From NCBI RefSeq assembly GCF_018127805.1, contig NZ_CP072334.1, positions 908,001-972,000 on the forward strand: DNA of 64,000 nt, written 5' to 3'. A model generated the notes under the pieces. The model saw only the letters and a program-made list of their open reading frames with translations, was not told the origin of the DNA and did no database searches. Positions within the stretch are counted from its first letter, which is position 1; each line of letters opens with the position of its first letter. Below, one piece after another: positions 1-64,000 of the stretch. This DNA comes from Prevotella sp. oral taxon 475 (lineage in GTDB: Bacteria; Bacteroidota; Bacteroidia; Bacteroidales; Bacteroidaceae). Both the position numbers and the translations under genes were made by a program.

Positions 1-152
1 GCGATGCGATCTTTCACACTACCACCGGGGTTGAAGCTCTCGATTTTGGCGATGATGGGAGTAGAAAGGTCTTTCGAGGCTGAGAATTTGTTGAGTTCCA
101 ACAGGGGGGTGCTTCCGATGAGTTCGGTCAGCTGTTTTGCAATGCGTGCCAT
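1..152 (-). CDS. cysK: cysteine synthase (O-acetylserine sulfhydrylase), N-terminal part
   Basis: This is the first 50 codons of a gene that runs off the left edge. The enzyme joins O-acetylserine and sulfide to make cysteine in the cytoplasm, using pyridoxal phosphate. The visible protein begins [20 protein letters not shown] and continues to NPGGSVKDR. The GSTPLLEL stretch and the NPxxSVKxR motif are hallmarks of the family, and Lys47 in that motif is the expected PLP lysine. The ATG at 150-152 is the first start after a good -7 promoter box. The rest of the enzyme lies outside the window. CysK and cystathionine beta-synthase-like relatives share this N-terminus, but CysK is by far the likelier call in this phylum. 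Confidence 0.88.
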
Positions 153-192
153 ATACTTTTGTGTTAAATGTGAATGATTCGTTTGGATGGTG

Positions 193-200
193 CAAAGGTA
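193..200 (-). promoter_or_regulatory. -7 promoter box of cysK
   Basis: On the minus strand this reads TACCTTTG, matching the Bacteroidota sigma-factor box TAnnTTTG, 40 bases before the cysK ATG. It supports the chosen start. Confidence 0.6.
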
Positions 201-244
201 GGGTGAAAAATGGGGTGAGGCAATCGCATAAACAGGGCATTTTG

Positions 245-301
245 TCTACCACAAAGATGGTAGAACGCAGCAGCCGCAGCCCAAGGACAGGGCCGCGGCT
301 G
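245..301. other. two adjacent hairpins between cysK and the CCA-adding enzyme gene
   Basis: A 7-bp stem (TCTACCA/TGGTAGA, 245-251 with 258-264) is followed by an 11-bp stem interrupted by one mismatched pair (271-282 with 290-301, outer arms CAGCCGC/GCGGCTG). They lie downstream of the minus-strand gene ending at 377. No clear T-run follows on either strand, so a terminator role is only possible. No gene is seen between 201 and 376. Confidence 0.4.
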
Positions 302-376
302 TTGAGGATGATACTCGCTGAGGCCCAGAAAACGGTGTTCGAGGCGGAGAGGGCAACGAGTGGGGTAGGGAGAGGA

Positions 377-1801
377 TTAGATCAGAGCCATTTCTCGAGC
401 TTTCTGCATGAGCAACTGCATGAGTGGTTTGCGCTCGTTGGGCACGCGATTGTCTAAGACGGCATCTTTGAGGGCCTGTTTGAGCAGGCCCACCTCGCGA
501 CACGGACCGAGGTGGAAGAGTTCCATAATTTCGTTGCCATCGATGACGGGTTGGAGCAGACGTTTGTAGTCGCGCTCTTTGAGGTCGGCCAGTTTTTCGC
601 GAACGATGCGGAAGTTGTCGAGGAATCTGCGTTTGCGGACGGCGTTTTTACTGGTGATATCGGCTTCGCAGAGGGTCATGAGGTCGTCGGTGTCTTCGCC
701 GGCATCGTTCATGAGTCGGCGAACGGCACTGTCGGTCACCTCCTCGTCGGCAATGGCGATGGGGCGCATGTGTAGGTCGACGAGCTTCTGAACATACTTC
801 ATCTTGGCATCTAAAGGCAGTTTGAGGCGTCGGAACAGTTCGGGCACCATTCGTGCACCGATGAAGTTGTGGTTGTGGAAGGTCCATCCCGCGGCGTTGT
901 CCCATCGTTTGGTTCGGGCTTTTCCGATGTCGTGCAGCAGAGCCGCCCAGCGCAGCCAAAGGTTGTCGGTGTGGCAGCAAATATTGTCGAGCACTTCGAG
1001 GGTGTGATAGAAGTTGTTTTTATGGGCTCGTCCGTTGCGTGTTTCCACGTTGTCGAGCTGTGAGAGTTCGGGAAAGATGAGTGGGAGCAGACCGCAGCGT
1101 TGGAGATCGACGAATCCACGACTGGGTTGTGACGTCATCATGATTTTGTTGAGTTCGTCGGCAATGCGTTCGCCGCTAATGATGCGGATGCGTTCGGCAT
1201 TGCGGGTGAGCGCGTCGAAGGTTTCGTCGTCAATGAAGAAGCGCAGTTGGGTGGCGAAGCGGATGCAGCGAAGCATGCGGAGAGGGTCGTCGGAGAAGGT
1301 GATATCGGGGTCGAGAGGTGTGCGGATGAGGCCGTCTTCGAGGTCGGCGATTCCGTCGAAAGGGTCGGTGAGTTGTCCGAAACGTTCGGCATTGAGGCAG
1401 ATGGCCATGGCATTGATGGTGAAGTCGCGTCGGTTTTGGTCGTCCTCGAGGGTGCCATCCTCTACGACGGGTTTGCGCGAGTCGTGGCTGTAGCTTTCTT
1501 TCCGCGCTCCGACGAACTCCACCTCATAGTCGCGGTATTTGACCTGGGCTGTCCCGAAATGGCGAAACACCGAGATGTGCGCTTTCCTTCCCAGTCGTTG
1601 CCGCAGGGCATCGGCTACGCGAATACCGCTCCCGACGACCACGACGTCGATGTCATTCGAAGGACGTTCGAGAAAGAGGTCGCGCACGTAGCCGCCTACG
1701 ACGTAGCATTCGAGTCCGAGCGCATCGGCAGCTTCGGAAATACGGTGAAAAATATCTTGATCGAGCAATTCTGCCAGTTGGGCATCGGATAGCATCTTCA
1801 T
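377..1801 (-). CDS. cca: CCA-adding tRNA nucleotidyltransferase with HD domain
   Basis: The enzyme adds or repairs the 3' CCA of tRNAs from CTP and ATP. The 474-residue protein starts MKMLSDAQLAELL and carries the class II nucleotidyltransferase signature GGYVRDLF at residues 36-43, followed by the metal-binding acids of NDIDVVV at 49-55. An RRDFTINAMA motif comes next, then the RNA-binding helical region and an HD domain (LLHDIGKA) in the C-terminal half. The ATG at 1801 was chosen because the -7 box sits only 26 bases upstream; the longer reading frame to 1978 runs through the promoter. Three of the four tRNA genes in this window lack an encoded CCA, so they need this activity. A poly(A) polymerase is the main alternative within the family. 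Confidence 0.9.
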   Translation of the reverse strand: MKMLSDAQLAELLDQDIFHRISEAADALGLECYVVGGYVRDLFLERPSNDIDVVVVGSGIRVADALRQRLGRKAHISVFRHFGTAQVKYRDYEVEFVGARKESYSHDSRKPVVEDGTLEDDQNRRDFTINAMAICLNAERFGQLTDPFDGIADLEDGLIRTPLDPDITFSDDPLRMLRCIRFATQLRFFIDDETFDALTRNAERIRIISGERIADELNKIMMTSQPSRGFVDLQRCGLLPLIFPELSQLDNVETRNGRAHKNNFYHTLEVLDNICCHTDNLWLRWAALLHDIGKARTKRWDNAAGWTFHNHNFIGARMVPELFRRLKLPLDAKMKYVQKLVDLHMRPIAIADEEVTDSAVRRLMNDAGEDTDDLMTLCEADITSKNAVRKRRFLDNFRIVREKLADLKERDYKRLLQPVIDGNEIMELFHLGPCREVGLLKQALKDAVLDNRVPNERKPLMQLLMQKAREMALI

Positions 1802-1827
1802 ATTGCGTATATCTGTTTTTAGGCTTG

Positions 1828-1835
1828 CAAAGGTA
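1828..1835 (-). promoter_or_regulatory. -7 promoter box of cca
   Basis: Reads TACCTTTG on the minus strand, 26 bases before the ATG at 1801. It lies inside the longer open frame and so argues against an upstream start. Confidence 0.6.
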
Positions 1836-1913
1836 AGCATAAAAGTTGAAACGCTCCGCTCTCCCTTTTTCTCCTTACTCTTTCTCTCCTTCCTACTTCC
1901 TCTCTTTTTTTCG

Positions 1914-1921
1914 TATCTTTG
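1914..1921 (+). promoter_or_regulatory. -7 promoter box of the AICAR transformylase gene
   Basis: TATCTTTG, a perfect TAnnTTTG match, 25 bases before the ATG at 1947. It is arranged back to back with the cca promoter about 80 bp away. Confidence 0.65.
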
Positions 1922-1946
1922 CACCGCAATACAAACAAGAATCAAG

Positions 1947-3122
1947 ATGAAAGAACTCGAATTGAAGTACGGATGCAATCCGAACCAGCAACCCTCGCGG
2001 ATATGGATCGAGCGTGGCGAACTGCCTCTCGAAGTGCTTAACGGAAGACCGGGCTATATCAATTTTCTCGATGCGCTGAATGGTTGGCAGTTGGTGAGTG
2101 AACTGAAAGCGGCTTGCGGTCTGCCGGCAGCGGCCAGTTTTAAACATGTCTCGCCGGCCGGCGCAGCCCTTGGACTGCCGCTCGACGACACGCTGCGGCA
2201 TATCTATTTCACGCCCGACACGCCTCTCTCACCTTTGGCCTGTGCCTATGCTCGTGCCCGAGGAGCTGACCGCATGAGCAGCTACGGCGATTTCATCGCC
2301 CTGAGTGACGTCTGCGACGAGAGCACCGCCCGGATCATCGGGCCTGAAGTGTCTGACGGCGTCATTGCGCCCGGCTTCACCCCCGAGGCTCTCGCCCTGC
2401 TCAAGGCTAAACGCCGTGGTACTTACAGCATCATCTGTATCGACCCTGCCTACACGCCCGATCCGATTGAGCGCAAACAGGTATTCGGCATTACCTTCGA
2501 GCAGGCCCGGAACCATCTGCGACTCGACTCGCCCGAGCTCTTTGCTCACATCCCCACGCGTAATCAGAGTTTTACTCCAGAAGCTCGGCGCGACCTCGTC
2601 CTGGCTCTCATTACCCTGAAGTATACCCAGAGTAATTCGGTTTGCTATGCCAAGGACGGACAGGCCATCGGCATCGGAGCCGGACAGCAAAGCCGGATCC
2701 ACTGCACCCGACTGGCCGGGCAGAAGGCCGACACCTGGTGGTTGCGGCAGCATCCGCGGGTGATGAATCTGCCTTTCGTCGAGGGCATCCGCCGAGCCGA
2801 TCGCGACAATTGTATCGACCTCTTCATCGGCGACGACCACGACGACGTTCTTGCCGAGGGTGCTTGGCAGCAGTTCTTCCGTCACCGTCCCGAGCCTCTC
2901 ACCGCCGAGGAGCGGCGCGAGTGGATCGCACGTCAGAGGGGTGTCTCTCTGGGTAGTGATGCCTTCTTCCCTTTTGGCGACAACATCGAGCGAGCCCATC
3001 GCAGCGGCGTGCAGTTCATCGCACAGGCCGGCGGATCGGTGCGCGACGACCACGTCATCGCTACCTGCGACAAATACGACATCGCCATGGCCTTTACCGG
3101 CGTGAGACTGTTTCACCATTAA
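1947..3122 (+). CDS. phosphoribosylaminoimidazolecarboxamide (AICAR) formyltransferase, stand-alone
   Basis: The protein resembles the C-terminal (AICAR transformylase) half of PurH, which transfers a formyl group from 10-formyl-tetrahydrofolate to AICAR in purine synthesis. It is 391 residues and starts MKELELKYGCNPNQQPSRIW. The family pattern is visible: YGxNPxQ near the start, SFKHVSPAGAA around residue 70, later RMSSYGDFIAL, TLKYTQSNSVCYAKDGQAIGIGAGQQSR and DAFFPFGDNIERA. The IMP cyclohydrolase half is absent, so this is not a full bifunctional PurH (about 510-530 residues). Single-domain versions are known in Bacteroidota and some other anaerobes; I infer that another gene supplies the cyclohydrolase. 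The start follows the -7 box and discards an upstream extension that contains the promoter. Confidence 0.87.
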   Translation: MKELELKYGCNPNQQPSRIWIERGELPLEVLNGRPGYINFLDALNGWQLVSELKAACGLPAAASFKHVSPAGAALGLPLDDTLRHIYFTPDTPLSPLACAYARARGADRMSSYGDFIALSDVCDESTARIIGPEVSDGVIAPGFTPEALALLKAKRRGTYSIICIDPAYTPDPIERKQVFGITFEQARNHLRLDSPELFAHIPTRNQSFTPEARRDLVLALITLKYTQSNSVCYAKDGQAIGIGAGQQSRIHCTRLAGQKADTWWLRQHPRVMNLPFVEGIRRADRDNCIDLFIGDDHDDVLAEGAWQQFFRHRPEPLTAEERREWIARQRGVSLGSDAFFPFGDNIERAHRSGVQFIAQAGGSVRDDHVIATCDKYDIAMAFTGVRLFHH

Positions 3123-3136
3123 TCCCCTCTTCTTAG

Positions 3137-3328
3137 ATGGACATCGACGACATCATCTCGGGCGGCGGAATGACCTTCCGAAAAGGTTCTTCCGTCACGC
3201 CGCGGTCTGAAAAGAAGGTGAAGACCAAGGCCAAGAAAAAACAATATATCACCGGAGCGCATGGCAGCGGTTCTGCCAAACAAAAGGCCAAATACCGCGA
3301 GCAACGCGCCAACCGCAAACGGCGATAA
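3137..3328 (+). CDS. small basic protein of unknown function
   Basis: A 63-residue open frame starts 14 bases after the AICAR transformylase stop, so it would be the second gene of that operon. The N-terminus is acidic and glycine-rich (MDIDDIISGGGMTFRKG). The rest is strongly basic (about a third Lys/Arg) and ends in KYREQRANRKRR. I do not recognise the family. A nucleic-acid-binding role fits the charge but is only a guess. The close spacing and lack of other coding signal on either strand favour a real gene, although small basic frames can arise by chance. The 41-bp repeat array begins 82 bp downstream. Confidence 0.45.
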   Translation: MDIDDIISGGGMTFRKGSSVTPRSEKKVKTKAKKKQYITGAHGSGSAKQKAKYREQRANRKRR

Positions 3329-3410
3329 CTCGCCCCATTTCTCGAGAAGTACCGCTGGCAGACCCGGCGGTGCTTCTCTCTTTTTCGGAACCACCGCCGG
3401 GACTCGCTGA

Positions 3411-3719
3411 AGGATTCCTCGTGGCGGGAAACGGCCGCTGGCACCCAGGGAAGGATTCCCCGCGGCGGGAAACGGCCGCTGGCACCCAGGGAAGGATTCC
3501 CCGCGGCGGGAAACGGCCGCTGACACCCAGGGAAGGATTCCCCGCGGCGGGAAACGGCCGCTGGCACCCAGGGAAGGATTCCCCGCGGCGGGAAACGGCC
3601 GCTGGCACCCAGGAAAGGATTCCCCGCGGCGGGAAATGGCCGCTGGCACCCAGGGAAGGATTCCCCGCGGCGGGAAATGGCCGCTGGCACCCAGGGACGA
3701 TTCCCCGCCGCGGGGAATC
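3411..3719. repeat. 41-bp tandem repeat array, seven units plus a terminal perfect hairpin
   Basis: The GC-rich unit begins AGGATTCCCCGCGGCGGGAA. It recurs with exact 41-bp spacing: the GYGGCGGGAA core starts at 3421, 3462, 3503, 3544, 3585, 3626 and 3667. Copies differ by only a few substitutions. Each unit can form a short stem (TTCCC/GGGAA). The array ends in a diverged unit that makes a perfect 21-base palindrome at 3699-3719 (GATTCCCCGC/GCGGGGAATC around one C). Because 41 is not a multiple of three and the unit has no stop codons in most frames, it produces long overlapping frames on both strands that are not genes. Confidence 0.92.
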
Positions 3720-3731
3720 GTCACAGAAATA

Positions 3732-3768
3732 AAAACGGCGTCTCTGATCATTTCAGAGACGCCGTTTT
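3732..3768. terminator. bidirectional rho-independent terminator
   Basis: A perfect 16-bp stem (3732-3747 with 3753-3768, loop TCATT) has AAAA on one side and TTTT on the other. It separates the plus-strand purine gene from the converging minus-strand thioredoxin gene. Confidence 0.85.
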
Positions 3769-3794
3769 CGTCGTATTCTATACAGAAACATTTG

Positions 3795-3866
3795 TCTTAA
3801 CTCCCTTTTACTCCTTTACTCCTTAACTCCTCCTTTATTCCTTCCCTCCTTTATTCCTTCTCTCCC
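3795..3866. repeat. low-complexity CTCCTTTA-type repeat overlapping a gene end
   Basis: Degenerate copies of words such as CTCCTTTA, CTCCTTAA and CCTCCTTTATTCCTT fill this stretch. The same words appear at 13781-13870. The last 14 or so codons of the thioredoxin gene are written in this repeat, so its charged tail (EGIKEGRNKGGVKE) is repeat-derived. Confidence 0.6.
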
Positions 3867-5030
3867 TAAAACCCTCTCCACCGCCTCATAGATGGCTTTG
3901 CCGCGCAGGCCCTTGGCCACGATGCGACCCTCGGGACTGACGAGCAGAATCTCGGGGATAGAGATGATGGAATAGGCCGAGAGCACCTCTTTGCGCGCCT
4001 CCTTGGAGAGGAGCAGGTGAGCCCAGAGAGCACCGTCGTCGGCAATAGCCTTGAGCCAATCGGCACGGCGGAAGTCGGTAGAAACCCCCAAGACGGCGAG
4101 CCCACGGGTTTTGAAGTCGGTATAGGCGCGCAGAAGATTCGGTGTCTCTTTGCGACACCAGGTGCAACTCGAACTCCAAAAGTCTACCAACACGTACCGC
4201 CCGCGGAAGTCTTTCAGCGACAGCGGTCGACCCTCGGGGTCGATTCCCGTGATGTCGGGTGCCGGTCGGCCTACCAGGGTTCGTTCAGCCGCCTCCACCT
4301 TCTGCATTGCTCGCAGGAAGTAAAGGCTTTGACGGGCCGCAGAATCGTAGATAGAAAGCTGTCGACGAGCCTCGTCTATCTGTTCGGCCGAGGTGAGGCG
4401 GGCGTGTTGCAGTCGGTAGGTATAGTAGAGATAAAGTCCGAAGAGCGTGCTGCCGTGCGCCGAGATGCGGTCGTCGAGCCAAGTTCTGAGCTGTTTGTAG
4501 GCCTGTGCATAGATGGGAGCCGAGGAGGTTTTGATGCGCTGCATGGCCAGTTGGTCGCCACGGTCGCGGGCCGAATAAAACAGTTGGTCGAGCGAATCGA
4601 GCGTGTGCCGCTGTCCCGCCACCTCTTTCTCCTGTACAAATCGTTCGTACTCGCGTTGCCAAACGCTACCCGGCATCGTGAGATGGAGACTTCCGTCGTT
4701 GCTGATGGCGAGGTGGATGCGGTTCTCTCCGGCGGAGAGGAAGACGTAACGCCCGTGCTGGAGAGTAGATTCCATATCGTTGGGGTTGAACACGGGCGAG
4801 AGGAAGACGAGTTGCGAGCGTAGCGTGTCGTTGCGATAGCGAATGGTGCCCTGCGTCAATTCAATAGAGTCGAGGGGTAGGAGATAGCTGTTCTGTTCGT
4901 CGTAGACTGTGAAAAGATAAAGCCGGTGGCAGTCGCCAGTCGTCATCGTGCCTGTAAGGGCAATGCCTTCGGCCCGGGAAAACAGGCAGAGGGCAAGCCA
5001 GGAGAGGAGGAAGAAGATTCTCTTTGACAT
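3816..5030 (-). CDS. TlpA-family thioredoxin-like protein of a SusC/SusD locus
   Basis: This is a predicted exported thiol-disulfide protein of 404 residues. A signal peptide (MSKRIFFLLSWLALCLFSRAEG) leads to a DUF4369-like N-terminal region, a helical middle, and a C-terminal AhpC/TlpA thioredoxin fold. That fold has the active site CTWC at Cys289 and Cys292 and the cis-proline region SIPEILLVSPEG. Proteins of this layout act in the periplasm, usually as disulfide reductases. It lies 20 bp downstream of the susD homologue and reads the same way, so the three genes probably form one operon. Its C-terminal tail is encoded by a low-complexity repeat and is probably not functional. Reduction versus oxidation of partners cannot be told from sequence. 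Confidence 0.82.
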   Translation of the reverse strand: MSKRIFFLLSWLALCLFSRAEGIALTGTMTTGDCHRLYLFTVYDEQNSYLLPLDSIELTQGTIRYRNDTLRSQLVFLSPVFNPNDMESTLQHGRYVFLSAGENRIHLAISNDGSLHLTMPGSVWQREYERFVQEKEVAGQRHTLDSLDQLFYSARDRGDQLAMQRIKTSSAPIYAQAYKQLRTWLDDRISAHGSTLFGLYLYYTYRLQHARLTSAEQIDEARRQLSIYDSAARQSLYFLRAMQKVEAAERTLVGRPAPDITGIDPEGRPLSLKDFRGRYVLVDFWSSSCTWCRKETPNLLRAYTDFKTRGLAVLGVSTDFRRADWLKAIADDGALWAHLLLSKEARKEVLSAYSIISIPEILLVSPEGRIVAKGLRGKAIYEAVERVLGREGIKEGRNKGGVKE

Positions 5031-5050
5031 CTGTTTCGTGTGGGATTAGG

Positions 5051-6451
5051 TCAGCGTTCATTGGGTTGCATCGTTCCGCTGTTGAAGCGTAACACCTTGG
5101 GCGGAATGGGCAAGACATACTTCGCGTCGTTGGCTGGCAGAGTGAAAGTTCCCTCGGCTGTGGCATGTGTCACGGTCTTGGCAAAGCGTGCGTCGCGGTT
5201 CAACCGCTTGAGGTCGATGTAACGCGTCATCCCCGACATGGCCAACTCTCGCCGACGCTCCTCGAGCACCTGCCTCAGGGCATCGTCGTTGTTGGCCGCT
5301 GTGAGTGGAGTATGATCCTTAATGCGGTTGTTGCGCAGCTGATTGATGAGCTGCATTGCCCTTGTGGCCGACCCTACGCGAGCTTCGCATTCGGCAGCGA
5401 TGAGATACAACTCGGGGGTAGACACAGCTAAGTTGGCCCGCAGATAGGGAGCCCACACGTAATGGGTGGTAGGGATGTTGCGGAAGTTTTGCGTGAAATA
5501 GATTTGCAGTCGCATATCTTTGGCCGGATAGAGGGCGATGAGTTCGTCGGATCCGAACACCTTCGAGCTCATGCCATACACATAGGGAGCGAACTTGATG
5601 TAGATATTCTCCGGGTTGTCGATGTCTTGCGGCACGTTGGTTCTGCCGATAGAGTTTTGCGGCTTCACTACAGCATATTTCTTCAGGTCCATCAACGTTC
5701 CGTTGGTGGCCAAAACCTCGTTTGCAGCGGCCAATGCCTGGGTGTAGTCTCCCATGTAGAGATAGGTCTTGGCCAAGATTCCTACGCCTGCGGCCTTTGA
5801 AGCGCGGAAGGCATTGCTCTTGGGACGAGCCGGGAGATCGGGCAGAGCGGTCTGCAAGTCGGCCAAGATTTGTGCGTAAACCTCCTTGACACTCGCCCGC
5901 ACCAAATTCTTTCGCGAGATATTTTCGTCCAGAATGAGTGGCACGCCGGGATCTGTCGCCGCCGTGTTCTCGTCGTAATGACGGGCATAACCGTTCACGA
6001 GATAGAGATACTCTAAGGCCCGACTCACCAAAGCCTCGGCCCTGATGGAGCGTTTCTCTTGTTCGGTGGCCTCTTCCGCTCCCATTACGTTGTCCACTAC
6101 TGTGTTGTAGTAGTAGATTCGGGAATAAGAGGCATACCAAAGTCCATCATCGGCAGCATCGCCGAATACCTCTTTCTGATACGTATAAAGGTTTTTGATG
6201 GCCAGGTCTACGCTATTCAGTCCGGGAGTTGCCGTTCCTTCGGCCACGTCGGGCAGGAAAACGTCGTCGGTGAGATAGGTTGGGTAAACGTCCGACACCT
6301 TTTGCACACTTTCGTGGTTAAGAAGCGTTTCAAAATCGGCCGCCGTCTGCGGGATGGTAGCACCTTTCGGCTTGATGCCGAGATAGCTGTCGCAGGAAGC
6401 AAGCAAGGTTCCTGCGACCCAGCATGCCAGTATGATCGTCTTTGTCTTCAT
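5051..6451 (-). CDS. SusD/RagB-family nutrient-binding outer membrane lipoprotein
   Basis: SusD-type proteins sit on the cell surface as the substrate-binding lid over a SusC channel. This one is 466 residues, with a lipoprotein signal ending LLASC (lipid on Cys20) and the family start DSYLGIKPKG. The helical-repeat body includes ALEYLYLVNGYARHY and AGVGILAKTYLYMGDY, and the C-terminal part holds VLEERRRELAMSGMTRYIDLKRLNRD, typical of RagB/SusD. It lies 12 bp after the susC homologue stop. No glycoside hydrolase, sulfatase or peptidase gene accompanies the pair, so the ligand cannot be guessed; the thioredoxin partner hints at something other than a standard polysaccharide locus. Confidence 0.93.
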   Translation of the reverse strand: MKTKTIILACWVAGTLLASCDSYLGIKPKGATIPQTAADFETLLNHESVQKVSDVYPTYLTDDVFLPDVAEGTATPGLNSVDLAIKNLYTYQKEVFGDAADDGLWYASYSRIYYYNTVVDNVMGAEEATEQEKRSIRAEALVSRALEYLYLVNGYARHYDENTAATDPGVPLILDENISRKNLVRASVKEVYAQILADLQTALPDLPARPKSNAFRASKAAGVGILAKTYLYMGDYTQALAAANEVLATNGTLMDLKKYAVVKPQNSIGRTNVPQDIDNPENIYIKFAPYVYGMSSKVFGSDELIALYPAKDMRLQIYFTQNFRNIPTTHYVWAPYLRANLAVSTPELYLIAAECEARVGSATRAMQLINQLRNNRIKDHTPLTAANNDDALRQVLEERRRELAMSGMTRYIDLKRLNRDARFAKTVTHATAEGTFTLPANDAKYVLPIPPKVLRFNSGTMQPNER

Positions 6452-6463
6452 TGTTTTTGAGGT

Positions 6464-9400
6464 TTAAAATTGAGCAGACAGGCCTATTGTCCATGTTGTT
6501 GGATTGGGAATGGCCCGTTGTCCCCATCCGTATCCGAAGGTTCCCAGTGCCTCGGGGTCGATTCCGCTGTGGTTGGCCTTCCAGGTCAGCACGTTCTGGA
6601 CCTGAACTGTGAGGTTGAGAGCTGTCATTCTGCATTTTGTCACCCAACGTCTGTCGAAGTGATAGGTGAGCGACACGTCGCGCAACTTGATGTAATCGCC
6701 TTTGATGACGTGAATATCCGACGCATACCAAGGATGGCGCACCGAGGTGAGGTCGAGGTTATAACCGGTGAAGGCCGGTGTGACGCCTGCCCGTTGTTCG
6801 TCGCCGGGTTGTTGCCATCTATTTAAAATCGTTCGACTCACATTCGTTGTCGGTGGTAAGGAGAGGAAAGGAGCCGCCTCGCCTCGTAGCACATGTCCGC
6901 CGTAATAGATGAACATCAACGAGAGTTCAAAGCCTTTGTAGGCAAAGATGTTGGTGAGCGAACCACTATACCTCGGATGCCGTGTGCCCGAATAGGTGAG
7001 GTCGTCCATCGAGGTGATGCCTTTTACCACATCTTTTCCGCCGTTGGCATAGTATTGCGGGGTTCCATCGGTAGGGTTCAGGCCCGCATAGCGGAAGCTG
7101 AACACGGCTCCGAGAGGATAACCTTTAACCGATGCACTGCCGGTGGTCATTCCAAAGACGTTGATATTCGAGTCGTCGATGTCGATAAGTTTGTTTTTGT
7201 TATACCCTAAGTTCAGACTGGTAGACCAGCTGAAGTCCTTTGTCTCGATGTTTCTGCTGTTGAGCGTGAGCTCTACGCCCCGGTTGTACATCGAACCGTA
7301 GTTGAGCGTCACCATCCGCCAGCCCAGCGTGGGGTCGGCTTCACGACTTGCGAGCAGATCGGTAGACCTTTTGTTATAAAACTCCAATGTTCCCGAGAGG
7401 CGATGACCCAGCACGGCGAAGTCGAGTCCTACGTTGGTCGTTGCCGTTTTTTCCCAACGCAGGGCGGGATTGGGCGGATTTTTGATTTCCGAACCGAACT
7501 CCTTGCTCCACTGATTATATCTGGCTGCCTCGAACGTGAGGTAAGGCCCAGCCTCTTTGGGGACATTTCCGCCGATGCCATAGGTCAGTCTGAGTGTCAG
7601 ATTATCCAGCCACGAGGCCCTATCTTTCAAAAACTTCTCTTTCTTTGCATGCCAAGCAGCACCCACCGACCAAAGCGGACGATACTGATACTTAGGATCG
7701 GTGCCGAAAAGATTCGACTGATCCACACGGATACTCCCCGTCACGTCATAGCGATTGTCGTAAGAATAAGAAGCATTTCCATAGAACGACACAAAGCGAT
7801 CTTCCACTTCGGTGATGTAGTTGTTAAAGATGGAATGCCACATGAAAGAACCCGTCAGCGACTCGGTGCGCATTAGCGACGAGAGCGACAACGGATTGAC
7901 GGGCTTATAGCCCAAACTATTTTCGTCGAAGCCCATGTAGTAGATCGAGGTAGAGGTTGATTTCTTCTGTCGGCGTTCGCCTCCGGCAAGAGCCGTGATG
8001 AGATGTTGGCCGAACTCACGGTTGAAGTTGAGTTGCGCCCGCAAGGTGTATGCCGCCACATCTCCGCGGATTTCCGACTTCTGCGCTCCTTTCGGGACGT
8101 TCAATGTTAGAGTTTTCCGCATCGTGTTATACTGTGCAGCATCGTTCACCATGTTTCTTACGGTGTAAGACTTAGCACTGAAAAACTCGCTGCTCTTGCT
8201 CGTCGTATTCTCTGTTTGGAAACGAACGTCGAAGTTCAAACCCTCCATCAACTTGAAGTTCAGTCCTGCCTGCACCCTGTAATACTGGTCGCGACTGTCG
8301 AAACGCTCTTCCTTGCGATTGACAATGGGGTTGAACGTCTCGTCCATCAATCCGATTCCCTTCAGTCGTTCCAGTTCGTAGTCCGATTTATATTTAGGAA
8401 AATTCACCGGATTTCCATCCTTATCGCGCAGCATCGTATAAGAAGGGTTGTTGCGGTAGATGTCTGTAAACTGTCCCATTCCGGTGTCTCCCTTGTCGTG
8501 TGTAAAGCTACCGGTGATACCGATGTCGGCTTTCAGCCATTTGAAAAAGAGGATGTTGTCTCTCAACGTGAAACCATAACGTTCAGAAGACTGGTAGCGC
8601 GCGTTGTAACTGTTGCCGTCGTAGTTGAGCGAAAACACGTATCGGTTTTTCGGATTACCGCCAGAGATGCTTAGGTTGTGCTGATGGCGCACGCCTGTTT
8701 TGGTATAAAAGTCTTCCAGTTCCTTTCGGTTGTCTAAGTTGCGATAGGTCTCCAAGCCCGTTTCCAGCTGGTTATTGTCAATCATTCCCGCCTTATGTTT
8801 GTAGAGAAGTTCCAGCACGGGGTTCACCTTTACCCGTTCGTCAAGGTAGGCATACTGATTGGAGTCGTATCGGAAGCCTTCTTTCTGCAAGTCTACCAGT
8901 TCCCTACTATTGAGCAGATTCAAGCTACCCATATCGGGTCGAGGGGTGAACTTCACGCTGGCATCATATCTCACAGAAGTCTTACCGTTGGCATTTCCGT
9001 CGATGGTGCTGATCACAATCACGCCGTTGGCCGCCCTTGCACCGTAGATAGAGGCAGCAGCAGCATCTTTGAGGAAGGTGATGTTCTTCACGATGGCAGG
9101 GTTGATGCTGTTGATGTTCCCTTCGAACGGAACGCCGTCTACTACCAACAACGGTTCGTTGCGTGTGGGTCCGCCTCTCAGTGTAGCCATACCTCTTATA
9201 TAATACTCGCCATTTTGCTGCACCAGTCCCGGCACCTGTCCCTCCAATCGCGTGATGATGTTGGTTTGTAGTTTGCCTTTCAGTTTCTCGGGTGTAATCA
9301 CATGAAACGAACCCGTTGCCCTTTCGCGTGAGAGAGTTTGATAACCCGTCACGATCACGTCGCCCAACGACCGTTCGTCGGTTTTCATCACGATGTTCAG

Positions 9401-9778
9401 CACGCTGTGTTTAGCCGCGTTCACCTCCATTGTCTCCATGCCGATGAACGACACCGTGAGCATTGTTTCATGAGCCCCGAGCCAGATGTCGAAGCGTCCA
9501 TCGGCATCGGTCAGGCAGTTGCCGTGTCCGTTTTTCACAGCAATGGTAACGCCGGTGAGCGACTCTCCGTTTTCGTCGGTTACTCTTCCTTGCACGTGTC
9601 GCTTCTGCATTTCGCTTCGTTCCTGGGTGTTTGTGCGTGCTCCATGACTTGTTTGCGCCTGCAAGGGCTTGCTGCCCAGACACAACAACAGAGCCGAAAG
9701 TCCCCACACCACCAGCCGATGGCCGTTTGTTGTCAACGATGTGAAAGGCTTGTGCCCTTCGTTCTTCTTTCTTCTCAT
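6464..9778 (-). CDS. SusC/RagA-family TonB-dependent outer membrane receptor
   Basis: This is a 1104-residue TonB-dependent transporter that imports a nutrient bound by its SusD partner. After a signal peptide ending KPLQAQ comes a carboxypeptidase-regulatory-like domain (HVQGRVTDENGESLTGVTIAV, about residues 63-125). A plug domain follows (LGDVIVTGYQTLSRERATGSF, then GVPFEGNINSINPAIVKNI and the SusC signature SIYGARAANGVIVI). The rest is the beta-barrel, ending with an aromatic (GLSAQF) as outer-membrane proteins do. It is the first gene of the susC-susD-tlpA operon. No ECF sigma/anti-sigma or hybrid sensor gene is adjacent, so its regulator is not visible here. Confidence 0.95.
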   Translation of the reverse strand: MRRKKNEGHKPFTSLTTNGHRLVVWGLSALLLCLGSKPLQAQTSHGARTNTQERSEMQKRHVQGRVTDENGESLTGVTIAVKNGHGNCLTDADGRFDIWLGAHETMLTVSFIGMETMEVNAAKHSVLNIVMKTDERSLGDVIVTGYQTLSRERATGSFHVITPEKLKGKLQTNIITRLEGQVPGLVQQNGEYYIRGMATLRGGPTRNEPLLVVDGVPFEGNINSINPAIVKNITFLKDAAAASIYGARAANGVIVISTIDGNANGKTSVRYDASVKFTPRPDMGSLNLLNSRELVDLQKEGFRYDSNQYAYLDERVKVNPVLELLYKHKAGMIDNNQLETGLETYRNLDNRKELEDFYTKTGVRHQHNLSISGGNPKNRYVFSLNYDGNSYNARYQSSERYGFTLRDNILFFKWLKADIGITGSFTHDKGDTGMGQFTDIYRNNPSYTMLRDKDGNPVNFPKYKSDYELERLKGIGLMDETFNPIVNRKEERFDSRDQYYRVQAGLNFKLMEGLNFDVRFQTENTTSKSSEFFSAKSYTVRNMVNDAAQYNTMRKTLTLNVPKGAQKSEIRGDVAAYTLRAQLNFNREFGQHLITALAGGERRQKKSTSTSIYYMGFDENSLGYKPVNPLSLSSLMRTESLTGSFMWHSIFNNYITEVEDRFVSFYGNASYSYDNRYDVTGSIRVDQSNLFGTDPKYQYRPLWSVGAAWHAKKEKFLKDRASWLDNLTLRLTYGIGGNVPKEAGPYLTFEAARYNQWSKEFGSEIKNPPNPALRWEKTATTNVGLDFAVLGHRLSGTLEFYNKRSTDLLASREADPTLGWRMVTLNYGSMYNRGVELTLNSRNIETKDFSWSTSLNLGYNKNKLIDIDDSNINVFGMTTGSASVKGYPLGAVFSFRYAGLNPTDGTPQYYANGGKDVVKGITSMDDLTYSGTRHPRYSGSLTNIFAYKGFELSLMFIYYGGHVLRGEAAPFLSLPPTTNVSRTILNRWQQPGDEQRAGVTPAFTGYNLDLTSVRHPWYASDIHVIKGDYIKLRDVSLTYHFDRRWVTKCRMTALNLTVQVQNVLTWKANHSGIDPEALGTFGYGWGQRAIPNPTTWTIGLSAQF

Positions 9779-9836
9779 AACATGCTCATTATCATTTTTT
9801 ATAGGTCACTGGTATTTATTTCACAGTTTAATGTTG

Positions 9837-9868
9837 CGAAAATAAAGCAATTTTAAAAGAAATACAAA
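9837..9868 (-). promoter_or_regulatory. probable promoter of the susC-susD-tlpA operon
   Basis: On the minus strand TTTG (9865-9868) is followed after 20 bases by TATTTTCG (9837-9844), one mismatch from TAnnTTTG. The transcript would have a leader of about 55 bases before the ATG at 9778. Confidence 0.45.
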
Positions 9869-10520
9869 CAAAACAAGAGATTTTTTCATTAAGAACAAAA
9901 TTTCTACTTTCTGTTCCTCGTTCTCTGTTTCCGTCGTTTGGGCATTGATGCGCTTTGTCTTTGTCCGTATCATGCTCTCTCAATCTGCCACCCTCGAATG
10001 CAGTCGACATCCCGTTTTCGTTCATAAGGATGGGAAAAAGCCTATTGGCAAATTTTAAAGGTCTTGTTCTTTCGAACGTTAAATCTTTCATAGAAAACTC
10101 CTGTATGGTTCGATTCTTTTGCATCCAAGGTATCGTTGACTTCAAATTCGGCCGTATTTAGCAGTTTTGTAATCCTTTGTCTATCAATGATATATCGGAA
10201 AAGAACCCGAAGGCCTATCTCCTAAAGGCCCCGAAAAGAGGCTTAAGAAGGCGGTAAAGACAGGTTTCTGGCGATGCAAAAGTTTAGCTTTCGCCTGCTC
10301 ATCTCTTAGCTTTTGCCTGTCGAAAGGCCGTCTTTTGCTTTTCAGTAGGTCAAAAAGTGTCTTTTCGATGTTCGTTCATCGCCTTTTTATCTCTATTTGG
10401 TGATTTTCGGCGTGTTAAATATGGAAGCAGAAAGAATTAAATAATGATAATTTGTAGACGAATGTATAGCCTGCAAATGAAAGCTTCTGAACGGAGACGA
10501 GTCTGCGTTTGCACAAAAAT
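9869..10520. other. 650-bp intergenic stretch with a repeat element
   Basis: No convincing gene is seen; the open frames here lack coding features. The stretch holds one copy of the dispersed 22-bp-unit element (10274-10316). It lies between the susC promoter and the terminator of the M23 peptidase gene. Confidence 0.5.
10274..10316 (-). repeat. dispersed 22-bp-unit repeat, copy A
   Basis: On the minus strand this reads two tandem units starting CAAAAGCTAAGAGATG and CGAAAGCTAAAC, 22 bp apart. The same unit recurs at 22366, 31253 and 43340. This is the shortest and most diverged copy. Confidence 0.7.
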
Positions 10521-10549
10521 ATCCCATCATTGGCAGGCAATGATGGGAT
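10521..10549 (-). terminator. terminator of the M23 peptidase gene
   Basis: A perfect 12-bp stem (ATCCCATCATTG with CAATGATGGGAT, 5-base loop) lies about 50 bases past the stop at 10600. On the minus strand it is followed by ATTTTTGTG, a T-rich tail. Confidence 0.75.
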
Positions 10550-10599
10550 GATGTGGAGGACATACTGCCTGAAAACAACTTGTAAGAGAGCGGGAAGCT

Positions 10600-11811
10600 T
10601 TACTTTCCGGGCTTGTTTCCGCCCTTTTCAATGCGCACCACTCCGCTGGAATAAATCAGCGTGTGTTGGCGCAACTTCTTGGTGTGATGGTCGAAAACTA
10701 AGGCGGGGTCGAAACGTCGACCCTTGAAATAGACTTCAAAGTGCAGGTGCTCGGTGGTGGCCCGGCCCGTTCTGCCGGTCAGTCCGATGACATCTCCCGC
10801 CTTCACAGCCTGTCCTGCTTTTACCAGATTTTTAGACTGGTGACTGTATAACGTCTCGAAACCATTTTCATGACGTATCACAATGCAATTGCCATAGCCG
10901 AAGAACGGTCCCGAACGGGTGACAATGCCGTTGAAGGCAGCCAACACATTGTCGTTGGCTTTGGTCTTGATGTCTACGCCGGAATGCCGCCGCCGCCCTC
11001 CATACGGACTGATGACGTGACTTCCTGGCAGAGGATAGGCCCACTCATCATCGCCGAAATCGGTGAGGACGAGCCGGTTGCTGTTGGTCTCGCGCAGTAT
11101 CTTAGCAGGTTTGATCAATGTTTTATCGGTAGTTTTCTTCTCCTCTTCCGCTTTTTTTTCTTCTTCTTTCTTGTTTTTTAGTTCGTCTTCCTTGGTCTTT
11201 TTGTTGAGTTTTGCTTTGCCGGTAAGATCTTTCTCGGTTGCTACCGACACGTTGACATGTGTGCTTTTCTTCTCGCAGAGTAAGACAACACGGTGCAGAC
11301 GGTGGCTCTTCACATCGAAGATGATGTTGGGGTTGATGCGTCCGCCGTTCACCATCACCCAAAACAGACAGGATACTTTTCCGTTTCGATTGCCCACAAT
11401 GGCAATACTCTGTCCTGCTTCCACTTTTTGGCCGCACTTGACAAGGTTCTGTGCATTGTGCGCATACACCGTTTCCAGTCCGTTGTCATGGCGAATCACG
11501 ATGACGTTGCCATATTTCTGCATTTTGCGAGCGAGCCTCACGCGGCCCGAAAACAGGGCTTTCACGGCATCGCCCTTGCTCGTTGCTATCTCCAGGGCAT
11601 TGTCTTTCATCGCCGTGGCCTTGCCTACGGGCAGAGGGAAAGAGTAGTCGTGCTCTTTCACTGCGGCCAAATCGATGGTGAAGGAGGAGGTTTTGTCGAA
11701 CAATCCTGGCGTGGCAATGCTGATTTGCTGGGTTTCGGCAGCGGTAAACTGGTCGTCTGCAAAGGCCGAAAAGCAGAAAAACAGAAGAAGAAAGAGGCTT
11801 GAAAGACGCAT
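10600..11811 (-). CDS. M23 (LytM) family murein hydrolase activator or peptidase with two LytM-like domains
   Basis: This exported 403-residue protein (signal peptide ending AFADD) acts on or regulates peptidoglycan in the envelope. Its C-terminal LytM domain (about 255-385) keeps the metal ligands: His276 and Asp280 in RRHSGVDIK and His357 in EHLHFEV, plus the YSHQSKN histidine. A second LytM-like copy (about 55-170) has the matching frame (YGNVIVIRHDNGLETVYAHNAQN) but lacks the HxxxD pair. It also has CLFWVMV where HLHFEV should be, so it is almost certainly inactive. A Lys/Glu-rich linker (about 200-230) joins the two. The active-plus-degenerate pairing suggests the first domain is a binding or regulatory module. 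A terminator follows the gene. Confidence 0.85.
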   Translation of the reverse strand: MRLSSLFLLLFFCFSAFADDQFTAAETQQISIATPGLFDKTSSFTIDLAAVKEHDYSFPLPVGKATAMKDNALEIATSKGDAVKALFSGRVRLARKMQKYGNVIVIRHDNGLETVYAHNAQNLVKCGQKVEAGQSIAIVGNRNGKVSCLFWVMVNGGRINPNIIFDVKSHRLHRVVLLCEKKSTHVNVSVATEKDLTGKAKLNKKTKEDELKNKKEEEKKAEEEKKTTDKTLIKPAKILRETNSNRLVLTDFGDDEWAYPLPGSHVISPYGGRRRHSGVDIKTKANDNVLAAFNGIVTRSGPFFGYGNCIVIRHENGFETLYSHQSKNLVKAGQAVKAGDVIGLTGRTGRATTEHLHFEVYFKGRRFDPALVFDHHTKKLRQHTLIYSSGVVRIEKGGNKPGK

Positions 11812-11817
11812 ATCTTT

Positions 11818-12597
11818 TTAGGTTTGATGGAGTTTTATGCCCGTAAAAATTCGCCCGGAGGCCGTTCCAAGCCTTCGGGCAGAGAAATATTCGTGATAGT
11901 TGGCATAGGTGCAGATGCCCGTGTTTTGAATGTTTGTCGGCTCAAGATCCAACTCTTGCAGTTGCAATTGGTTGCAAAGAGGCAGATCGAGGTGCCATTT
12001 TTCTTGTCGTCGGGCTATCTGCTCCATGGCAAATCCGGCTTGTGCAAAAGCTTGATACACCTCGTCGCCCACCTCGAAATGGGTCAGCGAGATGCCCGGA
12101 CCTATCACCGCGCGCAACGTTTCGGGGCGGGTTTGATAGGCTCTGCCCATCTCTTCCACCGTTTTCTGTAGGATGCGCTTTGCCGTTCCGCGCCATCCGG
12201 CGTGCACAGCAGCCACTGATCGGTGAATGCTGTCGTAGAGAAGAATGGGAATACAGTCGGCCGTAGAAACGCCGATGCACACTTCTGGCAGGTCAGTGAT
12301 GAGCGCATCTACCCCATCGAGCACCATTTGACGCACCGACGGAGACAAGGAGAAAAACTCTTCGCCTATCTGTCGGATGGTGGTTCCGTGGGTCTGATGG
12401 GGCAGTACCAGTCGATTTTCATCCAAAGAGAGTTCTTGGCAGAGCAACCTTCGGTTCTGTTCGACGGCAGTAGGAGCATCGCCGCAATAGGGATTGATGT
12501 TCAACGAGGCGTAATTGTCTTTGCTCACGCCGCCCTGGCGCGTCGTGCTGAAGGCCGAAACTTGCGGCGAAAGCCGGTAGGTTGTTAGTTGAAGCAT
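11818..12597 (-). CDS. pgeF: peptidoglycan editing factor (YfiH/PgeF, purine nucleoside phosphorylase-like laccase family)
   Basis: A 259-residue member of the multicopper-oxidase-unrelated 'polyphenol oxidase' YfiH family. Family members are linked to removal of misincorporated amino acids from peptidoglycan precursors, and also show purine nucleoside phosphorylase or deaminase activity. The metal-site motifs are present: VLPHQTHGTTI, GVSTADCIPILLYD and AAVHAGWRGTAKRIL. I chose the ATG at 12597 (MLQLTTYRLSP) because the longer frame would overlap obg. It lies 7 bp after the obg stop and 6 bp before the M23 peptidase gene, so these three are probably co-transcribed with adk and hpt upstream. 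Confidence 0.85.
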   Translation of the reverse strand: MLQLTTYRLSPQVSAFSTTRQGGVSKDNYASLNINPYCGDAPTAVEQNRRLLCQELSLDENRLVLPHQTHGTTIRQIGEEFFSLSPSVRQMVLDGVDALITDLPEVCIGVSTADCIPILLYDSIHRSVAAVHAGWRGTAKRILQKTVEEMGRAYQTRPETLRAVIGPGISLTHFEVGDEVYQAFAQAGFAMEQIARRQEKWHLDLPLCNQLQLQELDLEPTNIQNTGICTYANYHEYFSARRLGTASGRIFTGIKLHQT

Positions 12598-12604
12598 CTT
12601 CCTC

Positions 12605-13768
12605 TTATTCGTTTTCCTCGTACTCGAAGTCGTCGATGTCTTCCACATCGCTCTCGTCCAGATACACCACATCTAAGTCTTCGCCCTCGGCTTCCTGCTC
12701 GAAGGCGAACCGGCTTATGTCCTTATCACGGTGCACCAGTGTGTCTTCGGCAAGGATGTTCTTGAGTTTGTTGCTCTCGCTGTTCAGCTCCTGCCACAGG
12801 ATGTCTTTGAGCTGGTTCAGTCCTTGTCCCGTAACGGCAGAGATAAACACTGTGGGAAGATCGTCGGGAAGGGTTTCGCGCAACATCTCAATGAGTTCTT
12901 CGTCCAGCAAATCGCACTTGGTGATGGCCAAGACGCGATGTTTGTCGTTGAGCTCCGGGTTGAAGTTGTTGAGCTCTTTCAGTAGAATCTCATATTCTTT
13001 CTTGATGTCGTCGGTATCGCCGGGCACCATAAAAAGCAGTAACGAGTTGCGTTCGATGTGGCGAAGAAAGCGCAAACCGAGCCCTTTCCCTTCGCTCGCA
13101 CCCTCGATAATACCGGGGATGTCGGCCATGACAAAGGATTGATGGTCGTGATAGGCAATGATGCCAAGCGAGGGTTCGAGGGTGGTGAAGGGATAGTTGG
13201 CTATCTTCGGACGCGCCGAAGATAGCGAAGAAAGCAACGTAGACTTCCCTGCATTGGGGAATCCCACAAGGCCTACGTCGGCCAGAAGCTTGAGTTCGAG
13301 AATCACGGTCATCTCTTCCATCGGCTCCCCTGGCTGCGCATAGCGTGGCGTTTGATTGGTAGCGGTTCGGAATTGGAAGTTTCCCAATCCGCCTCTACCG
13401 CCTTTGAGCAAGAGCACCTCTTGCCCGTCGTGTAGCACATCACAGACATATTTGCCCGTTTCGGCGTTATATACCACCGTTCCGCAAGGCACATCGATGT
13501 ACATATCTTTGCCGTCGGTGCCGTGACACTTGTCTCTGCCACCGTTGCCGCCATGCTCTGCAAAGACATGACGTTGGTATTTAAGGTGCAACAGCGTCCA
13601 ATAATTATGGTTGCCACGCAGGTAAACGTTGCCGCCACGTCCGCCATCGCCTCCGTCGGGACCGCCGTTGGGGTTGTATTTTACATGGCGTAGGTGCATG
13701 GAACCTCTGCCGCCTTTCCCTGAACGGCAGTAAATCTTCACATAATCTACAAAATTTGAATCGGGCAT
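12605..13768 (-). CDS. obg: Obg-family GTPase
   Basis: An essential GTPase that binds the large ribosomal subunit and couples ribosome assembly to nutrient status. The 387-residue protein has the glycine-rich Obg fold ([20 protein letters not shown] through [11 protein letters not shown], residues 8-132). The G domain follows with P-loop GFPNAGKS at 169-176, switch regions around [11 protein letters not shown] and DIPGIIEGA, and TKCD for guanine binding. The C-terminal tail is very acidic ([18 protein letters not shown]), as in several Obg proteins. It lies between adk and pgeF in a minus-strand cluster. Family length and motifs are normal. Confidence 0.95.
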
Positions 13769-13780
13769 GTTGGGCTTTTT

Positions 13781-13870
13781 AGGAGTGAAAGGAGTGATGA
13801 GGAGTTAAGGAGTTGAGACATTCGCTTTGTCGGTAGAAGAGTGGGGAAGAATCTCCTTTAACTCCTTAAG
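13781..13870. repeat. low-complexity AGGAGTTAAGGAG repeat with inverted partner
   Basis: Words such as AGGAGTGA, AGGAGTTAAGGAG (13799-13812) face CTCCTTTAACTCC (13853-13865), giving a possible long-range hairpin between adk and obg. The same words occur at 3795-3866. Whether it ends or tunes transcription into obg cannot be told. Confidence 0.5.
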
Positions 13871-13886
13871 AGCATAACTCCAACAG

Positions 13887-14459
13887 TTACAGGCGCTCTA
13901 ACACGCTGCACACATCGGCAAAGATGCGTTCCAGTTCGCCGAGACCATCGATATGATTGTGCACACCCTCCTTTTTATACCACTCGATGAGGGGAGCTGT
14001 CTGACTGTGATATACGTTCAGACGTTTCTTGATCGTCTCTTCATTGTCATCGGAGCGGCCACTTTGCTGTCCACGCAGCAGTAAACGCTTCATGAGTTCC
14101 TCCTCGGGGACGTCGAGTTCTATCATTGCTGCCACCTTATGGCCACGCTCTTCCAACATCTTTTTTAAGGCCTCGGCCTGTGGAATGGTGCGGGGGAAAC
14201 CATCGAAGATAACGCCTTTGTGGTCTTTCCCAAAACTGTCGTATACGCTTGCCAGGATATCGATCATCAGTTCGTCGGGAATGAGCTGCCCTTTGTCGAT
14301 AAAGTCTTTGGCGGTAGTGCCTAACGGCGTTCCGTTTTTAATCTCGTTGCGCAATACATCGCCCGTAGAGATGTGCTCGAAACCGTATTTTGCGATCATT
14401 TTATCGCTTTGTGTACCCTTGCCAGAACCGGGTGCACCGAAGATAACTACATTTTTCAT
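13887..14459 (-). CDS. adk: adenylate kinase
   Basis: Interconverts ATP + AMP and 2 ADP in the cytoplasm. The 190-residue protein starts MKNVVIFGAPGSGKGTQ with the P-loop at residues 8-16. It continues with the AMP-binding STGDVLRNEI, the DGFPRT motif, and a short LID (LLLRGQQSGRSDDNEETIKKRL). The length and lack of LID cysteines mark the short, zinc-free type. It lies between hpt and obg on the same strand; the 45-bp gap to hpt and absence of a -7 box suggest transcription from the hpt promoter. Confidence 0.95.
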   Translation of the reverse strand: MKNVVIFGAPGSGKGTQSDKMIAKYGFEHISTGDVLRNEIKNGTPLGTTAKDFIDKGQLIPDELMIDILASVYDSFGKDHKGVIFDGFPRTIPQAEALKKMLEERGHKVAAMIELDVPEEELMKRLLLRGQQSGRSDDNEETIKKRLNVYHSQTAPLIEWYKKEGVHNHIDGLGELERIFADVCSVLERL

Positions 14460-14504
14460 ATATGAATGGATGAATGATTGAATGATGTGGAAGGGAGGAG
14501 CAAA

Positions 14505-15041
14505 TTATGAACTCAACGTATAGATGTCTCTTAAGTTGCGCCCCTGTTGATCGTAATCCAGTCCGTAGCCCACGATAAAGTCGTTCGGAATTTCCATAAC
14601 GGCATATTCCACGTTGAGCGGAACTGTCAACCGATCGGGTTTCAATAATAAGGTGCAGATATGTATCGACTCCGGATTGCGCGTTCCCAGCGTTTCTATC
14701 ATCCTTTTCATGGTCAATCCCGACTCCACAATATCTTCAACGATGATAACAGTGCGGCCGTTCAGGTCTTCATTGATGCCGAACACCTCCTTAATAACAC
14801 CCGTAGAGGTGGTGCCTTGGTAAGAGGCCAACTTTACAAACGATATTTCGCAAGGAATGGTAAGCATGCGCATGAGGTCTGCTGCAAAGACAAACGAACC
14901 GTTCAATACGGCCAACAGCAGCGGATTCTTTCCCTCCATGTCTTTATTGATCTTGTCGGCAACGACCTTGATGCGCTTCAAAATCTCGGCTTCCGGTATG
15001 GAAGTCTCAAAGATTTTGTCCTTTAATTTTATTCGAGCCAT
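14505..15041 (-). CDS. hpt: hypoxanthine phosphoribosyltransferase
   Basis: Salvages hypoxanthine (and usually guanine) with PRPP to make IMP and GMP. The 178-residue protein has the purine-PRTase pattern: LLLAVLNGSFVFAADLMR, a flexible loop around KLASYQGTTSTG, and the PRPP-binding VIIVEDIVESGLT at residues 98-110 with the two conserved acids Glu102 and Asp103. The C-terminal FIVGYGLDYDQQGRNL is typical. It is the first gene of the hpt-adk-obg-pgeF-M23 cluster and has its own promoter box 26 bases upstream. Confidence 0.93.
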   Translation of the reverse strand: MARIKLKDKIFETSIPEAEILKRIKVVADKINKDMEGKNPLLLAVLNGSFVFAADLMRMLTIPCEISFVKLASYQGTTSTGVIKEVFGINEDLNGRTVIIVEDIVESGLTMKRMIETLGTRNPESIHICTLLLKPDRLTVPLNVEYAVMEIPNDFIVGYGLDYDQQGRNLRDIYTLSS

Positions 15042-15066
15042 AACCTATTTTTTTGCTGTTAAGCTG

Positions 15067-15074
15067 CAAAGTTA
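15067..15074 (-). promoter_or_regulatory. -7 promoter box of hpt
   Basis: Reads TAACTTTG on the minus strand, matching TAnnTTTG, 25 bases before the ATG at 15041. It probably drives hpt-adk-obg and the following genes. Confidence 0.6.
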
Positions 15075-15220
15075 CAGAAAATATGCCGAAAGGAGCTTCC
15101 GTTCTCGTTTTATTAACAAGGCTGATGCACGCATTTCCGTAGATAAAACAGCGAGAAACACATCCAAATAATTATTGTTAAAAGCTTTGTTCTTTCCCTT
15201 TTTTGACAGGATTTTATTCG

Positions 15221-15228
15221 TATCTTTG
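15221..15228 (+). promoter_or_regulatory. -7 promoter box of the RND efflux operon
   Basis: TATCTTTG, a perfect consensus match. It gives a leader of about 100 bases before the adaptor gene at 15334. No regulator gene or obvious operator lies next to it. Confidence 0.6.
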
Positions 15229-15333
15229 CCGCATAAAACTTAAATGCGCGTTTAAGTTTCCAAGAAAAGGGTAATGAAACAGAGAAAGCAACGATTCGTT
15301 GAAAGATAAACAAGTATATTATTTAAATAAGGT

Positions 15334-16527
15334 ATGAAACAAAAGAAATGGTTTATGCTGATGGCCTTTGCCGCATTGATGGTGTCGTGCGGCAACAATG
15401 GCAATATGAAAATGGGGGATAATGAATATCCAGTGGAGACAATTGGTACGCAGGGTTCAGAAATGCAAACCACCTATCCCGCATCGATCAAAGGTATTCA
15501 AGATGTAGAAATCCGTCCGAAAGTGTCGGGATTCATTACCCAACTCTGTGTGCAAGAGGGGCAAGCGGTGAAAGCCGGGCAATTGCTTTTTGTGATTGAT
15601 AATACCACTTATCAAGCTCAGGTGCGTCAGGCACAAGCCGCTCTCAGTTCGGCAAAGGCACAACTCAACACTTCGAAGCTGACTTACGAGAATAGTAAGA
15701 AACTGTTTGAGAAGAATGTTATCGGTTCTTACGAACTGCAAACAGCTCAAAACACATACGAAAACGCACGAGCCGCAGTGGCACAGGCACAAGCTGCACT
15801 TAGTTCGGCAAAAGATATGTTAGGTTTTTGCTACGTAAAGAGTCCGGCAAACGGCGTCATCGGTAGTTTGCCTTACAAGGTGGGAGCATTGGTGAGTGCC
15901 TCAAGTGTCGACCCATTGACCACTGTGTCGGATGTGGCAACAGTGGAAGTGTATTTCTCGATGACAGAAAAAGACATTCTCAACCTAACCAAAAAGGCAG
16001 GCGGAATACATGCTGCGATTAGCGATTTTCCCGCGGTCAAACTGCAACTGGCCGATGGAACGATGTATAACGAACTGGGAAAGGTGACGAAAGTGAGCGG
16101 TGTTATCAATCAAACCACAGGATCGGTATCGATGATTGCTCGTTTTCCCAATCCCAATCGTCTGCTCAAGAGCGGTGCATCGGGAACAATCGTTGTGCCC
16201 AGGGTCAGTAACAACAGTATTGTTATCCCTCAAAGTGCCACCACAGAGATACAAGATAAAATCTTTGTTTACGTTGTTACGCCCCAAAATCGGGTGAAAT
16301 ACACCGAGATTCAGGTCAATCCGCAAAACGATGGCAACCATTATGTTGTGACAAACGGCTTGAATGCGGGCGATAGAATTGTGACAAAGGGACTTACTTC
16401 GTTAACCGATAGCATGGAGATCAAGCCCATCACTGAGGCGCAATACGCTAAAAAGATTGCCGAAGCAGCCAAATTGGGCAAGAATCAGGCAAGCACCAAG
16501 GGTTTTATAGATATGATGAAGAAGTAG
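15334..16527 (+). CDS. RND efflux periplasmic adaptor (membrane fusion) lipoprotein
   Basis: This is the adaptor that links the inner-membrane pump to the outer-membrane channel. It has 397 residues and a lipoprotein signal ending LMVSC (Cys19). The lipoyl/barrel-sandwich half-motifs are EIRPKVSGFITQLCVQEGQAVKAGQLLFVID and CYVKSPANGVIGSLPYKVGALVS, flanking a coiled-coil hairpin rich in QAQAALSSAKAQLN. The beta-barrel and membrane-proximal domains follow (GASGTIVVPR, then IVTKGLTSL). It is the first gene of a three-gene AcrAB-TolC-type operon. It most resembles AcrA/MexA adaptors of the HAE1 (drug) group rather than metal-efflux CusB types. Confidence 0.93.
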   Translation: MKQKKWFMLMAFAALMVSCGNNGNMKMGDNEYPVETIGTQGSEMQTTYPASIKGIQDVEIRPKVSGFITQLCVQEGQAVKAGQLLFVIDNTTYQAQVRQAQAALSSAKAQLNTSKLTYENSKKLFEKNVIGSYELQTAQNTYENARAAVAQAQAALSSAKDMLGFCYVKSPANGVIGSLPYKVGALVSASSVDPLTTVSDVATVEVYFSMTEKDILNLTKKAGGIHAAISDFPAVKLQLADGTMYNELGKVTKVSGVINQTTGSVSMIARFPNPNRLLKSGASGTIVVPRVSNNSIVIPQSATTEIQDKIFVYVVTPQNRVKYTEIQVNPQNDGNHYVVTNGLNAGDRIVTKGLTSLTDSMEIKPITEAQYAKKIAEAAKLGKNQASTKGFIDMMKK

Positions 16528-16582
16528 AATGAATCGTTTTTAGGTTTGCAGGCTTTTCTTTCTGGGATGGGGTTGCGTCAAG

Positions 16583-16621
16583 TTGTTGCACAGCAGAAGT
16601 CATGTTTCTGCATCGCAACAA
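16583..16621 (+). other. intercistronic hairpin between adaptor and pump genes
   Basis: A two-part stem (TTGTTGC 16583-16589 with GCAACAA 16615-16621; inner GCAGAA 16593-16598 with TTCTGC 16606-16611) sits in the 167-bp gap. No T-run follows. It could stabilise mRNA ends or partly attenuate pump expression. Nothing else is seen in the gap. Confidence 0.5.
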
Positions 16622-16694
16622 TAGCCGTATCGAAATCAACGTGCCCTCTTAAAGACTTAACAAAGCAAGAACTTAAATTCTCAAAAACTCAGAT

Positions 16695-19600
16695 ATGACA
16701 TTTACAAGATTTATAGAACGCCCGGTTCTCTCGACGGTTATCTCCGTGTTTCTCGTCCTACTGGGTCTCATCGGAATTATATCGCTGCCCATTGCGCAGT
16801 ATCCCGACATCGCTCCGCCCACGATTTCGGTGATTGCCAACTATCAAGGAGCCGATGCACAGACGGTTCTCAACTCTGTGGTGGTGCCTCTTGAAGAGAG
16901 CATCAACGGTGTAGAGAATATGACCTATATGGAATCGACTGCCACAAACGATGGAATGGCGATGATTACCGTCTACTTCAAACAAGGCATCGACGCCGAT
17001 ATGGCTGCCGTAAACGTGCAAAACCGTGTGCAACAGGCACAAGCACTGCTACCGGCAGAGGTTACTCAGGTGGGTGTAACTACCCAAAAGCGGCAGACCA
17101 GTAATGTGATGATGTATAGTATCACGTCGAAAGACGGGCGATACGACGACAAATTCATCACCAATTACAATGAAATCAACATCGTGCCGGCCATCAAGCG
17201 TGTGCAAGGTGTAGGTAATGTGCAGACGTTTAGTTCGAGTACTTACTCTATGCGCATTTGGTTGAAGCCCGATAAGATGAAACAATACGGACTGATTCCC
17301 ACTGATGTGCTCGCCGCTTTGGCCGAACAGAACATCGAAGCAGCCCCCGGTGCATTCGGAGAGCAGAGCCATGCCGCCTTCGAATACGTGATGCGTTATA
17401 AAGGACGCTTAAAAATGCCTACCGAATATGGAAACATTATCATCAGCAACAATACCAATGGGCAGACACTTCATCTGCGCGACGTGGCAAAAATTGAATT
17501 AGGCGCATTGGGATATGCCGTAGGACAGAAGAACAACGGCCATGCTTCCGTAATGGGAATGGTGCAGCAGATTGCCGGTTCGAATGCCACAGAGATTGCG
17601 CAAGGCGTGAAAAAGGTGTTGGAAGAGCAGCAAAAGACTTTCCCGCCGGGATTGGAATTCAAAGTCAACTACGATGTAACCGAGTTCCTTTTTGCCTCTA
17701 TCGAAGAAGTGCTTATGACATTGGTCATCACTTTCGTGTTGGTATTCTTCGTGGTTTACATCTTCTTACAGGATTTCCGTTCAACGCTGATACCCTTGAT
17801 TGCCGTACCCGTGTCGCTCATCGGTACCTTCTTGTTTCTTTGGATGTTCGGTTTCTCCATCAACCTCTTAACGCTTTCGGCGTTGTTGTTGGCCATTGCC
17901 ATTGTGGTAGACGATGCCATCGTGGTGGTTGAGGCCGTCCACGCCAAGCTGGACCTGGGATATAAGAGTGCGAAATTGGCTTCTATCGACGCGATGAACG
18001 AGATTTCGGGAGCCATTATCTCCATTACGCTGGTGATGGCCTGCGTATTCGTTCCCGTATCCTTTATTAGTGGTACCTCAGGAACGTTCTATCGTGAGTT
18101 CGGAGTTACCATGGCCGTGTCGATTGTTATCTCTGCCATCAACGCATTGACGCTTTCTCCCGCGTTGTGTGCCATTCTTCTCAAACCGCACAATGCCGAT
18201 GGACATGGGCAAAAGACAAGTTTTGTAGACCGTTTCCACGTCGGATTCAACACTGCCTTTGAAAAGATACTTACCAAATATCGCAAAGGTGTGGAGAATT
18301 TGATCGGCCATCGCATTATCACAGGTGTGATCGTGCTGGTGGGAATCATCGTCTTGGTGTTCTCGATGAGTACCACCAAGACCGGACTCGTGCCCAATGA
18401 AGACACCGGAACGCTCTTTGTCACCATCTCGTTGCCGCCGGCTACCAGTCAAGAGAAGACCCAAGAGGTGGCCAGTCAGGTGGATGAGATGCTGGCTAAC
18501 AACCCGATGATACAGGATCGTGAGCAGATTGTGGGTTATAACTTCATTGCCGGTCAGGGATCCGACCAAGCAACGTTCGTCATTAAGCTCAAACCGTTTG
18601 AAGAACGCACAAGTGGCTTCTTCTATAAGCTCTCCGGACTGTGGCAAGGCGACGGCATTATGCGTTTCTTTGTCGATGTTCGCAGTAGTAATATGGTGTT
18701 GGGTACCATCTACAAACAGATTTCCAACATCAAGGGAGCACAGATTTTGGCGTTCGGTGCACCGATGATTCCGGGTTACGGACTCACCAATAGCGTGACG
18801 TTCACCATGCAAGACAAAACCGGTGGAAGCCTTGACAAGTTCTTCCAGGTGACGAAAGATTATTTGAAAGCTCTGAACGAACGTCCCGAAATACAAAATG
18901 CCATGACCACCTACGACCCCAACTACCCACAATACATGGTAGACGTAGATGTGGCCAAGTGCAAACAGAGCGGCATCAGCCCCAAGGTGGTGCTTTCTAC
19001 GCTGCAAGGTTATTATGGCGGACTTTACGCTTCCAACTTCAATAGTTTTGGTAAGCTCTACCGTGTGATGATACAAGCCGATGCCCAAAGCCGTATGAAG
19101 CCCGGCGACCTCACCAATATCTACGTGCGAACGGTTGCGGGTATGGTGCCCATCAACGAATATTGTTCGCTCAAGCGTGTGTATGGTCCGTCGAATGTGC
19201 GGCGTTTCAATCTCTTCACCAGTATTAATGTCAACGCCACACCTGCCGATGGATATTCCTCGGGCGAAGTGATCAAAGCCATTGAAGAGGTGGCAGCCCA
19301 GACCTTACCCACGGGTTACGGCTACGATTTCTCGGGTCTGACGCGTTCAGAGCATGAGCAAAGCAACACCACGGCTATTATTTTTGCCCTTTGTTTGGTG
19401 TTTGTTTACCTCATTCTTTCAGCCCAATACGAGAGTTATCTGCTTCCTTTGTCGGTCATCCTTTCATTGCCGTTCGGTTTGGCCGGAGCTTTCATCTTCA
19501 CACAGCTCTTCGGACACCAGAACGACATCTACATGCAGATTGCCCTCATCATGCTGATTGGTTTGTTGGCAAAGAACGCTATCCTCATTGTCGAGTTTGC

Positions 19601-19964
19601 TTTGGAACGCCGACGCACAGGTATGGTTATTAAATACAGTGCCATCCTGGGAGCGGCCTCTCGTCTACGCCCCATCCTGATGACCGGTTTGGCCATGGTG
19701 ATCGGTCTATTGCCGATGATGTTTGCCAGCGGAGTGGGCAAGAACGGCAACCAAACACTGGGTGCAGCAGCCGTGGGCGGCATGCTCATCGGTATGCTTA
19801 TTCAGATATTCGTTGTGCCTGCGTTGTTCGTTATCTTCGAATATCTGCAAGAAAAGCTGAAACCCATTGAATTCGGAGACGAAGAAAACCGCGAGGTAGC
19901 TTCCGAATTGAAGCAATATGCCCATCAGATGGTAGCTCCAACAAACACTAAAGTAGAGAAGTAA
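16695..19964 (+). CDS. RND multidrug efflux permease (AcrB/MexB type, HAE1)
   Basis: This proton-driven inner-membrane pump exports drugs, bile salts or other amphiphiles. It is 1089 residues, near the family norm of about 1040. It starts with the family pattern RFIERPVLSTVISVFLVLLG and has two large periplasmic loops and about 12 membrane segments. The proton-relay aspartates lie in AIVVDDAIVVVEAV, and the later helix has the conserved lysine region LIGLLAKNAILIVEFALERR. Upstream is the adaptor, and 4 bp downstream begins the outer-membrane channel. The C-terminal cytoplasmic tail is slightly long. Substrates cannot be told from sequence. Confidence 0.96.
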   Translation: MTFTRFIERPVLSTVISVFLVLLGLIGIISLPIAQYPDIAPPTISVIANYQGADAQTVLNSVVVPLEESINGVENMTYMESTATNDGMAMITVYFKQGIDADMAAVNVQNRVQQAQALLPAEVTQVGVTTQKRQTSNVMMYSITSKDGRYDDKFITNYNEINIVPAIKRVQGVGNVQTFSSSTYSMRIWLKPDKMKQYGLIPTDVLAALAEQNIEAAPGAFGEQSHAAFEYVMRYKGRLKMPTEYGNIIISNNTNGQTLHLRDVAKIELGALGYAVGQKNNGHASVMGMVQQIAGSNATEIAQGVKKVLEEQQKTFPPGLEFKVNYDVTEFLFASIEEVLMTLVITFVLVFFVVYIFLQDFRSTLIPLIAVPVSLIGTFLFLWMFGFSINLLTLSALLLAIAIVVDDAIVVVEAVHAKLDLGYKSAKLASIDAMNEISGAIISITLVMACVFVPVSFISGTSGTFYREFGVTMAVSIVISAINALTLSPALCAILLKPHNADGHGQKTSFVDRFHVGFNTAFEKILTKYRKGVENLIGHRIITGVIVLVGIIVLVFSMSTTKTGLVPNEDTGTLFVTISLPPATSQEKTQEVASQVDEMLANNPMIQDREQIVGYNFIAGQGSDQATFVIKLKPFEERTSGFFYKLSGLWQGDGIMRFFVDVRSSNMVLGTIYKQISNIKGAQILAFGAPMIPGYGLTNSVTFTMQDKTGGSLDKFFQVTKDYLKALNERPEIQNAMTTYDPNYPQYMVDVDVAKCKQSGISPKVVLSTLQGYYGGLYASNFNSFGKLYRVMIQADAQSRMKPGDLTNIYVRTVAGMVPINEYCSLKRVYGPSNVRRFNLFTSINVNATPADGYSSGEVIKAIEEVAAQTLPTGYGYDFSGLTRSEHEQSNTTAIIFALCLVFVYLILSAQYESYLLPLSVILSLPFGLAGAFIFTQLFGHQNDIYMQIALIMLIGLLAKNAILIVEFALERRRTGMVIKYSAILGAASRLRPILMTGLAMVIGLLPMMFASGVGKNGNQTLGAAAVGGMLIGMLIQIFVVPALFVIFEYLQEKLKPIEFGDEENREVASELKQYAHQMVAPTNTKVEK

Positions 19965-19968
19965 AGTT

Positions 19969-21354
19969 ATGAAACGAAAACATATTCTATTCTTGGCACT
20001 TGCAGCAACGGTTCTTACCGGCTGCAAGAGCCTCTATGGCAAATACGAACGCCCCGCTGTCGGCGTCTCGGGAGTGGTTCGCGACCCTATCTCGTCCGTC
20101 GATACGCTGGCCGTTAGCGATACGGCGAGCTTTGGAAACCTGCCTTGGCGCAGCGTCTTTACCGATCCGCAGTTACAGACTCTCATTGCAAAAGCACTGG
20201 AAAACAATAACGACCTGCTCAACGCCGCCCTTAATATCAAGATGGCCGAGGCACAGTTGAAGGCCGCCAAATGGGCTTTTTTGCCGGGTTTTGCTTTCTC
20301 TCCGCAAGGTGTCATCTCGTCTTGGGACGGCAATCCGGCCGTAAAAACCTATTCGTTGCCCGTGCAAGCCAGTTGGACGATCGATCTTTTCGGCACCCTG
20401 CTCTCGCAGAAACGCAGTGCGCAGATGGCTTTGATGGCTACGAAAGACTATCAACTCGTCACCAAAACTAAATTGATTTCCAACATTGCCAATCTCTATT
20501 ACACGCTGTTGATGTTGGACAAGGAGGTAGAATTGGTCAGCGAGATGGAACATCTCTCGAAAGACACCTGGGAACTGATGAAACTTCAGAAAGAATATGG
20601 CCATGTTCGCTCTACCGGCGTGCAGAGTGCGGAGGCCAATTACTACTCTGTGCAGGCCCAGAAGACGAACTTGCTGCGACAGATACGCGAGGCAGAGAAT
20701 ACCCTTTCATTACTTCTTGGACAGTCGGCACAGACCATTGCCCGGGGAAAGCTCGACGCTCAGAATCTGCCTTCTCGCTTCTCAACGGGCATCTCTTTGC
20801 AGATGCTCAACAACCGACCCGACGTTCATGCGGCCGAAATGAACCTGGCGCAATGTTTCTACAATATAGAGACGGCTCGTAGCAGGTTCTATCCCAGTTT
20901 GACGATTAGCGGTTCGGGTGCCTTTACCAACAACAGTGGCATGGGCATTGTCAATCCCGGCAAACTGTTGCTCAATGCAGTGGGCAGCCTAACGCAGCCC
21001 ATCTTCCAGCGTGGACAGCTCATTGCCGGACTGAAAGTGGCGAAAATTAAATACGAACAAGCCTACAACACCTGGCAACAGGCCCTTCTGAGTGCCGGAA
21101 GTGAGGTGAGCAATGCATTGGTACTCTATCATTCGTCGCAGGAAAAGAGCCGCATCGAGGAGAAGCAGATAGCCACCCTTCGGCAGAATGTAGAAGATAC
21201 GAAACTGCTGTTGGCGCAAAGTCGTAGCACTTACCTTGAGGTCATCACTGCCCAACAGAGCCTTCTCAACGTAGAACTCTCCAAAGTGCAAGACGATTTC
21301 TATAAGATGCAAGCCGTGGTCAACCTCTATAGCGCGCTGGGAGGAGGGAGATAA
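19969..21354 (+). CDS. RND efflux outer membrane channel lipoprotein (TolC/OprM, NodT family)
   Basis: Forms the trimeric outer-membrane exit duct of the efflux system. The 461-residue protein has a lipoprotein signal ending VLTGC (Cys19), the NodT-type start (FGNLPWRSVFTDPQLQTLIAKALENN), and two outer-membrane-efflux repeats with long helices. LNNRPDVHAAEMNLAQC is the classical OprM/NodT motif, and the C-terminal YLEVITAQQSLLNVEL matches the family. It starts 4 bp after the permease stop, so it is translationally close-coupled. The operon order adaptor-pump-channel is the usual Bacteroidota one. Confidence 0.95.
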   Translation: MKRKHILFLALAATVLTGCKSLYGKYERPAVGVSGVVRDPISSVDTLAVSDTASFGNLPWRSVFTDPQLQTLIAKALENNNDLLNAALNIKMAEAQLKAAKWAFLPGFAFSPQGVISSWDGNPAVKTYSLPVQASWTIDLFGTLLSQKRSAQMALMATKDYQLVTKTKLISNIANLYYTLLMLDKEVELVSEMEHLSKDTWELMKLQKEYGHVRSTGVQSAEANYYSVQAQKTNLLRQIREAENTLSLLLGQSAQTIARGKLDAQNLPSRFSTGISLQMLNNRPDVHAAEMNLAQCFYNIETARSRFYPSLTISGSGAFTNNSGMGIVNPGKLLLNAVGSLTQPIFQRGQLIAGLKVAKIKYEQAYNTWQQALLSAGSEVSNALVLYHSSQEKSRIEEKQIATLRQNVEDTKLLLAQSRSTYLEVITAQQSLLNVELSKVQDDFYKMQAVVNLYSALGGGR

Positions 21355-21364
21355 ATTTTTGAAA

Positions 21365-21401
21365 TGTTCTTCGTCTCTTTGAATCCATCAGGCGAAGAAC
21401 A
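21365..21401 (+). other. hairpin after the efflux operon
   Basis: A 9-bp stem (TGTTCTTCG with CGAAGAACA, 19-base loop) lies 10 bases past the channel stop. It lacks a T-run, so a weak terminator or mRNA end stabiliser is possible. The rest of the 128-bp gap to lpxA shows nothing. Confidence 0.4.
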
Positions 21402-21482
21402 CTCAAACCTCTCTCACGCAAAACAAAAAAACAACTTAACAAACCCCAATCCCCCTGATTCAGGGGACAGAAAACTCAGATT

Positions 21483-22265
21483 ATGGCAAACGATATAAGT
21501 ACAAGAGCCGAGGTCTCGTCCAAAGCGAGAATCGGTGAGAACTGCAAAATATATCCCTTCGCTTACATCGAAGACGATGTTGTCATTGGAGATAACTGCA
21601 CCATCTATCCCTTTGTGAGTATTCTCAACGGCACACGCCTGGGCAATGACAACCAAGTGTTTCAGGGCTCGGTGTTGGGTGCATTGCCACAAGACTTCAA
21701 TTTCACGGGCGAAACGTCCGAACTGGTGATCGGCAATGGCAATACCATCCGCGAAAACGTAGTCATCAACCGAGCCACCCATGCCGGATGTCAAACCGTT
21801 ATCGGCAACAACAATTTCCTGATGGAAGGCACACACATTTCGCACGACACCAAAGTGGGCAACGATTGTGTCTTTGGCTACGGCACGAAGATAGCCGGCG
21901 ACTGCGAGATAGGCAATGGTGTGATTTTCTCTACCAGCGTTATCGAGAACGCAAAAACCCGTGTGGGCGACCGCGCCATGATTCAAGCCGGTGCCACTTT
22001 CTCGAAAGATGTGCCGCCCTATATCATTCTTGGTGGCAAACCGCTCACCTATGGAGGGGTCAACACCGTGATGTTGCGTGCCGATGGCGTAGACGAGAAG
22101 CGCATTAAGCACATTGCCAATGCCTATCGATTGATTTTTCATGGTCAAACCAGTGTCTTCGACTCGGTGTTGCAGGTGAAAGAACAAGTGCCTGATGGGC
22201 CTGAGATACAGAATCTCATCCGTTTTGTCAATGCAACGGAATTGGGAATAGTCACTAAAATGTAG
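21483..22265 (+). CDS. lpxA: acyl-ACP--UDP-N-acetylglucosamine O-acyltransferase (LpxA homologue)
   Basis: LpxA catalyses the first step of lipid A synthesis, adding an acyl chain to UDP-GlcNAc. This 260-residue protein is a left-handed beta-helix made of hexapeptide repeats (for example VVIGDNCTIYPFVSIL, LVIGNGNTIRENVVIN) followed by the C-terminal helical region. His121 in THISHDTKVGN corresponds to the catalytic histidine of E. coli LpxA. Many Bacteroidota also have an lpxA next to the lpxC/fabZ fusion gene; this one stands alone, so it may be a second copy, which I cannot check here. A strong terminator follows. Start at 21483 (MANDISTRAEVSSKARIG) gives the normal length. Confidence 0.88.
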   Translation: MANDISTRAEVSSKARIGENCKIYPFAYIEDDVVIGDNCTIYPFVSILNGTRLGNDNQVFQGSVLGALPQDFNFTGETSELVIGNGNTIRENVVINRATHAGCQTVIGNNNFLMEGTHISHDTKVGNDCVFGYGTKIAGDCEIGNGVIFSTSVIENAKTRVGDRAMIQAGATFSKDVPPYIILGGKPLTYGGVNTVMLRADGVDEKRIKHIANAYRLIFHGQTSVFDSVLQVKEQVPDGPEIQNLIRFVNATELGIVTKM

Positions 22266-22290
22266 TTTCATACCTATACATTTTACTGCT

Positions 22291-22327
22291 GAAGCGGATT
22301 CGCCGGGAGACGAATCCGCTTCTTTTT
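22291..22327 (+). terminator. rho-independent terminator after lpxA
   Basis: A perfect 12-bp stem (GAAGCGGATTCG with CGAATCCGCTTC, 8-base loop) is followed by TTTTTG. It lies 26 bases past the lpxA stop. Confidence 0.88.
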
Positions 22328-22365
22328 GTCTCTCTTCGTTTTCCACCGCCTCCTTCTTCCTCCTC

Positions 22366-22446
22366 CATCTCTTAGCTTTCGGACGCCAAAAGCTAAGAGA
22401 ACGGCGTGCAAAAGCTAAGAAAATGCAGGACGAAAGCTAAGAGATG
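22366..22446 (+). repeat. dispersed 22-bp-unit repeat, copy B (complete)
   Basis: A perfect 16-bp inverted repeat (CATCTCTTAGCTTTCG at 22366-22381, CGAAAGCTAAGAGATG at 22431-22446) bounds tandem 22-bp units beginning CAAAAGCTAAG at 22387 and 22409 and CGAAAGCTAAG at 22431. The sequence after it (to about 22485, with GAAAAACAGAATCTTA) resembles that after copy D. The rest of the 370-bp gap before nhaD holds nothing but the promoter. Confidence 0.85.
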
Positions 22447-22580
22447 GATGCCTGCTTTCTAAGTAGTTGAAAAACAGAATCTTATAAGGCTCCTTTCAAA
22501 GGCTCGGCAGTGGGCAAATTCTTTCAAGGGAAATCGCATGGCAAAAATAGGCCGATTTCTTTTATCTTCGATTTATTTGC

Positions 22581-22588
22581 TATCTTTG
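22581..22588 (+). promoter_or_regulatory. -7 promoter box of nhaD
   Basis: TATCTTTG, a perfect match, 48 bases before the ATG at 22637. It lies inside the longer open frame and decides the start. Confidence 0.65.
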
Positions 22589-22636
22589 CAGCATCTTCAG
22601 ATAAAAAGAATAGAAACTAAATTGATTACACCAGAA

Positions 22637-23992
22637 ATGACTTCTCTTACTTTGGCCATTGTGTTGGTCTTCATCACAGGTTATCTTTGCATTGCACTCG
22701 AGAGTCTCACAAAAGTAAACAAAGCCCCGGTGGCCCTCTTGATGTGTGTGGCCTGTTGGACGCTTTTTATGTTCAATCCCGCCGAATTTGTACTTCCTCT
22801 CGTGCCACAGCTATCCGGCAACATGGCCGGAATCGTAGCTCATGTAGGCGAAAGCTTGAAAGAACATTTGGGAGAGACGGCAGAAACGCTGTTCTTCCTG
22901 ATGGGAGCGATGACCATCGTCGAGATTGTAGACAGCAACGGAGGCTTTAATTTTGTGCGCGATGCCATCCGCACGCATAGCAAACGGTCGTTGTTGTGGC
23001 GTATTGCCTTCATGACGTTCTTCCTCTCGGCCATCCTCGATAATCTCACCACCAGTATTGTGATGATTATGGTGTTGCGAAAACTGGTGCAGGACAAGCA
23101 AGATCGCCTCATCTACGCCTCGCTTGTGATCATTGCAGCCAACTCTGGCGGTGCCTTTTCGCCCATTGGCGACGTTACCACTATTATGCTTTGGATTGCG
23201 GGAAGCATCACCACGGGTGGCGTGATTCAAGAGATTTTGATACCGTCGCTGGTATCGATGCTCGTTCCGGCTTTCATTATGCAATATATGTTGAAAGGAA
23301 ATCTGTCGCAGGTGCAGGAGAAATCGGCCAAAGAAAGTGCACTGGTCTTTACGAATAGGCAGCGCCGCATCATCTTTTTCCTGGGTGTTGGCGGACTGAT
23401 TTTCGTTCCCATCTTCCGTTATCTCACGTCTTTACCTCCGTATATGGGCATCTTGCTGGCATTGGGCGTTTTGTGGACGGCTACAGAAATCTTCTATCGA
23501 GATTCGCATTTGGGCGAAGATTCGATGTCTACACGCGTCATCAATCTACTGCGCAAGATCGATATGGGCACGATTCTCTTCTTCTTGGGCATCTTGATGG
23601 CCGTGGGCTGTCTCTCGGAGATAGGCGTGCTCTCGGCCTTGGGTCGTGGACTGGATAGCATGAGCGGTGGAAATCACTATTTGGTAACGGGCGTCATCGG
23701 CGTGCTTTCGAGCATTGTAGACAACGTTCCGTTGGTGGCTGCCTGTATGGGCATGTATCCCATCGCCCCAATGGGAGATATGGCTGTAGATGGAATCTTC
23801 TGGCAGCTGCTGGCTTACTGTGCCGGTGTGGGCGGTTCGATGCTGATTATCGGTAGTGCAGCCGGTGTCGTGGTGATGGGATTGGAGAAAATCACCTTTG
23901 GCTGGTATATGAAGAAAATCACGTGGATTGCTTTTGTGGGCTATGTGGCCGGCATTGCGGTCTATTGGGTAGAGAGAACGTTCCTTTTTTAA
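22637..23992 (+). CDS. nhaD: sodium:proton antiporter, NhaD type
   Basis: An inner-membrane Na+/H+ antiporter of the ion-transporter superfamily, used for sodium and pH balance. The 451-residue protein is almost entirely hydrophobic, with about 11-13 membrane helices. It has NhaD-type conserved patches: ALLMCVACWTLFMF, ETLFFLMGAMTIVEIVDSNGGF, FFLSAILDNLTTSIVMIMVL, ANSGGAFSPIGDVTTIMLW, and late in the protein SSIVDNVPLVAACMGM and GVGGSMLIIGSAAGVVVMG. The ATG at 22637 (MTSLTLAIVLVF) was chosen because the promoter box lies in the upstream extension. No partner gene is needed. The substrate ion is inferred from family membership. Confidence 0.9.
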   Translation: MTSLTLAIVLVFITGYLCIALESLTKVNKAPVALLMCVACWTLFMFNPAEFVLPLVPQLSGNMAGIVAHVGESLKEHLGETAETLFFLMGAMTIVEIVDSNGGFNFVRDAIRTHSKRSLLWRIAFMTFFLSAILDNLTTSIVMIMVLRKLVQDKQDRLIYASLVIIAANSGGAFSPIGDVTTIMLWIAGSITTGGVIQEILIPSLVSMLVPAFIMQYMLKGNLSQVQEKSAKESALVFTNRQRRIIFFLGVGGLIFVPIFRYLTSLPPYMGILLALGVLWTATEIFYRDSHLGEDSMSTRVINLLRKIDMGTILFFLGILMAVGCLSEIGVLSALGRGLDSMSGGNHYLVTGVIGVLSSIVDNVPLVAACMGMYPIAPMGDMAVDGIFWQLLAYCAGVGGSMLIIGSAAGVVVMGLEKITFGWYMKKITWIAFVGYVAGIAVYWVERTFLF

Positions 23993-24003
23993 TGAACTCT
24001 TGA

Positions 24004-24050
24004 GAATGGACAGTCGACGATCAAACGTTTTTTGTGTCGGTTGTCCATTC
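24004..24050 (+). terminator. probable terminator after nhaD
   Basis: A 9-bp stem (GAATGGACA with TGTCCATTC) with further partial pairing inside is followed by TTTATG, 12 bases past the stop. Confidence 0.6.
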
Positions 24051-24063
24051 TTTATGAGTCAAC

Positions 24064-24226
24064 AGACAATTGACAATAGATTATCGATATGGTTTCATGA
24101 GCTTCATGATCCATGGCTAATGAGATCTCTTTCAATTGTCAATTAGCTTCATGCTCAATTGTCTATAGTCAATTCTCAATTAACTCCATCTCCAATTGTC
24201 AAATCTTCATTTTCAATTAACTCAAG
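24064..24226. repeat. low-complexity CAATTGTCAATT repeat running into a gene start
   Basis: Degenerate copies of CAATTGTCAA, TCAATTCTCAATTAACTC and similar words fill this stretch. The last copies (TCAATTAACTC at about 24177 and 24213) overlap the first codons of the acetyltransferase gene. Confidence 0.65.
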
Positions 24227-24783
24227 CCCTTCCAGCACAAGCCCGGCAAATAGCAACCCTCATCATGGAGGCAATGAGCGAGGAGTGCTGCCGGTATTTT
24301 GCAGGAGAGACACACTCGCTGACCGATTTTCACGAGATGATGACTCGTCTTGTGGCCTGCGAAGACAGTCAGTACAGCTACCGCAACACACTGGTGGCAA
24401 CGGACGAGAAGGGCAACGTGGTGGGCATCTGTGTGTCTTATGATGGTGCACAGTTGCATTCGCTGCGCAAAACTTTCGTGACGGCCTGTCGGGAACACTT
24501 CCATCGTGACTTCAGCGATATGGATGACGAGACCGCTTCAGGCGAACTCTATATCGACAGCTTAGCCGTGTGTGCCCCTCTCAGAGGGAAAGGCATTGCC
24601 CAGGCTTTGCTCAATGCCACGATAGAGAAGGGACGAGAGCTGGGTTTGCCTGCTGTGGGACTGCTCGTAGACACGGGCAACCCGCTGGCCGAACGGCTTT
24701 ACCGACGTGTAGGTTTTCGGTATGTTGACAATAACGTATGGGGCGGACATTCCATGCGTCACTTGCAATATGTGTTGAGATAG
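24196..24783 (+). CDS. GNAT-family N-acetyltransferase
   Basis: A GCN5-related acetyltransferase of up to 195 residues, which would transfer acetyl from acetyl-CoA to an unknown amine. The domain is clear: an N-terminal helix (ARQIATLIMEAMSEECCRYFAG), a beta-sheet region (TLVATDEKGNVVGICVSYDG), the acetyl-CoA site LRGKGIAQALLNATIEKG, and the C-terminal GLLVDTGNPLAERLYRRVGFRYV. The start is uncertain. The first ATG (24265) would cut off the first strand, while the only start that keeps it is TTG at 24196; an in-frame stop lies at 24181. The codons from 24196 to about 24226 lie in a low-complexity repeat, so the original start may have been overwritten. Stand-alone gene. Confidence 0.82.
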   Translation: MSNLHFQLTQALPAQARQIATLIMEAMSEECCRYFAGETHSLTDFHEMMTRLVACEDSQYSYRNTLVATDEKGNVVGICVSYDGAQLHSLRKTFVTACREHFHRDFSDMDDETASGELYIDSLAVCAPLRGKGIAQALLNATIEKGRELGLPAVGLLVDTGNPLAERLYRRVGFRYVDNNVWGGHSMRHLQYVLR

Positions 24784-24890
24784 TGTCGAACAGGCTCCTT
24801 AACCCTTGGTCGCAGAGCGGAAAGCGCGATATATCCCCTAATATTCTGTAAATCTTGGTGCAGGCCGATAGGCCTCCATGATTTAATTCG

Positions 24891-24898
24891 TATTTTTG
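24891..24898 (+). promoter_or_regulatory. -7 promoter box directly before nnrDE
   Basis: TATTTTTG matches TAnnTTTG and ends only 5 bases before the ATG at 24904. If used, the transcript would begin at or within a few bases of the start codon, giving a leaderless message. Confidence 0.55.
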
Positions 24899-24903
24899 CA
24901 AGG

Positions 24904-26421
24904 ATGAAAATATTCACAGGAATACAGATAAAAGAACTCGATCAATATACGATAGAGCACGAGCCGGTGGCTTCCATCGACCTGATGGAACGGGCGGCAA
25001 GGGCTATCACACGCGCCATCTGCGAACGATGGACCAATCGCACGCCCTTTATCGTCTTTGCCGGACCGGGTAACAACGGCGGAGATGCACTGGCCGTGGC
25101 ACGGCTCTTAGCAGAAGAGGGCTATCGGGTGGAGGCTTTTCTCTTCAACGTAAGTGGCAGTCTGTCTGATGATTGCTCCAAGAACCGACAACGACTCGTA
25201 GAGAGTAAACGACTGAAGGGCTTTACCGAGGTGACAATCGACTTCGACCCACCGCAACTCACAGCAGAAACGGTGGTGGTAGATGGGCTTTTCGGGTCGG
25301 GACTGAACAAGCCGTTGGCAGGCGGATTTGCCTCGTTGGTGAAGTATATCAATCAGTCGGCGGCCAAGGTGGTGAGCATCGACGTACCTTCAGGTCTGAT
25401 GACCGAAGACAATACCCATAATGTGAGTGCTAATATCGTGCGTGCCGATCTCACGCTCACTCTCCAGCAAAAGAAGCTCTCGATGCTTTTTGCCGACATG
25501 CAACCCTACATCGGCTGTCTCCGCGTTCTCGACATACGACTCAGTTCAGACTATATCAACCGCACAGAAGCCACTTTCCAGATGCTGGAAGAGGTTGACG
25601 TGCGGGCACGGATGCTCTCCCGTAGCGATTTCGTACACAAGGGATTGATGGGCCATGCACTGATGGTGGCCGGCAGTTACGGTATGGCCGGTGCTGCTAT
25701 TCTGGCCACACGAGCCTGTCTGCGTTCAGGAGTTGGAAAGGTGACGGTGTGCACGCCACGACGCAACTGCGACATCCTGCAAACCAGTGTGCCCGAAGCC
25801 GTGTTGCAACCAGGGCATGAGGAGATGTTCTTTGCCGACCCTGTCGATACCGAAGCCTACGATGCAATGGGTATAGGTCCCGGTCTCGGTCAGCGAGAAG
25901 AAACAGCGATTGCGCTCATCTCGCAAATTCGGCGCACGCAATGCCCGATGGTGCTCGATGCCGATGCCTTAAATATCCTTTCTTCGCATCGCGCCTGGAT
26001 GCAGCAACTGCCCCAAAACTTAGTCATGACACCTCATGCAGGCGAACTGGATAGGCTTATCAATCACGCAGGCGATAGCGATTATAATCGATTGATGAAA
26101 ACGCGCGAATTGTCAGCACATCTACAGGCTTATATTCTCTTGAAAGGACACCACTCGGCTCTCTGCCTACCCAGCGGGAAGGTTTGGTTCAACTCCACGG
26201 GAAACGCCGGAATGGCCACCGCAGGCAGCGGAGATGTGCTCACAGGCATCATCACGGCACTGCTGGCAAGGGGATATACACCCGAGAATGCTTGCATCGT
26301 GGGGATGTATCTGCACGGATTGGCCGGCGACTTGGCAGAGAAGACGCTCGGACGAGAAAGTATCGTTGCCGGAGACCTGATTGCCCATCTGCCGAAAGCT
26401 TTCCTCTATCTCAATAGTTAA
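24904..26421 (+). CDS. bifunctional NAD(P)H-hydrate epimerase / ADP-dependent NAD(P)H-hydrate dehydratase
   Basis: Repairs NADHX and NADPHX, damaged hydrated forms of the cofactors. The 505-residue fusion starts with the epimerase (NnrE/YjeF-N) domain (KIFTGIQIKELDQYTIEHEP, then PFIVFAGPGNNGGDALAVARLL and VDGLFGSGLNKPL). It continues with the dehydratase (NnrD/carbohydrate-kinase-like) domain: GSYGMAGAAILATRACLRSGVGKVTV, MTPHAGELDRL, and the catalytic NAGMATAGSGDVLTGIITALLARG. Both halves look complete. The start is fixed by the conserved N-terminus, which makes the extremely short distance to the -7 box notable. It probably heads an operon with the DUF4831 gene 34 bp downstream. Confidence 0.93.
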   Translation: MKIFTGIQIKELDQYTIEHEPVASIDLMERAARAITRAICERWTNRTPFIVFAGPGNNGGDALAVARLLAEEGYRVEAFLFNVSGSLSDDCSKNRQRLVESKRLKGFTEVTIDFDPPQLTAETVVVDGLFGSGLNKPLAGGFASLVKYINQSAAKVVSIDVPSGLMTEDNTHNVSANIVRADLTLTLQQKKLSMLFADMQPYIGCLRVLDIRLSSDYINRTEATFQMLEEVDVRARMLSRSDFVHKGLMGHALMVAGSYGMAGAAILATRACLRSGVGKVTVCTPRRNCDILQTSVPEAVLQPGHEEMFFADPVDTEAYDAMGIGPGLGQREETAIALISQIRRTQCPMVLDADALNILSSHRAWMQQLPQNLVMTPHAGELDRLINHAGDSDYNRLMKTRELSAHLQAYILLKGHHSALCLPSGKVWFNSTGNAGMATAGSGDVLTGIITALLARGYTPENACIVGMYLHGLAGDLAEKTLGRESIVAGDLIAHLPKAFLYLNS

Positions 26422-26455
26422 GACACCGACGCAAAACAGCAAATAAGAGAAACTT

Positions 26456-27508
26456 ATGAAAAAACAACTTGCAGCTCTATTGGCGTGGCTTTGTTCGGGC
26501 GCGTCTATCTGCGCACAAACCAACGCTCCCACAGAGGGAGTACCCTATTTTCTGCCCAAGACGGCCATCAGGGTGGCTGTTCTCGTAGAGAAAACGGTCT
26601 ATACGCCTGGCGAATTAGCCCGGTATGGCGAGAAGTATATGAAGCTGTTCAATATTGAGATGGAACCAAAGACAACGTATCGCGTCGTTGGATTACGCTT
26701 CTCTTCTTACGGTATACCCGATTCTACCAAGTATTACGTGGCCGCGATGGACAAGAAACACAGCATCGTCGACGTGCAGAGAGCTGATAACGGAGTGCTG
26801 CTCGCCATCAATGCCAAACCTTCCAAGGTGCAACAACCGGCATCTTTCACACCGGCACGCCGTCTGCCGCTGTTGGATCCTAAGGATTTTATGAATCAGG
26901 ACATCTTGGCGGCGGGCAGTTCGGCAAAGATGGCCGAGCTGATAGCCAAAGATCTCTACGACATTCGCGACAGTCGCAATCAACTCTCACGAGGTCAGGC
27001 GGAGACGATGCCCAAGGACGGCGAGCAGTTGCGCCTAATGCTGGCCAGCTTAGACCAGCAGGAGAAAGCTCTGATGCAAGTGTTCGAAGGGACAACGGTG
27101 CGCGACACCACTGAAACCGTTTTTCATTTCGTGCCCACGAAAGAAGTAAAGCGCGAGGTGCTCTTCCGTTTTTCCAAGCACTACGGCCTCACCGACAAAG
27201 ACGATTTAGGCGGTGCACCTTATTATATCAGTGTAGAAGACCAGCGTATCATGCCCACCCTCACAACGACCGTTGAACGAGGAAAGACGAAAGACAACCC
27301 CGGCGTATATGTCAACCTGCCAGGTAAGGTGAAACTGCTGCTCTACCAGGACACGCAATTACGTCTCTCGCAAGAGCTTTATATGGCACAGTTCGGTAAA
27401 ACAGAACCCTTGGGTGGCGAACTGTTTAGCAAAAAAATGCTCACCCGTATGGTTCTCAATCCCGTAACAGGCAATTTGGAAAGCATTCTCACGGAGACGC
27501 TGAAGTAA
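26456..27508 (+). CDS. DUF4831-family exported protein
   Basis: A 350-residue protein with a signal peptide (MKKQLAALLAWLCSGASICAQ) and no membrane anchor, so probably periplasmic or surface-attached. It resembles the DUF4831 family of Bacteroidota: GVPYFLPKTAIRVAVLVEKTVYTPGELARYGEKYM near the start, a middle RDSRNQLSRGQAETMPKDGEQL, and a beta-rich C-terminal part (YYISVEDQRIMPT, ending NPVTGNLESILTETLK). The function of the family is unknown. It follows nnrDE by 34 bp and precedes a thioredoxin lipoprotein gene by about 80 bp, so the three may be co-transcribed; no functional link can be drawn. Confidence 0.72.
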   Translation: MKKQLAALLAWLCSGASICAQTNAPTEGVPYFLPKTAIRVAVLVEKTVYTPGELARYGEKYMKLFNIEMEPKTTYRVVGLRFSSYGIPDSTKYYVAAMDKKHSIVDVQRADNGVLLAINAKPSKVQQPASFTPARRLPLLDPKDFMNQDILAAGSSAKMAELIAKDLYDIRDSRNQLSRGQAETMPKDGEQLRLMLASLDQQEKALMQVFEGTTVRDTTETVFHFVPTKEVKREVLFRFSKHYGLTDKDDLGGAPYYISVEDQRIMPTLTTTVERGKTKDNPGVYVNLPGKVKLLLYQDTQLRLSQELYMAQFGKTEPLGGELFSKKMLTRMVLNPVTGNLESILTETLK

Positions 27509-27588
27509 AGTCTCGTCTATATGGAAGAGAATTCCGTGCGATGGCTCCTCCCTCTTATCAATCAAGTCTTCCAATAACAATATTCATC

Positions 27589-28158
27589 ATGATGATCAAG
27601 AAATCGATTCTCGCTCTATGGGCCACATCCGCCCTTCTCGTTTTGGCCTCCTGTGCAAAGAAAGCACAGCCGAACGCAACACAACCGCAAGCCGCTGAAC
27701 AACCGACCGACACGCTTGGCGCAGACAGTCAGGCAGCCAACTCAACTCCTTATCCCGACCTTGAGATGCCGGGCATCAACGGACAGATGGTGCGTCTCTC
27801 CGACATTGTCTCGCGCAACAAACTCACCTTAGTGGATTTTTGGGCATCGTGGTGCGGCCCTTGTCGGGCAGAGATGCCTCATGTCGTGCAGGCCTACAAA
27901 GATTTTCATGCCAAGGGACTTGAGATTGTAGGCGTGTCGTTAGACCAACGCAAGGCCGACTGGACCGCAGCGGTGGAAGAACTGCACATGGCTTGGCCGC
28001 AGATGAGCGACCTGAAGGGCTGGAACAGTAAGGCTGTAGCCCTCTATGGCATTCAGGGTATTCCTTTCTCGGTACTGATTAACCAACAGGGTGAAATCGT
28101 AGGACAAGATCTTCGCGGCGATGCATTGCACCAACGATTGGGCGAACTACTAAAGTAA
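27589..28158 (+). CDS. TlpA-family thioredoxin lipoprotein
   Basis: A 189-residue predicted lipoprotein (signal ending LVLASC, Cys22) with a low-complexity Gln/Ala/Thr linker followed by a thioredoxin fold. It carries FWASWCGPCRAEMPHVV with active cysteines 89 and 92, and the cis-proline in GIQGIPFSVLINQQGEIV. It would act as a membrane-tethered thiol-disulfide reductase in the periplasm. I took the ATG at 27589 (MMIKKSILALW); a longer frame from 27541 puts the hydrophobic signal far from the N-terminus. The CGPC motif is the classical thioredoxin-type site, unlike the CTWC of the other TlpA protein in this window. Confidence 0.88.
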   Translation: MMIKKSILALWATSALLVLASCAKKAQPNATQPQAAEQPTDTLGADSQAANSTPYPDLEMPGINGQMVRLSDIVSRNKLTLVDFWASWCGPCRAEMPHVVQAYKDFHAKGLEIVGVSLDQRKADWTAAVEELHMAWPQMSDLKGWNSKAVALYGIQGIPFSVLINQQGEIVGQDLRGDALHQRLGELLK

Positions 28159-28163
28159 ACACC

Positions 28164-28267
28164 GCGGGAGATCATCTCCCGCATGTGCGGAGATCACCTC
28201 CCATCAACACGGAGGTCATCTCCCGTAGGCCAAGAGGTCACCTCTTCACATTCGAGAGGTGGCCTCT
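28164..28267. repeat. five small palindromes in a 22-bp tandem array
   Basis: Five near-palindromic cores of about 13 bases lie with centres at 28173, 28195, 28217, 28239 and 28261, exactly 22 bp apart. Examples are GCGGGAGATCATCTCCCGC (28164-28182, perfect around one base), GGAGATCACCTCC (28189), GGAGGTCATCTCC (28211) and AAGAGGTCACCTCTT (28232-28246, perfect around one base). The 9-base spacers differ. It sits just after the thioredoxin gene and before nrdJ; the rest of the 300-bp gap shows nothing but the nrdJ promoter. Confidence 0.85.
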
Positions 28268-28458
28268 TGGCATTTATCCAGAGCCGAACTAAAAATGCTA
28301 AACAGGCGAGAATAAAGGAGAGAGAGCAGAGAAAGTGTTCCGAAAGAGGAAACTCTCGGTAGAAAATAAGCGAGAAACTTCTCCGTTTCGGTATACTTTC
28401 TGACCGGTTTCGCTTGGAAATATGTTCGCTTCTGTTTGATAGTCTCGGAATTAGTTCG

Positions 28459-28466
28459 TAGTTTTG
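28459..28466 (+). promoter_or_regulatory. -7 promoter box of nrdJ
   Basis: TAGTTTTG, matching TAnnTTTG, 27 bases before the ATG at 28494. It supports that start over the upstream one at 28464. No cobalamin riboswitch was recognised upstream. Confidence 0.6.
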
Positions 28467-28493
28467 CAATCACAAATAGTATATTCTAACGAG

Positions 28494-31055
28494 ATGAAAG
28501 ATTTAAATACTTATTCTTACGACGAAGCATTCGAGGCTTCGCTCGAATATTTCGCCGGCGACGAACTGGCCGCACGAGTATGGGTAAACAAGTATGCGAT
28601 GAAAGACAGCTTTGGGAAAATTTATGAAAAGTCGCCCGAAGAGATGCACCATCGTATTGCAAACGAGATTGCAAGGATAGAGAAAAAATACGAGAATCCG
28701 CTTTCCGAGCAGCAGATTTTCGACCTTTTAGACCATTTTCGCTATATTGTTCCGGCTGGGAGTCCCATGACGGGCATAGGCAACAACTATCAGGTGGCAT
28801 CGTTGAGCAACTGTTTCGTGATCGGATTGGAGGGCGATGCCGACTCGTATGGTGCCATCATGCGTATCGATGAAGAGCAAGTGCAGCTCATGAAACGTCG
28901 AGGTGGCGTGGGACACGACCTCTCTCACATCCGGCCGAAAGGCTCTCCGGTGAACAACTCGGCTCTAACGTCTACCGGCTTGGTACCTTTCATGGAGCGT
29001 TACAGCAACTCCACACGCGAGGTGGCTCAAGACGGACGTCGCGGAGCGCTGATGTTGTCGGTGAGCATCAAGCATCCCGATAGCGAGGCCTTTATCGATG
29101 CGAAGATGACTGAAGGGAAAGTGACAGGTGCCAACGTGTCGGTGAAGATCGACGATGCCTTTATGCAGGCCGCCATCGACAACCAACCCTATGTGCAACA
29201 GTTTCCTATCGACAGCGATTCGCCCGAGGTGAAGAAAGAAATTTCGGCCAAAACACTTTGGGAAAAGATTGTACATAATGCTTGGAAGAGTGCAGAACCT
29301 GGCGTGCTGTTTTGGGATACGATCGAGCGAGAGAGCATTCCCGACTGCTATGCAGACTTAGGTTTCCGCACGGTGAGCACCAATCCCTGCGGCGAAATCC
29401 CACTCTGTCCCTATGATAGCTGCCGCTTGCTGAGCATCAATCTCTTTAGTTATGTGGAGAAACCTTTTACGCGGGAGGCATTTTTCGACTACGACAAGTT
29501 TGCCAAGCACGTGGCTGTGGCGCAAAGGATCATGGATGACATTGTAGATCTTGAGTTAGAGAAGATCGAAATGATCATGTCGAAAATCAATCACGACCCC
29601 CAGAGCAGCGAAGTGAAAGGAGCTGAGCATCATCTTTGGGAGAAGATTAAGCGAAAGAGTAGCATGGGACGTCGGACGGGCGTAGGAATCACGGCTGAAG
29701 GAGACATGATTGCAGCGATGGGCTTGCGGTATGGCACGCAAGAGGCTACCGATCTGAGTGTGAAGGTACATAAAACGCTGGCCCTGGCAGCCTATCGCAG
29801 TTCGGTGCAGATGGCAAAAGAACGTGGAGCCTTTGAAATTTTCGATGCCCGGCGTGAGGAAAAGAATCCCTTTATTCTTCGATTGAAGGATGCTGATGCT
29901 ACCTTATATAATGACATGGTGAAGTATGGGCGTCGCAACATTGCCTGTCTCACCATCGCTCCGACGGGCACAACCAGCCTGATGACGCAGACTACGAGCG
30001 GCATCGAACCCGTTTTCATGCCTGTTTACAAGCGGCGTCGCAAGGTGAACCCCAACGATACCGACGTGCATGTAGACTTTGTCGACGAGGTGGGCGACAG
30101 CTTCGAAGAATATATCGTTTACCACAAGAAATTTATGGACTGGATGAACGTTAACGGTTTTGATACCCGTAAGCGTTACACGCAGGACGAAATCGATGCC
30201 ATTGTGGCAAAGTCTCCTTATTATAAAGCTACGGCCAATGATGTAGACTGGCTGATGAAGGTGAAGATGCAGGGAGAAATTCAGAAGTGGGTAGACCATT
30301 CGATCAGTGTGACCGTCAACCTTCCGAACGATGTAGACGAAGCCTTGGTGAACCGTCTCTATGTAGAGGCCTGGCGTTCGGGTTGCAAAGGCTGTACGAT
30401 TTATCGGGATGGAAGTCGTTCGGGCGTGATGATTTCGGTGTCGAAGAAAGACAAGAAGAAGGAGGAAAAGAAAGAAGAACTCCTCGCGCCCTGCAAACAA
30501 CCCGAGGTGACAGAGGTTCGTCCGAAGGAATTGGCTTGTGATGTGGTGCGCTTTCAAAACAATAAAGAGAAGTGGGTGGCCTTTGTCGGACTGCTCAACG
30601 GTTATCCCTACGAAATCTTTACAGGGCTGCAAGATGACGAAGAGGGTATCGTTCTGCCCAAAACGGTCACCAAAGGAAAAATCATTAAGAACGTAGGCGT
30701 GGATGGACGTAGTCGTTACGACTTCCAGTTTGAAAACAAACGCGGCTACAAAACAACGGTAGAAGGCTTGAGCGAGAAGTTTAATCCCGAGTATTGGAAC
30801 TATGCCAAGCTCATCTCTGGTGTGCTTCGCTATCGCATGCCGATAGATCATGTCATCAAATTGGTGGGTTCGCTGCAACTGAAAAGCGAGAGCATCAACA
30901 CCTGGAAGATAGGCGTTGAGCGCGCTTTGAAGAAGTATATCGTAGATGGAACCGAGGCAGCAGGGGTGGAATGCCCGTCTTGTGGACAAGAAACGCTCGT
31001 CTATCAAGAGGGCTGCCTTATCTGTAAGAACTGCGGAGCTTCGCGTTGCGGATAA
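28494..31055 (+). CDS. nrdJ: adenosylcobalamin-dependent ribonucleotide reductase (class II)
   Basis: Makes deoxyribonucleotides using a B12 radical, independent of oxygen. The 853-residue protein has an N-terminal region (YDEAFEASLEYFAGDELAARVWVNKYAM). The ten-stranded barrel follows with SNCFVIGLEGDADSYG and the substrate-site KRRGGVGHDLSHIRPKGSPV. It also has NPCGEIPLCPYDSCRLLSINL (radical cysteine region) and the phosphate-binding APTGTTSLM. The C-terminal region holds a Lys/Glu-rich linker near residue 655 and ends in CPSCGQETLVYQEGCLICKNCGASRCG. This probable zinc-ribbon with several CxxC pairs likely also carries the re-reducing cysteines. Start at 28494 (MKDLNTYSYDEAF) follows the promoter. 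A strong terminator follows the gene. Confidence 0.93.
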   Translation: MKDLNTYSYDEAFEASLEYFAGDELAARVWVNKYAMKDSFGKIYEKSPEEMHHRIANEIARIEKKYENPLSEQQIFDLLDHFRYIVPAGSPMTGIGNNYQVASLSNCFVIGLEGDADSYGAIMRIDEEQVQLMKRRGGVGHDLSHIRPKGSPVNNSALTSTGLVPFMERYSNSTREVAQDGRRGALMLSVSIKHPDSEAFIDAKMTEGKVTGANVSVKIDDAFMQAAIDNQPYVQQFPIDSDSPEVKKEISAKTLWEKIVHNAWKSAEPGVLFWDTIERESIPDCYADLGFRTVSTNPCGEIPLCPYDSCRLLSINLFSYVEKPFTREAFFDYDKFAKHVAVAQRIMDDIVDLELEKIEMIMSKINHDPQSSEVKGAEHHLWEKIKRKSSMGRRTGVGITAEGDMIAAMGLRYGTQEATDLSVKVHKTLALAAYRSSVQMAKERGAFEIFDARREEKNPFILRLKDADATLYNDMVKYGRRNIACLTIAPTGTTSLMTQTTSGIEPVFMPVYKRRRKVNPNDTDVHVDFVDEVGDSFEEYIVYHKKFMDWMNVNGFDTRKRYTQDEIDAIVAKSPYYKATANDVDWLMKVKMQGEIQKWVDHSISVTVNLPNDVDEALVNRLYVEAWRSGCKGCTIYRDGSRSGVMISVSKKDKKKEEKKEELLAPCKQPEVTEVRPKELACDVVRFQNNKEKWVAFVGLLNGYPYEIFTGLQDDEEGIVLPKTVTKGKIIKNVGVDGRSRYDFQFENKRGYKTTVEGLSEKFNPEYWNYAKLISGVLRYRMPIDHVIKLVGSLQLKSESINTWKIGVERALKKYIVDGTEAAGVECPSCGQETLVYQEGCLICKNCGASRCG

Positions 31056-31065
31056 GATAGAAACG

Positions 31066-31138
31066 AAAAGGCGGGAAAACGATAGGTCGTAGAGAAAGCG
31101 CATACAGCCCAACGGCCTGTCGTCTTCCTGCCTTTTTC
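31066..31138 (+). terminator. long-stem terminator after nrdJ
   Basis: A stem of about 21 bp with one mismatch (31066-31086 with 31116-31136) starts AAAAGGCGGG and ends CCTGCCTTTTTC. It lies 10 bases past the nrdJ stop. Confidence 0.8.
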
Positions 31139-31252
31139 TTCTTCTTGTCTCTCTTTTCTTCCACTTGTAAACATCGTTTCGGACAAGACGATTCTTTTTC
31201 CGAAACCACCTTTTCAATCTTCTGGAAATCAATGGCTTAGAGAATACATTTT

Positions 31253-31335
31253 CATCTCTTAGCTTTTGGCGTGTAAAAGTTAAGAAAACGCCCTGCAAAA
31301 GCTAAGAAAATGACGTGCAAAAGCTAAGATATTGC
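31253..31335 (+). repeat. dispersed 22-bp-unit repeat, copy C
   Basis: The left arm CATCTCTTAGCTTTTG (31253-31268) is followed by tandem 22-bp units starting TAAAAGTTAAG, CAAAAGCTAAG and CAAAAGCTAAG. The right arm has decayed (CTAAGATATTGC). It lies between the nrdJ terminator and folB; nothing else was seen in the 375-bp gap except a weak 7-bp stem at 31176-31206. Confidence 0.82.
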
Positions 31336-31430
31336 AAGGCCAGTATCCTATCACGTTTGATGGTTTGTTCAATGATCATCATTCTTACAGTTTGAATCCA
31401 CCCCTTGTTTCATCCTTTTATACTAACAAA

Positions 31431-31802
31431 ATGATTGGTTTTATTTCTCTTTGCAACCTCCGTTTTCATGCCTTTCACGGCGTTCTTCTACAAGAACGCA
31501 GAGTGGGAAACGACTATCGAGTGAGTCTTCGCATCGCCTATCCCATTGAACGGGCGATGCAGAGCGACCGAGTGGAAGACACATTGAGTTATGCCGACGT
31601 ATACGAAGAGGTGAAAGGGGTGATGAAAACACCGTCGCAGTTGCTCGAAAATGTGGCCTATCGCATAGGACGGCAGCTTTTCAAGGCCTTCCCCGACATA
31701 GAATCGCTCGAGATAAAGGTGACGAAAATCAATCCGCCGATGGCTACCGACGGTGGAGAAGCAGCGGTGGAGTTACAATTAATAAATGATAAAACGCGAT
31801 AA
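31431..31802 (+). CDS. folB: dihydroneopterin aldolase
   Basis: Cleaves dihydroneopterin to 6-hydroxymethyl-dihydropterin in folate synthesis. The 123-residue protein matches FolB in length and pattern: ISLCNLRFHAFHGVLLQERRVGNDYRVSLRI at the start, TLSYADVYEEV and QLLENVAYRIG in the middle (the conserved glutamate that binds the pterin), and EIKVTKINPPM near the end. The ATG at 31431 gives the normal length; the longer frame runs back into the repeat element. The amidase promoter begins 28 bases after the stop. Confidence 0.9.
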   Translation: MIGFISLCNLRFHAFHGVLLQERRVGNDYRVSLRIAYPIERAMQSDRVEDTLSYADVYEEVKGVMKTPSQLLENVAYRIGRQLFKAFPDIESLEIKVTKINPPMATDGGEAAVELQLINDKTR

Positions 31803-31829
31803 AGCGTGCAGGTTTTCGGCCTATTTCCG

Positions 31830-31837
31830 TATTTTTG
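31830..31837 (+). promoter_or_regulatory. -7 promoter box of the amidase-MCE operon
   Basis: TATTTTTG, matching TAnnTTTG, 19 bases before the ATG at 31857. It lies inside the longer open frame and sets the start. Confidence 0.6.
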
Positions 31838-31856
31838 CACTATTATTCAGTGGTAT

Positions 31857-33164
31857 ATGGGTAAAAAGTCGGTTGTCTTTTTCCTTTTCTTCATGCTCTT
31901 TTCGTTTGCCGCCAATGCTGCAAACCGGAAATTTACGCTGGTAATCGACCCCGGACATGGCGGGAAAGATGCGGGAGCCTTGGGGGCTTTCTCGAAAGAA
32001 AAAGACATCAATCTTACTGTGGCTTTGGCCTTCGGACGATACGTGGAGCAGAATTGTCCCGACGTGCGGGTGATCTATACACGCAAGACCGATGTCTTTA
32101 TCCCGCTGAAAGAAAGGGCCGATATGGCCAATAAAAATAAGGCCGACCTCTTTGTCTCGGTCCATACGAACGCTCTGCCGGGAGGAAAATTGGCTTATGG
32201 CATGGAGACTTATACCCTGGGAATGCACCGAGCAGCCGACAATCTGGACGTGGCGAAACGTGAAAACTCGGTCATTCTTGTTGAGAAAGACTACAAACAG
32301 AGTTACCAGGGATTTAATCCTAATTCGTCGGAAAGCTATATCATGTTCGAATTCATGCAGGATAAGAACATGGCCAATAGTGTAGACATGGCCAAGATGG
32401 TGCAACGCGAAACTTGTGCGGCTGCCAATCGTCCCGATAAAGGCGTGCATCAGGCTGGATTTTTGGTGCTGCGCGAGACGTCGATGCCCGGCTGTCTCAT
32501 CGAGTTGGGCTTTATCACAACGGCTGAAGAAGAACGGCTACTCAACGACAGCGGGCGAATCGACAACATTGCGATGGGCATTTACAGAGCGTTCGAAGGG
32601 TATAAAAACAAATATTACAATCACGTTGTTGTACCCTACAAGGCTGCTGCCACGTCGGGGAAAAAGATTCAGGATATAGTTCCCGATAGTTACAAACATG
32701 AAGAGACGACTAAAAAGACGCCCGTCCGCACGCCAGCGGCCACTCAGACAACTGCTCCTGCAGCCAAATCTACGGTCAAAACGGAACCCGTGGCAGAGGT
32801 GGCGCAACCCGAATCGGCGGCAACTGCTTCTGTAACGGTGGTTCAGGATGCGGGAAAATCTGCTGAGGCTTCGGGCAAAACAACTGGTTTGCCCATCTTC
32901 AAGGTGCAGATTCTGGCCAGTGCAAAGGTGATTCGGGCAGGCAGTCCGCAGTTGAAGGGGCTCAAAGAGGTGGACTTCTTCAACGAGGGAAACATGGTGA
33001 AATACACCTATGGGGCATCGACGAATTATAACGAAATCAACAAACTGCGCCGGGAAATTGCCGACCGATTTCCCGATGCTTTTGTCGTCGCTTTTAAAGA
33101 CGGCGTGCGCATGGACATCAACAAAGCCATCAGAGAGTTTACAGTGAATAAAATAAAGAAATAA
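31857..33164 (+). CDS. N-acetylmuramoyl-L-alanine amidase (Amidase_3) with SPOR-like C-terminus
   Basis: Cuts the bond between MurNAc and the peptide stem of peptidoglycan, usually during cell separation. The 435-residue exported protein has a signal peptide (MGKKSVVFFLFFMLFSFAANA) and an Amidase_3 domain. The domain shows zinc-site motifs VIDPGHGGKDAGALG (His34), the SVHTNA histidine and the catalytic glutamate in CLIELGFITTAEEE. A Pro/Thr/Ala-rich linker (about residues 285-355) leads to a C-terminal domain (FKVQILASAKVIRAGSP to the end) that looks like a SPOR peptidoglycan-binding fold. The MCE-domain gene begins 8 bp downstream, so the two share a transcript. The start follows from the -7 box at 31830. 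Confidence 0.9.
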   Translation: MGKKSVVFFLFFMLFSFAANAANRKFTLVIDPGHGGKDAGALGAFSKEKDINLTVALAFGRYVEQNCPDVRVIYTRKTDVFIPLKERADMANKNKADLFVSVHTNALPGGKLAYGMETYTLGMHRAADNLDVAKRENSVILVEKDYKQSYQGFNPNSSESYIMFEFMQDKNMANSVDMAKMVQRETCAAANRPDKGVHQAGFLVLRETSMPGCLIELGFITTAEEERLLNDSGRIDNIAMGIYRAFEGYKNKYYNHVVVPYKAAATSGKKIQDIVPDSYKHEETTKKTPVRTPAATQTTAPAAKSTVKTEPVAEVAQPESAATASVTVVQDAGKSAEASGKTTGLPIFKVQILASAKVIRAGSPQLKGLKEVDFFNEGNMVKYTYGASTNYNEINKLRREIADRFPDAFVVAFKDGVRMDINKAIREFTVNKIKK

Positions 33165-33172
33165 AGCAAAGC

Positions 33173-34078
33173 ATGAAGGTTTTTACAAAGGAAGTAAAGA
33201 TAGCCCTTGTGGCGATAATGGGGGTTATTATACTGTTTTTCGGTATGAATTTTTTGAAGGGACTCACGTTGTTTTCAAACGATACGGGCTATCAAGTAGC
33301 TTTTAAGGACGTGAGCGGACTGTCTCATGCCACGCCCATCTATGCTAATGGATATCCTGTGGGCGTGGTGACCGGCATCGATTATAACTATACACAAGAC
33401 CGCGATATCTTAGTGTCTATCGACTTAGACAAGAACATGCGCGTGCCCGAAGGTAGCTCGGCAGAGATCGTGAGCGACTTGATGGGGAACGTAAAGATGA
33501 ACCTAGTGCTGGGAAAAAATACGGGAAAGTTTGTGCAGCCGGGAGGAGTGATTCCGGGAAATGCCAACTCGGGCATGCTAGGAAAGGTGGGCGCGATGGT
33601 ACCTTCGGTAGAAAAGATATTGCCCAAGCTTGACTCTATCCTGGCCAGTATCAATGGGATATTGGCCAATCCGTCGATCAATCGGTCGTTGGACAATGTG
33701 CAATATATCACGTCGACTCTGCGGACATCGGCCCGCGAACTCAATTCGCTCATGGCACAGTTGAATCATGGTGTGCCGACGATGATGGGAAAGGCGAACC
33801 GAGTGCTGGATAACACGTCGGTGTTGACGGCAAACTTGGCCGCAATCGACATCGCCGGGACGATGGCGCAGGTGAATCGGACGCTGGAGAATGTGCAATC
33901 GGTAACCGAGAAACTCAATAGCAACGATGGTTCTTTGGGCCTGCTTATGCGCGATCCTGGTCTTTACAACAATCTCAACGCCACCTTGATGAGTGCCGAC
34001 TCGCTGTTGGTCAACGTTCGACAGCATCCCAAGCGTTATGTTCACTTCTCGCTTTTCGGCCGAAAGGAGAAGAAGTAG
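33173..34078 (+). CDS. MlaD-family MCE-domain protein
   Basis: MCE proteins bind lipid and shuttle phospholipid between the two membranes. This 301-residue protein has a single N-terminal membrane helix (VKIALVAIMGVIILFFGMNFLKG) and one MCE domain (YQVAFKDVSGLSHATPIYANGYPVGVVTGI through VKMNLVLGKN, about residues 38-125). A helical C-terminal part follows with repeated NxxLxxV-type segments. It would be anchored in the inner membrane and face the periplasm. In many Bacteroidota an MCE gene follows an amidase gene, as here, without adjacent permease or ATPase genes. A bidirectional terminator follows. Confidence 0.88.
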   Translation: MKVFTKEVKIALVAIMGVIILFFGMNFLKGLTLFSNDTGYQVAFKDVSGLSHATPIYANGYPVGVVTGIDYNYTQDRDILVSIDLDKNMRVPEGSSAEIVSDLMGNVKMNLVLGKNTGKFVQPGGVIPGNANSGMLGKVGAMVPSVEKILPKLDSILASINGILANPSINRSLDNVQYITSTLRTSARELNSLMAQLNHGVPTMMGKANRVLDNTSVLTANLAAIDIAGTMAQVNRTLENVQSVTEKLNSNDGSLGLLMRDPGLYNNLNATLMSADSLLVNVRQHPKRYVHFSLFGRKEKK

Positions 34079-34114
34079 ACCTAAAACTGGCCGATAGCGA
34101 ATCGGTGGAAAAAG

Positions 34115-34160
34115 AAATCCGCTGCTTGAAGGGAGATAAGAACCTTCAAGCAGCGGATTT
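34115..34160. terminator. bidirectional terminator between the MCE gene and tsaE
   Basis: An 18-bp perfect stem (34115-34132 with 34143-34160, starting AAATCCGCTGCTTGAAGG) carries A-rich and T-rich flanks. It separates two convergent transcripts. Confidence 0.85.
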
Positions 34161-34219
34161 TCTTTATGTTCAGAGTGGGATGACGGTGTGGGGAAGTTGC
34201 CCAACTATTTCTGCGTAGC

Positions 34220-34633
34220 TCAGAACTCGATGCGCCGACTGCCGTCTTCTTCTTTGCGGATGCTCACCTTGATGGCATCGGAAGGGAGGATTTCCTCGAT
34301 GAGTTCGGGCCACTCCAGGAAGCAAAGCGAGCCGCTGTAGAAATAATCTTCGTAGCCCATGTCGTAGACTTCTTCAAGGCGTTTGATGCGATAGAAGTCG
34401 AAGTGGAAGATAGGGGCAGTGTCTTGTGCGGTGTGATATTCGTTGACGATGGCGAAAGTGGGCGAGGTGATGATGTCTTCTACGCCGAGTTCTTGGCAAA
34501 GGGCTTTGATAAAGGTGGTTTTCCCGGAACCCATTTCGCCGTAAAAGGCGAACACTTTGCCCGCTCCTTTGTGGGCAACGAACTGCCGGGCGGCGTCTTT
34601 GATGTCTGCGAGGGAATGAATGATGATTTGCAT
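34220..34633 (-). CDS. tsaE: tRNA threonylcarbamoyladenosine biosynthesis ATPase TsaE
   Basis: TsaE is the ATPase partner of TsaB/TsaD in making t6A37 on tRNAs that read ANN codons. The 137-residue protein has the Walker A motif GEMGSGKTT at residues 32-40, SPTFAIVNEY, the FHFDFYRIKRLEEVYDMGYEDYF region and LCFLEWPELIEE, all typical. I chose the ATG at 34633 (MQIIIHSLADIKDAA) for normal family length. It lies 55 bp after porX on the same strand, an arrangement that I believe recurs in this phylum. Confidence 0.92.
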   Translation of the reverse strand: MQIIIHSLADIKDAARQFVAHKGAGKVFAFYGEMGSGKTTFIKALCQELGVEDIITSPTFAIVNEYHTAQDTAPIFHFDFYRIKRLEEVYDMGYEDYFYSGSLCFLEWPELIEEILPSDAIKVSIRKEEDGSRRIEF

Positions 34634-34688
34634 GATGGATAAATGATAAAAGAAAATAGATAATGGGGGATGAGCAAGAGAAGCGTTT

Positions 34689-36248
34689 TTACTTTCGAGG
34701 ATGGAGCGCGACGAGGGGCACGAGCATTTCTTCCATACTGATGCCTCCGTGTTGGAAGGTGTCTTTGTAGTAGGAGACGTAATAGTTGTAATTGTTGGGA
34801 TAGGCAAAGAAGTTGCTGCCGGTGGCAAAGACGTAAGAGGTGCTGATGTTGGGCGCGGGCAATTGCACGCGGCGAGGGTCTTTGACGGTGAAGATTTCTT
34901 TGGAATTGCAATTGAGATTGCGCCCGAGTTTGTAGCGCAGATTGGTGTTGGTATTGCGGTCGCCTACGATTTTGATGGGTTTGTTGCAGCGAATGGAACC
35001 GTGGTCGGTGGTGAGCAGAACGGTGTAGGAGCTTTGCGAAAGTCGGCGGAAGAGTTGTGCCAGAGCCGAATGACGGAACCAACTGAGCGTGATGGAGCGA
35101 TAGGCAGATTCGTCGGCGGCGAGTTCGCGCACCATCCGCGACTCGGTGCGAGCGTGCGAGAGCATGTCGATGAAGTTGAAGACGACGACGTTGAGCGGAT
35201 TCTCGCTGAGTTGGTCGAATCGTTCGAGGAGTCGCTCGGCATCGACGGTGTTGTTTACCTTGGTATAACTAAAGTCGTCGTGTCGTCGATAGCGTGCAAT
35301 CTGAGTCCCGATGAGTTCTTCTTCGTTGAGGTTTTTGCCCTCGTCTTCGTCCTCATCCACCCATAAGAGGGGGAACATCTTGGCTATCTGCTCGGGCATG
35401 AGTCCGGAGAAGATGGCATTGCGGGCATATTGCGTGGCGGTGGGTAGGATAGCGGTGTAGAGTTGCTCGTCGATGTCGAAGAGTTCGCCGATTTCGCTCT
35501 CGAGCATTTTCCACTGGTCGTAGCGGAAATTGTCGAGCACGACGAGGAAGATGTTCTCGCCACGGTCGATTCGTGGGAAGATCTGCGTTTTGAAAAGGTC
35601 GGGGCTCATCACGGGACGGTTCGTCGCGCCCGATTTTTGGGGCGAGGTCCAAGTCTCGTAGTTCTGCTTGACGAACTTGGCAAAGGCATTGTTGGCTTCT
35701 TCTTTCTGGACTGAAAGGATGTCGGCCATGTTGCTGCCGGCTCCGGCAAGTTCGAGTTCCCAGTGCACCAATCGGCGATACAGGCGGTACCAATCCTCCA
35801 TCGTTCGGCTTTCTTCCGTCTGCCGGGCGATGTCTTGAAAGCTTTGTTGATAGCTGGTTTGTGCCACTTCGGCTATGATTTCGCGACGATGGATGTTTTT
35901 TTTGAGGGTGAGCAGAATCTGACTCGGGTTGACGGGCTTGATGAGGTAATCAGCTATTTTCGAGCCGATGGCCTGCTCCATGATGTTTTCTTCCTCGCTT
36001 TTGGTGCACATCACCACGGGTGTGGTGGGTTGGATTTCTTTGATGCGCTGGAGGGTTTCCAGGCCTGAGAGGCCGGGCATCATCTCGTCGAGCAGGATGA
36101 GGTCGAAGGTGCGTTGCTGGCATAGTTCGATGGCATCAGCACCGTTATTGACGGTGACGAGTTGATAGCCTTTTTTTTCGAGAAAGAGAATGTGGGCTGT
36201 GAGGAGTTCCATCTCGTCGTCGACCCAGAGCAGAAGTCCGTTGTTCAT
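34689..36248 (-). CDS. porX: PorX-type response regulator with PglZ/alkaline-phosphatase domain (T9SS regulator)
   Basis: PorX is the response regulator of the PorX/PorY system that controls type IX secretion in Porphyromonas. This 519-residue protein matches its length and layout. The receiver domain (1-120) has WVDDE at 8-12, the phospho-acceptor Asp54 in LILLDEMMPG, and the lysine in DYLIKPVNP. A helical bundle follows, then a C-terminal PglZ/alkaline-phosphatase-superfamily domain. Metal-site motifs there are VVLDNFRYDQW and LLTTDHGSIRCNKP. No sensor kinase (PorY) gene is adjacent, as in other Bacteroidota where the pair is unlinked. The next minus-strand gene upstream encodes a PorW/SprE-like T9SS protein, which strengthens the call. 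Confidence 0.92.
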   Translation of the reverse strand: MNNGLLLWVDDEMELLTAHILFLEKKGYQLVTVNNGADAIELCQQRTFDLILLDEMMPGLSGLETLQRIKEIQPTTPVVMCTKSEEENIMEQAIGSKIADYLIKPVNPSQILLTLKKNIHRREIIAEVAQTSYQQSFQDIARQTEESRTMEDWYRLYRRLVHWELELAGAGSNMADILSVQKEEANNAFAKFVKQNYETWTSPQKSGATNRPVMSPDLFKTQIFPRIDRGENIFLVVLDNFRYDQWKMLESEIGELFDIDEQLYTAILPTATQYARNAIFSGLMPEQIAKMFPLLWVDEDEDEGKNLNEEELIGTQIARYRRHDDFSYTKVNNTVDAERLLERFDQLSENPLNVVVFNFIDMLSHARTESRMVRELAADESAYRSITLSWFRHSALAQLFRRLSQSSYTVLLTTDHGSIRCNKPIKIVGDRNTNTNLRYKLGRNLNCNSKEIFTVKDPRRVQLPAPNISTSYVFATGSNFFAYPNNYNYYVSYYKDTFQHGGISMEEMLVPLVALHPRK

Positions 36249-36369
36249 CGTTTGTATCTCTTTTTTGTTGTTGATTACAGGAAAATGCTTTCGGCAGGTG
36301 CCGAAGCCTTCTTTTTCTTATTTTTGAGTCATCCGAGACCTCGGAAGCCTAATGATCAATTGCTGATGT

Positions 36370-39273
36370 TCAAAATCCCTCCACGTCGTAATATTCGTCA
36401 TCGTCTTCCGATTCTTGTTTGGAGGTATCTTTCTTCTTTTCCTCGGCTGCGGGAGGTGAAAGTTCCTGGGGGGTGACGATTTCGGTGGGCTCGGATAGCA
36501 GGGGAAGCGTGCTCACTTTGAGGGGCAGGAAGTGGAGGGTGTAGAAACGGTCGTAGTCGTCGTAGCTGAGGTGGCGACCGAGCAAGGATAGGTTGAACTC
36601 GCTGATGATGAGGGTGCGACCGGCAGTGGCAAGCTGCATAATGGCAGTCTGTCGGTGCAACTCGCGGGCGTATTGCAGAGCCTCGTCGTAGTTGCGGAAT
36701 CCGCTCACCCGCATCTGTCGGAGAGGACCGACGGTTTCGAGGGCGATGTCGAAGTTGCGCACCAGGTAATGGGTGAAGTTGTAACGGGCCAGGAGGAAGA
36801 GCAACTGGTATTCGTTGAACGAATCGGGTGGGTAGGCGATGAGGAAGACGAAGGGGGAGATGCGGTCGGCAGAGAAATGGCGTGCGGCAGTACTGTCGAC
36901 CGTGGCGGTGGCCAGGGTTCGGCGTTGCCAGATGTTACCCACGTCGAACCGTCCGCCACGTAAGGTTCGACCCGATCGAACGCCATTGATCACCATTCCT
37001 GCCATCGTGCTGAGGCTGCTCTGAGGATATTGCTCGATGAGGGTTTGCAGTTGACTGAGGCACCCGTCGGCATCGCCATCGTTGAGTAGGGATAGCGCGG
37101 AGATGAAGAGAAACTTGTCGCGATTGGCTCCCTGTCGGAATGTCGTGGAGGAAAGCTGCGTGTTGCTTTTCACCTCGGCGTATCGACCGGCTCGAAAGGC
37201 TTCGTAGGTAGCGGCGTAGAGCGAATCTTCGAGCTGCGGACCAGAGCGGGCCAGAAGCGTATAGTTGGGGTTGGTGAGGAGTTCGGCCCACTCGCTCTGG
37301 GGGAATTCTTTCTTCAGTCGGTCGATATAACCGCTGGCCGTCTCGGGTCGACCCATGCGCGAGTAGAGTAAGAAGAGGTGATAGTAGACGTCGGCCATGT
37401 GGGAGAACTGCGGGAAGTGGTCGGACAGTCGACGCAGGGCCTTCTCGGCCAGAGGCAAATGGTCGAGCTGGTCTTTGAAGAGTATGCCCGAGTGGTAGAG
37501 TCCATCGGTGAGCAGCTCGTTGCTGGCCTGCATCTGCTCGGGTGTGAAGGGAATCTGCGAGAGATAATATTCGTGTTGATGCGGATCGTTGCCCTCTGTC
37601 TGCATTGCCTTTTTGAGTGAATCGCGGCGCGAATCAGCTTCGAAGATCGAGTCGCGTTGGGCCTGTGAGAGTTCGTTGGGCAGCGGATCGAGAGAGACGA
37701 CGGTGGGGTTGATGCGCTGCCAGTTGTCGATATTCTCGCGTTTGCCCCATTGTCGCTCGAAAGCCACTTTTCCCTGGCTCACAGCTTGCGGATTATAAAA
37801 ATACCAAAGATTGGCTTCCTTGCTCTGTCGAGGGGCAGGCAAGGAAGGTATCGAGGAGGCAGTTCTGCCGTTTCGGGCAAGCGTCTGTTGTGCGTTGGTC
37901 TCGGCTTGCGCATCGCGTTCTTCCTTTTCTTTCTTCTTCAAGGCGGCAATCACGCGATCGATGGCCGCATTGCGGTCTTTCTCGGGCAGGCGTGCCAGCA
38001 GTTGAAGCGAGTCTTGCAAGTGCACGGCTTCAAGATGAGGAACCAACTCGTCGAGCATTTTCGAGCGGCGAGAGAGCTGTTCGTAGTCAGCGCGGTCTTT
38101 GTCCAGCAAGCCCAAAGCCTCGTTATAACACCGGCGTGCATCGCCGAAAAGCTCTTTGTTCCAATAGAGATTCCCCAGCCGCAACAGCAGAACGCCTTTT
38201 TCGATGCCGCTGCGTGTGGCTTTTTGGTTGCCGTTTTCATAAGCGCGGATGGCGTTGATGGTGTCGCGCTGAGCCAGATAGATGTTGCCGATGGCGTAGA
38301 AAACCTGATCGAGATAGTCCTTGTTGTTGTCCGATAGGGCCATCCGTTTGAGTCGACCGATCATCTTTCGCCCCTGTCCCTGCGCCGCAACCTCGGTCAT
38401 CGCAATGCGTGCGTTGAAGTCGAGCTCGTAAGACGCATGCAGCGAGGCCGCCTTCCTGAAAGCTCGGTAGGCCTCTTTGGCATGGCCTAAGATTGCCTGC
38501 AACTGTCCCATCAAAAACCATTCGCGGGCCCGTTGCTTGCGGCGCATCTCGTGCCGAATCACTTTTTGCAGATAAGGAATGGCCTTGGCATACTCGTTTG
38601 TGTGGATGTAGTAATCGGCATAGGTGTAATCCCATTCTTTTACGGCCCGCCAGTCTATCGAGTCGCGTTGCATGTTGCGAATCACATCCTCGGCATCATA
38701 CATCCATCCTTGCTCGATATACGTCTTGGCCAGCCAAGCCCGAGCCTTGGCATAGATAGGAGCTTGGGTGCGATAGAGCCTGCTCATATAAGCAAAAGTA
38801 GCCGCAGCCTGTTCGAAGTCGGCCTTGTGAAACTGCGATCGACCCATCAATAGCCACGCCTTCCATAGAAACGGATTGTATTCGCGACGATTGAGCCACT
38901 CGATGTCTTGCTCCGTCTTTCGGCGTTTCTTGTTCCAGGTGGGTCGTCGCTTAATGCTGTGCAGCTGAATGGCCTTCTCGCACTTGGCAATGGCCCGATC
39001 GAAGTTGCTCTTTCCCAACTCTCGACTGTTCTTGTTGGCTACGGTGTAAAGCGGAATCAGTTCGGTGAAGTTATCCCGGTTGCCCGATTCCTTTTCCAAC
39101 GATCCGTCTACGTAGGCCGTGCTCCCATTGTAATACACGTTATAACGGGTGTTGAAAGCCTGCCACCAACGACTGCGCGCGGTGTTCTTTCCCGCTGAAC
39201 AACTCGTTGCCAGAAGAATCGTCGCCACAACGATGGGCGTGAGCGAGACGTATGTAAACTTATTTGGTTTCAA
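36370..39273 (-). CDS. PorW/SprE-like TPR lipoprotein of type IX secretion
   Basis: PorW (SprE) is an outer-membrane lipoprotein that links parts of the T9SS motor and translocon. This 967-residue protein has a lipoprotein signal ending LLATSC (Cys25) and the family signature WWQAFNTRYNVYYNGSTAYVDG just after it. A long series of TPR-like helical repeats follows (for example ARAWLAKTYIEQGWMYDAEDVI and EWFLMGQLQAILGHAKEAYRAF), with a charged middle and C-terminal part. It ends in an acidic tail (ESEDDDEYYDVEGF). It starts inside the last codons of the upstream ABC permease gene (14-bp overlap), so translation is coupled. PorX lies 121 bp downstream. Confidence 0.83.
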   Translation of the reverse strand: MKPNKFTYVSLTPIVVATILLATSCSAGKNTARSRWWQAFNTRYNVYYNGSTAYVDGSLEKESGNRDNFTELIPLYTVANKNSRELGKSNFDRAIAKCEKAIQLHSIKRRPTWNKKRRKTEQDIEWLNRREYNPFLWKAWLLMGRSQFHKADFEQAAATFAYMSRLYRTQAPIYAKARAWLAKTYIEQGWMYDAEDVIRNMQRDSIDWRAVKEWDYTYADYYIHTNEYAKAIPYLQKVIRHEMRRKQRAREWFLMGQLQAILGHAKEAYRAFRKAASLHASYELDFNARIAMTEVAAQGQGRKMIGRLKRMALSDNNKDYLDQVFYAIGNIYLAQRDTINAIRAYENGNQKATRSGIEKGVLLLRLGNLYWNKELFGDARRCYNEALGLLDKDRADYEQLSRRSKMLDELVPHLEAVHLQDSLQLLARLPEKDRNAAIDRVIAALKKKEKEERDAQAETNAQQTLARNGRTASSIPSLPAPRQSKEANLWYFYNPQAVSQGKVAFERQWGKRENIDNWQRINPTVVSLDPLPNELSQAQRDSIFEADSRRDSLKKAMQTEGNDPHQHEYYLSQIPFTPEQMQASNELLTDGLYHSGILFKDQLDHLPLAEKALRRLSDHFPQFSHMADVYYHLFLLYSRMGRPETASGYIDRLKKEFPQSEWAELLTNPNYTLLARSGPQLEDSLYAATYEAFRAGRYAEVKSNTQLSSTTFRQGANRDKFLFISALSLLNDGDADGCLSQLQTLIEQYPQSSLSTMAGMVINGVRSGRTLRGGRFDVGNIWQRRTLATATVDSTAARHFSADRISPFVFLIAYPPDSFNEYQLLFLLARYNFTHYLVRNFDIALETVGPLRQMRVSGFRNYDEALQYARELHRQTAIMQLATAGRTLIISEFNLSLLGRHLSYDDYDRFYTLHFLPLKVSTLPLLSEPTEIVTPQELSPPAAEEKKKDTSKQESEDDDEYYDVEGF

Positions 39274-40087
39274 TCTTTCTTTTCGATTGGTTGTGAAGAA
39301 CTCTACCCACTTTCGCCACCAGGTAGACGAGGATGCTAACGAAGATGATCGACGCGCCGGAAGGTACGTTGAGACTGTAGGAAAGCGATAAACCCAGCAG
39401 ACAATCTACCCAACCGATGACTATACTCCAGGCGATGATGCGCTTGAAATCGTGGGTGAGTGTGTTGGCGGTCATCTGCGGGATGGTGAGCAGACTGATG
39501 CTCAACACGATGCCCACCATTCGCAGTGTTGCTACGATGGTCATAGCGATAAGAGCCATCATGAGATATTCGATAAAATCTACGGGTAAGCGTTGCGAGC
39601 GGGCGAAGTTGGCATCGAATGCCACGCTGAGGATGGTGCGATAGAGCAGCACAAACACCACGGCAACCAGTACAACGAGTGTGCCGAGCAACCAAAGGTC
39701 AGTCTCTCCAATAGTGAGGATGCTGCCAAAGAGAAACGATGGCAGGTCGGGCATGAAGCCCGGCGAGAGGAAACAGCAGATGATGCCCAAACTCATGCCG
39801 AAGGTCCAGAATACAGCAATGGCCGAATCTTCTCTCACATCGCCTCGATGCGACATCCATTGCACACCGAACGCGCTGAGAATAGAGAATCCCATGGCCG
39901 AGAGGATAGGGCTGATGCCGAGGACCACACCCAAACCGATGCCTCCGAACGAAGCATGCGTGATGCCGCCGCTGATGAACACCAGTCGGCGAGTCACGAT
40001 ATAGGTACCGATCAACCCGCAAAGGATGCTGGCAAGAAACGAACCCAACAGGGCGTTTTGGAAAAAAGTGTATTCTAAAATATTCAT
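39260..40087 (-). CDS. metal ABC transporter permease (ZnuB/MntB, ABC-3 family)
   Basis: A 275-residue inner-membrane permease of the family that imports zinc or manganese (or iron). It has about eight hydrophobic segments and the ABC-3 pattern: EYTFFQNALLGSFLASILCGLIGTYIVTRRLVFISGGITHASFGGIGLG at the start, ADAxFA-like FDANFARSQRLPVDF, and VGIVLSISLLTIPQMTANTL. The ATPase and substrate-binding genes that normally accompany it are not adjacent, so it must work with partners encoded elsewhere. Its stop overlaps the start of the PorW-like gene, and the small membrane protein gene lies 17 bp upstream. Confidence 0.9.
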   Translation of the reverse strand: MNILEYTFFQNALLGSFLASILCGLIGTYIVTRRLVFISGGITHASFGGIGLGVVLGISPILSAMGFSILSAFGVQWMSHRGDVREDSAIAVFWTFGMSLGIICCFLSPGFMPDLPSFLFGSILTIGETDLWLLGTLVVLVAVVFVLLYRTILSVAFDANFARSQRLPVDFIEYLMMALIAMTIVATLRMVGIVLSISLLTIPQMTANTLTHDFKRIIAWSIVIGWVDCLLGLSLSYSLNVPSGASIIFVSILVYLVAKVGRVLHNQSKRKIETK

Positions 40088-40104
40088 CTTGTGCAGTGCC
40101 TTTC

Positions 40105-40497
40105 TTATTCTTTCATCATCATAATGACTTCATCTTTAAGCTGATTGGGCAGATTGATCTGCCGAAGAATCAGACTTCGGTTCCAGCCCTTCACCTCTTC
40201 GGGCTTCATCGTGTAGAGAACATCGGCAAACTCTTCCGCTTCGCTGTCGGTATATCCGTCCGAGGGTCGTCCACGGTATTGGTCCAGCTCCTCGTCGTCG
40301 TAATATTCAATGGCCTTCACGGCCGCTTCGAGCATGCACTCTTGTTCGCAACGCTCGTCTTCGCCGTTACAGGTGGCACACGAAGCCGCATCGGCCTGCA
40401 CCACCTCGGGCTCGTTATTCTCCGTTTTACGGGATAACATCCCCAAGAGGGCAGCCAACAATCCGAGTGCCACAAGGGCCAGCAGGAGGATGTGCAT
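40105..40497 (-). CDS. small single-pass membrane protein with a four-cysteine motif
   Basis: A 130-residue protein with one N-terminal membrane helix (HILLLALVALGLLAALLGML) followed by a soluble domain. Near the membrane is a cysteine cluster CATCNGEDERCEQEC (spacing C-x2-C-x5-C-x3-C), which could bind a metal or form disulfides. The rest is acidic and helical (VKAIEYYDDEELDQYRGR, EEFADVLYTMKPEEV). I do not recognise a named family, though the pattern looks like a conserved Bacteroidota protein. It sits 17 bp before the metal permease and 4 bp after aroA, so it is part of the aroA-permease-porW run. A link to metal transport is tempting but unproven. Confidence 0.75.
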   Translation of the reverse strand: MHILLLALVALGLLAALLGMLSRKTENNEPEVVQADAASCATCNGEDERCEQECMLEAAVKAIEYYDDEELDQYRGRPSDGYTDSEAEEFADVLYTMKPEEVKGWNRSLILRQINLPNQLKDEVIMMMKE

Positions 40498-40501
40498 GTC
40501 T

Positions 40502-41749
40502 TTATAGCTCGTTAAGAGTGAAGCCGGCCTGTCGAAGGTCGTCCCAGAAGTGGGGGTACGACTTGCTTACAACGCCAGGATGAGCGATTTTTACCTCCCT
40601 GCCAGTCATTGCCACAGGGGCAAAGGCCAGTGCCATGCGATGGTCTCCGTAGGTTTCGATGGGTGCATCGGAGGGTTCGCACCGTTCACCGTCCCAGGTC
40701 AAGGCACAGCCGTCCACGTCGCGCAGGACATATCCCAGTTTTCTCAATTCGGTTTTCAGAGCCTCGATGCGGTCGGTCTCCTTGATACGCAGACTGGCTA
40801 AGCCTTTGAAGTAGAATGGAATATTCATCATTGTGCAAGTCACCACGAGCGTTTGTGCCAGGTCGGGCGAGTTGATAAAGTCATATTCCAGGCGCGGCAA
40901 CCGTGTGGGCAGCCGTTTCAGCGTCACGCCCCCCGGTTTTCCGTCGGTTCGTTTCTCAAAAACGCTCTTCACACCCAACAGCGAAAAGAGGTGCCGTGCC
41001 ACCGAATCGCCCTGCTTAGAGTTGTCTGTCAGGCCCGTTAGTCTGACGCACGCCTCCGGGTCGCCACTCAACGCCATCATCTCATACCAATAAGAAGCCG
41101 CACTCCAGTCGTTTTCAATCAAATATTCCCGGTCGAGATAGTGTCCAGGTTGAATGCGAATGGTGTCAATGTCCGTCCATTCTGCTTCCGCACCAAACTC
41201 TTTCATCGTCCAAAGCGTCAGATCAATGTAAGGACGAGAGGCGATTTGGCCCGTCATCTTCAATTCCAATCCACCGCGAAGCACAGGCCCGATCATCAAC
41301 AACGCCGAGATAAATTGCGAACTCACCTGTCCGGCTATCTCCAACCTGCCCCCTTCCAGTTCGGTTCCCTCTATGCGTAGAGGAGGGAATCCCTCGGTTT
41401 CCAAGTATTCGATTCGAGCCCCTAAATATCGCAAGGCATCCACCAGAGGTTTAATGGGTCGATGTTTCATGCGCTCGGATCCGGTGAGCGTGTGTGTGCC
41501 AGGCCTGCAACTGAAGTAGGCTGTGAGAAATCTCATCGCCGTTCCGCTGGCTCCGATGTCTACAATGTCGGGCATTGAGCGCAGTGCACGGGTGACAACA
41601 ACCGTATCGTCGCAGTCGGACAGATTGCAAGGCATCGTTGTTCCGCCTGCGAGCGCATGAATAATGAGAGCCCTGTTGCAGATACTCTTCGATGCAGGTA
41701 GCGCAATCCGAGTGTCGAGCTTTAGCGGGGCATTGATGATATATTGCAT
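40502..41749 (-). CDS. aroA: 3-phosphoshikimate 1-carboxyvinyltransferase (EPSP synthase)
   Basis: Catalyses the sixth step of the shikimate pathway, joining PEP and shikimate 3-phosphate. The 415-residue protein starts MQYIINAPLKLDTRIALPASKSICNRALI, with the LPASKS substrate motif. It has GASGTAMRFLTAYFSC and, later, LRIKETDRIEALKTELRKLG and ETYGDHRMALAFAPVA, the classical EPSP synthase signatures. At 415 residues it is slightly shorter than E. coli AroA (427), as is usual in this phylum. The ATG at 41749 was chosen because the promoter box lies within the longer frame. It heads a minus-strand run that includes the small cysteine protein, the metal permease and the PorW-like gene. Confidence 0.94.
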   Translation of the reverse strand: MQYIINAPLKLDTRIALPASKSICNRALIIHALAGGTTMPCNLSDCDDTVVVTRALRSMPDIVDIGASGTAMRFLTAYFSCRPGTHTLTGSERMKHRPIKPLVDALRYLGARIEYLETEGFPPLRIEGTELEGGRLEIAGQVSSQFISALLMIGPVLRGGLELKMTGQIASRPYIDLTLWTMKEFGAEAEWTDIDTIRIQPGHYLDREYLIENDWSAASYWYEMMALSGDPEACVRLTGLTDNSKQGDSVARHLFSLLGVKSVFEKRTDGKPGGVTLKRLPTRLPRLEYDFINSPDLAQTLVVTCTMMNIPFYFKGLASLRIKETDRIEALKTELRKLGYVLRDVDGCALTWDGERCEPSDAPIETYGDHRMALAFAPVAMTGREVKIAHPGVVSKSYPHFWDDLRQAGFTLNEL

Positions 41750-41775
41750 ATATAATAATGTGCGATTAGCTAATG

Positions 41776-41783
41776 CAAAAATA
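41776..41783 (-). promoter_or_regulatory. -7 promoter box of aroA
   Basis: Reads TATTTTTG on the minus strand, 26 bases before the ATG at 41749. Confidence 0.58.
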
Positions 41784-41898
41784 CCAATTAATCTCGGGAT
41801 GCACAAGCCTGCGATGTGAAAGTTTGTTGTGTTCTATCTGCGTTCTCGAAAGTGAGAATAATGCTCTGGAATCTCACGCTTCAAAAAGGAGAAATTCG

Positions 41899-41952
41899 AT
41901 GGAAAACAAAAATACCACCAATGAAGATTCTGCCCCCGAAAACTACCTATAA
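41899..41952 (+). CDS. possible micro-ORF, 17 residues
   Basis: ATG preceded by AAGGAG at 8 bases, encoding a polar peptide (MENKNTTNEDSAPENYL). It is one of four short frames in an 800-bp stretch with no larger gene. Unusual in having a purine-rich Shine-Dalgarno-like word, which is uncommon here. It may be a remnant or chance. Confidence 0.22.
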   Translation: MENKNTTNEDSAPENYL

Positions 41953-41955
41953 AGA

Positions 41956-42021
41956 ATGATGAAGAACGAGAAATATGATGACGAACTACTGAATAATGAT
42001 GAAGATATGACAGATGGATAG
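41956..42021 (+). CDS. possible micro-ORF, 21 residues
   Basis: Starts 3 bases after the previous micro-ORF and encodes an acidic peptide (MMKNEKYDDELLNNDEDMTD then G). The tight spacing suggests either coupled peptides or a frame-broken remnant of one small acidic protein. Confidence 0.22.
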   Translation: MMKNEKYDDELLNNDEDMTDG

Positions 42022-42085
42022 GTGAAAAATTGCTAAATCGTAGCAAAAAGGAACAGAAAACGTAACAACCTATCCAACTTTTTCC

Positions 42086-42093
42086 TATCTTTG
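42086..42093 (+). promoter_or_regulatory. -7 promoter box within the micro-ORF region
   Basis: TATCTTTG, a perfect TAnnTTTG match. An ATG (42100) lies 6 bases downstream. It is the only clear promoter that could serve the lipoprotein gene at 42593, giving a leader of nearly 500 bases. Confidence 0.5.
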
Positions 42094-42099
42094 CGATAG

Positions 42100-42228
42100 A
42101 TGAAGGCGGAGAATTGCTCCCCAATTGAGTCTTCATTCAATCTAAACGTGAATGTCTTTGGCAAGATGTTGCAAGCGAATGTCGTACAGGCTTGCCTGCC
42201 AACCGTTCTTTTCCATCTGCCAGATTGA
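42100..42228 (+). CDS. possible micro-ORF, 42 residues
   Basis: Begins 6 bases after a perfect -7 box, so it would be leaderless if that promoter is used. It encodes MKAENCSPIESSFNLNVNVF followed by a cysteine-containing hydrophobic tail. I recognise no family. Confidence 0.25.
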   Translation: MKAENCSPIESSFNLNVNVFGKMLQANVVQACLPTVLFHLPD

Positions 42229-42307
42229 AAAGGATGAAAGTCTCATCATCTGTCATAAATTAATAAGAATCCCAGGAGAGACAAGGGTTCTAAGGAAGGG
42301 TTAAACT

Positions 42308-42418
42308 ATGAAACTGAAGAAAAAATGCTATGGTCAGGAAGACTATGAGCTGGACAACGTCTACAACGAGGAAGACCTCTATGGGAAAACAGTGGATTCT
42401 TCCATTTGGTACACCTAA
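42308..42418 (+). CDS. possible micro-ORF, 36 residues
   Basis: Encodes a basic start (MKLKKKCYGQ) and an acidic, tyrosine-rich body (EDYELDNVYNEEDLYGK) ending SIWYT. A purine-rich stretch (AAGGAAGGG) lies 7 bases upstream. No family recognised. Composition looks non-random for an intergenic frame. Confidence 0.3.
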   Translation: MKLKKKCYGQEDYELDNVYNEEDLYGKTVDSSIWYT

Positions 42419-42592
42419 CGAAAGGTGCACAGAACGCTAATCGAACGTGAGCCAACCCTACTGAAAAATAGGCAGAAAACATCGGTAAGGCTCACTTACA
42501 GAATATTTGGAAAGGGTCTGAAGCAGGCGCATCAAGTGCTGCTTTAGACTTTTTTGTTTCTGATAGAAATCTACCTTCTTAACAAAAACAAT

Positions 42593-43063
42593 ATGAAAAG
42601 AACGATTTTGGGAACCATAGGCCTCTCTCTGTTGATGGTGACGCTGGCTTTGACAGCGTGTTTCTATGGGAAAAATGCAAAAAGAGAAATGGAAAGTGTG
42701 CCCTATCGGGAAGCACGCAACTATTTTTTTAACAACGGAGAAACACTGAGAGAGGGACAGAAAATAACCAATAGGAAAGACCTTGACTGCTATTTCGGCT
42801 TGGCGGCTTTCATGGGAAAGGGCGGTGAACCCACGCGTATCAACTTTTCAAAAGAATTTATTTTGCCCATCGTGCTACCAGAGACGGATGTCGAGACAGA
42901 CATCAAGGCCATTGTGCTCACCGGAAATGCCCAAACACTGCATCTCTCCTATCGAGTCGAAACGGGCGAGAAGCAAGGTTTCATCACGCAACCGATCAAA
43001 TTGTTGGTCGTGAGCAATGAGTTTAAAGATGCAAAAGTGAAGGTCGAGGTAGTAAAAGAGTAG
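42593..43063 (+). CDS. predicted lipoprotein of unknown function
   Basis: A 156-residue protein with a lipoprotein signal ending ALTAC (Cys23), so attached to the outer or inner membrane. The mature part is mostly beta-strand in appearance: NYFFNNGETLREGQKITN, YFGLAAFMGKGGEPTRINFS, then ETDVETDIKAIVLTGNAQTLHLSY and a final VVSNEFKDAKVKVEVVKE. I do not recognise the family, and it has no enzymatic motif. The ATG at 42593 gives a standard signal peptide; an upstream frame start at 42554 would place charged residues before it. It stands alone between a micro-ORF region and a structured RNA candidate. Confidence 0.7.
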   Translation: MKRTILGTIGLSLLMVTLALTACFYGKNAKREMESVPYREARNYFFNNGETLREGQKITNRKDLDCYFGLAAFMGKGGEPTRINFSKEFILPIVLPETDVETDIKAIVLTGNAQTLHLSYRVETGEKQGFITQPIKLLVVSNEFKDAKVKVEVVKE

Positions 43064-43186
43064 GGGAGGATCCTTGCCATCGTGTTGACGGGCATCGAAT
43101 AACATAGAGTAGAAACCACAAACGAGTATGAATGTTCTTCCGAACACCCTACCAGAAACGTTAAAAATAACAGACTTTTTAGGCCC

Positions 43187-43249
43187 AATACTCGCGTTTT
43201 TGCAGACGAAACCTCCTCGTCTTGTAAAGACGCGAGTGTTGAGGAGGTT
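43187..43249. other. two interleaved stems (pseudoknot or switch topology)
   Basis: Arm 43187-43197 (AATACTCGCGT) pairs with 43230-43240 (ACGCGAGTGTT) and arm 43210-43218 (AACCTCCTC region) pairs with 43241-43249 (GAGGAGGTT). The order 5'-1, 5'-2, 3'-1, 3'-2 means they either form an H-type pseudoknot or exclude each other. A small GTCTT/AAGAC hairpin lies at 43219-43231. It is about 125 bases past the lipoprotein stop. Confidence 0.5.
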
Positions 43250-43339
43250 CTCTCTTGTTTGATCGTAACCTACTGTGGTGCAATGAATTGTGTCACTTTT
43301 TATGCCTTTTCGAACCGCTTTCCTTGTCTTCTTCGCTGC

Positions 43340-43398
43340 CATCTCTTAGCTTTCGAACGGCGAAAGCTAAGAAAATGGAGTACAAAAGCTAAGAGATG
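43340..43398 (+). repeat. dispersed 22-bp-unit repeat, copy D
   Basis: Inverted arms CATCTCTTAGCTTTCG (43340-43355) and CAAAAGCTAAGAGATG (43383-43398) bound one internal unit starting CGAAAGCTAAG at 43361, 22 bp before the last. The following sequence (TGCCGCTTTTTCTAA, GAAAAACAGATTTTAGA) resembles that after copy B. Confidence 0.85.
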
Positions 43399-43817
43399 AG
43401 CCGACAAAGGTGCCGCTTTTTCTAATCGAAAAACAGATTTTAGAGACGGTAAAACAGATATTTAGAAGAATAAAAGTTCGGTTTTGACCTTCTTTTCTCT
43501 CTGTATATCTCTTCAAGAAGTCCATGTTCTTTCTATAAGAGGTTGGAAGATGGTGTTAAAATAAAACGATCGATCGGTTAAAAAAACAAATAATAAGATT
43601 TTGGGAACGATTGTTGCAAGGTGTATGATTCGGTCTTTCGCCCCGTCGTTTTCAGGGGAAGATAAAACTGTAAGTCAAGTTGGGCTGTTGTAAAGCGGAC
43701 AGACCCTTGTCGAACTTTCACCTTATTATATATACGAATGAGCTTTTCGTTGTTGATGATTTGAAACTCTCAGGCGGTGATGGCGGTCTATTTTATTTGA
43801 AAAAAAGAGATGAAATA
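43399..43817. other. AT-rich gap without recognisable genes
   Basis: About 420 bp between the repeat element and the tRNA promoter. The short open frames lack coding character. Apart from the palindrome CGATCGATCG at about 43568 nothing stands out. Confidence 0.5.
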
Positions 43818-43848
43818 TTTGCAAAGTCGAAAAAACTTGTTACCTTTG
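43818..43848 (+). promoter_or_regulatory. promoter of the tRNA-ssb-gldE operon
   Basis: TTTG (43818-43821), 19 bases, then TACCTTTG (43841-43848): both elements of the Bacteroidota promoter at standard spacing. The first tRNA begins 36 bases downstream. Confidence 0.75.
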
Positions 43849-43884
43849 CACCGCATTTAGAGAAATGCTTGTGATAAAGGTTTT

Positions 43885-43957
43885 GCGGAAATAGCTCAGT
43901 TGGTAGAGCACAACCTTGCCAAGGTTGGGGTCGCGAGTTCGAGTCTCGTTTTCCGCT
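43885..43957 (+). tRNA. tRNA-Gly (GCC)
   Basis: A 73-base cloverleaf: acceptor GCGGAAA/TTTCCGC, D-loop GCTCAGTTGGTAGAGC, anticodon stem CAACC/GGTTG around TTGCCAA (anticodon GCC), T-loop GTTCGAGTC. CCA is not encoded. Identical to the copy at 44209. Confidence 0.97.
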
Positions 43958-43985
43958 CCTCATTCTGGATAAATAGATAGTTAAG

Positions 43986-44067
43986 GCCCAGGTGGCGGAA
44001 TTGGTAGACGCGCACGTTTCAGGTGCGTGTGTTTAACGACGTGCAGGTTCGAGTCCTGTTCTGGGCA
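43986..44067 (+). tRNA. tRNA-Leu (CAG)
   Basis: An 82-base class II tRNA: acceptor GCCCAGG/TCTGGGC, leucine-type D-arm GGTGGCGGAATTGGTAGACG, anticodon loop TTCAGGT (anticodon CAG), a long variable arm and T-loop GGTTCGAGTCC. CCA is not encoded. Confidence 0.96.
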
Positions 44068-44099
44068 CGGCTTATCCAGAATGCTTTTTTGAATATGTT

Positions 44100-44183
44100 G
44101 GAGAGGTGGCGGAATTGGTAGACGCGCTACTTTGAGGGGGTAGTGAAAATTGTTTCGTGGGAGTTCGAGTCTCCTCCTCTTCA
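44100..44183 (+). tRNA. tRNA-Leu (GAG)
   Basis: An 84-base class II tRNA: acceptor GGAGAGG/CCTCTTC, D-arm like the previous tRNA-Leu, anticodon loop TTGAGGG (anticodon GAG), long variable arm. The genome reads CCA just after the discriminator A (44184-44186). Confidence 0.95.
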
Positions 44184-44208
44184 CCATAAATAATAAAACT
44201 TTCGTTAA

Positions 44209-44281
44209 GCGGAAATAGCTCAGTTGGTAGAGCACAACCTTGCCAAGGTTGGGGTCGCGAGTTCGAGTCTCGTTTTCCGCT
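44209..44281 (+). tRNA. tRNA-Gly (GCC), second copy
   Basis: Identical to the tRNA at 43885-43957 over its 73 bases. It ends 25 bases before the ATG of the next protein gene, leaving no room for a separate promoter. Confidence 0.97.
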
Positions 44282-44306
44282 CTTTTCAGAGAAACATGTT
44301 TTATCA

Positions 44307-44858
44307 ATGAATTTATACCTAAGATATTTTGATAAGGAAACCTTGGTTGATAATGTAGAAAAGGCACTTGATTTTCTTCAATCAATTCCGGAAATAGGAT
44401 TGAATGCCGATTTGGAACGTGACATCCGAGACTATGTTTCCAGTGATGTTTTTTATCCTAAGCGTTACAAAGTTCGACCGAGAATTTATTTCATTATCAT
44501 CAAAACGATGGCTGCCACGATGTTCGACTTCAAACAAAAGAAGGCCGTGCAGCAGATGCCTGTGCCCAACGCTTTCGATCGGCGTGGTCTCATTGCAACG
44601 GCACTGACGCGTCTGACCGAAGAACGACCGGGATGGTATGAGGGAGAAATGAAATTTAAACGAGTGGTCTTGGTGCCGGCAACCGGGAAATATGAATATC
44701 GCGATACGCTTTTTGTGGTGCATTGCAAGGCGATGTCGGGGCAAGACTGTTATGAACGAATCTTAGACAACTTGCGGGACCGTGTAGATAGTCGGTCGCA
44801 GTTTCCATCGGCCAAAGGAAAGAATTTCCGGTATCGGTATCTTGGAATGTGGAAATAA
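44307..44858 (+). CDS. conserved-looking protein of unknown function upstream of ssb
   Basis: A 183-residue soluble protein without signal peptide or membrane segment. The N-terminal part is helical (YLRYFDKETLVDNVEKALDFLQSIPEIG) and the rest is mixed, with a hydrophobic strand RPRIYFIIIKTMAATMFDF and a C-terminal KGKNFRYRYLGMWK. I do not recognise the family. It lies 25 bases after the last tRNA and 16 bases before ssb, and seems to be read from the tRNA promoter. Its place beside ssb is suggestive of nucleic-acid work, but no motif supports that. Confidence 0.72.
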   Translation: MNLYLRYFDKETLVDNVEKALDFLQSIPEIGLNADLERDIRDYVSSDVFYPKRYKVRPRIYFIIIKTMAATMFDFKQKKAVQQMPVPNAFDRRGLIATALTRLTEERPGWYEGEMKFKRVVLVPATGKYEYRDTLFVVHCKAMSGQDCYERILDNLRDRVDSRSQFPSAKGKNFRYRYLGMWK

Positions 44859-44874
44859 AATCTGAAGCAGAGCG

Positions 44875-45285
44875 ATGAATAAGGTGATGCTGATTGGTAA
44901 CGTCGGGAAAGAACCCGACATCAGGTATTATGAGGCCGATCAGGCGGTGGCACAGATCGTATTGGCTACCACCGAGCGAGGCTATACGCTCTCGAACGGT
45001 ACGAAAGTGCCCGAACATACCGATTGGCATAATGTGATTTTGTGGAAGAATCTTGCTAAAGTGGTGGAGAAATACGTCCATAAGGGCGACAAACTCTATA
45101 TCGAGGGGCGCATTCGTTATAAAAGCTATGATGACCAACAGGGCAAACGAAAATACGTAACCGAGATATGGGCCGACAATATGGAAATGCTCACACCCAA
45201 ACCGGCTAGCGCACCCGCCGCAGAATCTTCTTCACAAGAAGGGGTCTCGAATGCAACAGCAGGCAAAGACAAGTTACCTTTTTAA
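44875..45285 (+). CDS. ssb: single-stranded DNA-binding protein
   Basis: Coats single-stranded DNA in replication, repair and recombination. The 136-residue protein has the OB-fold start MNKVMLIGNVGKEPDIRYYEADQAVAQIVLATTER, the typical HTDWHNVILWKNLAKVVEKYVHKGDKLYIEGRIRYKSY, and a disordered Ala/Ser/Glu-rich tail. The tail ends DKLPF, a variant of the acidic DDIPF tip that docks partner proteins. It is the second protein gene of the tRNA-led operon, 13 bases before gldE; the ssb-gldE pairing is common in Bacteroidota. Confidence 0.95.
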   Translation: MNKVMLIGNVGKEPDIRYYEADQAVAQIVLATTERGYTLSNGTKVPEHTDWHNVILWKNLAKVVEKYVHKGDKLYIEGRIRYKSYDDQQGKRKYVTEIWADNMEMLTPKPASAPAAESSSQEGVSNATAGKDKLPF

Positions 45286-45298
45286 ACAGTAGAGCGAT

Positions 45299-46633
45299 TT
45301 GGACCTTTCTTATATAACAGACACTTTATCTGATATATACGTCTTGCCGCCGTCTTTAGGAGTGGCGGTAGCTATGGTGTTGGTTGTCGGCTTGTTGTTC
45401 ATGTCCGGATTTGCAAGCGGTTCTGAGATTGCGTTCTTCAGTTTGTCGCCGGGCGACATCGCACAGCTGGATACAGAGAAAGATGTTCGGGACAAAAGCA
45501 TCGCTCTGTTGCGGGAAGACTCGGAGCGAACACTGGCAACGATTCTGATCACAAACAACTTTGTGAACGTCACAATCATCATGCTTTGCAACTATGTCTT
45601 TGGAAGTATTGTGCATTTTGGGCCAAAGGCTTATTGGTTGCAGTTCCTTTGCATTACGATTCTTCTCACTTTCTTGTTGCTTCTCTTTGGAGAAATTCTT
45701 CCAAAAGTGCTCAGTAGGCAGAATCCATTGAGGTTTTGCCGAAATACCGTTAATGGTGTGTTGTTCTTTCGGAGACTGTTTTGGCCGTTAGAGACAGTAT
45801 TGTTGCGTACAGGTGTTCTGGCCGAGAAAGTTGTGAGGAAAGAAAGTCATACACTGAGTGTCGATGACCTGGAGCAGGCTCTTGAATTAACCAACAAGGA
45901 AGAGCTTCGCGATGAAGAGAAAATCTTGCAGGGCATCATTCGCTTTGGCGACGAAACGGCCAAAGAAATTATGACAAGTCGGAAGGATGTGGTGGATATC
46001 GATATTAAAAGTGGATTCAATGTGGTGCTCGATTGCATTCGAGAGAATAACTACAGCAGGATTCCGGTGTATCAAGACAATACCGACAATATTCGCGGAG
46101 TGTTGTATATCAAAGATTTATTGCCGCATCTCACGAAGCCTTCTTCCTTTAGATGGCAGAGCTTGATTCGTCCGCCCTACTTTGTTCCTGAGACAAAGAA
46201 GATCGATGATTTGTTGCGTGACTTCCAAGAAAATAAAATCCATATCGCTATTGTTGTGGATGAGTTCGGAGGAACCAGCGGAATCGTGACGCTTGAAGAT
46301 ATCCTCGAAGAGATTGTTGGCGAAATTAATGATGAATACGACGACGAAACGGAGAAGACTTATACCAAGTTGAATTATAATACTTATGTGTTCGAGGGAA
46401 AAACGCTGTTGAGTGACTTGTGCAGAATTCTGGAAGTGAGCGACGAAGAGTTTAGCGAAGTGGAAGGAGGAGCCGATACGCTTGCCGGTTTATTGCTCGA
46501 ATTGAAAGGCGACTTCCCCGGTATTCATGAACGAATAACCTATAAGAATTATCTGTTTGAAATCCTTGCTATCGAGGAAAGAAGAATAAGCAGGGTGAAA
46601 TTGGAGGTGCAGCCTGTGTCTGCAATTCACTGA
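45299..46633 (+). CDS. gldE: GldE-type CNNM/CBS-domain membrane protein
   Basis: GldE was named in gliding motility, where it works with GldD in the assembly or stability of the motility/T9SS machinery; the family also resembles CorC/HlyC hemolysin-like transporters. This 444-residue protein has three to four membrane helices in a DUF21 (CNNM) domain (about 20-190, including FMSGFASGSEIAFFSLSPGDI and LLLLFGEILPKVL). A CBS pair follows (IMTSRKDVVDIDI, YSRIPVYQDN and IAIVVDEFGGTSGIVTLEDILEEIVGEI), then a C-terminal CorC/HlyC domain. The start is TTG at 45299; the first in-frame ATG would remove the first membrane helix. GldD is not next to it here; a phosphopantetheinyl transferase follows. Confidence 0.88.
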   Translation: MDLSYITDTLSDIYVLPPSLGVAVAMVLVVGLLFMSGFASGSEIAFFSLSPGDIAQLDTEKDVRDKSIALLREDSERTLATILITNNFVNVTIIMLCNYVFGSIVHFGPKAYWLQFLCITILLTFLLLLFGEILPKVLSRQNPLRFCRNTVNGVLFFRRLFWPLETVLLRTGVLAEKVVRKESHTLSVDDLEQALELTNKEELRDEEKILQGIIRFGDETAKEIMTSRKDVVDIDIKSGFNVVLDCIRENNYSRIPVYQDNTDNIRGVLYIKDLLPHLTKPSSFRWQSLIRPPYFVPETKKIDDLLRDFQENKIHIAIVVDEFGGTSGIVTLEDILEEIVGEINDEYDDETEKTYTKLNYNTYVFEGKTLLSDLCRILEVSDEEFSEVEGGADTLAGLLLELKGDFPGIHERITYKNYLFEILAIEERRISRVKLEVQPVSAIH

Positions 46634-46651
46634 AGAATGATTGATCGTTAG

Positions 46652-47257
46652 ATGATGGCACTGGTGATAAGGGAGGATTTATCCGATGAAGTGCAGCTTG
46701 GACTGTGGAAAATAGAAGAGAAAGAAGCTTATTTCCTTCGGTCTTACCCCTGGCTTCAATCTCTTTTTGATGAGATCTTGGGCATGCGAAGTGAACAACG
46801 AAGGGCGGAAATTCTCTCTGTTTATGCCCTCCTTTATGAAATGACACATGATGCAGATCTTCGAATCTCGCACGATGAACGCGGTTGTCCCTATCTTCCC
46901 CATTATCGGATAAGCATCAGTCATACCAAAGGTTTTGCTGTGTTGCTTCTTTCCAGGGATAGAACGGTGGCTGTCGATATCGAATACCGTAGCAATAGAG
47001 TGGGGCGAGTGGCACATAAGTTTATTCGCAAGGATGAAAATGCACCTGATGTGAATCGACAACTTCTGATCTGGAGTGCTAAAGAAACGGTTTATAAATA
47101 TTTTTCAGTTCAAAATCTAACATCCTCTGAAATAAAAATCACCATTCCAGAATGGAAAGAGGAAGGCAGATTAGTGGCCGAAAATATGAGAGAAAACATA
47201 ACTGTTCGTCCTTTCTATCGGCAAAACGATGACTATGTGCTCACCTTTTTATATTGA
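46652..47257 (+). CDS. 4'-phosphopantetheinyl transferase superfamily protein
   Basis: Transfers the 4'-phosphopantetheine arm of CoA to carrier proteins. The 201-residue protein carries the superfamily motifs RISISHTKG, VAVDIEYRSN (magnesium-binding Asp and Glu) and LLIWSAKETVYKYF in the usual order and spacing, with a long N-terminal half as in Sfp-type enzymes. No polyketide or non-ribosomal peptide genes are in the window, so it may serve a carrier protein elsewhere. The gene follows gldE by 18 bases, as the last of the tRNA-led operon. ATG at 46652 is followed at once by a second ATG; either could be used. Confidence 0.87.
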   Translation: MMALVIREDLSDEVQLGLWKIEEKEAYFLRSYPWLQSLFDEILGMRSEQRRAEILSVYALLYEMTHDADLRISHDERGCPYLPHYRISISHTKGFAVLLLSRDRTVAVDIEYRSNRVGRVAHKFIRKDENAPDVNRQLLIWSAKETVYKYFSVQNLTSSEIKITIPEWKEEGRLVAENMRENITVRPFYRQNDDYVLTFLY

Positions 47258-47338
47258 ATTCTGAGGAATGAAACCATTCTTTCACATATTATAATATAGA
47301 GTTACTATGGATTTCCTGTAAAAAAGGTAAATATTTCT

Positions 47339-47368
47339 TTTGGAATCATTCAGTTTTTTGTACTTTTG
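47339..47368 (+). promoter_or_regulatory. promoter of the Ala/Lys-rich helical protein gene
   Basis: TTTG (47339-47342), 18 bases, then TACTTTTG (47361-47368). The start codon at 47471 is about 100 bases downstream, so the longer frame from 47366 cannot be the real one. Confidence 0.65.
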
Positions 47369-47470
47369 CATAAAATAAGCGAGCATATTCGTTTGAGATT
47401 AGAGTTTTCATCAGACATGGTTGATATGCCGATTGTGTCATTTTTTAATTATTTATTTATATATAAGAGT

Positions 47471-48046
47471 ATGGAGAGATTTTTCCTAACAGTTGCAGCT
47501 TCGATTTTGATCTCTGTTGCAAGTGCATCGGCTCAGTCGGTAAATACGGGTTCTGCGGTTGCCAGTGCTCAGAAAGCAGTAGTAGATGCTGCTAAAGCGA
47601 AAGCTGATGCAGCTAAGGCTGTTGCAGAAGCAGCAAAACAAAAGGCCGAGGCCGCTAAGGCAAAGGCCGATGCTGCTAAGGCAAAAGCAGACGCAGAGAA
47701 AGCAAGAATTGATTCTGAAAAGGCAAAGGCTGATTCGGAAGTAGCAAAAGCAGATGCAGCTACGGCAGCTGCTGACGCACAGAAGGCACTGGCTGCTGCA
47801 ACAAAAGCGAAAGTTGATGCAGAAAAAGCCTTGGCTAATGCTACTGCAAGTAGAGCTGCTGCAGAGAAAGCAAAGGCCGATGCTGCCAAGGCTAAGGCCG
47901 ATACGGAGAAAGCTGTGGCTGATGCGGCAAAAGCTAAGGCAGAATCGGACAAGGCAAAAGCAGACATCGCAAAAGCTAAAGCAGATGCAGCAGCAGCAGT
48001 TTCGGCCGCAAGTTCTGCTATTGAAAAGGCAAAGTCGTCTTATTAA
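47471..48046 (+). CDS. exported Ala/Lys-rich single-helix (coiled-coil) protein
   Basis: A 191-residue protein with a clear signal peptide (MERFFLTVAASILISVASASAQ). Nearly all of the mature part is built from Ala, Lys, Asp and Glu in units such as KAKADAAKAKADAEKA. The pattern resembles the helical stalk of TolA or LEA-like proteins, and would form a helix some 20 nm long if straight. No membrane anchor, lipobox or globular domain is present. I do not recognise a named family. It has its own promoter and two hairpins after it, and precedes the envelope operon. A periplasmic spacer or filament role is inference. The DNA is itself repetitive and may vary in length between strains. Confidence 0.8.
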   Translation: MERFFLTVAASILISVASASAQSVNTGSAVASAQKAVVDAAKAKADAAKAVAEAAKQKAEAAKAKADAAKAKADAEKARIDSEKAKADSEVAKADAATAAADAQKALAAATKAKVDAEKALANATASRAAAEKAKADAAKAKADTEKAVADAAKAKAESDKAKADIAKAKADAAAAVSAASSAIEKAKSSY

Positions 48047-48060
48047 TTCCTTTGCCGAAA

Positions 48061-48093
48061 GGGTTTGAATCACACTTTTGCATATTCAAACCC
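48061..48093 (+). other. hairpin after the helical protein gene
   Basis: A perfect 10-bp stem (GGGTTTGAAT with ATTCAAACCC) just before a stronger terminator hairpin; probably an mRNA 3' end element. Confidence 0.6.
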
Positions 48094-48103
48094 GTAAATA
48101 AAT

Positions 48104-48140
48104 AGGGCTATTTTATCTGTCTTCAGAATAAAATAGCCCT
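48104..48140 (+). terminator. terminator between the helical protein gene and the envelope operon
   Basis: A perfect 13-bp stem (AGGGCTATTTTAT with ATAAAATAGCCCT, 11-base loop) is followed by GTTTCG. It shows that the next operon is transcribed separately. Confidence 0.75.
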
Positions 48141-48291
48141 GTTTCGTAATCTTTGTAGTCATATTCTTGTGTGAAAATGCTTTAGTTGCTGCGAGACGTA
48201 TGGTTATCCTCCCGGTTATGTTATACATGAAATTTTTGAGTGGATGCGAAATTTATTTGTACGCTTTCTTCCCCCTTTCATAAAAAATGTA

Positions 48292-48299
48292 TAACTTTG
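48292..48299 (+). promoter_or_regulatory. -7 promoter box of the envelope operon
   Basis: TAACTTTG, matching TAnnTTTG. It gives a leader of about 180 bases before the ATG at 48484. The stretch 48141-48483 otherwise shows only an unsupported short frame. Confidence 0.5.
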
Positions 48300-48483
48300 T
48301 CGGCTGTAAAGAGGCTTTTCTTTAAACAATATGATATTGATGGAGAATTAGAGAACTCTTTTTATATTAGGGAATATAAAGGAATAACACTTGATATTTC
48401 TACTTCAAATAGAGATGAGTTCTCATAGGGTAGTTAGAAATCAAGAATGCTAAGTATAGAATAATTAAACAATAATAAGGCAT

Positions 48484-49974
48484 ATGAATAAGAAATGGCT
48501 GGTATTTATATTGAGTGCGATGGTGTGCACTCCCGTCTTTTCGAAGGATGACTTGTTGCACAGTAGTGAGTTGCAAGTAATAGCTTCTCTTCTTGCGGAT
48601 AGTCCAGATTTTGCAAAGGGTAACGCTGAGAAGCTGATAAAGAAAAATAGCGATAATACAGACTTGATCGCTGCTATCGGCTCCATTTACCTGAAAGCAG
48701 GAAAAGTGGATGATGCTGCTGAGTATTTTCGTAGGGCACAACGTTGCAAGAGAATCAGTACTAAAGCAATTAACTTAGGAGGCGATATTGCTATTGCAAA
48801 GAATAATGTAGATTCAGCCAGGTATTATTATGAGCGTTCTATCTATTTTGATAGAAAAGATCCAGATGGTTATTACAAGTATGCCAACTTGTTGAAAACA
48901 ACAGATATGAGTAAGGCTGTGGAAGTCTTGACTCTCTTGAAAAAGAATAGGCCTGACTTGAATGTCGATAAACAAATTGCTGAAATTTATTATACAGCTA
49001 ATGATATAGATAAGGCAATTGCCGGATATGAAGCTATAGGTGTAGATTCCCTTGATGATAGAGAGTTGATGCAGTATGCATTGAGTCAATTTATTAAAAA
49101 GGAGTATGAGAAATCACTTCAATTGGCAACAATTGGTCATCAACGGAATGCCGAAGATCCTATTTTTAATCGTCTCTTGTTGTATAACAATACCGAACTT
49201 CAACACTACGATGAGGCAATTAAAAATGCAGACGACTTGTTGAATCATAGCAAGGATGCAAAGTTGCAATACCAAGATTACATTTACTATGGTTATGCAC
49301 TCAACGGTTTGGGTAGAACACAAGATGCAATTGATCAGTTTAATGTTGCTTTACAGAAAAATTCAGACTTGTTTGACATCAACAAACAGGTTTCTGAAGC
49401 TTATGCACGCATTCAAGATTTTGATAATGCCATCAAGTATTACCGTATCTATATTGGTAAGATAAAGGATGACAATGAGACAAAAGCTTATGAGATGTAC
49501 CAGTTGGGTAGACTCTATTGGCGAAAAGGCATTACAAATAGCGGTAAAGTGCTGACACCTGAACAAACACAGGCACTTGAAGAGGCAGGAAAAACTTTTG
49601 GAGAAGTGGCTGCATTGCGTCCCAACAGTTATTTGGGCTATTATTGGCAGGGTAAAGTAAATACGTTGCTTGACCCTGAATATAAGAAAGGATTGGCTCG
49701 TCCTTACTTTATGAAAGCTGTTGAACTGCTTGAGAAGAGCGGAGGAAATAAAGATCAGTTGATAGAATGTTATAAACAGTTGGCTTATTACTACTATTTG
49801 CAGAAAGAGGGTAGTACGGCAATTGTTTATGCTAAGAAGATTGAAGCTTTGGATCCTGATGATGACTTTGCAAAGCAATTGATTGCTAATGCGCAAACGC
49901 TCAGCGAAACAAAAAGTGTAAAAGGCACAAAGAATACAGGTAAGAGAAATAAGAAGATAACTAAGCGCAGATAA
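48484..49974 (+). CDS. exported TPR-repeat protein, first gene of the envelope operon
   Basis: A 496-residue protein with a signal peptide (MNKKWLVFILSAMVCTPVFSK) and no lipobox, so periplasmic or loosely membrane-associated. Most of the chain is TPR-type helical repeats; AAIGSIYLKAGKVDDAAEYFRRA, YIYYGYALNGLGRTQDAIDQF and KQVSEAYARIQDFDNAIKYY are clear units. The C-terminus is basic (TGKRNKKITKRR). TPR proteins act as protein-binding scaffolds. Gene spacing to the next (10 bases) shows an operon with four envelope protein genes ending in the multi-barrel gene. The role is probably assembly or anchoring of those proteins, which is inference from context. Codon use is AT-rich compared with the first 40 kb. 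Confidence 0.85.
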   Translation: MNKKWLVFILSAMVCTPVFSKDDLLHSSELQVIASLLADSPDFAKGNAEKLIKKNSDNTDLIAAIGSIYLKAGKVDDAAEYFRRAQRCKRISTKAINLGGDIAIAKNNVDSARYYYERSIYFDRKDPDGYYKYANLLKTTDMSKAVEVLTLLKKNRPDLNVDKQIAEIYYTANDIDKAIAGYEAIGVDSLDDRELMQYALSQFIKKEYEKSLQLATIGHQRNAEDPIFNRLLLYNNTELQHYDEAIKNADDLLNHSKDAKLQYQDYIYYGYALNGLGRTQDAIDQFNVALQKNSDLFDINKQVSEAYARIQDFDNAIKYYRIYIGKIKDDNETKAYEMYQLGRLYWRKGITNSGKVLTPEQTQALEEAGKTFGEVAALRPNSYLGYYWQGKVNTLLDPEYKKGLARPYFMKAVELLEKSGGNKDQLIECYKQLAYYYYLQKEGSTAIVYAKKIEALDPDDDFAKQLIANAQTLSETKSVKGTKNTGKRNKKITKRR

Positions 49975-49984
49975 TTTTTTGATT

Positions 49985-51412
49985 ATGATAAAGTCACGAG
50001 GACATAGACTGATACTATTGTTCCTATTGCTGTTTGGCTGTGGAACATCAGTAACCTTTGGACAGGTAAATCTGTTATATTATAATAAGGTAGATACCTT
50101 AAGCTTTGGGCAACGGTTTAACCTTAAGTCTAATTTTGTAGACTGGGTTACACTAACGCCTAACTTGGGTGTGGAATTTGCTCTTAACAATAAAAACTGG
50201 AACCTTTGGACAGTCGGCATGTATGGGCGTTTTAATTGGAATACGAATTCAAAGGAGAATGCTTATTATGTTTACGACTTAATGGGCGGACGTTTGGAAT
50301 TGCGCAGATATTGGCATTCACGCATGCCTAAAAGAGTTTTTTATGTTGGCGTGTATGGTGGTGCGAATAAGTTTGACATCAAGTTGAGTGGCACAGGTAA
50401 GAAAGGTCAGTCTTTTGTAGGTGGTCTCATGTTTGGTACTGTTTCTCAACTTTATGGTTATCAAAATGGTGCTCGGTTGGATTTAGACTTAGGAATCAAT
50501 GCCGGTGTCGTGTTTGCTAAGTGGCATGAATATAAGCGCGAACTGATTGGAGATAAATATGTCTATACCGTTACTGAGCCGGAAAATGACTATCAACTGA
50601 CGTTCTCTCCTTGGATCTATGCGGCATCGACAGATATTTTGAATGTGTCGTTAGTATATCATTTCGGTACAAAATTGTCCAATAGGTATAAGAAACGGCT
50701 CCAGATTGATAACAACTATCGTATTGCACTTGAAGCTGCCAAGGTGAGACGCGACAGTATCAATACTGTTCTTGAAAAGATGAGACGACATAGAGCAGAC
50801 TCTTTGGAAAAGGTTGATTACGAGAAACGTTTTGAACAGCAGCATCTTGAACTGGAAAGAAAATATCAGAATGATTCTTTACGCAAAGTTAATGAGGTGT
50901 TACGTGAAGAACAACTTAAAGAACGAGCTGAAGCTAAGCGCGTAGCCGACTCTTTGAAAGTTGTAGAACGCGAAAAGGCCATTGAGGAGAGAGCTAATGC
51001 TAAACGTATGGCCGACTCGCTGAAAGTGGTAAACGCTGAAAAGGCAAAAGAAGAGAGATTGCAGAAAGGACAAGAACGTGAGAATGCCAAAAGAACTGCA
51101 GATTCTCTGCGGGTTGTCCAAAAGAATCAAGAACAGGAAGCACAACTCCAAAAGGCTAAGGCTAAGGAAGATGCTAAACGTGAACGCGACTCTCTGAAGC
51201 AGGCCAATGAATTGAAACGACAAGAAGCCATAAAGGCCAAAGAAGAAGAAAAAGAACTGAAAAAGCGGAAGAAAGCTGAGGAAAAGACCAATAAGGAAAA
51301 GAAAGAAAACTCTAAAGATGCTACTCCCGCTGTAAGTGAAAATAGTTCAACGGAGAACAATAGTTCGGAGTCTGATAAGCAGGAAGAGTCTACCGATAGA
51401 AATAAGGAATAA
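49985..51412 (+). CDS. DUF3575-type outer-membrane barrel protein with long periplasmic coiled coil
   Basis: A 475-residue protein. After a signal peptide ending SVTFGQ, about 200 residues look like an 8-strand beta-barrel of DUF3575 type: FNLKSNFVDWVTLTPNLGVEF, LWTVGMYGRFNWN, MGGRLELRRYW, VFYVGVYGGANKF and ILNVSLVYHFG. From about residue 245 to 435 comes a highly charged coiled coil with a recurring AKRxADSLKVV unit roughly every 28 residues, then a Ser/Asn/Glu-rich tail. This would place a barrel in the outer membrane with a long helical arm in the periplasm, possibly reaching peptidoglycan or the TPR protein. ATG at 49985 fits better than the TTG at 49979. Second gene of the operon; the next starts 8 bases later. 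Confidence 0.78.
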   Translation: MIKSRGHRLILLFLLLFGCGTSVTFGQVNLLYYNKVDTLSFGQRFNLKSNFVDWVTLTPNLGVEFALNNKNWNLWTVGMYGRFNWNTNSKENAYYVYDLMGGRLELRRYWHSRMPKRVFYVGVYGGANKFDIKLSGTGKKGQSFVGGLMFGTVSQLYGYQNGARLDLDLGINAGVVFAKWHEYKRELIGDKYVYTVTEPENDYQLTFSPWIYAASTDILNVSLVYHFGTKLSNRYKKRLQIDNNYRIALEAAKVRRDSINTVLEKMRRHRADSLEKVDYEKRFEQQHLELERKYQNDSLRKVNEVLREEQLKERAEAKRVADSLKVVEREKAIEERANAKRMADSLKVVNAEKAKEERLQKGQERENAKRTADSLRVVQKNQEQEAQLQKAKAKEDAKRERDSLKQANELKRQEAIKAKEEEKELKKRKKAEEKTNKEKKENSKDATPAVSENSSTENNSSESDKQEESTDRNKE

Positions 51413-51420
51413 CAAAGAGA

Positions 51421-51987
51421 ATGAAGATGAAAAGAATAAGAATTTTTCTTGTGATGGTATTGGGACTTTTCTGCCATACTTCTCAGGCGCAGACATTTTC
51501 TATTAATACCGATGTCGCAATGTTGGCTTTGCAGACTTATAATATAGGTGCAGAAATGACAATTGGTAATCGTTCTACTTTAGGATTGAGTGTCTTTGGA
51601 AACAATAAACCTTATTTCCATAAAGAAATGAGAATGGTGGGAGTACAACCGGAATATCGATATTATTTTGGAGGGCGCCCTCTTTACCATCACTTTGTTG
51701 GTGTAGGCCTTTTAGCTGCCAGTTATAATATGACTTGGGGAAATAAGAATTATTCAGGAACGGCATGGGGTGGTGGACTGACTTTCGGTTATGTCTTCTC
51801 CTTAACAAATAGATTGTCTATTGATGCACATGCTGGTGTAGGACTTGTTTTCTCTCATCATCGTGAGAGTTTTGAAGATGGTTCTAACCTTCTCTTAAAG
51901 AACGGGACAGAAACCAAAGACGGTTTTTTGAACTATAAGATATTACCTACAAAAATTGGTATTACACTTTCATATTCAATTTGGTAA
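51421..51987 (+). CDS. small DUF3575-like outer-membrane barrel protein
   Basis: A 188-residue protein with a signal peptide ending HTSQAQ. The mature chain of about 165 residues fits one 8-strand barrel: FSINTDVAMLALQTYNIGAEMTI, STLGLSVFGN, GVQPEYRYYFGG, HFVGVGLLAASYNMTWG, GGGLTFGYVFSL, SIDAHAGVGLVFS and a final IGITLSYSIW ending in an aromatic residue, as outer-membrane proteins do. The pattern is that of the DUF3575 family, of unknown function and often found near fimbrial or OmpA-like genes in Bacteroidales. It is the third gene of the operon, closely spaced on both sides (8 and 17 bases). Confidence 0.78.
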   Translation: MKMKRIRIFLVMVLGLFCHTSQAQTFSINTDVAMLALQTYNIGAEMTIGNRSTLGLSVFGNNKPYFHKEMRMVGVQPEYRYYFGGRPLYHHFVGVGLLAASYNMTWGNKNYSGTAWGGGLTFGYVFSLTNRLSIDAHAGVGLVFSHHRESFEDGSNLLLKNGTETKDGFLNYKILPTKIGITLSYSIW

Positions 51988-52004
51988 GGTTATAGGAGAA
52001 TATA

Positions 52005-54416
52005 ATGATGAAAAGAAAAGGATTGATATTATTGCTTTTGTTATTGAGCTTTGTTGTGAAGGTCAATGCGCAAGCCATCCATATAACTGGTACAGTTTCT
52101 AAATTGATGAAGGAAATGACAGGCAACTCTTCTGCAAAGATGCCTCTATCAGTTCCTGTATATGTCTTTGATAATAGAAATGAAGCTCGTAGACAAGCAC
52201 AGCTGTACAACGCGCAGAATAGTACTTTTGGAAGTATTGTTAAAATAAAAAGTAATGAAGTTGTAATCCCTGATTATGACGGGCACTTTGAAACGGATAT
52301 TGCAGTAGGAGGTGCTTTGTTAATGATTAATGAGGGTGTATTGAAAATTGTTGATATTAGTGCAGATAAGTTGAATTATGACATTGTTTTCTCTCCGTCT
52401 AAATCTGATGGAATCTTAATCCAAAATGTGAATGTCTTTGCCAAGCGTCAAGGCATGAACTTTAAGGAACTTCCTCCTATTGATGATGGAGAGAATATGC
52501 GATGGACAATAAATATTAATCTCCCAGCTTGGTATACAACGAAGCATTCGCGACTGATTTATCAACCTGTAGTAGTAAATACTAATACCGGTGATACAGT
52601 GCAATATTTAGAGCCGTTGGTTTATGAGGGAGGTAAATATCACTTTAATCAGATAAGGCGTAAAAGCTATGATTTTGAACGCAACGATTCTTTATCTCCT
52701 TATTATATAGCCGAGAATGCAATGTCTGACGATGTATTCTCTTTTAGTTGGGATACGACGTATCCTAAACCTGAGGCTGATAAGAACTATAAGTGGATGT
52801 CAAAATTAAGTTTAGAGGATTATACACACGTTTATTTTCAAGATTATAAAGAAGGTACCAATAATGTTCGCAGACCTTGGAAGATGCTTGATGTTACAGC
52901 TTCTGCCAAGAATATGAAATTGGAACCACGTTTTTATGAAACGGTGCGGGCTCGATTGAGTGAAGTCCCCCGTGACTTGCAGTTGACATTTGTTGTTGGT
53001 AAAGACGAATTAACTGATGATATTGCAAACAAACGGACTTTAGATCTTTTGGTAGAAGAACTTCGCTCTTTTGGTAGTTCGCTAATGAATTTTACGATTC
53101 AAGGTACAGCGTCTCCTGAAGGTGCGCAAGCAAGTAATATTGAGTTGGCTCGAAAGCGTGCAAGGAAAATCCTTAGTATGGTTGGTGCTAATATCCGTAG
53201 TGCAAGTCTAAGCGTAAAAGAACCTTTAGTTTATACATGGAATGATGTAGCAGATTCGCTTGTTGAAAAGGGACAGAAATACGAGGCCGACGAGTTACGT
53301 CGTTATGCTCAGGCTAAAGATCTCGCAGGTATTGGCCGAATGCTTGTAAGCAATCCTGTAATAGGACAAATTATGCACAACCAGCGTTTGATCAAAAGTT
53401 CCTATACGCTTCGTCGTAATAAAGTAATGGAACCGCGTGAGGTTTTATGGACCTATTACAATGACCCGCGTTATGCAGAAGGAGGTGCTGAAGTTTTCTC
53501 TAATGGAGACTACTATAATCTATTCTCCCAGATAACCGATAGTGCAGAGTTGCGTAAACTCACTCATCGTGCTTATAAAGAGAATATGGCGAGAAAGACT
53601 GCAAAATACAGTCCGTTTGCTGCATATATTGCAAATAGAATGGCTGTGGAATTGTTATCTAAGGATTCGATAAACCTCTCGATTTTAGAGCCTTTTATCG
53701 ATATGGCATCAGGAATAGAAGTCTCTCGTCCGGTTGCTTTTGAGAGCTCTTATATGTATACGGTCAATTTCCGTGAGATTATAGCCAATCAGGCATTGAT
53801 GTATTTAAAAGCTCGCAAACTGAGTCAGGCTGCTTTCTTGGCTAATAAATTGCCTGATAGTCCTGAGTTTCATGAACTGAAGATGTTGATAGACTTAGAG
53901 GCTTTGTTCTTTAAGCAGAATAAAACCATTGAAGAGGAAGAGCGTGCAAAGAAAGCCTTGACTTATGTAATGGGAGCAAATATGCTAAATCATACGATTC
54001 TAAGTATCGAATTAGCACCGGAATTAGAGTTGTCTTATGCTTCGTTAGAATCAATGGTAGATTCTCTTCCTGATAATTTGGCTAAGAAATGGTATATGAA
54101 AGGAATTATTGCAGCCAATAATCCTGATATAGAATCTGAGAATGATTTCTCTACGCTGATTCAAGAATATGGAGCAGAACTTGCAGTGAAGATGCAAACG
54201 AATGAAACTCCTCGGTTCCTAGCATTCTTCCAGCATTGCTTTGATCTTGATCCTACTTTCTATGAAAAGTTTTATAAGTCAGATGCAAATGTTAGCGATG
54301 ATATTAGAAAGAAGTATCCCTACGTGGAAGCTGATAAAGATCTCTATCGAGAGAAATTCCGTTATATAATGATGAAGTCCAAGCCTCTTGAAGCTGCTTC
54401 AGAAGGAGAACAATGA
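52005..54416 (+). CDS. large exported protein with an OmpA-like domain and helical repeats
   Basis: An 803-residue protein with a signal peptide (MMKRKGLILLLLLLSFVVKVNAQ). The first ~300 residues are beta-rich and unrecognised. Around residues 325-410 is an OmpA-C-like stretch (LQLTFVVGKDELTD, then FTIQGTASPEGAQASNIELARKRARKIL), the peptidoglycan-binding fold with its NxxLAxxRA helix. The second half is helical with TPR-like segments. Such a protein could tie the outer-membrane barrels of this operon to the cell wall. It is the fourth gene, 28 bases before the multi-barrel gene. The OmpA-like call rests on pattern only. Composition is AT-rich. Confidence 0.75.
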   Translation: MMKRKGLILLLLLLSFVVKVNAQAIHITGTVSKLMKEMTGNSSAKMPLSVPVYVFDNRNEARRQAQLYNAQNSTFGSIVKIKSNEVVIPDYDGHFETDIAVGGALLMINEGVLKIVDISADKLNYDIVFSPSKSDGILIQNVNVFAKRQGMNFKELPPIDDGENMRWTININLPAWYTTKHSRLIYQPVVVNTNTGDTVQYLEPLVYEGGKYHFNQIRRKSYDFERNDSLSPYYIAENAMSDDVFSFSWDTTYPKPEADKNYKWMSKLSLEDYTHVYFQDYKEGTNNVRRPWKMLDVTASAKNMKLEPRFYETVRARLSEVPRDLQLTFVVGKDELTDDIANKRTLDLLVEELRSFGSSLMNFTIQGTASPEGAQASNIELARKRARKILSMVGANIRSASLSVKEPLVYTWNDVADSLVEKGQKYEADELRRYAQAKDLAGIGRMLVSNPVIGQIMHNQRLIKSSYTLRRNKVMEPREVLWTYYNDPRYAEGGAEVFSNGDYYNLFSQITDSAELRKLTHRAYKENMARKTAKYSPFAAYIANRMAVELLSKDSINLSILEPFIDMASGIEVSRPVAFESSYMYTVNFREIIANQALMYLKARKLSQAAFLANKLPDSPEFHELKMLIDLEALFFKQNKTIEEEERAKKALTYVMGANMLNHTILSIELAPELELSYASLESMVDSLPDNLAKKWYMKGIIAANNPDIESENDFSTLIQEYGAELAVKMQTNETPRFLAFFQHCFDLDPTFYEKFYKSDANVSDDIRKKYPYVEADKDLYREKFRYIMMKSKPLEAASEGEQ

Positions 54417-54444
54417 TAAATTTATAATTTTAAGTTAGATTAAG

Positions 54445-57400
54445 ATGAAAAAGAGATTCTTTGTCGTATTGACCGCGATGGTATTGCCTCTTATCTCAGA
54501 GGCAAAGGTACTTTCTCTGGCAAGCAACAATAATGTCTATACAAATATTCCTTCTGTGGTATTGCAGCGTGATACAGTGGTGAAGGACTTGGAGGATTTG
54601 GAAGCAATGATGCCTGATACAGTCTTACAACCTGACACGATTGTCGTCAGCCTTCCTGCTCCTAAAGGATATAATGGACTTAAATTTGTCTTGGACCGTC
54701 GACATCGCTATGTTGGTGATAAGTTTATTGATAAGGGCCTCTTGGGGCATACCTATCTTGACTTTGGAGGAGGTGTAACCAATTATCTTCAGAACGGATC
54801 CTTTCGTTATACACCCTTTGCCAACTTGCATCTTGGATTAGGAAAAGATTTGAGTCCGATGAGCTCTTTGCGTCTCTCGGTTGAGGGAAGCTGGGGATTT
54901 ACCAAGGGAGAAGGAACCATCTCCTCACTGACTACATTCAAATCCTTGGGTGTAAATGTAGACTATCTGTTTAATTTCACCAACTACATGTTAGGCTATC
55001 GACCGGAACGCCCTTTGACAGTTTCGGGTGTGATGGGATTAGGACTGCAAACAGCCAAACTTTCAGCAACCGAACTGAGCTCTGTTACCAATTACGTACA
55101 GACATCAGGCTTTTCGTATGGAGCACGTTTTGGTCTGCAATTCAAATACGCAACAAGTCCGCATGCCTTTCTTGCCCTTGAACCCTTTGTGAAGGTTGGT
55201 TCTCGTAAGCAGGATTTGGTTCCAGGCTCTAAGTTTGATCGAATGGACTTTGGCTATGGTGCCAACCTCTCTTATATATGGTATTTCTGGCCGGAATTGT
55301 CTAAGCAGAAAGATGCTGGTGATTTCATGAAGCGTTTTGAAGAAGGAGAAAGATTCTTCTATGAGACCTATGCCAAGAAACATTGGCGTAGACCTATGTT
55401 CTTTGATTACAGCATTGGCCCGGTGTTCTACAATCACACTGCATTGCCAATGGGGAAATCTGTCGGTTATACGGCCAACGCTTATTTTGGTTGGTGGTTA
55501 TCTTCGGCAATAGGTCTTCGTACAGGTCTTCATATTTCTAATGCCGATTGGACGAATAATTCAAGTGTAGTCGGTTTTCGTTTGCCGTCAAAGAGTTTAT
55601 TAGGAACGCGTGGTGCGGTACTCGATTTTCTCTTTAATCCTTTCGGGTTCAAGCGTAACTATGATTGGGATAGCAAGGTAGGTATGAACCTGATTGCCGG
55701 CTACGAGTTTGGACGGATAAAGGTTGTAAATCCCGCGCATAACGACTACGTAAAAGGTAATTATGTTGGCTATCGTTTAGGTAGTCAACTTTGGATGAAG
55801 CTTACCAACGATCTTCGCTTGAATATAGAGCCCACTTATTCTTTCTTAGAGTTCTATAAAGGTACTTCTGAGCGCAAGCAGTTTGATGAATTGGCCTTGA
55901 AGTTAGGTTTGACAGTACTCTTCAGAGATAACTTTAGCCGTGAGAAGTTCAATTTGGATAGCATTGAGGTAAAAGACCGCTATGCGCAACAGCAAGGTTT
56001 CTTCTTTGGCTTAGGTATGGGTTGGAATACAACGGTACACACTTGGAGATACGCTAATGGTAATAATCCCTTGCTCAAGAATGGCGTTCTTTTCGGAGGA
56101 TACAACCTCAACGAATATCACGGTATTCGGCTGAGTGGTGAATATTTAAGTGATCAAGTAGCAGTACCCGCAACCTTTGGTGGTGGTGTGCAAAACGAGA
56201 CACTTAGAAACACCGTCCTCTCATTAGATTATCAGTTGAATTTATTAAATGCTGTTGCTGGATATAATCCCTATCGTCGGTGGGGCACTTACATCTATGG
56301 TGGTCCTGCATTGGCATTAGGAAGTGGTGGCACAGCTTTCGCCTTGAATTTCGGTGGAATGCTTACCTATCAGGTCAATCGCGACTTGGCCTTATTCTAC
56401 AGTCATACCGTTTACAGAATGCCTAAAGATCGTTACGTCTTTTCACAAGTGTATCGCAAGGAAGGAACCTTTGTAAACAGTCTCAATGTTGGTTTACTGT
56501 ACAACTTCAACCGTCCGGCCTTTGGCGAGAATGGAGCGTTGGTTGCCGATTACAGCCATCAGCCTCTCATGTTTGAGTATAGCGTCGGACCGGTATGGTA
56601 TAATAATGTAGAGAATTCAATGGGTAGCTCATTGGGCTACACTGCTAATGCCAATATCGGGTGGTGGCTCAATTCCTTTGTTGGTGCTCGTGCCGGTGTT
56701 CACATCAGCAATGCCGATTGGGCTCACGATGCCTTTATGCCTCGTAAGAATCAGTTGGGCTTCTTTGCCGGAACGCTTGATTTGATGCTCAACCCGATGG
56801 GAATTACCCGCATCTATAATTGGAATCAACCTGCCGGTTTCAACCTCTTCATTGGTGCCGGACTGGGTAAAGTGCGTTTCGTTACGGACAGCAAATCGGC
56901 TTATGAAAGTAAATTCAGAGAATTGCGCCTGGGTGCACAGTTTTGGCTGAAGCTTACCGACGATTTACGTCTGAACCTCGAACCCACTTATTCGATGTTA
57001 GGTGGATTCACCGGAGCAAAAGTCGTGGATAAAGCGGACGAACTGGCGATGAAGGTCGGAGTCTCTATGTTATTGCGCGACAAGAGCAATGATAAGAAGG
57101 AAAATGAGGCAGCAGAAGACTACCGCCCCAATGGTTTCTTCTTCGGAGCCGGACTTGGTTGGAATACCACCGTGCACACTTGGCGTCCCACAGGGCAGGG
57201 CTTCCAATTACTGAAGAACGGCCTGTTCTTTGGTGGGTATAAAGTGAACGAGTATCATGGCCTGCGTTTGAGTGGGGAATATCTTGCCGATAAGGTTTGG
57301 AACGACCTGGGCGGTGGAAACATGGTTGCTCAGAAGTTTAACAATACGTTGCTTTCACTTGATTATCAGTTTGACATATTCAATGCCCTTGCCGGCATCC

Positions 57401-59952
57401 GTCCGGGTCGTCGTTGGGATGCATCGCTCTACATCGGTCCGTCATTGGCATTGGGCAAGGAGGGAACGCAGCTGGCTTGGAATTTTGGAGGTATTCTCTC
57501 CTATCAGCTCAGTCGCAGCTTGGCTCTCTTCTATAGCCACACCGTCTATCGGATGAGCAAAGAACGTTACAAGACGGCACAGGTATATCGCACGCCGGGA
57601 ACGATTGTCAATAGCTTGAACGTCGGTGTGCTGTACAATCTCAATCGTCCTGCTTTCGGCAAGGAAGGGCTCTTGGTTACCGATTATACCCGTCAGCCTT
57701 TGTTCCTCGAGTATAGCATAGGTCCGGCTTGGTTCAACAAGCTTGATCTCTCCATGGGAAGTTCGTTGGGTTATACCGCCAATGCCAATATCGGTTGGTG
57801 GCTGAACTCGGCAATCGGTGTTCGTGGTGGCGTTCATATCAGCAATGCCGACTGGACACACGATGCTACCGGAGCACCCCGCAAGAATCAGTTAGGATTC
57901 TTAGCCGGAACGCTCGACTTGATGTTCAACCCGTTGGGTATGACTCATATTTACGACTGGAATCAACCTATGGGCTTCAACCTCTTTGCTGGAGCAGGAA
58001 TGGGTAAGATTCGTTTTGTTACGGCCAAGGACAAGGCCTACGAAGGTCGGTTCAGAGAGTTCCGCATGGGTGCTCAGTTCTGGGTAAAACTCTGCAACGA
58101 CCTGCGCCTGAACATCGAGCCCACTTATTCCATGTTAGGAGGATTCAGTGGTGCAAAGGTCGTGGATAAGACCGACGAGTTGGCCATGAAAGTTGGTGTG
58201 TCGATGCTGTTACGCGATAAGAGTAATGATAAGAAGGATGATGCTGCAGAGGTAGAGTCGCCCAATGGTTTCTTCCTCGGAGCCGGACTCGGTTGGAACA
58301 CCACCGTGCATACTTGGCGTCCCACAGGACAAGGGTTCCAACTGTTAAAGAATGGTTTGTTCTTTGGTGGCTATAAGGTGAATGAGTATCATGCCGTACG
58401 TTTGAGTGGTGAATATCTCACCGACAAAGTATGGGATTCTTACGGTCGTGGCGACATGACGGCACAGAAATTCGATAACACCTTGCTTTCGCTCGACTAT
58501 CAGTTCAACATCTTCAACGCCTTTGCCGGCATTCGTCCGGGGCGTCGTTGGGGAGCCTCGCTCTACACCGGTCCTACATTGGCATTGGGCAAGGCAGGAA
58601 CGCAGTTTGCTTGGAACTTCGGTGGAATCCTCACCTACAATGTCAGCCGCAACTTGGCTCTCTTCTATAGCCATACGATTTATCGCCTGAGCAAGGAGCG
58701 TTACAATACGCCACAGGTGTACCGCACCCCAGGAACGATTGTCAATAGCTTGAATCTCGGTGTGATGTACAACATCAACAAGGCGGCCTTCGGTAAAGAA
58801 GGTGCATTGGTGGCCGACTATGCTCACCAGCCGGTATTCTTCGAGTACAGTGTAGGTACAGCGATGTTCAACAAGGTAGACCTCTCTATGGCTGGAACAA
58901 CTGGCTATAACGCCAATGCCAATTTGGGTTGGTGGCTCAACTCGGCACTCGGGTTCCGTGGTGGTGTGCAGATTAGTAATGCCGACTGGTCTTATGATGC
59001 CGTAGAACAGCGCACCAATCAGTTGGGTTATTTTGCCGGAACGCTCGACCTCATGTTCAATCCGCTTGGTTTCAAGCGCATTTACAATTGGAATGCTCCT
59101 GCCGGGTTCAACCTCTTCCTTGGAGGCGGCTTGGGTAAGATTCGTTTTGTCACTGGTCGTGAGCAGGCCTACGAGAGCAAATTCCGTGAGCTGCGTCTTG
59201 GTACACAGTTCTGGCTACGTTTGGCACAGGGATTACGCCTCAACTTCGAGCCCACTTATTCGATCATGGGCGGATTCGAGGATGACAACCGACCCGTTGC
59301 CAGAACCAACGAACTGGCCCTCAAGTTAGGTATGTCTGTCATGCTCAACGATAAGGCTGCCGATAAGAAGGGCGAGCAATACACGGGCGAAGACTATGCC
59401 TCTACTGGTTTCTTCCTTGGAGCCGGTGCAGGTTGGAACACCGCTGTTCATACTTGGCGCACGGCCGGACAAAGCTCGTCGCCCATTAAGAACGGATTGT
59501 TCTTTGCCGGATTTAAGTTTGACGACTACAGTGCAGTGCGTGCCAGCGGTGAATATCTCACCGATAAGGTTACTACCAAGTATGGTGCAACCGCCATTGA
59601 TCAAAAGTTCAACAACACGCTTGTGTCACTGGGCTACCAGTTCGATATTCTTAATGCGCTGGGTGGCATCAATCCTTCGCGTCGTTGGGATGTAGGTCTC
59701 TACACCGGTCCTTCGCTCGCTTTGGGCGACAAAGGCACGGAGTTTGCTTGGCACTTCGGTGGTACTTTCAGCTATCACATCAGTCGCACTCTTTCGCTCT
59801 TCTATAACCATATGGTTTACCGCATGAGCAAAGAACGCTACCAGTCGTTGCAGATTTACCGCACGCCGGGTACTTTCGTCAACAGCCTCAACTTCGGTTT
59901 GATGTTGAGCATCGGTTCTCGTTCAAAAACGAATAACGCGAGCCGCCGATAA
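54445..59952 (+). CDS. giant tandem outer-membrane beta-barrel protein (about nine 8-strand modules)
   Basis: A 1835-residue protein with a signal peptide (MKKRFFVVLTAMVLPLISEAK) and no domain other than amphipathic beta-strands. The first module (about residues 90-310) is distinct. Then modules alternate: A begins at about 318, 707, 1085 and 1463 (start like PLMFEYSVGPVWYN), and B at about 518, 897, 1275 and 1655 (start like GFFFGAGLGWNTTVHTW). A and B are each about 190 residues with eight predicted strands. An A+B pair repeats every 378 residues, and copies are very similar. Charged linkers (such as DKSNDKKENEAAED) join A to B; short ones join B to A. It could form nine small barrels or one 8-strand plus four 16-strand barrels. 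I know of no family of this form. Last gene of the operon. Confidence 0.85.
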   Translation: MKKRFFVVLTAMVLPLISEAKVLSLASNNNVYTNIPSVVLQRDTVVKDLEDLEAMMPDTVLQPDTIVVSLPAPKGYNGLKFVLDRRHRYVGDKFIDKGLLGHTYLDFGGGVTNYLQNGSFRYTPFANLHLGLGKDLSPMSSLRLSVEGSWGFTKGEGTISSLTTFKSLGVNVDYLFNFTNYMLGYRPERPLTVSGVMGLGLQTAKLSATELSSVTNYVQTSGFSYGARFGLQFKYATSPHAFLALEPFVKVGSRKQDLVPGSKFDRMDFGYGANLSYIWYFWPELSKQKDAGDFMKRFEEGERFFYETYAKKHWRRPMFFDYSIGPVFYNHTALPMGKSVGYTANAYFGWWLSSAIGLRTGLHISNADWTNNSSVVGFRLPSKSLLGTRGAVLDFLFNPFGFKRNYDWDSKVGMNLIAGYEFGRIKVVNPAHNDYVKGNYVGYRLGSQLWMKLTNDLRLNIEPTYSFLEFYKGTSERKQFDELALKLGLTVLFRDNFSREKFNLDSIEVKDRYAQQQGFFFGLGMGWNTTVHTWRYANGNNPLLKNGVLFGGYNLNEYHGIRLSGEYLSDQVAVPATFGGGVQNETLRNTVLSLDYQLNLLNAVAGYNPYRRWGTYIYGGPALALGSGGTAFALNFGGMLTYQVNRDLALFYSHTVYRMPKDRYVFSQVYRKEGTFVNSLNVGLLYNFNRPAFGENGALVADYSHQPLMFEYSVGPVWYNNVENSMGSSLGYTANANIGWWLNSFVGARAGVHISNADWAHDAFMPRKNQLGFFAGTLDLMLNPMGITRIYNWNQPAGFNLFIGAGLGKVRFVTDSKSAYESKFRELRLGAQFWLKLTDDLRLNLEPTYSMLGGFTGAKVVDKADELAMKVGVSMLLRDKSNDKKENEAAEDYRPNGFFFGAGLGWNTTVHTWRPTGQGFQLLKNGLFFGGYKVNEYHGLRLSGEYLADKVWNDLGGGNMVAQKFNNTLLSLDYQFDIFNALAGIRPGRRWDASLYIGPSLALGKEGTQLAWNFGGILSYQLSRSLALFYSHTVYRMSKERYKTAQVYRTPGTIVNSLNVGVLYNLNRPAFGKEGLLVTDYTRQPLFLEYSIGPAWFNKLDLSMGSSLGYTANANIGWWLNSAIGVRGGVHISNADWTHDATGAPRKNQLGFLAGTLDLMFNPLGMTHIYDWNQPMGFNLFAGAGMGKIRFVTAKDKAYEGRFREFRMGAQFWVKLCNDLRLNIEPTYSMLGGFSGAKVVDKTDELAMKVGVSMLLRDKSNDKKDDAAEVESPNGFFLGAGLGWNTTVHTWRPTGQGFQLLKNGLFFGGYKVNEYHAVRLSGEYLTDKVWDSYGRGDMTAQKFDNTLLSLDYQFNIFNAFAGIRPGRRWGASLYTGPTLALGKAGTQFAWNFGGILTYNVSRNLALFYSHTIYRLSKERYNTPQVYRTPGTIVNSLNLGVMYNINKAAFGKEGALVADYAHQPVFFEYSVGTAMFNKVDLSMAGTTGYNANANLGWWLNSALGFRGGVQISNADWSYDAVEQRTNQLGYFAGTLDLMFNPLGFKRIYNWNAPAGFNLFLGGGLGKIRFVTGREQAYESKFRELRLGTQFWLRLAQGLRLNFEPTYSIMGGFEDDNRPVARTNELALKLGMSVMLNDKAADKKGEQYTGEDYASTGFFLGAGAGWNTAVHTWRTAGQSSSPIKNGLFFAGFKFDDYSAVRASGEYLTDKVTTKYGATAIDQKFNNTLVSLGYQFDILNALGGINPSRRWDVGLYTGPSLALGDKGTEFAWHFGGTFSYHISRTLSLFYNHMVYRMSKERYQSLQIYRTPGTFVNSLNFGLMLSIGSRSKTNNASRR
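55396..59949 (+). repeat. four intragenic A+B module repeats of about 1134 bp
   Basis: The pair begins at about 55396 (A1), 56563 (A2), 57697 (A3) and 58831 (A4), with B halves from 55996, 57133, 58267 and 59407. The A2-A3 and A3-A4 steps are exactly 1134 bp. Nearly identical blocks of DNA (for example around CGCGACAAGAGCAATGATAA, present in A2 and, with small changes, A3) make recombination between copies likely. Confidence 0.88.
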
Positions 59953-59995
59953 AACAAGCTTTGCATCTTTTCTGTAAGTTGCAGTGGATACAAGC

Positions 59996-60036
59996 AGAGC
60001 CGCTTTAGTCATCACATTTTTGACTAAAGCGGCTCT
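59996..60036 (+). terminator. terminator of the envelope operon
   Basis: A perfect 16-bp stem (59996-60011 with 60021-60036, starting AGAGCCGCTTTAGTCA) followed by TTTGTTTG, 44 bases past the stop. Confidence 0.88.
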
Positions 60037-60061
60037 TTTGTTTGCGGAAAGAGAGGGGTTA

Positions 60062-60093
60062 TTTGGTCATTTCAGAAGAATGTGCTACCTTTG
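60062..60093 (+). promoter_or_regulatory. promoter P1 of the fimbrillin locus
   Basis: TTTG (60062-60065), 20 bases, TACCTTTG (60086-60093). Both boxes are perfect. The first protein gene lies some 660 bases downstream, so the leader is very long. Confidence 0.7.
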
Positions 60094-60218
60094 CCGCCGT
60101 GTTTGAGGCCATATCGCAAAGGATATATATATAAGATAATGTGTAGCGTGCATCTCCATACAGGTATCACAGTGGGGCAGAAAAGGGCGAACTTTTCTGC
60201 ATCTTTTAACGCCGATTG

Positions 60219-60297
<79 letters not shown>

Positions 60298-60369
60298 GTT
60301 CGCACCTATTGTAGTGTAACACTTTTTAGCTTTCTCTTACGCGCGCGCGAAGCGAGCGCAACCCCTATC

Positions 60370-60650
60370 AGCAAAGGGCTCTTCGGAGTTCCCTTTGCTT
60401 CTCTTTTCGTGCCCGCTGTTCGCGGCAATGAAAGACAAAATCATACGCCGGTTCGGACTCAGAAACAACCCCTACTACAAGTGGCTTATTCTATTATACG
60501 CAGCATCCATCCGTCGGCTCGGGATGAGCAACAACCCTGTAGGGGTTGGTCTGTTGGTAGAGCAGGGTTGGCGAGTGCAGCGAGCCTACCCTGTTTACAG
60601 CAGGCAGAGAGGGAACAAGGCCGTAGGTCTTGGTCTGTTTCCTCTCTGCC
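60370..60650 (+). other. hairpin-rich leader before the fimbrillin genes
   Basis: Four stems can be drawn. The first is AGCAAAGGG/CCCTTTGCT with an inner CTC-TTCG-GAG tetraloop (60370-60399). The second is CAACCC/GGGTTG at about 60532-60548, whose right arm could instead pair with CAACCCCTAC at 60466. The third is CAGGGT/ACCCTG with inner GGC/GCC (60563-60593). The fourth is a 14-bp stem GGCAGAGAGGGAAC/GTTTCCTCTCTGCC (60603-60650). A 93-codon frame from 60428 crosses them but has no protein-like features. It reads as a structured untranslated leader or small RNA. Confidence 0.45.
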
Positions 60651-60755
60651 GCACAACGATTGTTGGTCCCAGAGAGCATTCCCAGCCCATCCCATACGGG
60701 CATAATTGATCGCATTTTTCCCCCATATGTTTTATCTATAAATTTTCATTGTGTT

Positions 60756-60989
60756 ATGAAAAGAAATCAAGTCAGCGGTCGAGCCTACTGCTCGCCCCAA
60801 ATTCAAATCATGTGTTTGCAACAGGAGGTGGGCCTACTGGCCGCCAGTCCCCAGGTGCAGCCCGGAGGGGGCGGTGGCGGAACCGTTCATGTCAATCCTG
60901 CACCCGAGGATAACGAAGACGGCGACAACGAAGTGGCCGGTGCCAAACCCTGGAGCGGATGGGTTTGGGAGGAAGAGACCATTGAGTAG
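60756..60989 (+). CDS. small Gly-rich, acidic peptide upstream of the fimbrillin gene
   Basis: A 77-residue protein (MKRNQVSGRAYCSPQIQIMCLQQEVGLLAAS, then PQVQPGGGGGG, then an acidic tail ending WVWEEETIE). It has no classical signal peptide. The pattern of short basic start, Pro-Ile, a hydrophobic stretch ending LLAAS and a low-complexity acidic tail is one I associate with small proteins common in Bacteroidales, often placed before large surface lipoprotein genes. Function is unknown. It lies 180 bp before the fimbrillin-like gene, and its stop codon is the first word of a TAGTAAG repeat. A leader-peptide or partner role is possible. Confidence 0.65.
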   Translation: MKRNQVSGRAYCSPQIQIMCLQQEVGLLAASPQVQPGGGGGGTVHVNPAPEDNEDGDNEVAGAKPWSGWVWEEETIE

Positions 60990-61059
60990 TAAGTAGTAAG
61001 AAGTAAAGTAGTAAAGGTAGTAAGTAGTAAAAGAAGTAAGTAGTAAAGTAGTAAGTAGT
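60984..61059. repeat. low-complexity AGTAAGTAGTAAAG repeat
   Basis: Degenerate copies of AGTAGTAAG and AAGTAGTAAAGTAG fill the start of the 180-bp gap between the small peptide gene and the fimbrillin gene. The rest of the gap holds nothing clear. Confidence 0.7.
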
Positions 61060-61169
61060 CGCTTCACGCCCTCTCCGCTAACAACTGCGGATCATCACCG
61101 TCGAGAACAACCGCATAGCGGTGAGATGTGGTAGGGCGAAGCAGGCTACCCCCATAAAGAATAATAACA

Positions 61170-63980
61170 ATGAAACATTCCTATTCCATTCTTCATCGAT
61201 GCCTTGCCGCCATGCTGGCCGGCATCGCCTGTTTGTCCATCGGTTCCTGTGCCGACGACAATACCAGTAACCAACAAGTGCAGGGTGACCGTGGCGTAAA
61301 CGTCTCTTTCGATGTGAGCACCGCACAGGAAAACCGACTGTCCCAGCCGCAGAGTGCCCCCGCCACGCGTGCTGCCATCATTGCCCGCCAGCAGGCACAA
61401 GGCCTTTCGAGTGAAGACCTGGCCACGCGTCGCCTTGAAGTGCAAGGTCTGCCCAACACCTGCCTGATCGAAACTACCACCGAGGGCATCAACGCCGTGC
61501 TGCCCCAACCTGGTACACGGGCCAGCGTGAAAACCGCCATCGACGCCCGCTTCAGTTCGCTGGGCTATCGCAGCGCGACGGCCGGCTTTACGGTGGGCCG
61601 CCCCGAATGGTTCTACAGTGCTCCCACCAACGCTGCCGGTACCTTGGTCACGCCGCTTCAATGGGCCTGGACTCAACGCTATGCCCGCTTCTATGCGGTC
61701 TATCCCGAGGCCACCACGGCCAACGGCATCGCCCTCTCGCCTACCACGCATAGCGGCACCCCTTATCTCGATTTCGAGGTCAAGCCGAACATCACCGACC
61801 AAGTCGACCTCATGGTGGCCTGTTCGGGCGAAGTAGAGTATGCCACACGCCACCAAGCCCCCAAGACCAACCTCGAGTTCTATCACGCCCTCACGGCCGT
61901 GAAGATCGCTGTAGGTCAGAACCTCTCGTGGAACAAACACATCACGAAGGTAGAACTGCGCAACGCCTGCAGCAAAGGTCGGCTTCAACTCACGGATAGC
62001 ACCAACGGTAAGGGCTTGCAATGGACAGTGGATGCCGGCTCGAAAACGAACTTCTCGCTCGCCCTGGGCATTCCTGGCATCAGCACGAGCAGTCTGCCCA
62101 ATCAGGTGCTCGTAGGTAAGGATAACGACAGTTATACGTTCTACATGCTTCCGCAATCCTTGGCTGGCATCACCCTTCATATTGAGTTCAGCGATGCAGC
62201 CAACATCAACATTCCTTTGAGCGGTACCTGGCGACCTGCCACCACGCGTACCTACAAACTGAGCAACACCACCAGCAATTGGAACTATAGCTTTACGGTG
62301 ACGAGCCCCACCACCGCTGCAGCCTACAACGAGACCAACGGCGGCACGTACACTGTGGAGAGCTTCCGCACCGACCCTTCCGATCCCAGTGTGAAACACG
62401 CAGTAGGATGGAAGATTGTAGGCTACGAGGAATACAACTATGCCACGAACGCCTGGGAGGACAAAGGCATGAACAAGCCCGACTGGTTGGAGGGCTTGAG
62501 TAACGTCCGCACCCAAACCGAGAACTATACGGCAGCCGATCAGGGGCAGGCGACGATCAAGAAGATGCCTATGAAAGACCTGCTCAAAGAGCGCAACGAT
62601 GCCCTCAAGCTTGGTCCCAAGGGCACTTCCTCCGCCTATTACGACCTTTCGATGCATGACATCAAGGGCAACGCCCGCGCTACGCGCAGCACGGCCAACT
62701 GCTATGTCATCTCTCACCCGGGCTTTTACAAACTGCCCTTGGTGTATGGCAACGCCATTACTAATGGAATAAACAATACCGCGTCCTACACCTATAACGG
62801 CAGCCTCACCGACCCTAACATTGGCTACGTGTTGAAGAACTTTAAAGACCATAATGGTCAGAACATCACCGACCCGTGGATTGAAAAGACGAACGGCGGA
62901 GCCAACAACGGCATCGATGGTGCACAGATTGTTTGGGAAGACGAGAAAGACTTGGTACACTTCGATGCCAATCCCATTGAACGTAGTGGCAATGAAACCT
63001 ACTTAAAGTTCGAAGTAAAGGCGGCCGATATCAAAAGCGGCAATGCCGTGGTGGCGGTCAAGAAAGGCAATATCATCGTATGGTCTTGGCACTTGTGGTT
63101 TGCACCCGATTATGTACTCGACCCCATCCCCGTGATCAACCACAGCGGCTCTCATACCTATAACTTCTCCACCGAAAATCTGGGTTGGAAATGCACCTCT
63201 TGGAATGGTTCAGTTCAGCAACAGCCTCGTCGGGTAAAAGTGCGCATTCAGCAGTTAGTCTCTCATCAGCCGGGCGACATCGTTATCACGCAGCATCCCG
63301 GTAGCACAAAAGTGGGTTATAACACGTTCTACCAGTGGGGTCGCAAGGATGCTTTCCCCGGTGGATTGACCGGAAACACTGAGCCTACTCTCTATCCCGT
63401 CGGTCAGCTGTTCAAGAAGAACGAGGGCGACAACATGTCCATCACCAATGGTATTCAAAACCCCGGTAGCTTCTACACTTCGGGTACTTCCTGGTCTAGC
63501 AATCCTCCTGCGGGTTACTCTTATTATAACCTATGGTCTGCCAATAATACCACAACGCAGATTCCTAATACCGGTAATGACCTTCCCGTGGTCAAAACGG
63601 TTTACGACCCCAGTCCTGTCGGCTTCCACCTGCCTGCCAACAACGCCTTCACACGGTTTACCACTACAGGACTCAATTCCACTAAGGCAGAAGAAATGAA
63701 CGTGCAGGGTACAAAAGATGCCACCAACTTCAATACTAACTTTGGTTGGAACTTCTTTACCGACGGCAGCAATACCTCTACGATCTTTTTCCCCGCTTCG
63801 GGCAGTCGTGCCAACAACGATGGTTCGCTCGGCAGCGTGAGAACTGCCGGTTGGTATTGGTCGGCCGTTCCGAGCAGCATGAGTGACGCTTGCTTCCTGT
63901 TCTTCATCTCGAATCCCGTGGTTCCGCTGAATATCGACACTCGGTGTTATGGTTTGACCGTGCGGCCCGTGACGGAATAA
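61170..63980 (+). CDS. fimbrillin-family (Mfa-like) surface lipoprotein with a FISUMP-like C-terminus
   Basis: A 936-residue lipoprotein (signal ending LSIGSC, Cys27). The region after it resembles fimbrillin-like proteins: PATRAAI, then a beta-sandwich stretch with PEWFYSAP, WTQRYARFYAVYP, VDLMVACSGEV and FYHALTAVKIAVGQN (about 40-370), as in Mfa-type subunits. The middle (about 370-680) is beta-rich and unassigned. The C-terminal 130 or so residues (DPSPVGFHLPANNAF, then GWYWSAVPSS and CYGLTVRPVTE) look like a fibrobacter-major-paralogous (FISUMP) domain. It is probably surface-exposed and may be a large tip or adhesin subunit. It is GC-rich compared with the operon before it. No other fimbrial genes are in view. 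Confidence 0.82.
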   Translation: MKHSYSILHRCLAAMLAGIACLSIGSCADDNTSNQQVQGDRGVNVSFDVSTAQENRLSQPQSAPATRAAIIARQQAQGLSSEDLATRRLEVQGLPNTCLIETTTEGINAVLPQPGTRASVKTAIDARFSSLGYRSATAGFTVGRPEWFYSAPTNAAGTLVTPLQWAWTQRYARFYAVYPEATTANGIALSPTTHSGTPYLDFEVKPNITDQVDLMVACSGEVEYATRHQAPKTNLEFYHALTAVKIAVGQNLSWNKHITKVELRNACSKGRLQLTDSTNGKGLQWTVDAGSKTNFSLALGIPGISTSSLPNQVLVGKDNDSYTFYMLPQSLAGITLHIEFSDAANINIPLSGTWRPATTRTYKLSNTTSNWNYSFTVTSPTTAAAYNETNGGTYTVESFRTDPSDPSVKHAVGWKIVGYEEYNYATNAWEDKGMNKPDWLEGLSNVRTQTENYTAADQGQATIKKMPMKDLLKERNDALKLGPKGTSSAYYDLSMHDIKGNARATRSTANCYVISHPGFYKLPLVYGNAITNGINNTASYTYNGSLTDPNIGYVLKNFKDHNGQNITDPWIEKTNGGANNGIDGAQIVWEDEKDLVHFDANPIERSGNETYLKFEVKAADIKSGNAVVAVKKGNIIVWSWHLWFAPDYVLDPIPVINHSGSHTYNFSTENLGWKCTSWNGSVQQQPRRVKVRIQQLVSHQPGDIVITQHPGSTKVGYNTFYQWGRKDAFPGGLTGNTEPTLYPVGQLFKKNEGDNMSITNGIQNPGSFYTSGTSWSSNPPAGYSYYNLWSANNTTTQIPNTGNDLPVVKTVYDPSPVGFHLPANNAFTRFTTTGLNSTKAEEMNVQGTKDATNFNTNFGWNFFTDGSNTSTIFFPASGSRANNDGSLGSVRTAGWYWSAVPSSMSDACFLFFISNPVVPLNIDTRCYGLTVRPVTE

Positions 63981-64000
63981 GACATCAAAACGGCTTATAA

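Follow-up and report, generated by a model that had tools for sequence, protein, structure and literature searches.

A chain of nine probable small outer-membrane barrels encoded in a conserved Bacteroidales gene set

To our knowledge, solved outer-membrane proteins carry one barrel per chain. In the 2021 multi-barrel study of Solan et al., eight-strand combinations are said to prevail, and the multi-barrel chains reportedly go back to lineage-specific fusion and amplification. The GfcD paper (PMC11494523) describes multi-barrel outer-membrane proteins as introduced in 2021 and presents GfcD itself with predicted 12- and 13-strand barrels and a periplasmic domain between them. Like GfcD and the 2021 proteins as described there, the protein analyzed here probably has more than one membrane barrel per chain, but where GfcD has two large barrels the present family has 3-13 small similar ones, and some near-identical members of the family differ by two or four barrels, unlike GfcD in that description. 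With nine eight-strand modules, recognized from sequence, family and coevolution, it fits the multi-barrel class, which is defined by more than one barrel domain per chain. The initial annotation had called such a chain unusual; it is rare rather than unheard of, since multi-barrel proteins have been described since 2021, as the GfcD paper reports. What seems to be new is the number of barrels, the two-barrel steps and the operon, the comparison with the 2021 set being one by description only. A literature search, with most subscription journals outside its scope, gave no paper on this multi-barrel family among the titles listed, and no functional study of the gene set.

The window, i.e. the whole stretch of 64,000 nucleotides that was analyzed, belongs to a source genome assembled as one contig of 2.56 Mb. 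The gene is a single open frame with an ATG start, and open frame, self-comparison and module map together gave the following features, where the signal peptide is putative, as judged from the sequence letters.

54445..59952, + strand, predicted multi-barrel outer-membrane protein, 1835 aa, nine modules
54445..54744, + strand, putative signal peptide (about residues 1-20) and N-terminal stretch preceding the first barrel (sequence inspection)
54745..55293, + strand, module N, first barrel, residues 101-283
55390..55929, + strand, module A1, residues 316-495
55993..56514, + strand, module B1, residues 517-690
56560..57081, + strand, module A2, residues 706-879
57130..57648, + strand, module B2, residues 896-1068
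57694..58218, + strand, module A3, residues 1084-1258
58264..58782, + strand, module B3, residues 1274-1446
58828..59352, + strand, module A4, residues 1462-1636
59404..59919, + strand, module B4, last barrel and the protein's best PF13505 stretch, residues 1654-1825

About 80 residues lie between the signal peptide and module N, the first strand of which begins at residue 101, and a tail of ten residues follows B4. The modules measure 172-183 residues between their outer strands, or about 190 with linkers, and the spacing is 390 residues for the first A+B pair and 378 for the others. Charged residues (DEKR) make up 38-56% of the A-to-B linkers and 47% of the N-to-A1 linker, while the three B-to-A linkers are less charged (13-27%) and share a pattern like PAFGxxGxLVxDY. 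The division into a signal peptide, one distinct module and four A+B pairs, with halves of about 190 residues and charged linkers between A and B, had been proposed from the letters of the sequence and is borne out by the self-comparison and the module map.

Comparison of the protein with itself gave diagonals near offsets 378/379, 756 and 1135-1146, and at offset 378 the identity is 27% across the entire chain. The A copies are 42-76% and the B copies 48-81% identical in protein, and the DNA of the repeat copies is 53-79% identical. Because the copies have diverged in this way and have no identical DNA run longer than 23 bases, the repeats are old, and an assembly artefact does not account for them. 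Five protein comparisons between N, A and B gave identities of 22-30%. Profiles built from the window's own copies did not show a relation between A and B (hhalign probability 0.2%, E 0.3) and gave 2% for N-A and a weak link of 44% (E 2e-4) for N-B. In the wider family, profiles begun from each of the three came to match the other types at E 1e-4, and since these iterated profiles ran together, their comparisons do not separate the types and N, A and B are used here as labels by position. The probable kinship of A and B is thus drawn from the wider family and not from the window copies by themselves.

For the analysis of the strands, 945 non-redundant modules were pooled, of which 937 were used (effective number 742). 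An eight-strand meander has seven neighbour hairpins, and at h=4 all of them fall among the eight strongest antiparallel signals, the remaining one being an extension of the strand 5-6 hairpin. Compared with 20 non-neighbour strand pairs, all of which they exceeded, the seven hairpins had z values of 3.6 to 10.4 by mean-field at h=4, and pseudo-likelihood on the pooled set gave 4.8 to 11.7 against the same kind of pairs. Antiparallel neighbour-strand signals were also obtained for the N, A and B types when each was analyzed separately. Hydrophobic alternation follows the family's phase in 68 of the 72 strands of the window protein, the phase having been set on 2089 other modules that include relatives of the protein, and strand 7 alternates as expected in only five of the nine modules. 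Meander and alternation together bear out the earlier count of eight amphipathic strands per module. From strand ranges set by hand, the presumed outer loops of A1 have 9, 14, 10 and 12 residues and its turns 3, 11 and 2, and the corresponding values for B1 are 12, 15, 4 and 13, and 3, 10 and 1. The strongest long-range coupling in the pooled set (pseudo-likelihood) is D102-R150, between strands 4 and 6.

As for the family to which the modules belong, the whole protein scored 59.6 bits against the Pfam model PF13505 (OMP_b-brl), well above its gathering score of 28.7, in agreement with the initial lead to OMP_b-brl; the Pfam model, in distinction from the chain, covers one barrel of 175 positions. 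Single modules remained below the Pfam cutoffs, and their sub-threshold matches were chiefly to small barrels (OMP_b-brl, OmpA_membrane, PagL, Opacity), with one match to DUF4528 at E 0.15. Of 24 module rows from alignment A3, eight matched OMP_b-brl at E <=0.1, and the three other families matched were barrels. A five-module profile searched at the level of the order matched, with E values between 9e-11 and 3e-14, proteins whose open frames span 378-404 aa; these single-barrel Bacteroidales proteins have one module each. They have glycines, G-K-W, G-x-R and D-x-x-x-N-x-x-N in common with the modules in the alignment. Each module resembles the single barrel of the Bacteroidales OmpA-family proteins (open frames 374-413 aa), but these consist of one barrel with PF00691 behind it, as found in the one relative scanned in Pfam, and the chain here has nine barrels and, with the whole protein scanned in Pfam at E 0.1, no PF00691. 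A module profile compared with the PDB listed 13 sequences at E 0.35-3.2, eight of which are or carry outer-membrane barrels (EstA one, OmpA five, OmpX two; solved 8-strand barrels at E 0.72 to 3.2) and the rest chance matches. PDB sequence searches gave nothing significant, with dehydrogenases at E 0.38-0.43. Taken together, the PF13505 match, the likeness to single OmpA-type barrels, the coevolution meander, the amphipathic strands and the name "outer membrane beta-barrel protein" carried by two Segatella relatives support a chain of outer-membrane barrels.

Two other identities were considered and rejected, namely the type IX secretion protein PorG (NF052316, 15.6 bits against a cutoff of 130) and sulfite reductase, for which an NCBIfam match lay far below its cutoff and a plant enzyme in the PDB matched at E 0.43. 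A PADLOC scan gave no match, and among phage records there was one weak place (E 1e-5, 24% identity).

Relatives were collected by protein searches with three queries: the full chain, its residues 1-698 and an alignment of 18 relatives. Candidates were capped in number and limited by length, and at E <=1e-3 the queries found at least 850 of 7996, at least 40 of 8000 and at least 169 of 7999 scored proteins, respectively. Of 399 genomes from the source organism's family, 120 have a match to the window protein at E 1e-3, single-barrel OmpA-type proteins included, and 91 a match to the alignment A2 profile at E 1e-20. The five-module profile matches in 24 of 295 genomes of the order (E 1e-10) and in 4 of 296 genomes of the phylum (E 1e-6), the own genome being counted in both. 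Among the named relatives are Hoylesella saccharolytica, H. marshii and two Segatella species. Searches and genome loci together gave 191 non-redundant proteins, 15 with one module and 176 with more, the latter having 3 (127 proteins), 5 (33), 7 (6), 9 (5), 11 (3), 13 (1) or 2 (1) modules. The gene neighbourhoods of 16 and a further 60 loci contained 74 complete ORFs with at least two modules, distributed as 2 (3 ORFs), 3 (23), 4 (11), 5 (20), 6 (1), 7 (11), 8 (1), 9 (3) and 13 (1), where two of the 2-module ORFs and one 3-module ORF are pieces of one frame-broken gene. A structural rule of odd counts, which 175 of the 176 proteins would obey, had to be rejected with the wider set, where 13 of the 74 complete ORFs have 4, 6 or 8 modules. 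We claim no parity constraint, because even counts exist and recombination between like repeats would explain steps of two.

Copy number was compared in five near-identical protein pairs of unequal length picked from the tree. Four of them are 98.8-99.2% identical over the common part and differ by a single gap, of 378, 379, 376 and 778 residues, which amounts to whole A+B units; the fifth (P0133 and P0018, gap 1055) was set aside because the shorter protein is possibly truncated. One longer protein, P0001, is 99.2% identical to the window protein besides an extra unit that is itself 98% identical to its neighbour, and such near-identical units can be misassembled. No whole-unit gap separates the window protein from two further near-copies, of 1834 and 1829 aa. 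When 74 A+B pairs were placed in a tree, label changes numbered only 4 for the 27 first pairs but 8 each for the 21 last and the 26 middle pairs. The separation of the last pairs is therefore less strict than that of the first, and several chains have middle pairs that are near-copies of one another.

Some of the relatives deserve mention in their own right. The one with the most modules is a 2568-residue open frame with 13 of them (locus L043, 7496-15199, genome G053), which matches PF13505 in two stretches at E 0.01 and in seven at E 1. Four-module relatives of 788-789 aa occur in five genomes of one genus (L140, L141, L161, L162, L163), each with an OmpA-like gene immediately upstream. In Hoylesella marshii (L002, 9995-16235) the multi-barrel gene lies in three overlapping frames, as a result of either breakage or sequencing errors.

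The initial annotation had left it open whether the chain forms nine small barrels or, after an N barrel of 8 strands, four 16-strand A+B barrels, which would be real pores. The latter arrangement requires pairing across the A-B boundary, between A strand 8 and B strand 1 and between A strand 1 and B strand 8, and coevolution was therefore analyzed over A+B by mean-field (250 rows) and by pseudo-likelihood (343 rows) against 102 control blocks. By mean-field at h=4, strands 1 and 8 of A were coupled with z 2.7 (2/102 controls as high) and strands 1 and 8 of B with z 1.8 (4/102), while neither A strand 8-B strand 1 (z -1.0, 87/102) nor A strand 1-B strand 8 (z -0.1, 54/102) showed coupling. Pseudo-likelihood at h=4, in which alignment and method differ, gave z 2.2 (4/102) for closure of A and 2.8 (2/102) for closure of B, with z -0.3 for both cross-pairings (60/102 and 58/102); the two tests are not independent, because most sequences are common to both. 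At h=2, with shorter bands, the closure of A and B was weaker (z 1.1 and 0.9 by mean-field, 0.7 and 1.7 by pseudo-likelihood). In an alignment across the boundary with the module before A, no cross-pairing with A was seen (z -0.7 and -1.4), and closure of A had z 1.8 (7/102). Closure of strands 1 and 8 was absent from the mixed N/B set (z 0.2 at h=4, 39/102), and in the pooled set the closure band did not rise above controls (z 0.1-0.4 by mean-field, 0.6-1.5 by pseudo-likelihood), though D33-T200, a strand 1-8 pair in the expected register, is the tenth strongest coupling there at a separation of at least 25 (pseudo-likelihood). These values are to be read with the facts that related sequences inflate coevolution scores and that the strand blocks were set by eye from sequence and hairpin signals, after hit lists had already shown the A strand 1-8 signal and, in one list, that of B. 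That each module closes into a barrel of its own is thus supported but not proven by the coevolution data.

From self-closure within A and within B above most controls, and from the missing cross-pairing, which is a coevolution and not a structural result, we moderately favour nine 8-strand barrels over the arrangement with 16-strand barrels, and consider the latter unlikely. It would agree with A+B being both the repeat unit and the copy-number unit and with the odd module numbers of 175 of the 176 non-redundant multi-module relatives, most of which come from length-limited searches, but like-repeat recombination would likewise give steps of two, similar modules exist singly, and the more distant relatives with 4, 6 or 8 modules (13/74) have numbers that fit it less readily, even if these modules too are possibly paired. 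Pore formation was reported for a fused OmpX duplicate (Arnold 2007), which is a further point for paired barrels. That the chain lies outside the membrane altogether, as a row of beta-rich domains such as those of a secreted or surface repeat adhesin, appears very improbable in view of the likeness to OmpA-type barrels, the membrane-type alternation in 68/72 strands and the antiparallel eight-strand meander. Large repeat surface proteins are common and variation in copy number is typical of adhesins, and fimbrillin-like genes lie close by in some loci, all of which would fit such a chain.

The multi-barrel gene is preceded in the window by four genes on the same strand, separated by gaps of 4-28 bases in the presumed operon, and is followed across a 1.2 kb gap by a fimbrillin-like ORF, which may or may not be part of the system.

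48484..49974, + strand, TPR-repeat protein, 496 aa, first gene of the presumed operon
49979..51412, + strand, DUF3575 protein with a long charged C-terminal part, 477 aa
51421..51987, + strand, small DUF3575 protein, 188 aa
52005..54416, + strand, OmpA-like protein, 803 aa, PF00691 match below gathering score
61170..63980, + strand, fimbrillin-like protein, 936 aa, sub-threshold FISUMP match

An OmpA-like and a small DUF3575 gene stand upstream of each multi-barrel gene in the first 16 loci. Among the 72 ORFs with at least three modules, an OmpA-like gene lies within 3.5 kb upstream, mostly adjacent, in 67, a DUF3575 gene within 10 kb in 66 and a TPR gene nearby in 9, the neighbour-gene profiles having been iterated on the same stretches that were used for counting; the five without an OmpA-like gene have a small DUF3575 ORF immediately upstream. 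"OmpA-like" is a label of convenience, since these proteins match PF00691 below its gathering score, with a match in only three of the nine relatives scanned (E 0.01). The early suggestion of DUF3575 holds for adjoining genes of the operon, which match PF12099 in Pfam, and fails for the multi-barrel protein, in which the Pfam scan gave no PF12099 match; the small DUF3575 protein, for its part, has a weak OMP_b-brl match (E 0.051). In one genome (G093; L044, 1480-14692) the set of small DUF3575, OmpA-like and multi-barrel genes occurs twice in tandem, with five modules in each multi-barrel gene.

A refinement of the preferred reading is that the conserved gene set encodes a type V fimbria-like surface-fibre system with the barrel chain as its outer-membrane base, a suggestion that we make tentatively. 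Proteins matching Mfa_like_1 (PF13149) are encoded upstream of the small DUF3575 gene in L035, L036, L041 and L046, out of seven loci with ORFs scanned for this match, but the scanned ORFs of L034, L038 and L042 lack PF13149, even if an iterated profile listed one L038 ORF. In the window a fimbrillin-like protein lies downstream, at 61170, and matches the iterated profile with 28 bits; no fimbrillin-like gene was identified upstream in the window's operon. The iterated profile found such an ORF in only 16 of the 72 loci, in examined stretches that were often short. In the transcriptome table of PMC10434189, B. thetaiotaomicron BT4227 (Mfa1 C-terminal) and BT4233-4236 (DUF3868, DUF3575) have neighbouring numbers, which also points towards fibres.

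The reading that we prefer, with a probability of about 0.78, is one of nine separate eight-strand OmpA-type barrels on one outer-membrane chain with a scaffold role and with a copy number set by recombination. Its signal peptide would direct export, and each of the nine eight-strand modules would then form a separate barrel in the outer membrane, joined to the next by a periplasmic linker of 15-32 residues and with both ends facing the periplasm. Eight-strand barrels are as a rule plugged, and a salt bridge within a narrow barrel would agree with the D102-R150 coupling; transport is therefore unlikely. The gene order suggests instead that the array serves as a scaffold or multivalent anchor for surface assembly and not as pores; the row of repeated surface loops and periplasmic linkers would anchor or organize a surface structure, with the OmpA-like and DUF3575 proteins and, in some genomes, the fimbrillin-like proteins encoded alongside as candidate partners. 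Recombination between like repeats (A/A, B/B) would add or remove two barrels at a time, mostly in mid-chain. A wider picture, in which a tandem array of up to 13 linked barrels, varying by two between strains, is the platform of an uncharacterized Bacteroidales surface machine together with OmpA-like, DUF3575 and fimbrillin-like proteins, is conceivable and somewhat short of probable.

Nine barrels in one chain, and 13 in one relative, raise the question of how the barrel-assembly machinery folds and releases consecutive barrels, and also what a membrane-embedded repeat array serves. The two-barrel steps between near-identical proteins offer natural length variants for testing both folding and role, and with its conserved neighbours an orphan repeat protein becomes part of a recognizable Bacteroidales envelope gene set.

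The DNA around the operon contains three further repeats. A perfect (AC)23.5 run lies between the multi-barrel and the fimbrillin-like gene (60249-60295), and dinucleotide runs of this kind can vary in length and act as phase switches. Heptamer-like AGTAGTA repeats (60985-61059) precede the fimbrillin-like ORF, which starts at 61170, by about 110 bases, and changes in their length could alter a promoter there. Finally, 47366-48046 encodes an Ala/Lys-rich protein with internal repeats of 21/42 bases; H. saccharolytica (L001) and genome G178 (L033) each have a relative of this protein in the corresponding position.
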